Position numbers and translations under genes: made by a program. Source: a virus. From it: DNA of 41,475 bases. The DNA lies in the IMG/VR virus record IMGVR_UViG_3300031565_006436, positions 1-41,475 of that record, one strand, 5' to 3'. This document shows positions 1-41,475 of this stretch, one piece after another (the stretch's first letter is position 1; each line of letters opens with the position of its first letter). Under the pieces are notes generated by a model, which was given only the letters and a program-made list of their open reading frames with translations, had not been told where the DNA came from and did no database searches.

Positions 1-1
1 A

Positions 2-745
2 ATGTTAGCCCCCGATGGCGAACTCTTATGTAGAATTGGAACAGATAAAATTAATTGGTATTTGGAAAAAGGATTAGCTAAATTAGTCAATAATGACCCT
101 CCTACAATCAAATTAAACTTTGAACCCAAAGGGAGAGGAAAATCTAAAGATGCTTTTTATCTTTCTGACAGAAAAAACGAGTGTTCTGTGTGTGGAGAAA
201 ATGGAGAAAACACACTGACGAAGCACCATGTTGTTCCCTATTGCTATAGAAAATATTTCCCGATATCTTTGAAAAGGCATGTGTATCACGATGTTGTTTT
301 AATGTGCCAAGAATGTCATTGGAAATATGAAGAAAGTGCGAATGTAAAGAAAAAACAATTACATAAGAAGTATGGTGTCCCTATTCATAAGAAGGGGGAG
401 GTTACTGACGATATATTATTGGTTGCCAAACAATCTGCCGATGCAATTTTGTCTGGAGACTATGAAGAAAAAGATATGGATTATTTGAAGGTATTCTTCA
501 AAAGAAATATAATAACACAAGAAGACCTGGAAGTTGCTTCTCAATTGAATCCTATGGTAAAAAAACTTATTAAATTTTGCCCAGGAAACGAGATAATAAA
601 CAAAGTTGAAGATGTGGACCAATTCATTTTAGATTGGAGAACACATTTTATTGATATGATGAATCCCAAATTCCTACCAGAATATTGGGATATAAACAAA
701 AATGATAGTATGTACGAAAAAAATAGGAGAAACGATGATGACTAG
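2..745 (+). CDS. EXD2-like C-terminal domain, HNH-type protein (5' end may be cut)
   Basis: 247 residues from the first ATG at the window edge. The reading frame is open to the edge, so the gene may begin further upstream. The N-terminal 40 residues (PDGELLCR...WYLEKGLAKLV...IKLNFEPKGRG) and the following zinc/HNH-like block resemble the C-terminal part of the EXD2 3'-5' exonuclease family: CSVCG at about residues 61-65, LTKHHVVPYCYRKYFP at about 72-87, then LMCQECH. Those pairs of cysteines and the HH pair would bind zinc or form a His-Me-finger-like site. No exonuclease DEDD domain is visible here, so this is either the tail of a longer gene or a free-standing version. Nuclease activity is inferred only. 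It overlaps the next gene by 11 bases, which suggests co-translation. Confidence 0.6.
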   Translation: MLAPDGELLCRIGTDKINWYLEKGLAKLVNNDPPTIKLNFEPKGRGKSKDAFYLSDRKNECSVCGENGENTLTKHHVVPYCYRKYFPISLKRHVYHDVVLMCQECHWKYEESANVKKKQLHKKYGVPIHKKGEVTDDILLVAKQSADAILSGDYEEKDMDYLKVFFKRNIITQEDLEVASQLNPMVKKLIKFCPGNEIINKVEDVDQFILDWRTHFIDMMNPKFLPEYWDINKNDSMYEKNRRNDDD

Positions 746-992
746 GGTAGTACATTGCAAAAAAGAGAAGTATGATGTCTACATAGGGCGTCCCAGTGAA
801 TGGGGAAATCCTTTTTCAATAGGAAAAGACGGAAATAGAGAAGAAGTCATTAAAAAATACCGAGAGTATATACTCAATAAACCTGAATTGATAGATAGAT
901 TACCAGAATTAAAAGATAAAATATTGGCATGTTGGTGTAAGCCCCAAGCGTGTCACGGTGATGTTCTGGTAGAGTTGATAGAAAATTTGTGA
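735..992 (+). CDS. DUF4326 family protein
   Basis: 85 residues. I chose the ATG at 735 because AGGAGA lies at 725-730; an in-frame ATG at 702 lacks such a site. The protein shows the DUF4326 pattern: VVHCKKEKYDVYIGRP near the start, SEWGNPF, and the C-terminal LACWCKPQACHGDVL. DUF4326 is a small family common in phages and some bacteria; its biochemical role is not established, so none is given. The start overlaps the end of the EXD2-like gene and the tRNA block follows after about 58 bases that hold a promoter. Confidence 0.8.
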   Translation: MMTRVVHCKKEKYDVYIGRPSEWGNPFSIGKDGNREEVIKKYREYILNKPELIDRLPELKDKILACWCKPQACHGDVLVELIENL

Positions 993-1034
993 TTTATGAA
1001 TCAGAAAAAGTATAAAAAAATTGGATACATTGAC

Positions 1035-1040
1035 TATAAT
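1035..1040 (+). promoter_or_regulatory. -10 box TATAAT in front of the tRNA-Ser block
   Basis: A perfect TATAAT followed by G lies 9 bases before the first tRNA. No convincing -35 box is seen 17 bases upstream (sequence there is A-rich). The same ACTATAATG/GCTATAATG core recurs before several other transcription units in this window. Confidence 0.6.
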
Positions 1041-1049
1041 GTATCACGA

Positions 1050-1135
1050 GGAAAGTAATATGGGGAGGCCCCATATTGGTTTGCTAAACCAAATGCACCC
1101 TAAAAGGGTGTGTAGTTCAAGTCTACTGCTTTCCG
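1050..1135 (+). tRNA. tRNA-Ser (anticodon GCT)
   Basis: Cloverleaf: acceptor GGAAAGT (1050-1056) pairs with GCTTTCC (1128-1134; one T-G pair), discriminator G1135. Anticodon stem TTGGT/ACCAA flanks loop TTGCTAA with GCT at 1083-1085. A long variable arm (CACCCT AAAA GGGTG) marks it as class II, fitting serine. T loop TTCAAGT; the outermost T-stem pair is a T-T mismatch. CCA is not encoded. Reads AGC and AGT. Confidence 0.93.
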
Positions 1136-1139
1136 TAAT

Positions 1140-1229
1140 GGATGGGTGCCAGAGTCCGGTTTATTGGTCTGGTTTCGAAAACCAGTGGGCCGTCAAAAAG
1201 TCACGTGGGTTCGAATCCCACCCCATCCG
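1140..1229 (+). tRNA. tRNA-Ser (anticodon CGA)
   Basis: Acceptor GGATGGG (1140-1146) pairs with CCCATCC (1222-1228), discriminator G1229. Anticodon stem CTGGT/ACCAG encloses loop TTCGAAA, anticodon CGA at 1176-1178. Long variable arm, T stem GTGGG/CCCAC with loop TTCGAAT. CCA is not encoded. It starts only 4 bases after tRNA-Ser(GCT). Reads TCG. Confidence 0.95.
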
Positions 1230-1245
1230 TTTTTAGGAGAATAAA

Positions 1246-1428
1246 ATGATTTTAGTTGTAGGTAATGATATAGGAAATGTAATCAACGATGATGGCAAAA
1301 CCGTAGCAAAGATATATGATGAAGTAGAAGTTATTGATGATGTCCATAAACATAAATTTATATTCACACAAACAAAAGATAATGGCGTTCAAATCAAAAT
1401 GATTCCATACGATGGAGATTTAAAATAA
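1246..1428 (+). CDS. small hypothetical protein between tRNA genes
   Basis: 60 residues with AGGAGA at 1235-1240, six bases before the ATG. Sequence is hydrophilic and slightly acidic, beginning MILVVGNDIGN, with no cysteine, membrane segment or motif that I recognise. It sits between the second and third serine tRNA, 16 bases after the one and 4 bases before the other, so it is very probably on the same transcript. A small beta-strand-rich protein is likely from the alternating hydrophobic pattern, but the function is unknown. Confidence 0.65.
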   Translation: MILVVGNDIGNVINDDGKTVAKIYDEVEVIDDVHKHKFIFTQTKDNGVQIKMIPYDGDLK

Positions 1429-1432
1429 ATAA

Positions 1433-1519
1433 GGAAGGATATCACAATGGTCGGCAATGTGGCTTGATTGGAATTCAAGTGGTGTAAAATCCTTGTCGGT
1501 TCGATCCCGGCTCCTTCCG
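1433..1519 (+). tRNA. tRNA-Ser (anticodon GGA)
   Basis: Acceptor GGAAGGA (1433-1439) pairs perfectly with TCCTTCC (1512-1518), discriminator G1519. Anticodon stem CTTGA/TCAAG, loop TTGGAAT with GGA at 1470-1472. Extra-long variable region (about 15 nt) and T arm GTCGG-TTCGATC-CCGGC support class II serine. CCA is not encoded. Reads TCC and TCT. It is the third serine tRNA in 470 bases. Confidence 0.92.
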
Positions 1520-1533
1520 TTCAAGAGAGAGAT

Positions 1534-1551
1534 TTTGACTTAGATGTCAAA
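1534..1551 (+). other. short hairpin after tRNA-Ser(GGA)
   Basis: TTTGAC (1534-1539) and GTCAAA (1546-1551) form a 6-bp stem with a 6-nt loop between the tRNA 3' end and the next gene. No T tract follows, so it may help processing rather than termination. Confidence 0.35.
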
Positions 1552-1568
1552 GAAAGGAAATATCAACA

Positions 1569-1991
1569 ATGAAAAAAGAAGTAGGTTATCGAGAAAAAAA
1601 GGAATATATGGCAGAGAGTGGACAACATATCGAAGAATGGAGACGAGTAGGTACAGTTGAGATAGAAGCAGAGGATGAAGATTGTGATATTGATGCAGAT
1701 GTTATTTATTATGGTTCTGCAATGATTACCGTTACAAAACCACAAGTGGTGCCAAATGAACAAGGTGGACTAAGTGTGGTTGGGATAAAAGAACCAAAGG
1801 AAATAAAATTCACTATACCAGACGCCAAAAATATTGAAGAAGCTTTACAGTTATTCAACACATCTGCTGAAGAAATGCTTAAACAGATGCAACAGGCTCA
1901 GGAAGAGGCTCAACGCAAACAGTCACAGATAATTACGGCCCCTGGGTCTGCATTAGAAGACATTGACAGAATGCAAAAGATTATTACTTAG
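1569..1991 (+). CDS. hypothetical protein, acidic with Q/E-rich C-terminal helix
   Basis: 140 residues; AAAGGAAA about 10 bases before the ATG. The first half has short beta-like segments rich in E and D. Residues about 95-130 (EEALQLFNTSAEEMLKQMQQ and onward) form a likely amphipathic helix or coiled coil rich in Q and E. No enzyme motif is visible. It is the last gene of the tRNA unit: a strong rho-independent terminator begins at its stop codon. Function unknown. Confidence 0.8.
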   Translation: MKKEVGYREKKEYMAESGQHIEEWRRVGTVEIEAEDEDCDIDADVIYYGSAMITVTKPQVVPNEQGGLSVVGIKEPKEIKFTIPDAKNIEEALQLFNTSAEEMLKQMQQAQEEAQRKQSQIITAPGSALEDIDRMQKIIT

Positions 1992-2015
1992 ATTAGAAAA
2001 AACTAATCTTTTTTT
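1990..2015 (+). terminator. rho-independent terminator
   Basis: AGATTAG (1990-1996) pairs with CTAATCT (2003-2009) around an A6 loop, followed by a run of T to 2015. It overlaps the stop codon of the preceding gene. Confidence 0.85.
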
Positions 2016-2035
2016 ATTATATGGGAGAATATATT

Positions 2036-2395
2036 ATGTTTAGTTTCAATAATATATCTGAATTTTTAGATAAGTTATCAGAAATAGAATCAGGAGTGAG
2101 AACAGCATTAGCATCGAATGACCAATTGTATGATAGGATAAATAGATGTAAAGACCTATCTTCGTCAGTAAAATCAACTATGTTAAATAATATTGCTACG
2201 ATTAGTAGGGATATTCTTATTTTATTGCGAAGAGTTGTTTTGTTAGCCAAACAGGCACAGCATTACGATTTACAAGATTCATTTCCTGATGAATTAAAAA
2301 ACGGAATAGAAGAGTATTATAGAGAAGTCAAAAAGTATAATTTAGATTGGCAAAAGGTTTATACTGCTACACGCATTCAAACAGTATTACATTAA
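2036..2395 (+). CDS. hypothetical helical protein
   Basis: 119 residues from ATG 2036, chosen because GGGAGA lies at 2023-2028 (an in-frame ATG at 2021 has none). Predicted almost wholly helical: FSFNNISEFLDKLSEIESG..., with a hydrophobic helix ISRDILILLRRVVLLAKQA at about residues 56-74. It could bind a membrane or another helix bundle. No family recognised. Its stop overlaps that of the convergent minus-strand gene (shared TTAA). Confidence 0.7.
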   Translation: MFSFNNISEFLDKLSEIESGVRTALASNDQLYDRINRCKDLSSSVKSTMLNNIATISRDILILLRRVVLLAKQAQHYDLQDSFPDELKNGIEEYYREVKKYNLDWQKVYTATRIQTVLH

Positions 2396-2622
2396 CCTCC
2401 GCATTTACATTTTTTAATTTTACGTTTTACTTCAGGTCTAATTGGTGGTTTATCTTTTTTAGAATACTTTAGAGAAATGGCTTTGTTATATGCTTTATCA
2501 TTACTATCAAAAAAGAGATAATTTCCTTTTATTCTTTTCGCCGCTTTTTTTAGAGCACGGGCATAATCAGGAGATCTTGCTGCTTTAGCCTCAAAAGTCG
2601 TTTTATGCATTTTTATTAACAT
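2392..2622 (-). CDS. small basic protein, C-terminal CKCGG
   Basis: 76 residues on the minus strand, very Lys/Arg-rich, ending in RKIKKCKCGG. The sequence MHKTTFEAKAARSPDYARAL (from residue 5) could be the true start. No strong ribosome site is seen. It is convergent with the upstream gene and overlaps its stop codon by a few bases; the divergent promoter of the next plus-strand operon lies just beyond its start. High charge suggests nucleic-acid binding, but this is inference. I consider it real because it fills the only gap between two well-defined plus-strand units. Confidence 0.55.
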   Translation of the reverse strand: MLIKMHKTTFEAKAARSPDYARALKKAAKRIKGNYLFFDSNDKAYNKAISLKYSKKDKPPIRPEVKRKIKKCKCGG

Positions 2623-2646
2623 TTTTATTAAGTTCTGGGAAAAAGT

Positions 2647-2676
2647 TGTCGATTCCTCTAAAGCAATGCTATAATG
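2647..2676 (+). promoter_or_regulatory. sigma70-type promoter
   Basis: TTGTCG at 2647-2652, an 18-base spacer, and TATAAT at 2671-2676 followed by G. Expected start near 2683, giving a leader of about 20 bases with AGAAGGAG before the ATG at 2703. Confidence 0.75.
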
Positions 2677-2702
2677 TAATACTCAAACAGAAGGAGAAAA
2701 CC

Positions 2703-3122
2703 ATGTTAGCTATTTTCACATCAATTATTGGACCAGTATTCGTGACAGCCGCAATCGTCATTTCAACTCTCGTTTTATATTGGTTTGTTAGGCGAGAACT
2801 CAAAGCTTCAAAGAAAGAAGGTTATGCCCCTGTTATGGGAACTGTCAGAACTCTAATTGTAGGGTGTGCCCTAATGGTTGCTATTACTCTCGGATGGAAT
2901 ATTGTTCAAGACCATTTTAATAGACCTGATGATTACGAAAATCCCAAACAAAAGGATTATATTCGCAAAGTAATGGCTACGACTTTTCCGACCGAAGCAG
3001 AAATTCGGGCAAAGGCAAAGAAAATAGACAACGAACTCAAGGCAAAACATGATAAGTCTTTGAGCGATTTTGATAAAAAGATGGCAGCAGAAGCAAAAAA
3101 GATTCAAGAGAGAAACAAGTAG
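2703..3122 (+). CDS. two-span membrane protein
   Basis: 139 residues from ATG 2703 (AGAAGGAG at 2690-2697). An in-frame ATG at 2646 lies at the -35 box and is excluded. Two hydrophobic segments, about residues 4-26 (IFTSIIGPVFVTAAIVISTL) and about 46-66, are followed by a charged C-terminal region rich in K, A and E that is probably a cytoplasmic coiled coil. It shares a promoter with the SPFH-like lipoprotein gene 33 bases downstream, and the two genes have nearly the same leader (AAACAGAAGGAGAAAAC), so they probably work together at the membrane. No family recognised. Confidence 0.8.
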   Translation: MLAIFTSIIGPVFVTAAIVISTLVLYWFVRRELKASKKEGYAPVMGTVRTLIVGCALMVAITLGWNIVQDHFNRPDDYENPKQKDYIRKVMATTFPTEAEIRAKAKKIDNELKAKHDKSLSDFDKKMAAEAKKIQERNK

Positions 3123-3154
3123 GAAAGTTCTAACTAAACAGAAGGAGAAAACTA

Positions 3155-4072
3155 ATGAAAAGAACTTTAATTGCTGTAATGTTGATGGTTGTAGGAATGA
3201 TGGCATTTGGATGTCGAGAGCCTGTAGAGCAAGGAGAAGTTGGTCGTGTAAAAACTACCAGTGGCTGGGAGAAAAAAGTACTTGGTCCTGGCAGATATTC
3301 ATGTTATGGGTGGGATGACATGTATCGTGTAGATAGTACAATTGCCGTTTACAAGGAAAAGATGGATATCCTGATTGGTGGTAAGGTCAATCTGGATATT
3401 ACTGTCAGCATTAGATGCGGTTTGGACAAAACAAGAGAAGATGCTATTCTTACCGTTTTTGATGATGTGATGGCCGGTGGAGAAGGAAGTAAGGATAAAT
3501 ACTGTATTTCTCATAGCTCTTTGTATCAGAAGTATGTTCAGCAGTTGGCACAAAGCGTACCAAGAACTGTTTTTGGCACACAAACGGACGTAGAATCAGT
3601 ATGTGCTAATAGGGCAGACTTAGAAGCACAGGTAACACAGGGGATTATTACTGCCGCTCAAGGCACTCCCATGGCTGTTACAATGGTGAAGATTGTCAAT
3701 TACGATTGGCCAAAGACTGTGACTGCCGCACAAGAAAAGCTTGCTACGATCAAGTTGAGAGAAGAAGAAACTGCCGCTCAAACTCGTGCTGATTTGAAAA
3801 AGGCTGAAGGTGAATTAAAGATAGAAGAAGCTAGAAAGTTAGTTGCTATTAAGAAAGCCGAAGCAATTGCCGAATCTATTCAGGTTATTAAAACATCTCT
3901 TAAAGATTGTCCTGAATATCTACAATGGCACACTGTCAAGGCAATGAGTGAAGCCGCGACAGGGCCAAATAATGCCTTCATCTTGTTCCCCTACAATATG
4001 CCAGGGATTGACATGCAAAAGGCAATTGGTAATGCACAGTTGAAGCAGGTTCTTCAGGCTAAGAAGAAGTAG
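3155..4072 (+). CDS. SPFH/Band-7-like lipoprotein
   Basis: 305 residues. The start MKRTLIAVMLMVVGMMAFGC is a signal peptide with a lipobox ending at Cys20, so the protein should be lipid-anchored. Residues about 25-190 resemble SPFH (stomatin/prohibitin) domains: EQGEVGRVKTTSGWEKKVLG, the internal SIAVYKEKMDI and later VNYDWPKTV. Residues about 185-245 form a long charged coiled coil (EKLATIKLREEETAAQTRAD...), as in prohibitins. Prohibitin-like proteins form membrane rings or scaffolds. The neighbouring two-span protein is a natural partner. Purpose during infection is unknown: envelope stress control, membrane remodelling or exclusion of other phages are all guesses. A double hairpin terminator follows. 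Confidence 0.7.
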   Translation: MKRTLIAVMLMVVGMMAFGCREPVEQGEVGRVKTTSGWEKKVLGPGRYSCYGWDDMYRVDSTIAVYKEKMDILIGGKVNLDITVSIRCGLDKTREDAILTVFDDVMAGGEGSKDKYCISHSSLYQKYVQQLAQSVPRTVFGTQTDVESVCANRADLEAQVTQGIITAAQGTPMAVTMVKIVNYDWPKTVTAAQEKLATIKLREEETAAQTRADLKKAEGELKIEEARKLVAIKKAEAIAESIQVIKTSLKDCPEYLQWHTVKAMSEAATGPNNAFILFPYNMPGIDMQKAIGNAQLKQVLQAKKK

Positions 4073-4081
4073 TATCGTTTT

Positions 4082-4173
4082 TTAAAGTTGATTTGGTTTT
4101 CTGCCGAAATTTCCCAAATTGACTTTAACATCAGAGCACACGAAGGTTCATGACTTTGTGTGTTCTTTTTTTT
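4082..4173 (+). terminator. two consecutive hairpins, the second a rho-independent terminator
   Basis: First stem: 15 bp including wobbles, 4082-4096 with 4114-4128, loop of 17. Second stem: GAGCACACGAAG (4134-4145) with CTTTGTGTGTTC (4154-4165), 12 bp counting G-T pairs, followed by T8. This closes the SPFH operon. The first hairpin may be an mRNA 3' stabiliser. Confidence 0.85.
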
Positions 4174-4185
4174 CGATAATAAGGA

Positions 4186-4662
4186 ATGGACGATCTTATT
4201 GTAGAAATTTCCGCTAACATACAAGTATATTTAAATCGAAAAGTTGTTAATTTCGGCATTGTTCCTGGCAAAATGGGAAAAATATTTTTATTGAATTTAT
4301 TAGATAAAATAGATATGCCGGAAGAATTCTGTGAGTTGACTGGTTTTCGTCGTTTAAAAAGTGATGAATTAGACAATTTACAAAATATCAGTGATGCAAA
4401 AGGTACTTTAAGAGAAGTTATGATTGTATCAAAGAGAATTGTACCTATTTTATTTACATTGGCTTGTAATAAACCTTTATTATGGGTTTGTAGTATGAAT
4501 CATGCTTTATGGGCAGAAAAATTTCTCGGCAAAAGATATAATTTCAAAATAATAAGAGGTTCTATGTCTGGGAATGATAAATATCCTCCACTTGAATTGG
4601 ACTGGGAAGATACTGGTGGTTCAAAAGACGAGCATATTGTGATAATAAAAAATAAAAAATAG
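4186..4662 (+). CDS. hypothetical protein
   Basis: 158 residues; AAGGA five bases before the ATG. Mixed alpha/beta composition, with a hydrophobic core stretch RIVPILFTLACNKPLLWVCS at about residues 85-104. The C-terminal part is acidic then basic (LELDWEDTGG...IIKNKK). No catalytic motif recognised. It stands between a strong terminator and the promoter of the structured RNA, so it must use a promoter that I cannot see clearly or read-through. Function unknown. Confidence 0.7.
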   Translation: MDDLIVEISANIQVYLNRKVVNFGIVPGKMGKIFLLNLLDKIDMPEEFCELTGFRRLKSDELDNLQNISDAKGTLREVMIVSKRIVPILFTLACNKPLLWVCSMNHALWAEKFLGKRYNFKIIRGSMSGNDKYPPLELDWEDTGGSKDEHIVIIKNKK

Positions 4663-4682
4663 TAGGAAAAATTGTAAAAAGG

Positions 4683-4691
4683 TGCTATAAT
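4683..4691 (+). promoter_or_regulatory. extended -10 promoter of the structured RNA
   Basis: TGCTATAAT is a perfect extended -10 element. Initiation is expected at about 4698-4700, exactly at the first GGAACG block of the structured RNA. Confidence 0.7.
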
Positions 4692-4698
4692 GTAGTAA

Positions 4699-4905
4699 AG
4701 GAACGGGACCATGTATATAGAACAATACATCTCATTCATCTATACCAAGGGAATCGTTCCTTTTCGACTTACATAAGTCGATTCTGGAACGACTCCCAAG
4801 AAAAAGAATCTTTGGGTCTTGTTCCTGACGGAGGACTGTAACTCCTTTATCCATTATAATAGTTGTCAGGTGGCCGGATAACTGGTTCGATTCCAGCGAG
4901 ACCCA
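4699..4905 (+). ncRNA. structured RNA of about 205 nt with alternative helices
   Basis: Non-coding stretch directly downstream of an extended -10 promoter. AAAGGAACG (4697-4705) can pair with CGTTCCTTT (4755-4763). Alternatively TCGTTCC (4754-4760) pairs with GGAACGA (4786-4792) as part of a long rod 4749-4797: GGGA/TCCC, 7 bp, then TCGACTT-ACAT-AAGTCGA. GGAAC (4786-4790) can also pair with GTTCC (4821-4825). The pairings exclude one another. The 3' end is the tRNA-like element 4814-4905, which stops 15 bases before the next ATG. It matches no class I know. It could be a tRNA precursor with a 5' leader, a regulatory leader of the downstream gene, or a decoy RNA. Confidence 0.5.
4814..4905 (+). 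tRNA. tRNA-like element, possibly non-canonical tRNA-Tyr (GTA)
   Basis: Acceptor GGGTCTT (4814-4820) pairs with GAGACCC (4898-4904), discriminator A4905. T arm CTGG-TTCGATT-CCAG (4882-4896) is textbook apart from an A-C mismatch at its base. GAGGA-CTGTAAC-TCCTT (4831-4847) gives anticodon GTA. However only 10 bases lie between acceptor and anticodon stem, so a normal D arm is absent. The variable region is about 33 bases and contains TTATCC/GGATAA. CCTGAC (4824-4829) could pair with GTCAGG (4865-4870). It is either a decayed tRNA or a tRNA mimic; charging is doubtful. Confidence 0.4.
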
Positions 4906-4919
4906 GTGAAGGAAAAATA

Positions 4920-5339
4920 ATGCAAACTTTTTTACCCTATCCCGATTTTGAAAAGACAGCAAGAACTTTGGATTATAGACGTTTAGGAAAAGAACGAGTT
5001 GAAGCTAAACAAATATTAAATGCTATTCAAAGTGAAAACAATGGATGGAGACATCATCCAATTGTAAAAATGTGGAATGGGTATGATAACGCATTAATGT
5101 TATATTTTAATGTTATTTCGACAGAATGGACTAGAAGAGGATATAAACACAATATGGGGTTTTTTAATATTCCTCATAAAAATCATATTCAGATGCCTTT
5201 TTGGATGGGGTATGAACCTTTTCATCTATCTCATCAATCTAATTTATTGCGAAAAAATTATGATTATTATGCGAAATATTTTGGGAACATATCGAAAGAT
5301 TTGCCTTATTTATGGAACAAAAATGGCATATGGACATGA
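4920..5339 (+). CDS. MSMEG_6728-family protein (endonuclease V / pyrimidine-dimer glycosylase-like)
   Basis: 139 residues from ATG 4920, with GAAGG at 4908-4912; upstream in-frame codons lie inside the tRNA-like element. The start MQTFLPYPDFEKTARTLDYR, then RLGKERVEAKQIL and HHPIVKMWNGY, is characteristic of the MSMEG_6728 family, which is related to the pyrimidine-dimer excision family typified by phage T4 DenV. In that family the N-terminal residues and a conserved Arg/Glu act at damaged bases; here a DNA-repair role is inferred from similarity only. It directly follows the structured RNA and may be controlled by it. Confidence 0.65.
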   Translation: MQTFLPYPDFEKTARTLDYRRLGKERVEAKQILNAIQSENNGWRHHPIVKMWNGYDNALMLYFNVISTEWTRRGYKHNMGFFNIPHKNHIQMPFWMGYEPFHLSHQSNLLRKNYDYYAKYFGNISKDLPYLWNKNGIWT

Positions 5340-5346
5340 GGAGAAA

Positions 5347-5382
5347 ATGATGTTTGAAATGACAAAAGATAAGGTATTATGA
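5347..5382 (+). CDS. 11-codon mini-ORF, probable translational coupler
   Basis: MMFEMTKDKVL, preceded by a good GAGGAGA. Its TGA overlaps the ATG of the next gene (ATGA), which itself has no ribosome site. The simplest reading is that ribosomes finishing this mini-ORF re-initiate on the gene at 5379. Confidence 0.4.
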   Translation: MMFEMTKDKVL

Positions 5383-5582
5383 AAGAATTAACAGTTGAAG
5401 AAATATGGAAAGTTTGGAAGAAATTATATCATCTCAATACAGGTGATATAGATTATTTTGTTTTGTCCAAAGCATTAGTAGAAGTATTTGGTATTCAATA
5501 CAGTCCAGGTCTTTACGAATATCCAGAATGGTTAAAAGAAGATTTGAAAAAACGAGAAGATTTAAAAAGGAGCAAAATGTGA
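5379..5582 (+). CDS. small hypothetical protein, paralogue of the next gene
   Basis: 67 residues. LTVEEIWKVWKKL...FVLSKALVEVFGIQ resembles VSEAIQIWDKL...VDFEKAIDEVVGIE in the following gene, so the pair look like a tandem duplication of a small helical domain. No own ribosome site; probably coupled to the 11-codon ORF before it. The C-terminus is Lys-rich (KEDLKKREDLKRSKM). Function unknown. Confidence 0.6.
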   Translation: MKELTVEEIWKVWKKLYHLNTGDIDYFVLSKALVEVFGIQYSPGLYEYPEWLKEDLKKREDLKRSKM

Positions 5583-5845
5583 AAGTATCTGAAGCAATAC
5601 AAATATGGGACAAATTAGGTTTAAGTATTCTTGACTTTGATTATGTAGATTTTGAAAAAGCAATAGATGAAGTAGTTGGTATTGAAAATGATATGACGGA
5701 TCATCCTCCTCTTTGTCAACTAACAGAAGAAGAAATCGAAGCGTTGGAAGATGAAGCAGATTTAAAAGTAATGAGAGAGAGAGAATTGGATGAACCGAGG
5801 ATGACTTGGAGAGAGGTTAAAAACGAATTAGGTTTAGACGGTTAA
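5579..5845 (+). CDS. small acidic hypothetical protein, paralogue of the previous gene
   Basis: 88 residues from GTG 5579, chosen because AAAAGGAG (5565-5572) sits six bases upstream and the GTG overlaps the preceding stop. The N-terminal half repeats the domain of the previous protein; the C-terminal half is acidic (TEEEIEALEDEADLKVMRER). The stop TAA overlaps the stop of the convergent lysozyme gene (shared TTAA). Function unknown; small acidic phage proteins of this type are sometimes host-protein inhibitors, but nothing here shows that. Confidence 0.6.
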   Translation: MKVSEAIQIWDKLGLSILDFDYVDFEKAIDEVVGIENDMTDHPPLCQLTEEEIEALEDEADLKVMRERELDEPRMTWREVKNELGLDG

Positions 5846-6564
5846 CCTTTCAATTGTTTCGCATATTCTAACATCACACTTTTATTGGCATCCATTCTCG
5901 TTTTTATTCCTGACATACCCCTAGAAACCGCATTATTGTAATCATCTCTATTGACATATTCTGCTGCTGCCTCTTCCCATCTTCCGGCATTTATTAACGC
6001 TACTGTTTTTGGCCCCGTATCTCCACGGTATACTGAATTCAGCAATGCTTCTTTAACATAGTAGGGATATGTATCGAATTTGGGGAATATTCCTCTTGCT
6101 CTTTTAAGGTGTTTATCTATATCATATTTTGCCAATTTATTTACTTGTTCATCTGTCAATTTTGCTTGTCCTGAGACGATGGCATCGAAGTCTACGGAAT
6201 TTCCGAATAGTTGCTGGAATATTTGCCTGGATTTAGGTGTAATCAAATGTCCTACGCCAATAGTGGCATTACCTGCCCCATCGTCGTATACGGCGTTCCT
6301 GAAGCCCTCATACCGCTTTATATGACCTGTGAACTTCTCATGGTTGAACATTTTATTTATCTCATATCTTGCTTTATCTTCTACATATTTTCTAGCTGCC
6401 GCTGTATCTCCATTATATTTTTTTAATATATTCAAAAAATCAGCATCAGATAGATGTAAAAATGAGAGAAGAATTCCGAGAGGGACAACCGTGATAGCCA
6501 TACCTTTCATTACATTTTTAATTGTCTCTTGAACATTGAAAGATTTTTTGTACCAATTCATCAT
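5842..6564 (-). CDS. membrane-anchored T4-type lysozyme (endolysin, GH24-like)
   Basis: 240 residues. The T4 lysozyme active site is complete: Glu86 in RYEGFR, Asp95 in YDDGAG and Thr101 in ATIGVGHL, with the same spacing as T4 E11, D20 and T26. The N-terminal segment at about residues 20-37 (KGMAITVVPLGILLSFLHL) is hydrophobic, so the enzyme may be exported as a signal-anchor endolysin or be tethered. Between it and the catalytic domain is a charged helical linker. It would cleave peptidoglycan at lysis. It is alone on the minus strand, with its own TATAAT promoter, CGGAGAA ribosome site and a leader of about 10 bases. Confidence 0.87.
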   Translation of the reverse strand: MMNWYKKSFNVQETIKNVMKGMAITVVPLGILLSFLHLSDADFLNILKKYNGDTAAARKYVEDKARYEINKMFNHEKFTGHIKRYEGFRNAVYDDGAGNATIGVGHLITPKSRQIFQQLFGNSVDFDAIVSGQAKLTDEQVNKLAKYDIDKHLKRARGIFPKFDTYPYYVKEALLNSVYRGDTGPKTVALINAGRWEEAAAEYVNRDDYNNAVSRGMSGIKTRMDANKSVMLEYAKQLKG

Positions 6565-6579
6565 TTTTCTCCGATATAA

Positions 6580-6585
6580 ATTATA
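6580..6585 (-). promoter_or_regulatory. -10 box of the lysozyme gene
   Basis: On the minus strand the sequence reads CACTATAATTTATATCGGAGAA, with TATAAT at 6585-6580 and the ribosome site directly after it. TTAAAA, 18 bases upstream, is a possible weak -35. Confidence 0.6.
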
Positions 6586-6626
6586 GTGTTCAAAGATTTT
6601 CTTTTTTAACCTTTGAGGAACCTTAT

Positions 6627-7043
6627 ATGAATAAAAAAACTGAAGAAATGAGAGATGAAGTCAAGCAAAGAAAACAAAAGTATTCGCAACATGGTCTTGG
6701 TCCCATCAAATTTGAATTTGACGAAGGACTGAAGAGGCTAGCTATGGATTGGGCAGAAAAAGTTATTAATAACATTGAATCGGCCATTCACGATCCTGAA
6801 AAAGTTGCATCTTTGGATACAGATACGAAATACATATATGAAGAATTAAAGGCTTGGTCTTGGTTTGATAAAATGCCAATAGATGTCAACGATGAAACTC
6901 CTGAACAGAGCATGGATAACGCTGAATTTTATATTCATATGATTGCGATGGACAAATATCGTAAATTAAAATGGGACAAAGATCATCCGCCCAAACTTCG
7001 TCCGAGTAAATGGGAAATAGTAACGGGTGCAAAGAAAAAATAA
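6627..7043 (+). CDS. hypothetical protein
   Basis: 138 residues; GAGGA nine bases before the ATG. The protein is charged and helical at the N-terminus (NKKTEEMRDEVKQRKQKYSQ), contains two Trp-rich patches (KAWSWFDKMP and RKLKWDKDHPP) and ends in GAKKK. No domain recognised. It lies divergent from the lysozyme and convergent with the ATP-grasp-like gene, whose stop codon is one base away. Function unknown. Confidence 0.7.
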   Translation: MNKKTEEMRDEVKQRKQKYSQHGLGPIKFEFDEGLKRLAMDWAEKVINNIESAIHDPEKVASLDTDTKYIYEELKAWSWFDKMPIDVNDETPEQSMDNAEFYIHMIAMDKYRKLKWDKDHPPKLRPSKWEIVTGAKKK

Positions 7044-7044
7044 T

Positions 7045-7725
7045 TCACATCATTTTATTCAAATAATAAACTGCTGTTTTTATTTGACGTGCTATTTCTT
7101 CTGGTTTCATTATATCTTCGATACCGTCTGGCATACCTGGGGAAATATTAAAATCTATTGCCAACATTTCTTTTCCAGTTTGAATAAAGTCGATTGCCCA
7201 TAATGCATGTGGTATACTTGGATGATATCCATCATTGCGTGCTTCTATAATGTCTATGGCCACATCTCCCATGTTTGATCTCCATGCATCATCTGATTGA
7301 TATTTTACCCAGAAACTTTTTTTCCCTATTTTTAAATATCTAAATGATGTTGATGAAGATGGTGTATAGACACTGGCATATTTATCTGGAAAACTTTTTA
7401 TCGCATAATCTGCTGATACTAATATTTTTCCACTGCCAGCATGAACTTTTTCATCTAGATATACAACGAATTGTAAAAAATCGGCAGGAAGAAAAAATCT
7501 TGTTATTTTTGGAGTATGAGTTCTTCCTATTTTATGATGATGTTTTTTATACAGTTCTGATACTATCCCGTGTTCTGGTGATTTAATATTCAATTCATCA
7601 AACATACGGAACATATAGCGACGTTCCATTCCATCCACCATATATCTATAGAAGAACAAATCACCAGTCCTATCAAACCAGTGGTCATATATATCGTGAA
7701 AGTCAGATTTTAGTATTATATTCAT
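7045..7725 (-). CDS. ATP-grasp-like protein
   Basis: 226 residues. The C-terminal third has the look of an ATP-grasp fold end: LWAIDFIQTGKEMLAIDFNI followed by SPGMPDG, where the second Asp and the Asn would bind Mg-ATP. The preceding part carries a Lys-containing strand (KKSFWVKYQSDD). The N-terminal half (HDIYDHWFDRTGDLFFYRYM) is unlike classical synthetases. ATP-grasp enzymes ligate amino or carboxyl groups, often making or modifying peptides; the substrate cannot be deduced. Single minus-strand gene with its own extended -10 promoter. Confidence 0.5.
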   Translation of the reverse strand: MNIILKSDFHDIYDHWFDRTGDLFFYRYMVDGMERRYMFRMFDELNIKSPEHGIVSELYKKHHHKIGRTHTPKITRFFLPADFLQFVVYLDEKVHAGSGKILVSADYAIKSFPDKYASVYTPSSSTSFRYLKIGKKSFWVKYQSDDAWRSNMGDVAIDIIEARNDGYHPSIPHALWAIDFIQTGKEMLAIDFNISPGMPDGIEDIMKPEEIARQIKTAVYYLNKMM

Positions 7726-7753
7726 TCTTATGTATCGGAAGTTGCGTCAATAC

Positions 7754-7762
7754 ATTATAGCA
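7754..7762 (-). promoter_or_regulatory. extended -10 promoter of the ATP-grasp-like gene
   Basis: Minus-strand reading TGCTATAATG: a TGn element and perfect TATAAT, 29 bases before the ATG at 7725. Confidence 0.6.
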
Positions 7763-7814
7763 TATAGGAACATAGAAGGAAAAAATATTCAAAAAATGAA
7801 TGAATATTTAAGTC

Positions 7815-7845
7815 AAGAGTGCCGATAATTAAGAGTGCCGATAAT
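7815..7845 (+). repeat. tandem AAGAGTGCCGATAAT repeat before the sigma factor gene
   Basis: Two identical 15-base copies (7815-7829 and 7831-7845) separated by one T. Each holds GCCGATAA, the textbook -10 sequence of FliA (sigma-28) promoters. No TAAAG-like -35 is found at the expected distance, so it may be a partial promoter or an operator. GGAGG follows at 7852-7856 and the sigma factor ATG at 7863. Confidence 0.75.
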
Positions 7846-7862
7846 GATGTTGGAGGACTTGT

Positions 7863-8687
7863 ATGCAAAAGACAAAAGAATTAAATTCTGCATGGAAAAG
7901 ATTCTCAAAAAGTAGAGATGAGGACTCTCGTAATGTTCTTGTGGAATACTACTATACTCATCTTGTCCGAAAAATAGCGTCTAATCTTTCTGCCAAATTT
8001 TATTACAAAATACCTGTTGACGAATTGGCATCTCATGGAGTTACAGGGTTATATCGAGCTTTAGATGGATTCGACGAGGAAAGAGGAGTCAAATTTGAGA
8101 CTTATGCATTTTCTCGTATTTGGGGAAGCATTCTTGATGGTTTGAGAAAAGAGGATAGAGTACCGAGAAGTGTGAGAATAAGACAATCCAGAATAGAAAA
8201 AATAAAATCAGAAATGGAAATAGAATTGGGTTATGTCGATGAAAATACCGCAATCAAACAAGCGGGATTTGACCCAAAAGAATATCATAAAAACCTCAGT
8301 AAATTTAAAGCTAGTCATTTTTCAAGTATAGAAACGAATACGAATGACATCGATAATGATGATAATAAAAAAGATTTTAATAAGAACCTTATTTCTCAAT
8401 GTGAACCAACTGCTGATAGCACGCTCGTGCGAAAAGAATTTTTAGGTAAATTAATTGGCAGAAATTTTTCTCAAGTTGAAAGACGTATCATCTATTATTA
8501 CTACTATCAAGAATTGTCTATGAGAGAAATTTCGGCGTTGTTAAAAATATCGGAATCGAAAGTTAGTCAAATGCACCGTTCAATTTTAAAAAGGCTGAAA
8601 ACACGCATAAAAGTAAATCCAAAATATTTTGGCATGGATGTTGCAAACTTTATCAAGGAATGTAACGACAAAGATAATCTGGTTTAA
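7863..8687 (+). CDS. FliA/WhiG-like sigma-70 family sigma factor
   Basis: 274 residues. Region 2 is clear at about residues 20-105: LVEYYYTHLVRKIAS...VDELASHGVTGLYRALDGFD, ERGVKFETYAFSRIWGSILD, then RVPRSVR, as in FliA, WhiG and SigB-type factors. Region 3 follows (about 108-150). Region 4, at about residues 205-252, has a helix-turn-helix LSMREISALLKISESKVSQM. Between regions 3 and 4 is a polar acidic insert (TNTNDIDNDDNKKDF). It should redirect host RNA polymerase, most likely to late phage genes. Its start has GGAGG and two GCCGATAA boxes, suggesting self-regulation. Confidence 0.9.
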   Translation: MQKTKELNSAWKRFSKSRDEDSRNVLVEYYYTHLVRKIASNLSAKFYYKIPVDELASHGVTGLYRALDGFDEERGVKFETYAFSRIWGSILDGLRKEDRVPRSVRIRQSRIEKIKSEMEIELGYVDENTAIKQAGFDPKEYHKNLSKFKASHFSSIETNTNDIDNDDNKKDFNKNLISQCEPTADSTLVRKEFLGKLIGRNFSQVERRIIYYYYYQELSMREISALLKISESKVSQMHRSILKRLKTRIKVNPKYFGMDVANFIKECNDKDNLV

Positions 8688-8713
8688 TTCTATCATTTTT
8701 CTCATTTCCATAC

Positions 8714-8719
8714 TATAAT
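8714..8719 (+). promoter_or_regulatory. -10 box of the macro-domain operon
   Basis: ACTATAATG with TATAAT at 8714-8719, 19 bases before the ATG at 8738. The predicted start is almost at the AAGGGG ribosome site, so the leader is about 10 bases. No good -35 is visible. Confidence 0.55.
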
Positions 8720-8737
8720 GTCTCACAAGGGGTTTTT

Positions 8738-9238
8738 ATGTTTATAGTGAAAATAGGTGACATTGTTGAAGCGAACACAGATGCTATTGCTATCGAATCA
8801 AATATTTATGGAACGATGCCAAGAGGATTGAGTCTTGCGGTAAAAACATTAGCAGGAGATGAAGTAGAAAAAGAAGCTAAAAGGATATGCCGAGGAAATG
8901 ACAAAATAAAAGAAGGTAGTTGTTTTTCTACCAGTGCAGGGAATCTACAAGAAATAGGAATAAAGAGGATATATCACGCGGTAATAGCACAGTCCCCAGG
9001 TGGGCTAAGTAGTGCGTATAATATAGAATATTCGGTTAAATGCGTATTAGAAAAAGCCGCGAGAGAAGGGATGAAAAGTATTGCTATTCCGGGAATAGGA
9101 ATAGAAAGTGCGTTTGATATAGAAAATGTCGCCATATTATTTGTCAGTATGATAAAAAAAATGGGGAATATGATAGATATAGTTGTGATAGATAGGAATG
9201 AAAATTTTATAGAAATATTGAAGGGATTAGTAAAGTGA
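8738..9238 (+). CDS. macro domain protein (ADP-ribose binding)
   Basis: 166 residues, one whole macro domain. Characteristic points: GDIVEANTDAIAIESNIYGT near the N-terminus (typically GDI...DAIVNAAN), a GSCFSTSAGNL segment, IYHAVI, and the phosphate loop IAIPGIGIESAF. The usual NAAN is replaced by IESN, so binding or catalysis may differ from the best-known de-ADP-ribosylating enzymes. Macro domains bind or remove ADP-ribose; in a phage this could counter NAD- or ADP-ribosylation-based defence, which is inference. The gene overlaps the HNH gene (GTGA). Confidence 0.85.
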   Translation: MFIVKIGDIVEANTDAIAIESNIYGTMPRGLSLAVKTLAGDEVEKEAKRICRGNDKIKEGSCFSTSAGNLQEIGIKRIYHAVIAQSPGGLSSAYNIEYSVKCVLEKAAREGMKSIAIPGIGIESAFDIENVAILFVSMIKKMGNMIDIVVIDRNENFIEILKGLVK

Positions 9239-9861
9239 CCGTGTACAAAATCAATAAACCTGAGACTCTGGTTTTAAATAAGAGTTGGACCGCACTAACA
9301 GTTTCTACTATTAAAGACGGTATTATAAAGCTTTTCCAGGGATCTGCTAAGGCTCTTGATGAGAATTACAATCAGTATAATTGGGACGAATGGCTTGAGA
9401 TGTCTAAAAAAGATGACTCTGACGATGATAAGTTCGTCCGCAGTGCTATGATGAAAATTAAAATTCCACATGTTATCGTTCTTCAAGAGTACAATAAAAT
9501 TCCTAAAATAAAGATAAAATTGACTAGAAGGAATTTATTTATCAGAGACAAAGGAAAATGTTCATATACAGGGAAAAGATTAACCTTGAAAGAAGCTACC
9601 CAGGACCACGTGATTCCAAAGTCCAGAGGTGGAAAAACTTGTTGGACAAACCTCGTTTTATGTTCTTTTGATGCTAACATAAAAAAGGGAAATAGAACTC
9701 CAGAAGAAGCTGGTATTAAATTGATCAAACAACCACAAAAACCAGTATGGAATTTATTATTTGCACACCATGTTACCAGGGTTCCTAAAATCTGGGAAAA
9801 ATATGTGGAAACCAACCAATGGAACGAGATAGGCTATTGGGATGTTGAGTTGATTGACTGA
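9235..9861 (+). CDS. HNH endonuclease
   Basis: 208 residues from GTG 9235 (overlapping the previous stop; AAGGGA upstream; a second GTG at 9241 is possible). The HNH core is at about residues 98-150: RRNLFIRDKGKCSYTGKRLT, then TQDHVIPKSRGGKTCWTNLV and the C-terminal Asn/Lys part (DANIKKGNRTPEEAG). This is the McrA-type HNH pattern seen in homing and restriction nucleases. The N-terminal 95 residues (LVLNKSWTALTVSTIKDGI) match the usual N-terminal extension of phage HNH proteins. Role: DNA cutting, as a homing or packaging-associated nuclease; target unknown. Confidence 0.85.
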   Translation: MTVYKINKPETLVLNKSWTALTVSTIKDGIIKLFQGSAKALDENYNQYNWDEWLEMSKKDDSDDDKFVRSAMMKIKIPHVIVLQEYNKIPKIKIKLTRRNLFIRDKGKCSYTGKRLTLKEATQDHVIPKSRGGKTCWTNLVLCSFDANIKKGNRTPEEAGIKLIKQPQKPVWNLLFAHHVTRVPKIWEKYVETNQWNEIGYWDVELID

Positions 9862-9871
9862 AAATCAGTCA
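9855..9871 (+). other. short hairpin at the end of the HNH gene
   Basis: TGACTGA-AAA-TCAGTCA, a 7-bp stem with 3-base loop spanning the stop codon. No T tract follows, so it is not a classic terminator. Confidence 0.35.
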
Positions 9872-9888
9872 CAGCCGATTTGTTATAT

Positions 9889-10581
9889 ATGGGCATAAGA
9901 AAGAGGGTAAGACATTCTTGTGGCAAGAGAAAAAGAGCAGTCAGATCTTGGACAAATCGTTTAGCAGGTTATCCTTGTTTTTTGATTGGAAGCGGTCCAT
10001 CTCTGAATGATTACCCAATGAAGAAGATTGATAAGTATTTTCTTATTGGAGTCAATCATTCTTATCAAAAAGTTTTTCCAACTATATTAATGTGGCAGGA
10101 TATAGAGTTCTGGTATTCTGCCAGAAAAGATTTGAAGAAAATAAATTCTATAAAATATTGTAGAAATGTATCGGACCCAACTGGAAGTTTTTATACATTT
10201 TCTTTAAGTTCTCGTTTTTTTGAAATTCCAACTGATGCCACGATCCTTCATGGAAGGGGAAATTCAGGAGCATTGGCATTTGAATTAGCATGTATTTTGG
10301 GGTGTAATCCCATCGTGTTATTTGGATTTGATTGTAAATATAGAGGAAAAAATACAGATTTTTTCGGTGTAAATAGATTTCACAAGAGACATACATTGAG
10401 ATGTTGTTACGGAGGGTTAAAATGGATAAAATCAATGAGTGACGAAAAAAAAATTATTAATTGTTCTGATAACAAAGTGTTTAAGAAACAATACTCGATG
10501 GACGAAGCAATAGGTATGGTAGAAGACCTATACCCAAAAACAGGCAAAGAACATTTCATAAATAGAATTTTAGGTCCGTGA
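9889..10581 (+). CDS. DUF115/MptE-like Rossmann-fold protein
   Basis: 230 residues from ATG 9889 (a TTG at 9880 is an alternative; neither has a clear ribosome site). Motifs: PCFLIGSGPSLNDYPMKKID at about residues 28-47 (glycine-rich loop of DUF115 proteins), IGVNHS, then RGNSGALAFELACILGCNPI and VLFGFDCKY at about 122-150. DUF115-like proteins include 6-hydroxymethylpterin diphosphokinase (MptE) and proteins near glycosyltransferases and flagellin-glycan loci. The N-terminus is very basic. A nucleotide-sugar or surface-modification role is possible; unproven. Confidence 0.55.
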   Translation: MGIRKRVRHSCGKRKRAVRSWTNRLAGYPCFLIGSGPSLNDYPMKKIDKYFLIGVNHSYQKVFPTILMWQDIEFWYSARKDLKKINSIKYCRNVSDPTGSFYTFSLSSRFFEIPTDATILHGRGNSGALAFELACILGCNPIVLFGFDCKYRGKNTDFFGVNRFHKRHTLRCCYGGLKWIKSMSDEKKIINCSDNKVFKKQYSMDEAIGMVEDLYPKTGKEHFINRILGP

Positions 10582-10601
10582 TATTTTTCAGGAGGAAACA
10601 G

Positions 10602-12056
10602 ATGAAAAGACCAGAGTTTGAAGAAGATCCAAAACCAATTAGCGGATATGAAGCATATTTGCGTGGATACCATCTCGTTAGAGGAAGAGGCATTTTTGCG
10701 TTAGAAAGATTAGAGAGGACACTAGAACAAGCCCCATTGGACGGGTTGTCTGACGAAGATAGAAAAGAGAAATTATCAGATTGTACCCTTGGACAGTTCG
10801 CTAAATTGTTTGAGAGGTTTGATGAACATGACCTAATGATAAAAGATTTTTTTAATGATATACAATATACGAAAATTAACAATACTCAATTTTCTTATGA
10901 CAATAATATCATTCAGTTCACGATGGCAGATTTTTTCGAGAGCAAAGGGTATAATCTTATTTTTGAAACAACATCTGAATACTCAACGGAACAGAACCCC
11001 CAAAAATCATCTATCAAAATCTCATTGACAGAAGAGTTTGACATTTATACCGATGCCATATTATTCTTTGTCAATGAAGATACTGGTTCAAAATTCTGTC
11101 TTGAGTTAATATACGATCCAAACAGAATGGCTACGGAATACACAATAAGAAACGATGATAAAAGTAAAACTTTATGGAAAGAATGGGAAGAATATGCGAA
11201 AGAACACAATTTCTATAAAGGACAAAAGATAGATGCTATTGGAGAGTTTCTTGATGTGGACGACATTTCCTGGGATGATGTAATCATAACGGATAAGGTC
11301 CGTACTACTATACGTCGTAATATAGAAAATATGTTCAAATATGAAAAAATCTTAAAACAAAATAATGTCAAAGTAAAAAGAGGTGTCATTCTTGCCGGTG
11401 AGCCTGGAACTGGTAAAACTTTAGTTTGTAAGGCATTAATAAGAGATAGCGAGTCGTCTGTGTTATATGTTTTACCTTCTCACATAAGTAGAATAAATGA
11501 TGTAGGCAGGATATGCCGTATGGCTAAAGAATTGGGACCAACACTTCTTATTATAGAAGATATAGATTGGTTCGCAGAACAGCGAGATTATGGTGCAATG
11601 GGTTCTACTGGTATAACTGTAGAGTTGATGAATAAAATGGACGGAATAGAGGATTTTGGTGATGTAATTACTTTAGCTACCACCAATTGCCCTGATAAAA
11701 TAGAAGAAGCAATCAAAAACCGTCCTGGCAGATTTGACAGAGTTATCCAGATAGGGTTGCCAACTATAGAATGTAGAAAAAAAATGCTGAATCAATTTAC
11801 TAAAGATTATATTATAGATGATGATGTAGATTTTGATTCTTTGGCAAAAAAAGAATGTAATAAGATGACAGGGGCATATATCTCAACATTATGTTCGACC
11901 GCCGCCGTATGTGCTGTAGAAGCTGACAGTTTAACAGAAAACGGACAAATTATACTTAAAAATGAACATTTTGAAACATCATACAATGAGATTAAAGATA
12001 AGGACTTTACACAATTAGGCAAAAAAACAGGTGATGACCGTATGGGTTTCACTTAA
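10602..12056 (+). CDS. AAA+ ATPase
   Basis: 484 residues from ATG 10602, chosen for AGGAGG at 10590-10595. The AAA+ module spans about residues 220-450: Walker A GEPGTGKT (266-273), Walker B LLIIEDIDW (315-323), sensor 1 LATTNCPD, and NRPGRFDR with the arginine finger region. These features match the classical AAA clade (FtsH, Cdc48, Bcs1). The N-terminal 215 residues are not recognised and probably select the substrate. No protease or membrane domain is attached. Role may be remodelling or unfolding of a phage or host protein complex. Confidence 0.9.
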   Translation: MKRPEFEEDPKPISGYEAYLRGYHLVRGRGIFALERLERTLEQAPLDGLSDEDRKEKLSDCTLGQFAKLFERFDEHDLMIKDFFNDIQYTKINNTQFSYDNNIIQFTMADFFESKGYNLIFETTSEYSTEQNPQKSSIKISLTEEFDIYTDAILFFVNEDTGSKFCLELIYDPNRMATEYTIRNDDKSKTLWKEWEEYAKEHNFYKGQKIDAIGEFLDVDDISWDDVIITDKVRTTIRRNIENMFKYEKILKQNNVKVKRGVILAGEPGTGKTLVCKALIRDSESSVLYVLPSHISRINDVGRICRMAKELGPTLLIIEDIDWFAEQRDYGAMGSTGITVELMNKMDGIEDFGDVITLATTNCPDKIEEAIKNRPGRFDRVIQIGLPTIECRKKMLNQFTKDYIIDDDVDFDSLAKKECNKMTGAYISTLCSTAAVCAVEADSLTENGQIILKNEHFETSYNEIKDKDFTQLGKKTGDDRMGFT

Positions 12057-12230
12057 AAATGCCAGTTTAACTTTTCTTTGTAAAAAAATATTTTTTGCAA
12101 CAAACACAATGCCTCTCTCAAGTTATGTATCACAGACATATAAGCATAAATTATGTAAAGAAGGAATATTTTGTTAAGTCCGAATATTGTGTGGGAGAGA
12201 GAACATCACAACAAAGGGAGAATATATTTC
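12057..12230 (+). promoter_or_regulatory. 174-base leader before the ribonucleotide reductase
   Basis: No gene. It holds an AT-rich hairpin, TTGTAAAAAA/TTTTTTGCAA at 12078-12100 (possible weak terminator), and complementary CTCTCTC (about 12113-12119) and GAGAGAG (about 12194-12200) that could form a long-range stem just before the ribosome site. No B12-box or cobalamin riboswitch consensus was seen, although the enzyme downstream should need B12. No clear -10 box. Confidence 0.35.
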
Positions 12231-14843
12231 ATGAAACCAGTGTACACATTTGAAGAGGCTTTTGCTGCCTCTAAAGAGTATTTTAACGGAAACGAATTGG
12301 CAGCAGATAAGTTTGTCAACAAATATGCACTGAGGGATACAGATGGCAACTATTATGAAAAAATTCCGGCAGACATGCATAGAAGGATTGCGAAAGAATT
12401 TGCAAGGATAGAAAGAAAAAAATACAAAGATACTAAAGTACAACCACTTACAGAAGATGAAATTTTTGCACTTCTTGATAAATTTAAAAAAATCATACCA
12501 CAAGGTTCTCCTATGCATGGAATTGGAAACGACACCTATGTTTCATTAGCAAATTGTTTTGCCATTCCAGGACCAGAAGATAGCTATGGTGGAATTTGTA
12601 GAGCAGATGAGGAAATTGCACAGATTTCAAAACGTCGAGGAGGAACCGGGACTGATATTTCTAAGTTAAGACCCAACAAAACCCCGACCACGAATTCTTC
12701 AAAAACATCAACAGGTATTATACCATTTATGTGTCGTTTTTCTAACACTACAAGAGAAGTTGGCCAGGGTGGCCGAAGAGGAGCCTCGGCTCAAACTCTA
12801 TCTATCCATCATCCTGAAAGTGTGATATTGTGGGACGATGAAATTGATGGAGAACCATATGATATTGAAATTAACAATGGAGAATATGGTAGATTTACTG
12901 TATCTTCAAAATATTTTAATCCATATAAAATAGATTTTGTTACATCAAAGTATGACCCAACGAAAGTTACTGGTTCAAATATTTCGGTTAGAATCACAGA
13001 TGAATTTATGCGAGCCGTAAAAAAAGGAACAACTTATCAGCAAAGATGGCCTGTTGACTCTGATAATCCTAAAATAGTTAAAGAAGTAGATGCGAGAGCA
13101 GTTTGGGATAAAATTATTCATAGTGCATGGAGGACAGGAGAACCCGGAATTTTGCTATGGGACAACATTTTAAGAGAAAGCATATCTGATTGTTATTCTG
13201 CCTGGGGCTTCGAAACAGTTGGCGTCAATCCATGTGCGGAACTAATTTTAAGTGCCTATGGTTCTTGTATTCTAATGCTTCTTAATCTATTCGGTTTTGT
13301 TAAAAATCCTTATACGAAAGAGGCATATTTTGACTATGAAGATTTCTACAATCATGTGAAAATAACTCAACGACTCGCAGATGACCTTATTGATTTAGAA
13401 GAAGAAGCATTAAAGAAAATCATTAAAAAAGTAAGAGATGATCCAGAAGATTCTTTTATAAAAGCTAGAGAGTTACATCTATGGCAAAAAGTGAAGGAGG
13501 CACTGATTAAAGGTAGAAGAACGGGGACAGGACTAACCGCTTTAGGAGATACTTTGGCTTCTATAGGAGTCGAGTATGGATCTAATAAAGGTATCAAAAC
13601 TGCTGAGAGAATATTAAAAACATTCAAATTCGCAGCATATCAATCTTCTATAGATATGGCCAAAACATTAGAACCTTTCGAGATTTGGAACCATGCGTTA
13701 GAGCAGGACAATCCATACCTCAACAGAATAAAAGATGAAGAGATACAACTTGGTGATAAAACTATAAGTGGTTTGGATTTATATAATAGGATGACAAAAT
13801 ATGGACGTAGGAATATAGCGTTATTGACATTGGCTCCGGCAGGAACCGTTTCTTTATTGGCTTCTCTTGTTAATTCGTTTGGTACATCTTCTGGAGTCGA
13901 ACCTCAATATACTACGCAAAAAATTATTCGACGTACAAAAATAAATGCTAATGATGAAAATTCCAGGGTAGATTTTACCGATCAAAACGGTGATCAATGG
14001 CAACATTTTGAGGTATATCCTGAAGCAATGTTAGAATGGATGGAAGTTAACAATGAAACAGACCTAGGTGAATCTCCATGGCACAATAATACTGCCGAAG
14101 AATTAGATTGGAAAATGAGAGTTAAATTACAAGCAACAATACAAAAACACATTTGTCATGGAATTTCGTCAACAATAAATCTTCCATCAGATGTCACAGT
14201 AGATAAAGTTAAAGAAATTTATGAAACAGCATGGGAATATGGGGTTAAAGGTCTTACTGTATACAGAGATGGATGTAGAACTGGAATCTTAATAAAAGAT
14301 ATAAGGTCTGTATCGACTGAAAATACAATTACTAAAAATAAATCTCCGAAAAGACCAAAGGAATTACCTTGTGATATCCACCATATTACAGTGAAAGGTG
14401 AACAGTATTTTGTTTCTGTTGGTGTTTTTGGAGAATATAAAGATCCATACGAAGTATTCGCTGGTAAAAACGGCAATATACCAAAAAATATTAAACATGG
14501 TAATGTCGTGAAAATTAAAAGAGGTAGATATGATTTAAAATTAGAGAATGGTGATATAGTGGAAAATATTATACAATATGAAACCCATGAAGAAGAAGTA
14601 ACAACAAGGATTATCTCAACCGCATTACGTCATGGAGCAGATATTGAATTTGTCGTTCATCAACTTGAAAAAACACAAGGAGATTTAACTAGTTTTGCCA
14701 AATCAATTGCAAGAGCATTGAAAAAATATATTAAAGATGGAACAAAGATACAAGGTGTAGAGTGTGAAATTTGTCATGGGGAATTACAACGGAAAGAAGG
14801 ATGTGTTTCTTGTGTAAGTTGTGGATGGTCTAAATGTAATTGA
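12231..14843 (+). CDS. nrdJ: class II (adenosylcobalamin-dependent) ribonucleotide reductase
   Basis: 870 residues from ATG 12231 (GGGAGA at 12216-12221; an in-frame TTG at 12171 is less likely). It reduces ribonucleotides to deoxyribonucleotides for phage DNA synthesis. Seen: LANCF with redox Cys109, KRRGGTGTDIS, NPCAE with the thiyl-radical Cys335, the partner Cys346 in SAYGSC, and LAPAGTVS in the second half of the barrel. The C-terminal 130 residues contain a TSCPD-like domain (PCDIHHITVKGEQ...VFAGKNG) and finish with a Cys-rich CEICH...CVSCVSCGWSKC tail, probably the redox shuttle. The domain order fits B12-dependent NrdJ, not class I. The length is normal for the family. Confidence 0.9.
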   Translation: MKPVYTFEEAFAASKEYFNGNELAADKFVNKYALRDTDGNYYEKIPADMHRRIAKEFARIERKKYKDTKVQPLTEDEIFALLDKFKKIIPQGSPMHGIGNDTYVSLANCFAIPGPEDSYGGICRADEEIAQISKRRGGTGTDISKLRPNKTPTTNSSKTSTGIIPFMCRFSNTTREVGQGGRRGASAQTLSIHHPESVILWDDEIDGEPYDIEINNGEYGRFTVSSKYFNPYKIDFVTSKYDPTKVTGSNISVRITDEFMRAVKKGTTYQQRWPVDSDNPKIVKEVDARAVWDKIIHSAWRTGEPGILLWDNILRESISDCYSAWGFETVGVNPCAELILSAYGSCILMLLNLFGFVKNPYTKEAYFDYEDFYNHVKITQRLADDLIDLEEEALKKIIKKVRDDPEDSFIKARELHLWQKVKEALIKGRRTGTGLTALGDTLASIGVEYGSNKGIKTAERILKTFKFAAYQSSIDMAKTLEPFEIWNHALEQDNPYLNRIKDEEIQLGDKTISGLDLYNRMTKYGRRNIALLTLAPAGTVSLLASLVNSFGTSSGVEPQYTTQKIIRRTKINANDENSRVDFTDQNGDQWQHFEVYPEAMLEWMEVNNETDLGESPWHNNTAEELDWKMRVKLQATIQKHICHGISSTINLPSDVTVDKVKEIYETAWEYGVKGLTVYRDGCRTGILIKDIRSVSTENTITKNKSPKRPKELPCDIHHITVKGEQYFVSVGVFGEYKDPYEVFAGKNGNIPKNIKHGNVVKIKRGRYDLKLENGDIVENIIQYETHEEEVTTRIISTALRHGADIEFVVHQLEKTQGDLTSFAKSIARALKKYIKDGTKIQGVECEICHGELQRKEGCVSCVSCGWSKCN

Positions 14844-14856
14844 AAGAGAGATTAAA

Positions 14857-15603
14857 GTGAAAAAATTATTATTGTGTTGTATGATGCTTATATCATTTGG
14901 ATGTGCTATTCCAAATGATATGCTTGCAACAGCAGTAACAATACATAATCCAAAAACATTTGCGGCAACAGGCTCTGGAACGATAATAGATATTAGTCCA
15001 TTAACTGAAGATCTAAATATGGTTACGATATTAACTGCTCTACATGTCGCACAAACGTTCCCTACTCCCTTAATTCGTGTTCGCATCTATGATTCCCAAG
15101 GGAATAGAATAGGTGCCGTTGTATCTCAAGGGTTTATATATAGTGGATATGCTTCACAAGACATAGCTACCATCTGGTTTAGCGTAAATAAAAAAGTTCC
15201 ATTAAAGGCTACAACAATTGCAAAAAATCATAAATTTAGAGTTGGAGAGAAGTTGTGGTTAACTTCTTCTCCAGGAGGTTCCTATCCATTATTAAGTGAT
15301 GGTATATTTGGTGGTTGGTGCCAATCAAGCGTGTTTTTTTTACGCCCTGGAGGTTATTACACTGGAGGCGTTTCTCCTGGGAGTTCTGGTGGGGGGATAT
15401 TCAATAGTAGACAAGAATTAGTTGGAATGGTAAGCAGGGTATTGTCTACCCCTTATCCTATCGGGTCTAACGATCACCGGCATATTATCCCTATTTTACA
15501 CCCACAAGGTGGAGTATTTATTCCATTTACGAGCAAAAAAATTGATGGTCTATTTTTAGAAAAAATTAAAATGACCGAAGAAAGGAAAAAAAATGCAAGT
15601 TAA
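14857..15603 (+). CDS. secreted trypsin-like serine protease, lipoprotein
   Basis: 248 residues from GTG 14857 (AGAGAG just upstream). The N-terminus MKKLLLCCMMLISFGC is a signal peptide with lipobox Cys16. Catalytic triad of the S1 type: His63 in LTALHVA, Asp102 in SQDIATI and Ser177 in PGSSGGG. It should be an envelope-anchored protease, exported from the infected cell. Targets are unknown; it might cleave surface receptors or host envelope proteins, or help lysis. It overlaps the dUTPase start by 11 bases and follows nrdJ, so it is in the same transcript. Confidence 0.8.
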   Translation: MKKLLLCCMMLISFGCAIPNDMLATAVTIHNPKTFAATGSGTIIDISPLTEDLNMVTILTALHVAQTFPTPLIRVRIYDSQGNRIGAVVSQGFIYSGYASQDIATIWFSVNKKVPLKATTIAKNHKFRVGEKLWLTSSPGGSYPLLSDGIFGGWCQSSVFFLRPGGYYTGGVSPGSSGGGIFNSRQELVGMVSRVLSTPYPIGSNDHRHIIPILHPQGGVFIPFTSKKIDGLFLEKIKMTEERKKNAS

Positions 15604-16069
15604 AATTAAGAAGCTACATCCAGATGCAATTATCCCACAGTATCAAACAAAAGGTTCAGCAGGTTTTGATGTTCATGCATTGGAAGAAGTCCGTCTTCCA
15701 TCAGGACAAAGAGGTATAATAAAAACCGGATTAGCTTTTGTGATTCCAGAAGGATTCGAATTACAAATTAGACCAAGAAGTGGGTTAGCTACCAAGTACG
15801 GCATAACGATTACCAACAGTCCCGGGACACTCGACAGTGATTATACTGACCAGCTTTTTGTATGTTTACACAACCTCGGAGATATGAACTTTACCGCTCA
15901 TAAAGGTGACAGAATTGCTCAATGTGTTGTGAATAAAATCGAAGTCGTTGATTTGGTAGAAGTAGAAGAATTTTCCGCAGAAGATATGGAAAAAGATCGT
16001 GGTGGAGGTTTCGGTTCAACAGGAGTTGGCACAGAAAAAATGATAAAATATGGAGAACAAAAAAACTAG
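15593..16069 (+). CDS. dut: dUTPase (trimeric dUTP pyrophosphatase)
   Basis: 158 residues; GAAAGGAAAAAA before the ATG. All five motifs are present: I AGFDVHA (23-29), II RPRSGLA (60-66), III GTLDSDY (78-84) with the catalytic Asp and Tyr, IV GDRIAQ (105-110), V RGGGFGSTG (136-144). Motif III continues TDQL in place of the usual RGE. It hydrolyses dUTP to dUMP and PPi, keeping uracil out of DNA and feeding dTMP synthesis, and is co-transcribed with nrdJ. A hairpin terminator follows. Confidence 0.95.
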   Translation: MQVKIKKLHPDAIIPQYQTKGSAGFDVHALEEVRLPSGQRGIIKTGLAFVIPEGFELQIRPRSGLATKYGITITNSPGTLDSDYTDQLFVCLHNLGDMNFTAHKGDRIAQCVVNKIEVVDLVEVEEFSAEDMEKDRGGGFGSTGVGTEKMIKYGEQKN

Positions 16070-16098
16070 AATTATCCATATAATTTAAAAACAAGGAT

Positions 16099-16147
16099 TT
16101 CCGAGTTAATTTTCCGAATTAAAGATGATTAACTCGGGAATTTTTTT
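16099..16147 (+). terminator. hairpin with T7 tract abutting the next ATG
   Basis: TTCCGAGTTAAT (16099-16110) pairs with ATTAACTCGGGAA (16128-16140; one bulged G), followed by T7. It looks like a rho-independent terminator for the nrdJ-dut unit. The next gene starts at the base after the T tract, and its only possible ribosome site (GGGA, 16136-16139) lies inside the 3' arm. Confidence 0.8.
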
Positions 16148-17785
16148 ATGGATATAACTGGAAATAATGTGGCTTTTTTTTATAGAGCCGGGGACGCAGA
16201 CAGCCTTGAAGTCGCTGAATACTACAGAGACGCCAGAAACGTCCCTGGAGACCAGCTAGTGGCCATAGCGTGTTCAGATGAGGAGATACTGAGCAGTCAG
16301 GCGTCTTTCGCCGCTGAGGTAGAAGACCTTGTTAATACAGCCATTACTACTCCTCCACTCAACGGTCGTGATATATATGTTATAATTTTAGGATATAATG
16401 TCCCTGGTGGATTTTATGATGGCCAAGATTTAATTTCTTCTGTATCTCGTATTATGAGAATTGGTCACGCATATACAAAAAAAGAAGGAAACACTTTCTA
16501 TATACAAAAATCTGAAAATAATCTGTATGAACCAGCTGATACAGGTTACGCTTATATTGTTGCTAGAATTGATGCACCAACTGTAGATGCCGCAAAAAAT
16601 ATTATTGACAATAACACTCAATTCATAAGACAAAGAGTTGTCAATGGTAGATTCTATCTCGATCCATATTTTGGACTATCAAGTGAACTCTATGATGTTT
16701 ATCAAGCGGTTCTTTACGAATTTGCGGCGAAAAATATTCCGCAGTTAAAAATTCCATTAAGAATGACAGTCACTGACGATCCGTATGTAGATCCTTGTTT
16801 TGCATGTTTAGAACAAGATAGCTTTTATTGGGGTGGGCTTGCCGATTACGCATCTGACAGCTTTTTCCTTAGTACGAACACCGCCAGAGTTTTCCTCTAT
16901 AGCATGGATACAGAACCTGCTGCCACTGTAAAGGATACTACGGAAACACAATGGGTAGAAGTAGCGTTGAGCAATAGCTATTGCTCTGCCGCTGGCGGAA
17001 TGTCGGCCACATCTCCTGATGAATTTTTAAGTGCTGGTGGATTTTTTACTACGCTAGAAGAAGGAGGAATTATTGGAGAAGCTTTTTTGTTTAGTCTTCC
17101 ATATTTCAATTGTCCAATCACATTTATCGGAGACCCACTTGCGACTACAACTTTTCCAGAATATAATACAGACACAGCGAATCAACCCAATCTATTTTGT
17201 ACCAGCTATGGATTTACGGCTGCACCCTATGGTTTCTTAATCAACATAGATGATATAGAATTGCCAGATTCAGACGATTGTTGGAACGATGATGGAGACA
17301 GATTTAGAATATCTGCCATTAATGTAGATCCAAATGGATTATATCGTTTGAAATTAACTGACAATTGTTTGTGGTCAAAAAGATTACCATACGCTCTGAC
17401 CAGTATAAGGTGGTTTAACCCTATTACCGATCCAGATCCATGTAACGACATACCAACATCTATTGCTGATGGTGAAGTAGTACAACATCACCTCGACATT
17501 TCTATGACAATTAGTAAAGTTGCTTCATCTACAGGTGTTTATTATGTACATACTACAATTCAGACACCAAGACAAGATGTTGGACATACAATAAAACCTG
17601 CCGGATATATTAAAATATTTGATGGAGGGTTCTACTACCATTCTATGACCAGAGATTGGGAAACATATATGTTTAATACATATTTAGATTATTCTATAGA
17701 TACTAATTCTGTTGTAGGAAAAAACGGTACGATACAAATTAATAAACAATATTTTATTAACGGTCAGGAGTCGGTATTTCTGTAA
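16148..17785 (+). CDS. TIGR03790-like virion or surface protein
   Basis: 545 residues. The N-terminus (NNVAFFYRAGDADSLEVAEY and onward, RNVPGDQLVAIACSD) and YVIILGYNVPGGFYDG resemble TIGR03790, a family of unknown function mostly in Planctomycetes and Verrucomicrobia. There is no signal peptide, in keeping with a virion part. The C-terminal half is beta-rich with aromatic and Asp/Asn residues. It heads the run of late structural genes and overlaps the next by one base (TAATG), so a tail or baseplate-adhesin role is inferred. The first 190 bases are noticeably richer in G and C than the rest. Start context is unusual (see hairpin). Confidence 0.6.
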   Translation: MDITGNNVAFFYRAGDADSLEVAEYYRDARNVPGDQLVAIACSDEEILSSQASFAAEVEDLVNTAITTPPLNGRDIYVIILGYNVPGGFYDGQDLISSVSRIMRIGHAYTKKEGNTFYIQKSENNLYEPADTGYAYIVARIDAPTVDAAKNIIDNNTQFIRQRVVNGRFYLDPYFGLSSELYDVYQAVLYEFAAKNIPQLKIPLRMTVTDDPYVDPCFACLEQDSFYWGGLADYASDSFFLSTNTARVFLYSMDTEPAATVKDTTETQWVEVALSNSYCSAAGGMSATSPDEFLSAGGFFTTLEEGGIIGEAFLFSLPYFNCPITFIGDPLATTTFPEYNTDTANQPNLFCTSYGFTAAPYGFLINIDDIELPDSDDCWNDDGDRFRISAINVDPNGLYRLKLTDNCLWSKRLPYALTSIRWFNPITDPDPCNDIPTSIADGEVVQHHLDISMTISKVASSTGVYYVHTTIQTPRQDVGHTIKPAGYIKIFDGGFYYHSMTRDWETYMFNTYLDYSIDTNSVVGKNGTIQINKQYFINGQESVFL

Positions 17786-18669
17786 TGGCTAATTTAAGCG
17801 AAACTTGGCTCACATGCCATAATAACATAGCGAAATCAATCGCTCTTATGTATGTCCAGCAGGCCCAAGCTCAGGCTGCCTATGCATATGTCGTTGCCAG
17901 TCATGATGTTCCTACTGAAGTGGATTTATTGTACCCAATGATTGACGCTTATAATCCCTATACTGATGAATCGAGAATAGGGTTATTTAAGCCGGTGGTT
18001 GAATATCTAATAGAATTAGCCAGAAATGGCTTTGTGGCTGAATACAATTCCGTATATGCTAAAATAACGGGTCAATTTGTAGAAAGTTTAACCCTTAATG
18101 AATTTTTGGGGTTAAAAGGATACAAAATAAGTCAGGTTATACTTGATGTATTGTCTTATACTGAGAATTATTCAATAGAGTATCCACAACAATCTGGTGA
18201 TAATTTGTCTAATCTGCATGGTGTCACTCAAGATGCACAACAAACACAGATAAAACTTATCCCAGAATTATATGTCAATCCGCAAAATATCTACACTGAG
18301 GGGTATTGGGAATTTAATACATCGGTGTCTAATACGGGATGTATTGGGAATTTTTATGATTTTATATTAGAAGTAGCTACTGATGTTGCGTTTACAAATA
18401 TTTTACAAACTCTGGACACGAGAACATCGGTGATAGGTTGGAGTTATGAAACAGCAGAAGATACAGAGGGAAACATATACTATGATTTTTTCCCAGAAGG
18501 AGGACTATATAAAGAGTATATAGGAAGAAAAGTCCGTTTCACAAGTATGCCAAGCATAATAGACACAACGAATATGGGAAGAGGCGACTCATATTACACA
18601 AGGATAACAAGAATAGTTGATGATGCTGTTTGTGATGTGGTTATAGATGAAGATGTTGTATACACATAA
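17785..18669 (+). CDS. hypothetical structural protein
   Basis: 294 residues; ATG overlaps the preceding stop. The N-terminal 130 residues are helical and Ala/Gln-rich (MYVQQAQAQAAYAYVVAS); the rest is beta-rich with an acidic end (VCDVVIDEDVVYT). No family recognised. Position between the TIGR03790-like protein and the Ser-rich LamG protein suggests a tail, collar or fibre-attachment component. Confidence 0.75.
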   Translation: MANLSETWLTCHNNIAKSIALMYVQQAQAQAAYAYVVASHDVPTEVDLLYPMIDAYNPYTDESRIGLFKPVVEYLIELARNGFVAEYNSVYAKITGQFVESLTLNEFLGLKGYKISQVILDVLSYTENYSIEYPQQSGDNLSNLHGVTQDAQQTQIKLIPELYVNPQNIYTEGYWEFNTSVSNTGCIGNFYDFILEVATDVAFTNILQTLDTRTSVIGWSYETAEDTEGNIYYDFFPEGGLYKEYIGRKVRFTSMPSIIDTTNMGRGDSYYTRITRIVDDAVCDVVIDEDVVYT

Positions 18670-18680
18670 GGAGATAGTGG

Positions 18681-20849
18681 TTGATAGATCCTATTACATA
18701 TAAATCAATCGCAGATACATTTTCATATAATTATGATGATACTATCCTTATGTCCAAATATTTACAGTTGGCGTATAATGAAATTAATTATTATGTTACT
18801 AATAACGAATACGATGATGCAACAAAAAACAAAATGGCAGGACACTCTTTAAGAGATTCTATTAACAATGTTTTAGACAGAGAAATAGATAGTAGAAGAC
18901 TTGACGACGCTTTGGACCAAGTAGAAGCGGTAAAAGCCCTCCAATTCCATGTCACTTTTCATTATGGGAGTGTTAATGGGTTTCTACTAGATAATAGTAT
19001 AACTGTAATGTGTAGTTTTGCCGTCCTATCTGAAAAGGCAGGATATACGATTGATGAGATTCATATCGATCCTCCATGTGATATTAGTTCGTCAAGCTCG
19101 TCAGAATCGTTATCTTCTTCCTCAAGTGTATCTACTGAGTCTACTTCAAGCTCATCTTCAAGTACGTCGTCAACATCTTCATCAAGTACGTCGTCAACAT
19201 CTTCATCAAGTACGTCGTCAACATCTTCATCAAGTACGTCGTCAACATCTTCATCAAGCAGTTCGTCGAGTGAGACTTCTATTAGCAGTCCAAGCTCCAA
19301 TACTCCAAGCTCAAGCAGTTCTAGTTCTAATACTCCAAGTTCATCGAGTTCTAGTAGTTCAAGTTCTAGCAGCCTAAGTTCTAATACTCAAAGTTCATCG
19401 AGTTCAAGCCCAAGCAGTAGCTCAAGCTCGAATACGCCGAGTTCAACGAGTAGTAGTTCTTCGAGTAGCAATACTCCTAGTTCGATTTCAAGTAGTTCTG
19501 AGAGTTCAAATACTCCAAGTTCCAGTAGTTCTAGCTCGACAAGTTCGAGTTCGGAAACTTCTCTATCGAGTAGTTCAAGCAGTTCGAGTTCAAGCAGTTC
19601 GACGAGTTCTTCGTCAAGTAGTTCAAGTTCGAACACTCCAAGCTCTAGCTCAAGTTCGAACACTCCAAGCTCTAGCTCAAGTAGTTCTTCGAGTTCTAAC
19701 ACCGAAAGCTCAACAAGCTCAAGTAGTAGTAGCTCAAGTACCTCCAGTTCAAGCAGTTCCAGTAGCTCGCCTTCCAGCCAATCTGTTGAGACCCCTTCGA
19801 GTAGTTCCAGCAGTAATACTCCAAGTTCTACTTCAAGTTCAAGTAGTAGTTCTCCAAGCAGTCCAAGTTCTGAAAGTTCTAATACTCCAAGTTCGAGTAG
19901 TAGCTCTTCAAATTCAAGTAGTAGTTCTCCAAGCAGCCCAAGTTCTGAGAGTTCTAACACTCCAAGTTCGAGTAGTAGTTCTTCAAGTTTAAGTAGTAAT
20001 ACTCCAAGTTCTACGAGTTCTTCTTCGAGTTCGCCAACTTCCGAAAGTTCTCAGAGTTCTAACACGCCAAGTTCTAGCTCAAGCTCTTCTGGGGTACTAC
20101 CTCTGGTGATGACAATGAATCCAGTTGTTCAAAGTAATAAACCAAACCTTTGGGCTCCTGGAATTAGATATGACAAGCCTATAGCAAGTGGACTTGTGGC
20201 ATACTGGCCATTCTGGGAAGGTGGTGGTGATAAGGTGCATGATGCTAGTGATTTTGGTCGTCACGGCACAATGGTAACAATGGAACCGGAGACCGATTGG
20301 GGCTATGGTCCAAACGGTACTATATTAGTGTTCGACGGAGCAAACGATAATGTTTCTATCGCTGATAGTTACACGTGGTTGCCACATAATGAAATAACGA
20401 TTGCTGCACGTTATAGGAATGATAACCAACAGCAGTCTGCATTAATCGCATGGAACCAAGGTAGCTTTACTAATCGTATCGGAGTTCAGGCTCCGTGGTC
20501 TAATGGAGAATATTATTGGGACTTTGGCAATTCAACTGGAGACGGGAGATTGACTGGTACATGGCCAGGAGTTGAAGGGGAATGGGGGACGATTGCTGTA
20601 ACATCTGGTCCAAAAGGTAAAAATGTATATTGGAATGGAGTTCTGATAAATAGCAATAATACGAGTTCTTCAATTACTTCTGCCACACAACCATTATTGA
20701 TTGGATCGGCCCTGACTACGAGCCAAAGGATGGCGGGGGCTTGTGACTATATAATAATGTGGAAGAGGGCACTAACTTATGCTGAAATTTTGGAATTGTA
20801 TCATGATCCATATGGATTAATAACTCCAAAGAAACAGGTACGTATATAA
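18681..20849 (+). CDS. Ser-rich fibre-like protein with C-terminal LamG-like domain
   Basis: 722 residues from TTG 18681 (AAGGAGA at 18668-18674). Three parts: a helical N-terminus (1-134) that probably docks to the virion; about 340 residues (135-475) that are mostly serine with T, P, N, E; and a C-terminal LamG-like jelly-roll (about 500-722: SGLVAYWPFWEGGG...HDASDFGRHG, LVFDGANDNVSIA, and a final MWKRALTYAEILELYHDPYG). LamG folds bind sugars or surface proteins, so it is a likely receptor-binding tip on a flexible stalk. Serine codons in the stalk are AGT/AGC, TCG, TCT/TCC and TCA, the first groups matching the three tRNA-Ser genes. The stalk may be O-glycosylated. Confidence 0.85.
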   Translation: MIDPITYKSIADTFSYNYDDTILMSKYLQLAYNEINYYVTNNEYDDATKNKMAGHSLRDSINNVLDREIDSRRLDDALDQVEAVKALQFHVTFHYGSVNGFLLDNSITVMCSFAVLSEKAGYTIDEIHIDPPCDISSSSSSESLSSSSSVSTESTSSSSSSTSSTSSSSTSSTSSSSTSSTSSSSTSSTSSSSSSSSETSISSPSSNTPSSSSSSSNTPSSSSSSSSSSSSLSSNTQSSSSSSPSSSSSSNTPSSTSSSSSSSNTPSSISSSSESSNTPSSSSSSSTSSSSETSLSSSSSSSSSSSSTSSSSSSSSSNTPSSSSSSNTPSSSSSSSSSSNTESSTSSSSSSSSTSSSSSSSSSPSSQSVETPSSSSSSNTPSSTSSSSSSSPSSPSSESSNTPSSSSSSSNSSSSSPSSPSSESSNTPSSSSSSSSLSSNTPSSTSSSSSSPTSESSQSSNTPSSSSSSSGVLPLVMTMNPVVQSNKPNLWAPGIRYDKPIASGLVAYWPFWEGGGDKVHDASDFGRHGTMVTMEPETDWGYGPNGTILVFDGANDNVSIADSYTWLPHNEITIAARYRNDNQQQSALIAWNQGSFTNRIGVQAPWSNGEYYWDFGNSTGDGRLTGTWPGVEGEWGTIAVTSGPKGKNVYWNGVLINSNNTSSSITSATQPLLIGSALTTSQRMAGACDYIIMWKRALTYAEILELYHDPYGLITPKKQVRI
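19161..19256 (+). repeat. four exact 24-base tandem repeats in the Ser-rich stalk
   Basis: Unit AGTACGTCGTCAACATCTTC followed by ATCA, four times, each encoding STSSTSSS. Identical copies can slip during replication and change the stalk length by 8 residues without frameshift. Confidence 0.95.
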
Positions 20850-20862
20850 TAGGGAATAAATA

Positions 20863-22776
20863 ATGCCAAGAAAAGAATATCATAAATTAAGTACGCTACT
20901 AGAAGACGTTCAATCGTCTTTTAAAGCTGAATCTTCTATATTTGCCATTCCCGATATTATAACTTTTTGTGAAGACCCTCAATATCTTGGGTTAAAAACA
21001 TTTAATCAATATCAAGAGGTTATGACAGATTTGTATCCTATGCAAAAAATAATTCTAAAGATTTTTTATAGAGGTTCACGTGGTAATGAAAACCTTAAGC
21101 TTACGCCTGATGAAATACAATTTTGTAAAGATGCCCATTTAGATGACGGAGAACATGGGGATGCTTTAGAAAAGTATTTTATGAATTATAAATTCAGAGA
21201 TTTAGTCCTTGTTTGGGGAAGGCGTTCTGGGAAGACCTTCTTGTTCTCTATCATAGCTGCATACGAAGCGATGAAATTGATTGAGACTCCAGGCGGTGAT
21301 CCATATGCCATATATGCTAAAGGAAGTGGATCTCCTATATCTATTCTTACGGTAGCAAGCTCATCAGACCAAGCTAATCTGGCTTTCATGGAGATCAAAG
21401 AAAAGATAATTAACAGCCCATATTTTTCTGACAAATATATGACACCAGAAGGAATTGGGGCAGATTCAATTTGTCTTTTAACACCAAAAGATAAGCACGA
21501 CAATCTTGAAAGAAAACATAGAAAAATAGCAAGCAAAAAGGGAAGCATTATCATCGAAGTTGGTCACAGCAACTCAAATACGCTGCGTGGTAAATCCATC
21601 CACACACTGCTGTTTGATGAGATGGCCTCATACAACGTGACATCGGGTCCATCTTCTGATGTAAGACTTTATCAGGCTTTAGAACCGGCAGTCAATACTT
21701 ACTTTAGAAAAGTCAAAGTATTTGACAAAGATGGAAATATAGTATTAGATAGATATGGAAATCAGAAAGAGAAGAAAGAATTCGATGGTAAAATTATTTG
21801 CATATCATCTCCTATGGGCAAAGAAGGAGTGTTGTTCGACCTATATAGCAAGTCCCCACAGAGACAGAACAGAGTATCATGTAGACTTCCATCATGGGAT
21901 GTAGACCCTAATCTGTCTGAACAAGATTTACGGGATGTTAGTAATTTACCGGATGAAGAATTCCGCCAAGAATATGGTGCCGAGTTTGCAGGTACGGCTG
22001 GTACTACTTTTTTTCCGAGAGAATGTATAGAAGACATCTTCGAAGCGACTCGTGGAATGCAATTTTCAGACTATGGAGAACCAGGGATTCCGTATTTTGC
22101 CCATCTAGATCCAGCAAGTACAAGTCATAATTATGCATTGGTTGTTTGTCATAAGCGTATTTTTATGAACAGGGAAACAAGGGTATCTGATTACTGTATT
22201 ATTGTTGACCATATTAAATATTGGAGTCCCCAGGCCGGACAACCTATCCTTGTGGAAGAAGTTGACAAATATATGGAACAATTAAAGAGTCGTTTTTTCT
22301 TAGCATCCGTTACATTTGACCAATGGAATAGTGCAGGAAGTATACATAAATTACAAAAACTTGGGATTCCTGCGAAATGCACGAAGTTCGATAATACCTA
22401 TATCATGAAAATATATGATGAATTGTATAATCTTGTCGTTAGCAAAAAAATCATTATTCCGTATCATAAGCTATTAAGGGACGAAATGCTCGGTCTTCAA
22501 AGGAAACAAACTCCCCGTGGATACAAGAAAGAACCGAGTAAGACAGGGATGGTAAAAACCGATGACATAGTGGACGGATTAGCGGGTGCCGCGTATATGG
22601 CTATACAGGCACAATTCAATAGGTTACAGAAAAGCCATTTAGTGAATACCGGTCGAGGTACATCTTCTGGTGCTCATTTATGGCAGTCGATGTCTGGTCC
22701 GATTGGATATGGAACTGGGCCACAAGTTGCTCAGAGATTAGAAAAGATTAATTCGTGGCCAAATAGCAAAAGGTGA
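20863..22776 (+). CDS. terL: terminase large subunit
   Basis: 637 residues; GGGAATAA before the ATG. ATPase part: Walker A GRRSGKT (119-125), Walker B LLFDEMA with Asp252-Glu253, and a coupling motif region near ICISSPMGKEG. Nuclease part: HLDPAST (about residue 410) with the first metal Asp, a middle DQWNSAG and the last DDIVDGLAGA (about 565) with a metal Asp. It packages DNA into the prohead and cuts concatemers. No small terminase subunit was recognised nearby. No intein is present. Confidence 0.93.
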   Translation: MPRKEYHKLSTLLEDVQSSFKAESSIFAIPDIITFCEDPQYLGLKTFNQYQEVMTDLYPMQKIILKIFYRGSRGNENLKLTPDEIQFCKDAHLDDGEHGDALEKYFMNYKFRDLVLVWGRRSGKTFLFSIIAAYEAMKLIETPGGDPYAIYAKGSGSPISILTVASSSDQANLAFMEIKEKIINSPYFSDKYMTPEGIGADSICLLTPKDKHDNLERKHRKIASKKGSIIIEVGHSNSNTLRGKSIHTLLFDEMASYNVTSGPSSDVRLYQALEPAVNTYFRKVKVFDKDGNIVLDRYGNQKEKKEFDGKIICISSPMGKEGVLFDLYSKSPQRQNRVSCRLPSWDVDPNLSEQDLRDVSNLPDEEFRQEYGAEFAGTAGTTFFPRECIEDIFEATRGMQFSDYGEPGIPYFAHLDPASTSHNYALVVCHKRIFMNRETRVSDYCIIVDHIKYWSPQAGQPILVEEVDKYMEQLKSRFFLASVTFDQWNSAGSIHKLQKLGIPAKCTKFDNTYIMKIYDELYNLVVSKKIIIPYHKLLRDEMLGLQRKQTPRGYKKEPSKTGMVKTDDIVDGLAGAAYMAIQAQFNRLQKSHLVNTGRGTSSGAHLWQSMSGPIGYGTGPQVAQRLEKINSWPNSKR

Positions 22777-22829
22777 TTTTTAAAAAAAACAGAATAAAGA
22801 ATATAGTATTAAAGTATTTGGAGAAAATA

Positions 22830-23447
22830 ATGGTTAAATTTAATTTAAAGAAACAATCTGATAGCGTAACACCTTATCCAAAAAGGTTAGTTAAACAAGT
22901 TGATGATTATGATGTTAGACCGGAAGAAGCAAAGAATTATACGAAACTTCTTGAAAAGGGTAGAAAAAATCCGGCAGGTGATAAAAACTATGAGAAACTA
23001 CTTAATGATTCAACAAGAGTAGAATCAAGCAACAAAATCACCGACGGCCAATTGGAAGCAGAATCCAAACAAAGGCATGACGATGGTGTTCCTTTAATGG
23101 ATATGGCAAAAAAGGTTACAACTGACAAAGATCCAAAGTCGGAAACCAAGAAATCATTCTGGGATGCCTATGTCGGTGATGACATCTCAGAAGACCAGAA
23201 GACTAAAGTTGTTGGTAATACTCAGAGAAGTCAGTTATTATCGAACTATGATACCAGAGAAGAGTTTGAAAAAAGCAATCCATCCGTGAAGAAAAGTGAA
23301 GCAGCTAACAGATTATTGGTTGCAGATGCGGTTCTGTATCATACATATAGGGTAGCCGCTGCTGAAGATAGGGATCTAACGGTATCAGAAAATAAAATCG
23401 TAGAACAAGTTAATAAAGAAAAAACTGACATTTTAGAGTCACTGTAA
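22830..23447 (+). CDS. hypothetical virion-region protein with FNLKKQS motif
   Basis: 205 residues from ATG 22830 (TTTGGAGA upstream; an in-frame GTG at 22773 is disfavoured). Begins MVKFNLKKQSDSVTPYPKRL. Polar, charged and probably partly disordered, with a helical C-terminus (EAANRLLVADAVLYHTYRVA). The FNLKKQS motif returns in several other proteins of this region. No function recognised; a capsid-assembly or internal protein is possible. Confidence 0.7.
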   Translation: MVKFNLKKQSDSVTPYPKRLVKQVDDYDVRPEEAKNYTKLLEKGRKNPAGDKNYEKLLNDSTRVESSNKITDGQLEAESKQRHDDGVPLMDMAKKVTTDKDPKSETKKSFWDAYVGDDISEDQKTKVVGNTQRSQLLSNYDTREEFEKSNPSVKKSEAANRLLVADAVLYHTYRVAAAEDRDLTVSENKIVEQVNKEKTDILESL

Positions 23448-23451
23448 ATAA

Positions 23452-23982
23452 ATGAGAGTAATTACTACGGGTAATTTTACGCATCGTGAAATATTTGCGT
23501 TGCGTGGCAATATTGAGAGGATGAATGATCCTATCAAAGACCCGTATGCACATGGAGTTCCAGGAGAAATATCCGATGGACTGTCATATTTAACACAAAT
23601 GGGAGATGAAAGCGGGATGTCAGGATCGTCTTCTATGGGTGGAACAAGGGCCAGAAAAGGGTTCCCCCGTGGAACCAGTTCAAAAGAAGATGAGTATGAC
23701 GAACAAAGAAAAAGAGATATCCCTGCATCGGATCATATGTTTATCAGCGACAATAAAAGTCAAAGAGAAATAGATTTAAGGAAAGGGAATCTGATAGGAA
23801 GAGGGGGAAATGATGATACTTTTACCGATGAAAGAGAAAGGCCAGTCCCAGATGACGAAATTTGGCGAGATGTAAACAGAATTCAGAATATGACTGAAAT
23901 TGGTAGAACAAATGAAGGAATTGGTCGAATAAATAAGAGATATAGGTCAGTTAAAGAGAGAGTTAAAGGAGCTTACAAATGA
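23452..23982 (+). CDS. hypothetical virion-region protein, MRVITTGNF start
   Basis: 176 residues; no strong ribosome site, four bases after the previous stop. Glycine/serine- and charge-rich, likely disordered in the middle (SGMSGSSSMGGTRARKG). It begins MRVITTGNF, a start shared in form with several small neighbours. It overlaps the next gene by 4 bases (ATGA). Function unknown. Confidence 0.7.
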   Translation: MRVITTGNFTHREIFALRGNIERMNDPIKDPYAHGVPGEISDGLSYLTQMGDESGMSGSSSMGGTRARKGFPRGTSSKEDEYDEQRKRDIPASDHMFISDNKSQREIDLRKGNLIGRGGNDDTFTDERERPVPDDEIWRDVNRIQNMTEIGRTNEGIGRINKRYRSVKERVKGAYK

Positions 23983-24773
23983 GTAGTCACAAATTAAGAG
24001 TCAATCCAAAAATAGTAAGAGGAGAAATCGTTATCCCAACAATCAATTACCCAATACAAAGTGGGCATACAGTCATGTTGGAAGAAGAAGATTTTCAGAA
24101 GAGTGATATTCAAGCATCATTAAAGAACGGTTTTTTGATTGAGGAACCGATTAATGTTGATGTTATTGTGCCGGATGAGGCATTTGTTGATGCTTCTGAT
24201 AGTCTATTTAGAGAAGATTTTGAGGAAGAGGAAGAAGTAGAAGATCTTATTCCAGAACCTCCTACGAAAAAATCTAAGGTCTTATTCAGAAGCAAGAATG
24301 TTAAGGGACAGGATATTAACGAAGTTGTTAGAGAAATTAATGAGAAGACTGCTGCACGGGACGATGAATTTGAAATTGATCCTCGGGATTTTGACAATAC
24401 TCATACGACTCCTATGGTTTGGGATGGCAGCAATCAACAGGCATTAACTGCTAAAGAAGGCAGAAAAAAGGTGATGAGTGATTTATCAACGATGGATTTG
24501 TCAGTTCAATCTGGTGATATAGATTTTGATGTACAAGAACCCATTAAAAAAATTTCCAAAAAGACAAGAAAAAAGTTTCAAAAGAAGACTTTGCCGGTCC
24601 CGGATCTTGGAGATATAGATTTAGTATATGAAAACACAGTTCCTGATTTAGGATTTGTGGACCAAGAACAGACGGCTGCACGAATTGCCGACCATCCCGT
24701 TCTGAGCAAAAAAACTAAAAAAGTTAAAAAGACTAGAGTGAAAAAAGCCAAAATGAATGAGGAAATCGAGTGA
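23979..24773 (+). CDS. hypothetical acidic virion-region protein
   Basis: 264 residues; the ATGA overlap with the preceding gene shows coupled translation. The N-terminal 60 residues (KLRVNPKIVRGEIVIPTINY...GHTVMLEEEDF) look like a small folded beta domain. The middle is very acidic (EDFEEEEEVEDLIPEPP) and the C-terminus is basic and Lys-rich (SKKTKKVKKTRVKKAKM). The charge-segregated layout resembles scaffold or internal head proteins, but no homologue is recognised. Confidence 0.7.
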   Translation: MSSHKLRVNPKIVRGEIVIPTINYPIQSGHTVMLEEEDFQKSDIQASLKNGFLIEEPINVDVIVPDEAFVDASDSLFREDFEEEEEVEDLIPEPPTKKSKVLFRSKNVKGQDINEVVREINEKTAARDDEFEIDPRDFDNTHTTPMVWDGSNQQALTAKEGRKKVMSDLSTMDLSVQSGDIDFDVQEPIKKISKKTRKKFQKKTLPVPDLGDIDLVYENTVPDLGFVDQEQTAARIADHPVLSKKTKKVKKTRVKKAKMNEEIE

Positions 24774-24774
24774 G

Positions 24775-24936
24775 GTGAGAATAATTGTATCTAAAAAATT
24801 CAAAAAGAGAGAAAAGAAAAAAAGGACAAAAAAAGACAAAGAATTTGTTACATATTGGGGCGTGTTAGAACCGCCTCCTTATCCAGAATTAATGATTGCT
24901 AACGAAGACACTATTACAAAAACTGCAAAAGAATAA
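24775..24936 (+). CDS. small basic protein, MRIIVSKKF start
   Basis: 53 residues from GTG 24775, one base after the previous stop: a Lys-rich N-terminal half (KKFKKREKKKRTKKDK) and a short folded-looking tail (TYWGVLEPPPYPELMIANED). Stop at 24934-24936, three bases before the next ATG. The start MRIIVSKKF has the same pattern as MRVIKTTSY and MVRIISTKKF further on. It fills what would otherwise be an empty gap. Confidence 0.6.
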   Translation: MRIIVSKKFKKREKKKRTKKDKEFVTYWGVLEPPPYPELMIANEDTITKTAKE

Positions 24937-24939
24937 GAA

Positions 24940-25749
24940 ATGCTTAATACTTGGGAAACGCTTATTGGAGAACTCGCAATTTTTGGCATTAAATTGGTTA
25001 ATGCCAGAGAGTGTTCAATTTACGATAACGGAAAATATATAGATACAAATATTGACAAAGCACTTGGAAGTGTAAAAAAAAGAATTATTAACAATGGAAA
25101 GGTTTTTGAGAAAGAACTCAAAGATTTGTTATTTATTCTACAACAGGAACAACCATTTGGAACTAAAGATCCTCTTGATGAATTATCTTTAAAGTTATTT
25201 ATCCATTCTTTAAAAGATTTGAATGATTTAATTCAATTCATATGCGAAAATTTTGTTTTTACAGATGAAGAATTACGAAAAATTTTACCTCAACAAATAA
25301 AAATCGCATTAGAAAAAGATTATACACAATTTCCAAAAGACATAATCTTGACATTGCCTGACAATAAAATTATTTTAGATTGGATTTTCAGGGAGATGTC
25401 ACTTTTAGCCTATATACAAACATTACTCCGTTTTGCTAAATTAGGACCAACTAAATTATCTCAAATCCAAATTAAAACAGCTAGAGGTGTATCAGGCCCT
25501 TGGGCCAACCTAGATCTGCCAATGCTTGAAAGAAAATATCCATGGCACGATATTGTTGAAGAATTAATGGGCAGAGATAGAGATAAGAAAAGGCAGAGAA
25601 GATACAAGAAAGGATTTGATTATTATAATGACCCCTATGGACGAGCGGGAGAAGGACACTATTGGCGAGAGATGAGAAACGAACCTTATTCGTGGAGTCA
25701 AAGGTCAACAGAGAGTCCGTATCCATCAAGAAATCAATTAACAGGGTGA
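24940..25749 (+). CDS. hypothetical protein with basic, Tyr-rich C-terminus
   Basis: 269 residues. The first 180 residues are helical and well mixed (WETLIGELAIFGIKLVNARE onward), with a repeated helix pattern typical of a compact all-alpha domain. The C-terminal 60 residues are basic and rich in R, Y and G (RDKKRQRRYKKGFDYYNDPY...YGRAGEGHYWREMR) and probably extended. No family recognised. Its place among head genes suggests a virion component; the basic tail could contact DNA. Confidence 0.75.
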   Translation: MLNTWETLIGELAIFGIKLVNARECSIYDNGKYIDTNIDKALGSVKKRIINNGKVFEKELKDLLFILQQEQPFGTKDPLDELSLKLFIHSLKDLNDLIQFICENFVFTDEELRKILPQQIKIALEKDYTQFPKDIILTLPDNKIILDWIFREMSLLAYIQTLLRFAKLGPTKLSQIQIKTARGVSGPWANLDLPMLERKYPWHDIVEELMGRDRDKKRQRRYKKGFDYYNDPYGRAGEGHYWREMRNEPYSWSQRSTESPYPSRNQLTG

Positions 25750-25753
25750 TAAA

Positions 25754-26542
25754 ATGAGTAAGATTTTCATATTAGAGGATTGTCCGCAAAGAATTGAGTG
25801 GTTTAAGAAAACTTTTTCCGACTGTGAATTAGTTATTACGGCTGACGTGAATACCGCGTTTAACGAATTAACCAATAAACAATTTGATATAATTTTTCTG
25901 GATAGGGACTTAGGCAGTCCTCACACTACTGGTGAAGATTTGGCGTGGGAAATGAAGAATAACAAAGTTGCATCGTCAACTCCTATTATTGTCCATTCGG
26001 AGAACGCACGTGCTCATAGAGTAATGCCAAGATATTTGAGATCATATCACGAAGATGTTACCGTACTTCCATTCGGCAGACTTAAAAACTATTCAAAAAA
26101 TGAAATATTTAAAATGAACAAGTTAGGTGTATCAGATGAACCTAAAAAAGAATCCCAGAACTCTACTATGAATACATTTTTACAGATGCAATCTCCGGAA
26201 TCACAGCAAAAGACACAAGCAGCGGATGCGTTATTTAGACTATGGTCCAGTCAAGGAAACAAAATAAGCCAGACAAGGTATAGAAAACCCTCCGATATTT
26301 CCTCTCAAGATATAGAATACATGTGTAAAGAAGGGTTGACAAAAACAGTTGGGAATAATCTGGAAATTACGAATATGGGTTCTGAAATTATAAAAATTAT
26401 GATTTTAGGAGATAACCGATGTGCATTGGAAAAAGATTATGATACTCCAATTGATATACGAGTGGCACAAGCAAATATAAAGAAAAAGAAGAAAAAAGGA
26501 AGCAAAAATGAGAATGATTGGTGGAGCCGATTCATGCAATGA
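25754..26542 (+). CDS. cREC-like receiver domain (cyclic-phosphate processing type) with C-terminal winged-helix-like part
   Basis: 262 residues. Residues 1-110 follow the receiver fold: KIFILEDCPQRIEWFKKTF (acid pocket E7-D8), IIFLDRDLG with the phospho-acceptor-like Asp51 region, TGEDLAWEM, and PIIVHSENARAHRVM. The HS-x-N after strand 4 is typical of the cyclic-phosphate processing receivers (cREC), predicted from comparative genomics to act on RNA or nucleotide cyclic phosphates, rather than of two-component regulators. Residues about 150-225 (AADALFRLWSSQGNKIS...SQDIEYMCKEGL) look like a small helical, perhaps winged-helix, domain. Odd among virion genes; overlaps the next by 4 bases. Confidence 0.6.
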   Translation: MSKIFILEDCPQRIEWFKKTFSDCELVITADVNTAFNELTNKQFDIIFLDRDLGSPHTTGEDLAWEMKNNKVASSTPIIVHSENARAHRVMPRYLRSYHEDVTVLPFGRLKNYSKNEIFKMNKLGVSDEPKKESQNSTMNTFLQMQSPESQQKTQAADALFRLWSSQGNKISQTRYRKPSDISSQDIEYMCKEGLTKTVGNNLEITNMGSEIIKIMILGDNRCALEKDYDTPIDIRVAQANIKKKKKKGSKNENDWWSRFMQ

Positions 26543-27006
26543 GATTCGTAGTATACAAACAAACGAGAAGAGTTCCCAAAAAAGAGCCCGTCAAGCGGAC
26601 TCTTCTTTGGTATGATAAGCTCTACGGCAAGATGCAAACATATGAATGCACTAAATTAGAATTTGATTATAAAGAAGAGAAATTTGTAGAAGTGCCAAAA
26701 AATGGTATTCTTCATAAAATTCCTGAAGAAGAAGCCACGCAAATTCAAAAAGATGTACTCGGAGTAAGAGGAGTTTGGTGTATGAGACCAAAACCTATGA
26801 CTTATGACAAGAAGGTTATAACTAAAGAGGAAATTAACCCAGCCGAACAATGGTTTAACAAGTTTATTAATTATAGTAGTCTTGATATTTCTATAGTTGA
26901 TATGGATAATAATAGTATAACATTCCAAGTTGATAAAGGAAAAGACGCTGACAATTTTGAAGATGAACTATATAGAAATAGGTTCGATTATAAGAGATTA
27001 AATTAA
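26539..27006 (+). CDS. hypothetical protein, MRFVVYKQT start
   Basis: 155 residues from ATG 26539 (ATGA overlap with the previous stop; an in-frame GTG/ATG upstream at 26518 would lie inside the preceding gene). Begins MRFVVYKQTRRVPKK. Alpha/beta composition, ending in an acidic stretch (VDKGKDADNFEDELYRNRF). No domain recognised. Stop codon adjoins the next ATG. Confidence 0.7.
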   Translation: MRFVVYKQTRRVPKKEPVKRTLLWYDKLYGKMQTYECTKLEFDYKEEKFVEVPKNGILHKIPEEEATQIQKDVLGVRGVWCMRPKPMTYDKKVITKEEINPAEQWFNKFINYSSLDISIVDMDNNSITFQVDKGKDADNFEDELYRNRFDYKRLN

Positions 27007-27417
27007 ATGCGAAAAAAAGTTTTATATATTGAGGTTGCTGATACTCCATATAAGCATCAACAGGGATTAATGTTCAGAAAACATCTTCCTAAACATGCTG
27101 GTATGTTATTCAAATTTCCTCAATCCAGGAAATTACAATTTTGGGGGATGAACACATTTATTCCATTGGATATTGCTTTTATTTCCAATGATAATAAAAT
27201 AACTAAGATAGGAAGAATAAAACCTTATGATTTGACGGCTATTGCTAGTGATGAAGAATGTTGTATGGCACTAGAAGCTAATGATGGTTACTTTGGTTCT
27301 AACGGAATTAAAGTTGGTGATGTAATAAGGATAGAGAGAAAAGATAATACAGATATTATTGTGTTTAATCCGGACGATACAGTCCCTGATATATCTTTAA
27401 AAGATATTTTTAGTTAG
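27007..27417 (+). CDS. DUF192 family protein
   Basis: 136 residues. DUF192 pattern is clear: ADTPYKHQQGLMFRKHLPKH, AGMLFKFP, then FWGMNTFIPLDIAFISND and the glycine near the end of the domain. DUF192 is a small beta-barrel family found in bacteria and archaea, also in phages, with no proven reaction. No signal peptide here, unlike many bacterial members, so it is probably a cytoplasmic or virion protein. No spacing from the previous gene. Confidence 0.85.
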   Translation: MRKKVLYIEVADTPYKHQQGLMFRKHLPKHAGMLFKFPQSRKLQFWGMNTFIPLDIAFISNDNKITKIGRIKPYDLTAIASDEECCMALEANDGYFGSNGIKVGDVIRIERKDNTDIIVFNPDDTVPDISLKDIFS

Positions 27418-27426
27418 GAGCAAAAA

Positions 27427-27768
27427 ATGAGAGTTATTAAAACTACATCATATGAGAAAAAGGCGATTGATAGATTCCCAGATAAACCTGTGTTTAAAGA
27501 ACCGCAGGATAGTTCTGATAAGTGGGAAGCAGAAATCATAAGAGATGGAATTGAGATACCCATAACAGTCAGTTATGATTATGAAGGGGGAGATCCATCT
27601 ACTGGATTTGCTGCTAGTCTTGAGTTATATAACGCAGTTGAGACAGATACTGGTAGACCTGTTACGCTAGAACCTCAAGAAGGAGAATATATACGACAAG
27701 CGATTCAAAAAGGGCTTCAGGAACAATCACAAGTACCAGATTTAGATGAGTCCGGAGAACAATGGTAA
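27427..27768 (+). CDS. small acidic protein, MRVIKTTSY start
   Basis: 113 residues; TTAGGAGC before the ATG. Residues 35-60 (WEAEIIRDGIEIPITVSYDY) suggest beta strands; the rest is acidic and Pro/Gln-rich. Starts with the recurrent MRVIKTTSYEKKAI motif. The last seven bases overlap the next gene. Function unknown. Confidence 0.7.
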   Translation: MRVIKTTSYEKKAIDRFPDKPVFKEPQDSSDKWEAEIIRDGIEIPITVSYDYEGGDPSTGFAASLELYNAVETDTGRPVTLEPQEGEYIRQAIQKGLQEQSQVPDLDESGEQW

Positions 27769-28415
27769 GGATAATCTCCACTAAAAAGTTTGCTCAAGTA
27801 GCACCCGTGGACCCGAACGATCCATACTTGTATGACGAGTTTGGGAAGGCTGTTTACGATCAAAGGGGGATACAAATGCGTCGCCCAACTCTAAAGGATG
27901 ACAATAGACCTTTTGATAACAGTTTGGACACATTAACTCCTGATGATATTGGGTCAGATTTTTTAGTAGATGACAGAGAAGATGAAGGAGAATTGCCAAC
28001 AGAACCAGAAGGTAAGGAAATAGAAGAAAAGGAATATCCTGAATTCAATACTTTATTTCAGGCGTTCAGATGGGGAAAAGAAAATAGAGAAGTAATGAGG
28101 TTTTATTATATTACTGTTAAAGGGACTTATATTATAAGAGATATAGAACCTCACGGAGATTTTTGGGCACGTACTACTTTGAAAAGAATATTAGTAACAT
28201 GGGATGAGACAGCCGAAGCAAGCGGAATGGCTGCCCAAGGAGGAATCCCATTTGCTAGAGCGTTTAGGTTAGAAAATGTACAGAAGTATGATTTTATAGG
28301 GAAACAGTTTGAACCGAAATTTAATTTCTCAACAGTTCAGCACAACTATAAGAGAAGATTGAGAAGAAGGAAGCAGAAAAGAGAACGTGATAGAGAAAAC
28401 AATAACTTAATGTAA
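27762..28415 (+). CDS. hypothetical protein, MVRIISTKKF start
   Basis: 217 residues; overlaps the previous gene. Begins MVRIISTKKFAQVAPVDPND. An acidic middle (VDDREDEGELPTEPEGKEIE) precedes a folded domain at about residues 88-185 (NTLFQAFRWGKENREVMRFY, YIIRDIEPHGDFWARTT, RILVTWDETAEASG) with mixed beta strands, vaguely like small WYL- or SH3-type modules, then a basic tail of R and K (KRRLRRRKQKRERDRE). Not recognised. The basic tail suggests nucleic-acid contact. Confidence 0.7.
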   Translation: MVRIISTKKFAQVAPVDPNDPYLYDEFGKAVYDQRGIQMRRPTLKDDNRPFDNSLDTLTPDDIGSDFLVDDREDEGELPTEPEGKEIEEKEYPEFNTLFQAFRWGKENREVMRFYYITVKGTYIIRDIEPHGDFWARTTLKRILVTWDETAEASGMAAQGGIPFARAFRLENVQKYDFIGKQFEPKFNFSTVQHNYKRRLRRRKQKRERDRENNNLM

Positions 28416-28426
28416 AAGGTGTCATT

Positions 28427-29920
28427 ATGACTGAACAATCAAATTTTCCAATAGCGATTAAGGCAATTACGGATATGGCTGATTATTACGACAGTAAGAA
28501 TAAGCCAAAATTAGCTGAGAAATTAACGACTGTAGCTAGAAATCTCGTCAATATCAAAACCGCTCAATTTGTAGGTGGTCAAGGATATTGGGTTAGAAAT
28601 ACTCGTTGCTGGGATAATTGTTATAGACAGAAGAGAGCTACAGATACGACAAAGACCGCACAAGAAGTGTGGACGGCATGTCATGAAGAATACCTAAAAT
28701 CTATTAATGATTCTGAAAGTGGTTGGGAAAAGTATGCGGAAAATATAGGAACTTTTAAATTTGCCGGAAAAAATATGCAGAACACGATTAAAACCGCAGC
28801 ACAAACATTCCATAAAGAAATGACAAAAAGAGTCAAAGCAGGAGTCGAAGTTGGAGTTGCCGTCCATGCTACTATCCAAGACAATATAGAAAAATATAAC
28901 AACTCATTTATAGATGAATTACAAGAATTAACAAAAATTGCCACTTATCTAAAAGAACATAAACAAAAGAAAGAAGCTGCTACTCTTACTGGTGTTGCAA
29001 ATGAATTAATAAAAGAAGCAAGATGGTGGAATCCTTTGGAGTGGGGAGATGGGCAGTATATAACACAAATCAGAGAGCAAGTAACTACTATAGTAGATAA
29101 TTTAGAAAAAAGAATACAACAATTAGGATATCATAGCTCGCCTCAAGAGATACAGCAATCGATGAAGGAATTATACGGAGAGATTACTCAGGGTGGACAA
29201 TCTGGGCAATTAAGTCCTAATAATGGGCAGGTTTCAGGGGGTAATGTCCTGTATGGTATCGGAAGTATCATAAGACAAATTAAAGATCCAAAACTCAAAC
29301 AACAGGCCACTGGTATTTTTACTAATACTCAAAGTATTATTTCTAATTTAATGAGAGCGGATACGGTAGAGACTTTATACACTGCGATAAGGAATTTCAA
29401 TAATATAAATTCAGATATACAACAGATGGAACCAATGCAGCAAGGACAACCGGACACACAGCAACCTGCACCTTCTACAACTGTCCCCATGTCTCAAACA
29501 CCTCCGCAAGGTGGACCTACAGATGTTCCAACGGAGACAGCCGTGAACCCTCCTAGTCCTAAAAGGAACATGGTGGATATGCTAAAAGGATATGTGACAA
29601 ATGCCCTTTCTAGTAAAGATCCTCAAGTATTAGAAAATTTACATAGTCAATTAAACGATTTACAGGTACAAGTAAATTCATATATTGAAAATGCGAAAAA
29701 AAGAATCGAAACAGAAAAACCACGTTTATATACTGATGAGAGTCAACCCCAGACAACATCTCCTAGTGGATGGGAAAGCACGTTTCCTCCAGAACAAGCA
29801 ATAGAACCAGCCGCCACTGTGCCACCGGTCAAGAAAAAAAGAAAGTCAAGTGTCAAAAAGAATAAGCCAGCGGCAGTCACTGATAAGCCAGTGGCCAGAA
29901 ACCCACTTGATGGAGTATAA
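28427..29920 (+). CDS. large helical virion-region protein with internal repeat
   Basis: 497 residues. Two copies of a helical module: ITDMADYYDSKNKPKLAEKL at about residue 14 and LTKIATYLKEHKQKKEAATL at about residue 168, each followed by T-x-VA-x-x-L. In between is a Cys-containing patch (YWVRNTRCWDNCYRQKR). Then a coiled-coil-rich area (about 205-330) and a Pro/Gln/Thr-rich disordered part (340-390), a further helix, and a Lys-rich C-terminus. The architecture suits a scaffold or internal virion protein; no homologue recognised. Confidence 0.75.
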   Translation: MTEQSNFPIAIKAITDMADYYDSKNKPKLAEKLTTVARNLVNIKTAQFVGGQGYWVRNTRCWDNCYRQKRATDTTKTAQEVWTACHEEYLKSINDSESGWEKYAENIGTFKFAGKNMQNTIKTAAQTFHKEMTKRVKAGVEVGVAVHATIQDNIEKYNNSFIDELQELTKIATYLKEHKQKKEAATLTGVANELIKEARWWNPLEWGDGQYITQIREQVTTIVDNLEKRIQQLGYHSSPQEIQQSMKELYGEITQGGQSGQLSPNNGQVSGGNVLYGIGSIIRQIKDPKLKQQATGIFTNTQSIISNLMRADTVETLYTAIRNFNNINSDIQQMEPMQQGQPDTQQPAPSTTVPMSQTPPQGGPTDVPTETAVNPPSPKRNMVDMLKGYVTNALSSKDPQVLENLHSQLNDLQVQVNSYIENAKKRIETEKPRLYTDESQPQTTSPSGWESTFPPEQAIEPAATVPPVKKKRKSSVKKNKPAAVTDKPVARNPLDGV

Positions 29921-29991
29921 TTTAAAATGACAGAAAAATATTATAAAAAGAGTAAAGGAATATTAAGGAAAATAAAGTAAGTATAGAAACA

Positions 29992-30013
29992 AGTACAATT
30001 GTTATAGTACAAT
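29992..30013 (+). promoter_or_regulatory. AGTACAAT direct repeat before the KED-repeat gene
   Basis: AGTACAAT at 29992-29999 and 30006-30013, spaced 14 bases apart, in a 107-base gap. TATAGT (30003-30008) or TACAAT (30008-30013) could be a -10 box; AAGGAG follows at 30016-30021 and the ATG at 30028. Promoter or operator, not certain. Confidence 0.35.
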
Positions 30014-30027
30014 ATAAGGAGTAACTT

Positions 30028-30588
30028 ATGAAGTTCGTGACTAATAAGATCAATTTACAACCTGGGAATTTTGCTGATTTCGTTCAGAAAACTCTTGCCA
30101 AAAACCTTGTCAAGACAGCAGAAAAAGATGAAGCGGAAAGTAGTGGACAGCCTGAAGCAGAAGCAAAACTAGTTAATGACCCAAAGAAAGAAGGCGGAAA
30201 GTCTGGAAAAGCTGATAATAGTGAAGCCCCAAGTAGTGGACAGCCAGAAGCCGAAGCCAAGCTGGTTAATAAGCCAAAGGTCGAATGCGACACAAACGAA
30301 GAAGTTAAAAAAGCTGATGGAAAACCGTTCGGCGGAAAACAGGCACCACCTTTTAAGAAAAAGGATGACAAGAAAAAGGATGACGAAGAAGATAAAGAAG
30401 ATAAAGAAGATAAAGAAGATAAAGAAGATAAAGAAGATAAAGAAGATAAAGAAGATAAAGAAGCTTCCCGGAAAATGTCTTTCGTTAAACTGTCAGCATT
30501 GAACGGACCAACAAAAGAAATGTTGAGAACATACTGGCGAACACTATATCCTGCTGATTACGTCGATGCAATGCTTGCCGAGAAGTAA
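30028..30588 (+). CDS. charged low-complexity protein with (DKE)8 tract
   Basis: 186 residues; AAGGAGTAACTT before the ATG. Starts MKFVTNKINLQPGNFADFVQ. A 15-residue segment SGQPEAEAKLVN occurs twice (about residues 40 and 71), each followed by a Pro-Lys. Then a Lys-rich stretch, (DKE)8, and a small folded-looking C-terminus (SFVKLSALNGPTKEMLRTYW...YPADYVDAMLAEK). Mostly disordered. It may be a scaffold-like or spacer protein packed with the head. Unknown function. Confidence 0.75.
   Translation: MKFVTNKINLQPGNFADFVQKTLAKNLVKTAEKDEAESSGQPEAEAKLVNDPKKEGGKSGKADNSEAPSSGQPEAEAKLVNKPKVECDTNEEVKKADGKPFGGKQAPPFKKKDDKKKDDEEDKEDKEDKEDKEDKEDKEDKEDKEASRKMSFVKLSALNGPTKEMLRTYWRTLYPADYVDAMLAEK
30391..30462 (+). 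repeat. eight 9-base repeats (GATAAAGAA)
   Basis: Exact tandem array encoding Asp-Lys-Glu eight times. Copy number should be unstable in steps of three residues. Confidence 0.95.
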
Positions 30589-30633
30589 TATAGGATAAGT
30601 CGTTTTATTGATTTTAAACCAAGGAGAGTTAGT

Positions 30634-31323
30634 ATGCCAATTGTTCCCAACGGGAAGAAGCGTATAATGGAAGCTCAATATCCTCCTGGTCAAGGAGATC
30701 AATGGGGAACCGATTTTTTAGGCTCCTCTGGCGATTTTCCTTCAGACCAACAAGGTGGACCATCTGTAGATATGGATATAGAGCAACCAGTAGAACAAAT
30801 TAATCTCGAAGAAACACCAGAAGCGAGCCAAGAGGGTGATACTAGTGTCAATGAGTTTATCTATAAAAAGTTAGAGAGTTTTGGATATCCTCCTCGTAGG
30901 ATTGAAGAGTTCTCTGATGAATTTATAGAAGAAAAAATTTATCCAGGTGGAGTGAAAGACGTTACTATAGTCCTTCCTGATAGATATTATGGAAAAAAGA
31001 AACCAATATCCGATCCAGATTTGACACAAATTGTCAGTGAAATTCAGACCCAATTTGGCCTAACAATGACGGATGCATTGCGTAAAGAGAAGAAGGTTAC
31101 TTTAAACTTTACTTCTCAACCTTCTTCTCCAGAAGACGAGGAGGATCAGATGATGGGGGACGATCTTGATGAAATTTTTGGTGGAAAAGGCCCAGGAAAA
31201 ACTAAAAAAAGAACTAAAGACAGGAGTAGATTGGCACAAACAATCACAGAGATTATTGAAGCAAGTCGATCAGGATTGTTAGTGAAGTTAGCCAAACTCT
31301 CCGAGGAGAAAAAGAATGATTAA
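30634..31323 (+). CDS. hypothetical virion-region protein
   Basis: 229 residues; AAGGAGAG before the ATG. An acidic, Pro/Gln-rich first third (GGPSVDMDIEQPVEQINLEE) precedes a folded domain at about residues 65-150 (TSVNEFIYKKLESFGYPPRR, VKDVTIVLPDRYYG, LTQIVSEIQTQFGLTMTDAL) that could be a small alpha/beta unit. The C-terminus is basic with a final helix (TITEIIEASRSGLLVKLAKL). Overlaps the next gene by 8 bases. Not recognised. Confidence 0.7.
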   Translation: MPIVPNGKKRIMEAQYPPGQGDQWGTDFLGSSGDFPSDQQGGPSVDMDIEQPVEQINLEETPEASQEGDTSVNEFIYKKLESFGYPPRRIEEFSDEFIEEKIYPGGVKDVTIVLPDRYYGKKKPISDPDLTQIVSEIQTQFGLTMTDALRKEKKVTLNFTSQPSSPEDEEDQMMGDDLDEIFGGKGPGKTKKRTKDRSRLAQTITEIIEASRSGLLVKLAKLSEEKKND

Positions 31324-31963
31324 TAAGAATGAAGATGCCCATAGAATTAAATTTTTAGAAGAAGCAATATCAGGTCCAAGTACACCGAAAGAAAAACAAA
31401 AACCATTACACAGTACGGACCCAATTGAAAAGACGCCCCGTATTGAAGATGTTAGGAACGATCATTCTATATTGAGTGCTGGTATTGGACATATTAAAGA
31501 TACAGGTGGTCCAAAGCAGCAACTTGGTACTCAAACTAATAATAGCATTTGGGATTCTGAGATATTAGAGAGATTAGCCGGTACTCCATCTAATAAAGAA
31601 AAAACCTTAGAAACGAAAGAAAATATAAATAGATTAAGAAATTCTTTAAAACAGGGTAGAATTGATGAAATGGTTAAGTCTTTGCAAAGTACAGATACAA
31701 GAAAAGACGCTGGAGTCCGCAATATCGGAGAATATACAGAACGTGGTGCAAAATATCAAATGCCTACAAGACATATGAGTATATTCGATTCTGATACAGA
31801 CTTTGGTAGAGTTCCACAAAAAACAGCAGGAGAAGGTGTTACAGAAGAAGTTAACAAACCCAAAGAAAAAGATGATTCATGGAAAGATGTTAAGGGCACG
31901 AAAAAAGTTAACAATGCTTTGGATAACTTTTTCGATCATCTAACAAAAAACGATAATAAATAA
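31316..31963 (+). CDS. hypothetical polar protein
   Basis: 215 residues; AGGAGAAAAAG upstream inside the previous gene. Charged and polar throughout, with a short coiled-coil-like helix at about residues 100-125 (NINRLRNSLKQGRIDEMVKS) and little hydrophobic core, so probably disordered or assembled with partners. Its stop overlaps the next ATG (TAATG). Function unknown. Confidence 0.7.
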   Translation: MINKNEDAHRIKFLEEAISGPSTPKEKQKPLHSTDPIEKTPRIEDVRNDHSILSAGIGHIKDTGGPKQQLGTQTNNSIWDSEILERLAGTPSNKEKTLETKENINRLRNSLKQGRIDEMVKSLQSTDTRKDAGVRNIGEYTERGAKYQMPTRHMSIFDSDTDFGRVPQKTAGEGVTEEVNKPKEKDDSWKDVKGTKKVNNALDNFFDHLTKNDNK

Positions 31964-33495
31964 TGCCTGGAATTGACAATGTACAGAATTTACAAGCTGC
32001 AAATGGAATGGCAGAAAATCTTACGGTTGCCATTAATAACCTTCGAGGGGTGATGGGAGGAGTTGTAGCCGGAGATGTTTCAGAAGATGTAACCAATCAG
32101 TCTCAGTCTGTAGACGCACTTAATATGCAAATTGTACAATTGACTCAATTAGACGAGTCAGTTAATAATTCCTCGGTAGCAATGGAAGATTTGAAGCAAC
32201 AGGTTAAAATCCTTGTTACTACAATGGTCAGTGCCAGAGATGCTAATTTACAAGCAACGATTTCTGCTCCACAACAATCACAACAATCTGCTCCACCAAT
32301 CGCAGCATCTGGAACTTTCAATTTGAAGAAACAGAGTCAATTTCCGCCAGTGCCACAGCCAATACAACCACCTGTCCCACAACAAGAAGGAATTCCATTA
32401 CAAAATGAAGAACCTATAGAAGAGTTTAAGTTTATGGATTCTGCCGAATTAAGAGATTGGATGGAACAACAAGTAGATTCTGAATTTGTAAGAGAAAAAC
32501 TTCTTAATGAAGCAGACAATGAGAAGTCCGATTTAATTGCTGATGCAATTAAACGATTTTTTGAAACAATAGTTGAGGAAGAAAAATTAGATTATGCGGA
32601 GGAGATTTGGGACAATATGCCAAATAGTATAAAAATAGAAAGTCCGCAAGTACAGGAGGGTGTGATGGAAACCAATTATGTGCCAAGAGAAAAGGCAGCA
32701 GAGACGGTTCAAGAGGCCAATGATTCTATTAAAAAATTGGCACAAGAAGATGCTAAAAAAGCAAAAACATATAATTTACACAAGTCTGCTCAAGCCAAAT
32801 CAATGGAAAATGTTATTTTGTTTGGCCCTGGACAAACATATGTTGACCCCTTCACAAGACAACCAGCTTCAGAATGGAGTTTAATAGAACGGAATAAGGG
32901 TTTTGGATTAGTTGTAGATGATGTTTGGAATATTGATTGGGAAAGAGTATGGCGTCAAAATGTGATGGACAAGTATAGTCGTCCATATAGAGATGGTGAT
33001 GGAAATTGGGTTGGTGGTTATATTCAAAAACGATTTGAAGTTGACAAATGGATTCCAGAAAAGAATAATCTTCAATTAAAACCTGGGCAATTAAGAAAAG
33101 ATTATATCCCAGAAGAGAGATTAACAGAATCAAGAATGGTTGCTCAAAGAGCAAGTGCGAATTGTCCTTATGAATCTGCCGATAAAACAAAACCATTTAA
33201 TTGGAAAGAAGCATCAAAAAAACAAGCAGGATTACCAGAGTGGATAGCTAAACCTCTCAAAACTGACGAGGAACCTTTTCACGCAAAAAATAAATTAAGA
33301 CAAGAAGAGGAAGATGAAATAGCAAGAGAAAATGCCATGAGAAGAGAAAAAAAGGAAAGAGAATTAGGTAGGGATCTATCTGTCTTGCAGGGTAAACCAG
33401 TTAGAAGGCCCTATAGAAAACAAGTCGGAAAAACAATTTTCGATTCCACAGAATCATTTAATTTAAAAGAAGCATCTGCTAAAAAAAAAAGTTAG
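31963..33495 (+). CDS. large virion-region protein with four FNLK-type motifs; probable -1 frameshift at its end
   Basis: 510 residues in frame 0. N-terminal 110 residues are helical; then a Pro/Gln linker, an acidic helical part (about 150-235) and a C-terminal half with a folded block around WSLIERNKGFGLVVDDVWNI and RPYRDGDGNWVGGY. The motif F/Y-N-x-K/H-K/E-A/Q/S occurs at about residues 119 (FNLKKQS), 270 (YNLHKSA), 412 (FNWKEAS) and 499 (FNLKEAS), spaced about 90-150 residues, as though marking segment borders. The gene ends in A10 then GTTAG; the -1 frame stays open for 188 codons. No homologue recognised. Confidence 0.7.
   Translation: MPGIDNVQNLQAANGMAENLTVAINNLRGVMGGVVAGDVSEDVTNQSQSVDALNMQIVQLTQLDESVNNSSVAMEDLKQQVKILVTTMVSARDANLQATISAPQQSQQSAPPIAASGTFNLKKQSQFPPVPQPIQPPVPQQEGIPLQNEEPIEEFKFMDSAELRDWMEQQVDSEFVREKLLNEADNEKSDLIADAIKRFFETIVEEEKLDYAEEIWDNMPNSIKIESPQVQEGVMETNYVPREKAAETVQEANDSIKKLAQEDAKKAKTYNLHKSAQAKSMENVILFGPGQTYVDPFTRQPASEWSLIERNKGFGLVVDDVWNIDWERVWRQNVMDKYSRPYRDGDGNWVGGYIQKRFEVDKWIPEKNNLQLKPGQLRKDYIPEERLTESRMVAQRASANCPYESADKTKPFNWKEASKKQAGLPEWIAKPLKTDEEPFHAKNKLRQEEEDEIARENAMRREKKERELGRDLSVLQGKPVRRPYRKQVGKTIFDSTESFNLKEASAKKKS
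33481..33491 (+). other. A10G slippery tract (predicted -1 frameshift or slippage site)
   Basis: Ten A followed by G, read as AAA AAA AAA AGT TAG in frame 0. A -1 slip gives AAA AAA AAA AAG TTA and enters the open frame that runs to 34055. The -1 frame is closed just upstream by TAA at 33480-33482. Confidence 0.55.
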
Positions 33496-34055
33496 CATAT
33501 CTGCCTGATACAGAAAGCCCTTTATCTAACGAACCTAAGCATCGTCGATCTCCTGCTAAGGTTTGGTTTGAGGGGAAAAAACCAAATCCGACTGGTGGAG
33601 TACAGTATGCCTGTCCTATTTGTGAAACACTTCTGGATACTACCGTTTTAGCTGATGGTGCAAAACCTCGTTGTAAGAATTGTACTGATGCTAGAGGACT
33701 TGGACAAGAAGGTGTTCAAATAGGATATAAGAATTGTCCTGATACAAAAAAAATACAATTCCCATCACAACAACCATTACAGAGGGCTGCTTCTAAGAAT
33801 AAAATCGCAAAAAAGAAACTATCCCCAGAAGAACAAACAAAAAGATTAAAAAAACAAATTAATAGAACTCATGGACCTATGAAAGAAAAAGCAAAACAAC
33901 ATACGATTCCAGCAGAATTATCTGATTGTGGTGTTAATGATTGTGAGAGCGAAGATTTTAATATGCTTAATGCTCCAGATTCCGATATAAAAAGAAAACA
34001 AAAAAATTTAAAAGCCATTGACAATTCATTATTTGATTTAGAAATTGATGGTTAA
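33483..34055 (+). CDS. start-less zinc-ribbon-like ORF, probable frameshift extension of the previous gene
   Basis: The frame is open for about 190 codons but has no ATG, GTG or TTG until a Met some 130 codons in (about 33879). The translation starts at the A10 tract: KKKKLAYLPDTESPLSNEPK. It holds a zinc-ribbon-like pair, CPICET at about 33639 onward and CKNC about 25 residues later, and a basic C-terminal region. The best explanation is that it is made as a C-terminal extension of the 31963 protein by -1 slippage. A sequencing indel in the A run, joining the two genes for good, is the alternative. Confidence 0.55.
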   Translation, partial: KKKLAYLPDTESPLSNEPKHRRSPAKVWFEGKKPNPTGGVQYACPICETLLDTTVLADGAKPRCKNCTDARGLGQEGVQIGYKNCPDTKKIQFPSQQPLQRAASKNKIAKKKLSPEEQTKRLKKQINRTHGPMKEKAKQHTIPAELSDCGVNDCESEDFNMLNAPDSDIKRKQKNLKAIDNSLFDLEIDG

Positions 34056-34069
34056 AAAGGAAAATCAAA

Positions 34070-37000
34070 ATGGGAATTAAATTCTCCATGAGTAATAGAC
34101 AAGTGAAGAGGAAATTCTCAGCCTATTCAAGAGGTGTTGGATCGTCTCAATCAGGAGGTCAACATTACGCATCATCAGGTAATGCAAATACACCATTAAC
34201 AAAGTCTATTGTAGAAGCCTATACAAAAACAGGACAGGCAATGGGAGCAGGCGGCGGTCTACCAAATGTCATGTATGGACAGCCTATGTTCTTTTCACCA
34301 CTTCATACCCCTCAAAACTGGCAAATTGCCAGTAAAAAAAGAGAGATATATCAGTGGACGTATCTCCCTTATACACAAGTGATTATGGAAGATTTCACTT
34401 ATCAGAATATGGAAGATATTGATTTTGCTTGTGAAAATTTAGTAGAAGATACATTGACTGGTGGACTTCTTTATGAGGATATAGATTATCCTGAAATTAT
34501 GGATTCAGAGGGAAATTTTCGTAAACCTCCTCGTTTTTCAGAAAGAGAATGCGTTGATAAAAGATGTTTTAGTTTTTCCGCTTATGGGTATTGGAGAGAA
34601 TTAAGAGTAAGTGAAGAACATAAAATTTTTGTGCTAGACGGAGATCTTTATAGGAAAAAGAAAAAAGTCGAAGGTGATGAAAAATATAGACGAAAAGTTG
34701 GAATTGAACCAAATGGAGTAAAAAAAGTTATCGTCCCCGATGATTTAATAAAGAGAGTGGAAGCACAGAATGTTAAAAGCAATGATTATTTACTTTGTCC
34801 CGTTCCTGAAGTTGGGACTCAAAATATTAAATCTGATCTTGCTTGGTTAATTGGATTATGTATTGCCGACGGCTTGATCTATAGGGGTAAGGATAGTTGT
34901 GCTGTTAGATTTACCGGTGATAGCAGAGAAAAGCATCTCGATGAATGTCAAATGATATTACAAAATAATTTTTTTGGTAAAATAAGCAAAAGGCAACACG
35001 GAAATGGAAATGGAAATGGATGTAGAATATCGGCAAGCACGTTGCCCGTGTTTAACTTTTTCTCAAAATACATCGTCAATAAAGGTACAAAAAAGAAATT
35101 TACACAAGAAATTTTTTCACTAGATAAAGAAACGAGATTACACATTCTTGCTGGTTATTTTGACGGAGACGGTTCGTTTAGTAAAAGAGAGATGAAACTA
35201 ATAGCAAATAATTACTCAAAAGATATGGCAGACCAACTATATTGGTTGTTATTATCTTGTGGGATATCTTGTACATTATACAAACGAAAACTTAGTGAAG
35301 ACCATTATAAAACGTCATCTAAATACTATTACATCATTAGTATTCCTGCTTCTGAAGTCAAAAAATTACAGACATATATGAAAAGTCACAAAATTCCGAA
35401 AGATTTTATACCTAAAACATCGAGAGAATTGAGATTTTTCTATGAAGAAGATGGACAAATATATTTTGCTCAACCTATATCAAAAATAGAGCAGTTTTAC
35501 TACACTGGTAAAGGTTATGACATAGAAATGACTAATAGTCGTCACGCCTTAGTTGCGGATGGGTATATTTGTTCTAATTGTAGGTTCTATCAGTCGAATG
35601 AGCCAAAGGTGGCTGCTGGTATAGATTTTTATTCCGAATTTCCACTTAATGGATTCGTTTTAGAATGTAAAGACAAAAAGATATTGAAGTTCTTCGAGAG
35701 AACAGTCAAAAGACTTAAATTGAATTACTGGCTCAAAGCTATTGGATTTGAAAGACATTTATTAGGTGACGTGTATCCATTTGTAGAATACGAATGTAAA
35801 AAGTGTGGAAATCAAGGGATCTTACCTGATGGCACACGGTGCAATCATCCTGGTGGTACTGTTGGTAGAATAAAAATATTAAACCCAGACTGGATCACGG
35901 TCCACAAGAACCCAATATCAGAAGAAGCAGTGTATATGCTTGAACCAGATGATGAGTTAAAAGGCATTATAGCGACCAAGAGACCGGAAGCTATATACAA
36001 TAGTCTACCACCTGCTCTAATTGAGTCAGTCTCAACAGGACAACCTATTGTTTTATCAAACAGAAATATTAGTCATATCAAATATGGTGGTAGTCCGTAT
36101 AGTGCCTATGGCATGTCTATGATTCGTAGAATGTTTACCTATTTAGCATACAAGACAAAATTAATGACAGCAAACTGGATTGTTGCTGAAAGGTTAATTC
36201 TTCCCATCCGTATTGTTAAATTAGGGTCGGATAACCGTCCAGCTACGGCTGCTGATATTGCAGATGTTTCATCTCAACTTGTAGCTGTTGCCAATGACCC
36301 GAATTTGACACTTGTTACTCATAATAATTTCGATTATTCATGGGAGGGTGCTTGTTATTCAGAAGATACAGAAATACTTACTGAAAATGGATGGAAGCTT
36401 TTTGGTAAATTAGAGAAGGATGAAAAAGTTGCAACATACAATATGGATAACAAAAATTTGGAATATCAACTACCAACGGAATATCATGAGTACGACTACG
36501 ATTCTACGATGTTTTCCCCGATGTATCATTTCAAAAATAAATATGTTGATGTTTTAGTTACACCGAATCATAGGATGTTAGTTGAGAGAAATAGTAAAAT
36601 GGAAGTAGTTTATTCCCAGAATGTAACACATAATGATAAATTTATTTCTACTCTCAATTTGGAAAACACTACATCAGAAAAACGCAAAGATGTAAAATTC
36701 AATATAAGAAAAAAACATATACATAGACCAGATTATATTGGCAAGGTCTATTGCGTAGAAGTCCTTAATAGTATGCTCGTTGTACGTCGCAATGGAATGA
36801 TTTCAATACAAGGCAATTCTGGCAAGATTCATAATATTACTAATGAATTGGAAGAAATAGGAAAAGAGATCCTAGACGGTTTTATGTTAAATCAAGCAAT
36901 TCTAAATGGAGAAGCTTCTTCGTACAGTAGTGCACAGGTCGGTATTGAAATTATGATTGCTCGTTTAGAGAGTTGGAGAAATGAATTAGCGGACTGGGTT

Positions 37001-38107
37001 GAAAATCACATTTTCCTACCTATTGCAATGATGCAGAATTTTAAAGATGAGGAAGAGAGCAAAGAATCTGATGAAGATGTGTTTATTTACCCAAAATTAA
37101 AATGGAACGATCTACAGCTTCGTGACAGAACTAATTTTAGACAGATCCTTATGCAGTTGCATGATAAAGGATTGATTTCTGCCCAAAGGTTGTTAGAAGA
37201 ATTCGATATCGATTACGATCAGGAAACAAGAAGAATAAGAGAAGAACAGGCATTGGCTTCTGCGACCGGACAATTCCTTGGACAACCACAAGGTGGTATG
37301 GGAGGGATGGGAGGTATGCCAATGGGTGGAGGAATGGGTGGAGGAATGCCACCTATGGATATAGGAGGTGGAGGAATGCCAGGAATGCCGGGTGGAGAAC
37401 CAGGAATGCCAGGAGCAGCACCCGGAATGCCAGGAGCAGCACCAGCACCAGGAGGTATGCCAACACCTATGGCAGCCGCTCAACCCTTGTCGCCTGTACC
37501 TACCTTTATAAGTAAGAGAGGAAAAGGTGGGAAGTCCATGGCAGAGCAGCAGCAGGAGCAAGCCCAACAACAAGCCCAACAGTTCCAGCAGAGTTTACAG
37601 AATATAAGATTGACTACCCTTGAACAGAAGATGTTAAATGGATTATCCATGTTGTCTGGGCAAATTCCTTATAAATTCTACTTACAATATAAAATAGCCA
37701 CAGCGGGTCAGCCTCAACCTTATGTTTTGGATTTCGCATATCCTGATGTTGGTGTTGGGGTGGAGGCATGCGGAGAGGTTTGGCACGATCAAATGGATCA
37801 AAAGATCCACGATCAACAAAGGGATCAGGTCTTAGCTAATATAGGATGGAGAATTTTGAGATTTAAAGAGGAAGCCATAGACGGTAAAATGCCAGAAATC
37901 CTCAAAGTGATTTACAATAATATTGCTGAAGCAGTTAAAGATAAATCTAGAAAAGTGAATAAAGCAGCAAGTGCTGATGAAAGAATTAAATTAGCAGTAC
38001 CTCCATCGGGGATGTTTGATATTGATAATAATTTAAAGGAAGATCTGAAGTTTCAGAGAATAGATATGCAGGATGGTTTAGGACATATTTACCTAGTAGG
38101 AACTTGA
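34070..38107 (+). CDS. portal protein with two inteins and a C-terminal DUF559-like nuclease domain
   Basis: 1345 residues as encoded; about 847 after removal of the two inteins. Portal identity rests on extein features: YQWTYLPYTQVIMEDFTYQN, KILKFFERTVKRLKLNYWLK, INPDW-like ILNPDWITVHKNP, ISHIKYGGSPYSAYGMSMIR and the helical tail ILDGFMLNQAILNGEASSYS, plus its place just before the protease-scaffold gene. A CKKCG...CNH zinc motif lies between. After the crown comes a Gly/Met/Pro-rich linker (about 1075-1140), a Gln-rich helix, then a DUF559-like PD-(D/E)XK domain (about 1190-1295: LDFAYP Asp1221, VEACGE Glu1232/1236, VWHDQ, GWRILRF). Portals form the DNA entry ring; a fused nuclease is unusual. 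Confidence 0.8.
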   Translation: MGIKFSMSNRQVKRKFSAYSRGVGSSQSGGQHYASSGNANTPLTKSIVEAYTKTGQAMGAGGGLPNVMYGQPMFFSPLHTPQNWQIASKKREIYQWTYLPYTQVIMEDFTYQNMEDIDFACENLVEDTLTGGLLYEDIDYPEIMDSEGNFRKPPRFSERECVDKRCFSFSAYGYWRELRVSEEHKIFVLDGDLYRKKKKVEGDEKYRRKVGIEPNGVKKVIVPDDLIKRVEAQNVKSNDYLLCPVPEVGTQNIKSDLAWLIGLCIADGLIYRGKDSCAVRFTGDSREKHLDECQMILQNNFFGKISKRQHGNGNGNGCRISASTLPVFNFFSKYIVNKGTKKKFTQEIFSLDKETRLHILAGYFDGDGSFSKREMKLIANNYSKDMADQLYWLLLSCGISCTLYKRKLSEDHYKTSSKYYYIISIPASEVKKLQTYMKSHKIPKDFIPKTSRELRFFYEEDGQIYFAQPISKIEQFYYTGKGYDIEMTNSRHALVADGYICSNCRFYQSNEPKVAAGIDFYSEFPLNGFVLECKDKKILKFFERTVKRLKLNYWLKAIGFERHLLGDVYPFVEYECKKCGNQGILPDGTRCNHPGGTVGRIKILNPDWITVHKNPISEEAVYMLEPDDELKGIIATKRPEAIYNSLPPALIESVSTGQPIVLSNRNISHIKYGGSPYSAYGMSMIRRMFTYLAYKTKLMTANWIVAERLILPIRIVKLGSDNRPATAADIADVSSQLVAVANDPNLTLVTHNNFDYSWEGACYSEDTEILTENGWKLFGKLEKDEKVATYNMDNKNLEYQLPTEYHEYDYDSTMFSPMYHFKNKYVDVLVTPNHRMLVERNSKMEVVYSQNVTHNDKFISTLNLENTTSEKRKDVKFNIRKKHIHRPDYIGKVYCVEVLNSMLVVRRNGMISIQGNSGKIHNITNELEEIGKEILDGFMLNQAILNGEASSYSSAQVGIEIMIARLESWRNELADWVENHIFLPIAMMQNFKDEEESKESDEDVFIYPKLKWNDLQLRDRTNFRQILMQLHDKGLISAQRLLEEFDIDYDQETRRIREEQALASATGQFLGQPQGGMGGMGGMPMGGGMGGGMPPMDIGGGGMPGMPGGEPGMPGAAPGMPGAAPAPGGMPTPMAAAQPLSPVPTFISKRGKGGKSMAEQQQEQAQQQAQQFQQSLQNIRLTTLEQKMLNGLSMLSGQIPYKFYLQYKIATAGQPQPYVLDFAYPDVGVGVEACGEVWHDQMDQKIHDQQRDQVLANIGWRILRFKEEAIDGKMPEILKVIYNNIAEAVKDKSRKVNKAASADERIKLAVPPSGMFDIDNNLKEDLKFQRIDMQDGLGHIYLVGT
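34550..35578 (+). mobile_element. intein 1 with LAGLIDADG homing endonuclease
   Basis: Residues 161-503 of the portal (343 aa). Starts at Cys161 with Gly13-Tyr14 as in intein block A; a block-B-like EEHKIFVL follows. Two DOD motifs: LIGLCIADG and LAGYFDGDG. Block F-like GYDIEMTNSRHALVADGYI ends in CSN, with Cys504 as the +1 residue. The usual penultimate His is Ser here. Confidence 0.88.
36353..36817 (+). mobile_element. intein 2 (mini-intein)
   Basis: Residues 762-916 of the portal (155 aa). Block A CYSEDTEILTENGWKL, block B VTPNHRMLV, block F VYCVEVLNSMLVVRRNGM, terminal Asn in QGN with Ser as the +1 residue. There is no endonuclease domain. The penultimate residue is Gly, not His. It begins after WEGA in the extein and rejoins SGKIHNIT. 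Confidence 0.9.
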
Positions 38108-38108
38108 T

Positions 38109-38540
38109 TTGACATACAATCTTAAAAAAGCTAAAGAGGCCGCTGGACCAAGAAGAATTAAAGATAGAGGTATAAGATGGAAAGAACACTACGGCGAAAA
38201 GTCTTTGCCTTTGAAGGAAAGATTAGACGAGATCGTAGGTCCAGGGGTTTATCATAGATGGGAAGGTCATGATTATACTACATTTTCTGATTATTTTGTT
38301 GTAGTTGGTCCTTCCCAGGAAAGATATGGTAAGAAGTCATTTTTTGCCGGAATTAAAAAGCTACCACCAAAATGGAAGAGAAAAAAAGTATATGCTCCTG
38401 ACGGAGAATACTTCTCAAATATTGCTTCCGCATTAAGTCATGCATCAAAAAAATGGGGAATTCCTTACCCGAAAAATCAGCATAATTATTCTACAGCTGA
38501 TCTCGAAAATGTAGAAATCCCACGACATATTAAAGGTTAA
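38109..38540 (+). CDS. hypothetical basic protein, MTYNLKKAKEAA start
   Basis: 143 residues from TTG 38109, directly after the portal stop (GGAAC upstream). Starts MTYNLKKAKEAAGP, another copy of the F/Y-N-L-K-K motif. The body is basic with a folded-looking block (GVYHRWEGHDYTTFSDYFVV, KVYAPDGEYFSNIASALSHA). No family recognised. It lies between the portal and protease-scaffold genes, a common site of small head-completion or decoration proteins. Confidence 0.65.
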   Translation: MTYNLKKAKEAAGPRRIKDRGIRWKEHYGEKSLPLKERLDEIVGPGVYHRWEGHDYTTFSDYFVVVGPSQERYGKKSFFAGIKKLPPKWKRKKVYAPDGEYFSNIASALSHASKKWGIPYPKNQHNYSTADLENVEIPRHIKG

Positions 38541-38568
38541 CAAAAAAAAAGAAGGAACTTTTTGTTAA
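38537..38568 (+). terminator. AT-rich hairpin after the 38109 gene
   Basis: TTAACAAAAA (38537-38546) pairs with TTTTTGTTAA (38559-38568), loop of 12, overlapping the stop codon. There is no T tract after it, so it could attenuate rather than stop transcription. A perfect 10-base palindrome TGTGGCCACA lies further on at 38594-38603. Confidence 0.4.
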
Positions 38569-38628
38569 TATCTGGAATAACAACAAGTTAGACTGTGGCC
38601 ACATTCTACACTAAAAGGAAAAATCTGT

Positions 38629-41475
38629 ATGATTATGAAACCAGTCATAAAACTGGCTATTCAATCTATCGAGCCATTGAATAAGCCGGATTGGGCAGAA
38701 TACAATTTAACCAGAATCAAAGTAGCATCAATAGACAAATCAAAAGACCTCAATGGGTTCGATTTAGAAGCAGCAAGAAAAGAGCATCCAGATCATCTAT
38801 TCATCAAAGTTTTTGCAATTAAAGAGGATGAAGTGAATGATAATGGTGATGCGTTTTCAAAAAGCGAGTTAAAAAAGGCATATCAGACATTTGTTGGAGT
38901 GCCTATTTTTACAAATCATCAGAATGACGATGTGGAAAAAGCTAAGGGCAAATGTGTCCATTCATGGTATGACGAAAAAGCCGGTGGCATTTATATCATA
39001 TCTATGATTGATAAGGTTGCATATCCAAGATTGGCAAGAGGTATTACAGAGGGGTATATAGGAGGGAGCTCGATGGGAGCAGCCGTGGATTATTCATGTT
39101 GCTCTATTTGCCATAATTCTGCCACTGTTGCGGATGATTATTGTGAACATATCAAAAATCAAAAAAGCAGAAAAATTAGTGCTATTGTTCCATGTAAATA
39201 TCACGAGAGTAAAAACCAACCAAAAGATGATTGTCCAATATGCGGACAAAAATATGATGAATACAAAGTAGGAAGTGTCAATAAATTCAAACATTCAGAA
39301 TCTAAGGTTTATGAATGGAATTATGGAATCAAATTTATTGAAGATTCTTTTGTAGTCAACCCTGCATGCCATGATTGTCTCGTCCAAGACATTCTTAATC
39401 CAGATGTTGTAAATAAAAAAATTGCTGCTATACAAGAAAAGTTAGAAAAATTGAAAAAAGCTGCTTCTTGTACATCAGGATGTAACCTAGAAAAATTTGC
39501 CGGTGAAAAAGAATTAAATTTTTTAGACGAAGCAGTTAATAAAATAATTGCAGTTTCTAAAAGTTTAATGGCTCAAAATAAACAAGTCTCGATGGAGTAT
39601 GTCGCTAACCTCGTAGATGTGTTGGCAAACCTACAAACCACGACAGATGAACTTACGGAAATGGGATACGGTGAATTGCCGTCTCCAGATCCTACAATTG
39701 TTGAAAATATGGAAGTACCTTCAGAAGAAGAACTTACAGAAGAAACACAACAACAATCACAACCTTCCCCACAACAGGGAATGGCACAACCACAGCAAGT
39801 ACCACCTGGGGGACAACCAGTGGTAACCCAGCCTGCACCAGGAGTTATGACAGAACAGTTCGGTGATTTAGGGTCGGTAACTAAGCCTAAGTTCTCAGCT
39901 GTCATCCGGAGAAAAAAAGAGGATTTATTACAAGCTTCTGGTATTATTGTAGATAAGTTAGAAGAGCTACAGGAAAAGTACACTGAAATGGAAAAAAAGT
40001 CAAATATAGACATAAAGGAAACCATAACCATGAGTGATACTAAGCAAGGTAACAGCGAACCTACTATTGAAAAGGTCGCAAGTCCAGAGCATCGTATTGA
40101 TGTTATTAATGAAAAGCAACTAGACGATGCCAAATTCACAGGTGAACGCCAGGATGACAAATATCCTAAAGTTATCACTGAAAAGCAAATGAATGACCCC
40201 GAAAGAGATGTTAATGTTACATCAAGTGAAAGCCCACAGCCACGACAGGATGATAGTCCAAATGTTATCACAGAAAAGCAGTTTGATAGCATCAGTGGCA
40301 CCCATGTAGCTCGTTGGGATGATTTCCCGAATGTAATTACTGAAAAGCAGTGGACAGAAACAAGCCGTAGACTTGGTTCAGAACTATCAAAAGACCAGTC
40401 AAATATTATCACAGAAAAGCAGTTGATTGATTTCTTGGATCATCACAGATATGTGGAAAGAAATACAATTACTGAAAAGCAACTTAACGATGATGCATTG
40501 ACTACTACTGGTGATTTGTATCGTTGGGCATATGTTTATGATGCTGGTCGTCTAGTCAAATCAGCAGCAGAAGCAATGTCAGATGCTATTGCTTATTATG
40601 GATATACTCCAAATGAGATTAAAACAGCGTCTGCTTTTATCACAGAATCACCAAAAAACAGAAATAAGGCAGCTTATATGACCCTTATTAATGCGTTACC
40701 TCATAAAAAGGCCGCAAGAGATAATGAAAAAGACCGTTATGAGTATTTCGCAAAAACAGCTAATAAAGAAGTAAGACCGGAAGCCGTTGACGCACTTATT
40801 CTATCTATGGCTGATGCCATTGCTGATATGAGTGCAGATGACCTTATCGATACAGTTCAACATGTTTCATTCTCTGATAAGGCATTTGTTAAAATTGATA
40901 AAATGGCTTCAGATAAGATGAACAGAACAAAAGAACGTAAAGAAGGTGGAGGCAAAATTAATGCTCTTAAAAATGCTATTGCAAATCTTGGCACTGATAA
41001 AGAAGAAGATGGCCTTTATGAAGTCAGAACACATATTGATGACCTAGAAGTCGCTGAAAATGCAAACAAAAGTGAAGTTTCTCATGCTGCGTATAATTTT
41101 GCAAATAAAAAGGTGGCAGAAAGCGTTGGAGAAGAAATTGAAACAGCGTTAATCAATGTGAAAACAAATAAAGAAACAGGTCAAATTATTGCTATCCTTA
41201 AAGAAGCGAGTAAACTAACGACTGAAGAGTCCAATGCCTGGAAACAAGCAAAGAAATGGAATTTTGAGAAGACAAAGGATGACAATGATAAAGATGACGA
41301 TGACAATGATGATGACGATGACAATGATGATGACGAAAAATTCAATTTCGATAAGAAAAAAGATGCATCCTCAAGACAAGAGATCGTCAAAGAAGCTCAA
41401 CTCTTAGGTGGAGAAATGGGCGGACAAGCCGGTGCAGCACAAGGTCCAGGAGCCGGTGCAGCAGCACCGCAGCCT
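38629..41475 (+). CDS. prohead protease-scaffold fusion protein (3' end outside window)
   Basis: At least 949 residues, open at the window edge; AAAAGGAAAAA before the ATG. Residues about 50-165 look like a phage prohead (maturation) protease: His97 in PIFTNHQND and Ser147/148 in GGSSMGAA, with a Cys cluster right after (CCSICHN, later YCEH, CPICG) that should bind zinc. A Gln/Pro linker and coiled coil follow. Six (V/I/T)-I-(T/N)-E-K-Q repeats lie at about residues 492-618, then a long helical part, a D/N tract and a Gly/Ala-rich end. ATG 40030, with AAAGGA at 40014-40019, could start a shorter in-frame scaffold. T4-type proteases cut after I-x-E, so the repeats may be cleavage sites. Confidence 0.7.
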   Translation, partial: MIMKPVIKLAIQSIEPLNKPDWAEYNLTRIKVASIDKSKDLNGFDLEAARKEHPDHLFIKVFAIKEDEVNDNGDAFSKSELKKAYQTFVGVPIFTNHQNDDVEKAKGKCVHSWYDEKAGGIYIISMIDKVAYPRLARGITEGYIGGSSMGAAVDYSCCSICHNSATVADDYCEHIKNQKSRKISAIVPCKYHESKNQPKDDCPICGQKYDEYKVGSVNKFKHSESKVYEWNYGIKFIEDSFVVNPACHDCLVQDILNPDVVNKKIAAIQEKLEKLKKAASCTSGCNLEKFAGEKELNFLDEAVNKIIAVSKSLMAQNKQVSMEYVANLVDVLANLQTTTDELTEMGYGELPSPDPTIVENMEVPSEEELTEETQQQSQPSPQQGMAQPQQVPPGGQPVVTQPAPGVMTEQFGDLGSVTKPKFSAVIRRKKEDLLQASGIIVDKLEELQEKYTEMEKKSNIDIKETITMSDTKQGNSEPTIEKVASPEHRIDVINEKQLDDAKFTGERQDDKYPKVITEKQMNDPERDVNVTSSESPQPRQDDSPNVITEKQFDSISGTHVARWDDFPNVITEKQWTETSRRLGSELSKDQSNIITEKQLIDFLDHHRYVERNTITEKQLNDDALTTTGDLYRWAYVYDAGRLVKSAAEAMSDAIAYYGYTPNEIKTASAFITESPKNRNKAAYMTLINALPHKKAARDNEKDRYEYFAKTANKEVRPEAVDALILSMADAIADMSADDLIDTVQHVSFSDKAFVKIDKMASDKMNRTKERKEGGGKINALKNAIANLGTDKEEDGLYEVRTHIDDLEVAENANKSEVSHAAYNFANKKVAESVGEEIETALINVKTNKETGQIIAILKEASKLTTEESNAWKQAKKWNFEKTKDDNDKDDDDNDDDDDNDDDEKFNFDKKKDASSRQEIVKEAQLLGGEMGGQAGAAQGPGAGAAAPQP
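40102..40482 (+). repeat. six-fold (V/I)ITEKQ repeat
   Basis: Copies begin at 40102 (VINEKQ), 40171 (VITEKQ), 40264 (VITEKQ), 40333 (VITEKQ), 40405 (IITEKQ) and 40465 (TITEKQ), 60-93 bases apart. The intervening residues differ (mostly D, P, R, N), so it is a protein-level repeat. Confidence 0.9.

Follow-up and report, generated by a model that had tools for sequence, protein, structure and literature searches.

A predicted phage tRNA-Tyr(GUA) with a D/variable-arm pseudoknot and its relatives in viral tRNA arrays

The locus and its conserved leader

The window, i.e. the complete stretch of 41,475 bases analysed here, corresponds to the IMG/VR record IMGVR_UViG_3300031565_006436 and harbours phage genes including those of a terminase and a ribonucleotide reductase. 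Its comparison with isolated phages by blastn yielded no match, and a terminase-based search revealed no relatives of the window among viral contigs and about 24% identity to isolated phages. ARAGORN calls three tRNAs in the window, every one of them a serine tRNA. In the gap between gene A and the Pyr_excise gene, an extended -10 element is followed by a leader of 117 nt, which contains a rod hairpin, and by an RNA whose end is separated from the ATG of the Pyr_excise gene by 14 nt:

4186-4662: gene A, upstream of promoter, leader and RNA
4683-4691, + strand: extended -10 element TGCTATAAT, putative promoter with a weak -35
4697-4813, + strand: leader of the tRNA, 5' end AAAGGAAC conserved, fold z -4.6
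4711-4776, + strand: candidate Tyr-rich mini-ORF MYIEQYISFIYTKGIVPFRLT behind AAAGGA
4749-4797, + strand: 49-nt rod hairpin within the leader, -25.6 kcal/mol, z -6.4
4814-4905, + strand: predicted pseudoknotted tRNA-Tyr(GUA), G1 to A73, CCA not encoded
4920-5339: Pyr_excise gene, downstream of the RNA

The nearest relative is IMGVR_UViG_3300009529_000013, in which promoter, leader and RNA are 77% identical over 228 nt (E 2e-40); the leader was found in these two phages only. The extended -10, to which an earlier note on this DNA had drawn attention, is present and unchanged in the relative (AAATTGTAAAAAGGTGCTATAATGTA). It is absent from the output of a consensus promoter scan of the region, and a terminator scan of the region gave no terminator-like site. 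The rod hairpin described in the same note could be reproduced as well and is kept in the relative (z -6.6), the inner stems of the two differing by one compensatory change and one change from G-C to G-U. That it serves as a processing hairpin is a guess. Within viral array loci many members of the family described below are preceded by a short inter-tRNA hairpin, e.g. CACATTCGAAAGAGTGTG, which is possibly a processing signal. The relative harbours a counterpart of the mini-ORF at the same place which begins with GTG (VIRNYTSSYVYTKGIVPF); the mini-ORF stays putative because its conserved residues coincide with the rod. The assumption that the GGAAC/GTTCC blocks of this region pair in three exclusive ways had to be abandoned, as the helix between block 1 and block 4, which comprises 11 of 11 pairs in the window, retains 7 of 11 in the relative. 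The fourth GTTCC block belongs to the conserved G8-TT-CC core of the tRNA family itself.

In the relative the unit of promoter and RNA follows the same gene A, while the Pyr_excise gene is not its neighbour. This gene is located 1.2 kb further along, with other sequence in between, and is preceded by promoter-like sequence of its own, without the RNA. Since RNA and gene thus occur apart from each other in the relative, we regard the RNA as an independent unit and not as the leader of the Pyr_excise gene; the linkage between both which an attenuator would need is not borne out by the synteny. We would also mention a tRNA-Leu(TAG) of the relative (L002, 6950-7069) ahead of which an apparent broken 5' tRNA piece is present.

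Fold and covariation of the RNA at 4814-4905

The elements of the predicted fold are the following:

4814-4821, + strand: acceptor 5' strand GGGTCTTG, forming 8 bp with CGAGACCC at 4897-4904
4824-4829, + strand: D strand CCTGAC, pairing with GTCAGG at 4865-4870 within the variable-arm loop (pseudoknot helix)
4831-4847, + strand: anticodon arm GAGGA CTGTAAC TCCTT, anticodon GTA at 4838-4840
4848-4880, + strand: variable arm, stem TATCC (4848-4852) / GGATA (4876-4880), loop containing the partner of the D strand
4871-4873, + strand: TGG in the variable-arm loop, proposed substitute for G18G19 of a D loop
4882-4896, + strand: T arm CTGG TTCGATT CCAG with a 4-bp stem
4897-4905, + strand: acceptor 3' strand and discriminator A73

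Acceptor and anticodon stem are only 9 nt apart, too few for a D hairpin. Rather, the D strand leads directly into the anticodon stem and is paired inside the loop of the long variable arm, creating a D/variable-arm pseudoknot whose helix probably stacks on the anticodon stem in the manner of a D stem. The GG just 3' of this helix probably takes the role of G18G19 by docking on the T loop, and the 12-bp acceptor/T branch is divided into 8 + 4, the 8-bp acceptor being combined with a 4-bp T stem throughout the family. The window member encodes no CCA, lacks a normal U8 and is solitary: it lies outside any array and is preceded by a conserved leader of about 117 nt. The tRNA-like 3' end recognised in the earlier note, with acceptor and T loop present and the D arm absent, is real, and the first and last base assigned to it (4814 and 4905) are exactly the boundaries of the covariance-model match reported below. 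What that note overlooked is the normal anticodon arm of a tRNA-Tyr(GUA) and the pairing of the D strand with the variable loop.

The family was approached from a comparison by eye of the window with its relative, in which compensatory changes are seen in the acceptor, the anticodon arm, the variable arm and the helix between D strand and variable loop. A motif pattern search of viral contigs then yielded at least 120 matching stretches, 104 of which were kept for counts. The distance from the acceptor start to the anticodon loop amounts to exactly 22 nt in 101 of these 104, a perfect 8-bp acceptor is present in 96, A73 in 102 and an encoded CCA in 88. The invariance of CTGTAA, GGTGG and the T loop is no evidence as the first search pattern imposed them. 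With a pattern free of the anticodon 32 true members were obtained, all 32 of which carry GTA. A descriptor leaving both the anticodon triplet and GGTGG free gave 173 matches in the collected loci, all Tyr or Arg, and no match in shuffled and reversed sequence totalling 8.4 Mb.

Altogether, about 100 distinct relatives from viral contigs and bacterial genomes display strong covariation in all helices. In an alignment of 69 diverse viral and bacterial members 95.1% of cells are paired and the covariation score is 0.694, compared to 0.186 +/- 0.010 for shuffles and 0.075-0.142 for slid partners; removal of the window and its nearest relative leaves this result unchanged. Over these 69 sequences, paired cells amount to 98.9% in the acceptor (double changes in 8/8 pairs), 98.3% in the pseudoknot helix (changes on both sides in 4/6 pairs), 99.4% in the anticodon arm (double changes in 5/5 pairs) and 93.8% in the T stem. 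The variable-arm stem shows double changes in 3/4 pairs and is 78% paired, a value lowered by MAFFT misregistering some rows. Compensatory changes, whose lack in related phages had been named beforehand as the outcome that would speak against a structured RNA, are thus abundant. From the alignment we infer that both pseudoknot helices coexist in one molecule. A covariance model (R2) built from 67 sequences, the window and its nearest relative being left out, assigns 74.6 bits (E 4e-21) to the window and 69.1 bits to the relative. Among the loci searched, members score between 70.9 and 92.3 bits, and the next match of any kind reaches 29.5 bits.

The impression that the RNA fits no known class is shared by the standard tools, as neither Rfam nor ARAGORN recognises it. 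At E<=10 a search of the region against Rfam, from which the fold is absent, returned chance miRNA models only, and ARAGORN, run with introns and in mitochondrial mode, proposed no sensible tRNA at this position. In none of the 104 pattern matches does ARAGORN call the pseudoknotted tRNA-Tyr, and the Rfam tRNA model RF00005, applied to five array loci, found 127 tRNAs but missed the pseudoknotted one in each. A cloverleaf with a D hairpin is not what is found here. As standard tRNA finders miss them, almost all pseudoknotted tRNAs are unannotated in GenBank.

Array context, carriers and the arginine version

At 79 of 86 distinct viral loci another tRNA is found within 3 kb, and at 63 of them there are at least five (median 11). 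Among the 879 neighbouring tRNAs only four are tRNA-Tyr; hence, the pseudoknotted RNA fills the tyrosine slot of the arrays. In the genome collection sixteen genomes or MAGs contain at least one strong copy, often within tRNA arrays. One of these copies, on a Lacipirellula chromosome, is surrounded by 22 tRNAs, none of which is a tRNA-Tyr. A canonical tRNA-Tyr pattern is also matched in 12 of the 16 carriers, three of these matches possibly being other tRNAs, which indicates that the pseudoknotted tRNA is accessory. Together with its presence in 5 of 149 Planctomycetota sampled, this led us to reject the idea of a native tRNA-Tyr of Planctomycetes. Three alphaproteobacterial MAG contigs (L135, L177 and L185) carry the tyrosine version with unusually long variable regions and without any neighbouring tRNA called by ARAGORN. 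A Thermoplasmata archaeon MAG bin contains two model matches (71.9 and 63.9 bits), one of which (L146) adjoins four tRNAs; they could derive from a virus contig in the bin.

In isolated phages the tyrosine version occurs, unannotated and adjoining a tRNA-Pro, in Pseudomonas phages SCYZ1 and Lyrsu01-03. A search via Nitrincola phage 1M3-16 led to an arginine version of the same fold with the anticodon UCU (once CCU). It is represented by about 359 isolated-phage records, which are blast matches not each inspected, stem mostly from closely related Vibrio isolates and include, at least as the weakest match (phi-pp2), a canonical tRNA-Tyr. Vibrio accounts for 318 and Acinetobacter for 33 records, further ones being from Aeromonas, Escherichia Av-05 and Salmonella Arash. 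Judged from sequence, hundreds of phage genomes share the design in a tyrosine or an arginine version. In Aeromonas phage AhSzw-1 (L263, 510-685) a CCU and a UCU pseudoknotted tRNA-Arg are arranged in tandem, both unannotated. Generally, the arginine versions are unannotated or concealed under small hypothetical ORFs and, in those examined, missed by ARAGORN. The hypothetical proteins annotated over tRNA-Arg at L271 591-680, L272 588-680 and L268 578-679 are probably false ORFs.

The R2 score was discarded as sole proof of an arginine version because the canonical tRNA-Tyr of phage phi-pp2 reaches 35.3 bits with this model; the claim is therefore based on covariation among the arginine versions themselves. 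For 14 of these, 96-97% of cells are paired in each pseudoknot helix, and compensatory changes are present. The base 3' of the conserved GG is A in 14/14 arginine versions compared to 9/68 tyrosine versions. As the main arginine determinant is A20 following G18G19 (PMC9976931), the GG-bearing variable loop probably acts as a D loop that has been moved across to the opposite side of the helix.

Proposed function, rival readings and known tRNA folds

Measured against published tRNA-Tyr identity rules (PMC9976931), the family combines a GUA anticodon in a 5-bp/7-nt arm with a long variable arm and with A73 (69/69) and G1-C72 (68/69), the latter two not imposed by the search. In 30 records checked no TyrRS gene is present, so that we rejected the notion of phages supplying their own TyrRS; the host TyrRS must consequently accept the fold. 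We consider it very probable, on comparative grounds, that 4814-4905 represents an elongator tRNA-Tyr(GUA) of the phage which works during infection and whose fold is new and rewired in its topology. Transcription would start at its own promoter and include the leader; after RNase P trimming and CCA addition, the host TyrRS would charge the tRNA, which would then decode tyrosine codons in translation during infection. According to PMC13096335 and PMC11555353, PtuAB of Septu and retron-Eco7 cleaves tRNA-Tyr in the variable loop and so destroys it; the tRNA-Tyr of phage T5 is resistant through a distinctive variable loop. By analogy, the remodelled variable arm may resist PtuAB, and a T5-like escape readily suggests itself for a variable loop tied into a pseudoknot. 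Nuclease evasion alone, however, leaves the arginine version unexplained. The wider proposal of an undescribed structural class of tRNA, serving at least two amino acids in many phages and mobile arrays and kept for immunity to variable-loop nucleases, is put forward tentatively and is, taken as a whole, rather doubtful.

One rival opposes only the nuclease-evasion step of this explanation. It regards the RNA as a working pseudoknotted tRNA whose fold results from drift or is a relic, the arrays being spread by recombination, and comes close to an even chance. The scattering of members over viral arrays and over a small number of bacterial genomes, such as the few Planctomycetota mentioned above, agrees with it, but two isotypes have retained the fold, as have phage families that differ widely, and tRNA-Tyr with its variable loop is a known target of defence (PMC11555353, PMC13096335). 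A tRNA-Tyr pseudogene, decayed by loss of its D arm, would account for the failure of tRNA tools to call the RNA; its probability is practically nil, as it is refuted by a fold common to the whole family, 95% of cells paired and massive compensatory change.

The two functions proposed in the earlier note are further rivals. A tRNA-like decoy or regulator binding TyrRS or a host nuclease while being inactive in translation would suit the missing D hairpin and, in the window, the RNA's own promoter and conserved structured leader, and allo-tRNA-like RNAs of unclear translational role do exist (PMC7609411). It is improbable, though, given the full anticodon arm with its covarying stem, the CCA encoded in most pattern matches, the occupation of the tyrosine slot and identity elements which match the isotype in tyrosine and arginine versions alike. 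An attenuator or riboswitch-like leader of the Pyr_excise gene, to which the short distance between RNA and ATG as well as the stable rod and the Tyr-rich mini-ORF might point, is more improbable still: RNA and gene occur independently in the relative, no terminator-like site was detected in the region and the key switching helix is not conserved. Both proposals are left unsupported by the synteny of the relative and the membership of relatives in tRNA arrays.

If the predicted tRNA-Tyr reading is correct, a widespread class with a re-threaded D strand implies that another topology may be tolerable for bacterial synthetases and ribosomes as well as for modification enzymes, and that phage tRNA inventories are systematically undercounted. 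The changed region is the one in which Septu and retron-Eco7 cut tRNA-Tyr, whereby the question why phages encode tRNAs becomes directly testable, and with members in isolated phages the class is open to study now.

To our knowledge, few tRNAs outside animal mitochondria depart from the cloverleaf with a D hairpin. Canonical bacterial tRNA-Tyr (class II) shares with the phage RNA the GUA anticodon arm, G1-C72, A73, the long variable arm and the T loop, but possesses a D hairpin and a 7/5 branch, whereas the phage RNA is 8/4, places its D strand in the variable loop and is invisible to ARAGORN and RF00005. The tRNA-like structure of Brome mosaic virus has a pseudoknot in its acceptor. It likewise confers tyrosine identity on a non-cloverleaf RNA, but it is the 3' end of a plant RNA virus with C1-G72 (PMC9976931), in contrast to the ordinary acceptor helix with G1-C72 of the phage RNA. 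Mitochondrial tRNA-Ser also lacks the D hairpin; there, a connector replaces the D arm, and a pseudoknot involving a long variable arm is absent (PMC7609411). The tRNA-Tyr of phages T5 and SP15, studied in connection with retron-Eco7 and Septu, resembles the present one in its distinctive variable loop and strong promoter, but is taken as an ordinary tRNA-Tyr, the available text of PMC11555353 and PMC13096335 reporting no pseudoknot. In the main text of the open-access papers searched, we found no description of a D-armless or pseudoknotted phage tRNA.

Branches of 8/4 and 9/3 type are known from selC* tRNA-Cys and the allo-tRNAs (Mukai 2017, reviewed in PMC7609411), which have the 12-bp acceptor/T branch divided as 8+4 and the long variable arm in common with the phage RNA. 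They differ from it by a described D arm and by other isotypes (PMC7609411); 8/4 tRNAs and allo-tRNAs combine a D arm with serine or cysteine identity, and the phage RNA has no D hairpin and A73 together with GUA. Its nature as a tRNA and the 8/4 branch are thus the known part, while the D/variable-arm pseudoknot, of which the 2020 review of non-canonical tRNAs (PMC7609411) describes no example, is the new one. Among the serine tRNAs of the window, tRNA-Ser(GCT) at 1050-1135 looks 8/4 too, with an 8-bp acceptor and a 4-bp T stem (GTAG/CTAC), and the remaining two are 7/5 serine tRNAs.
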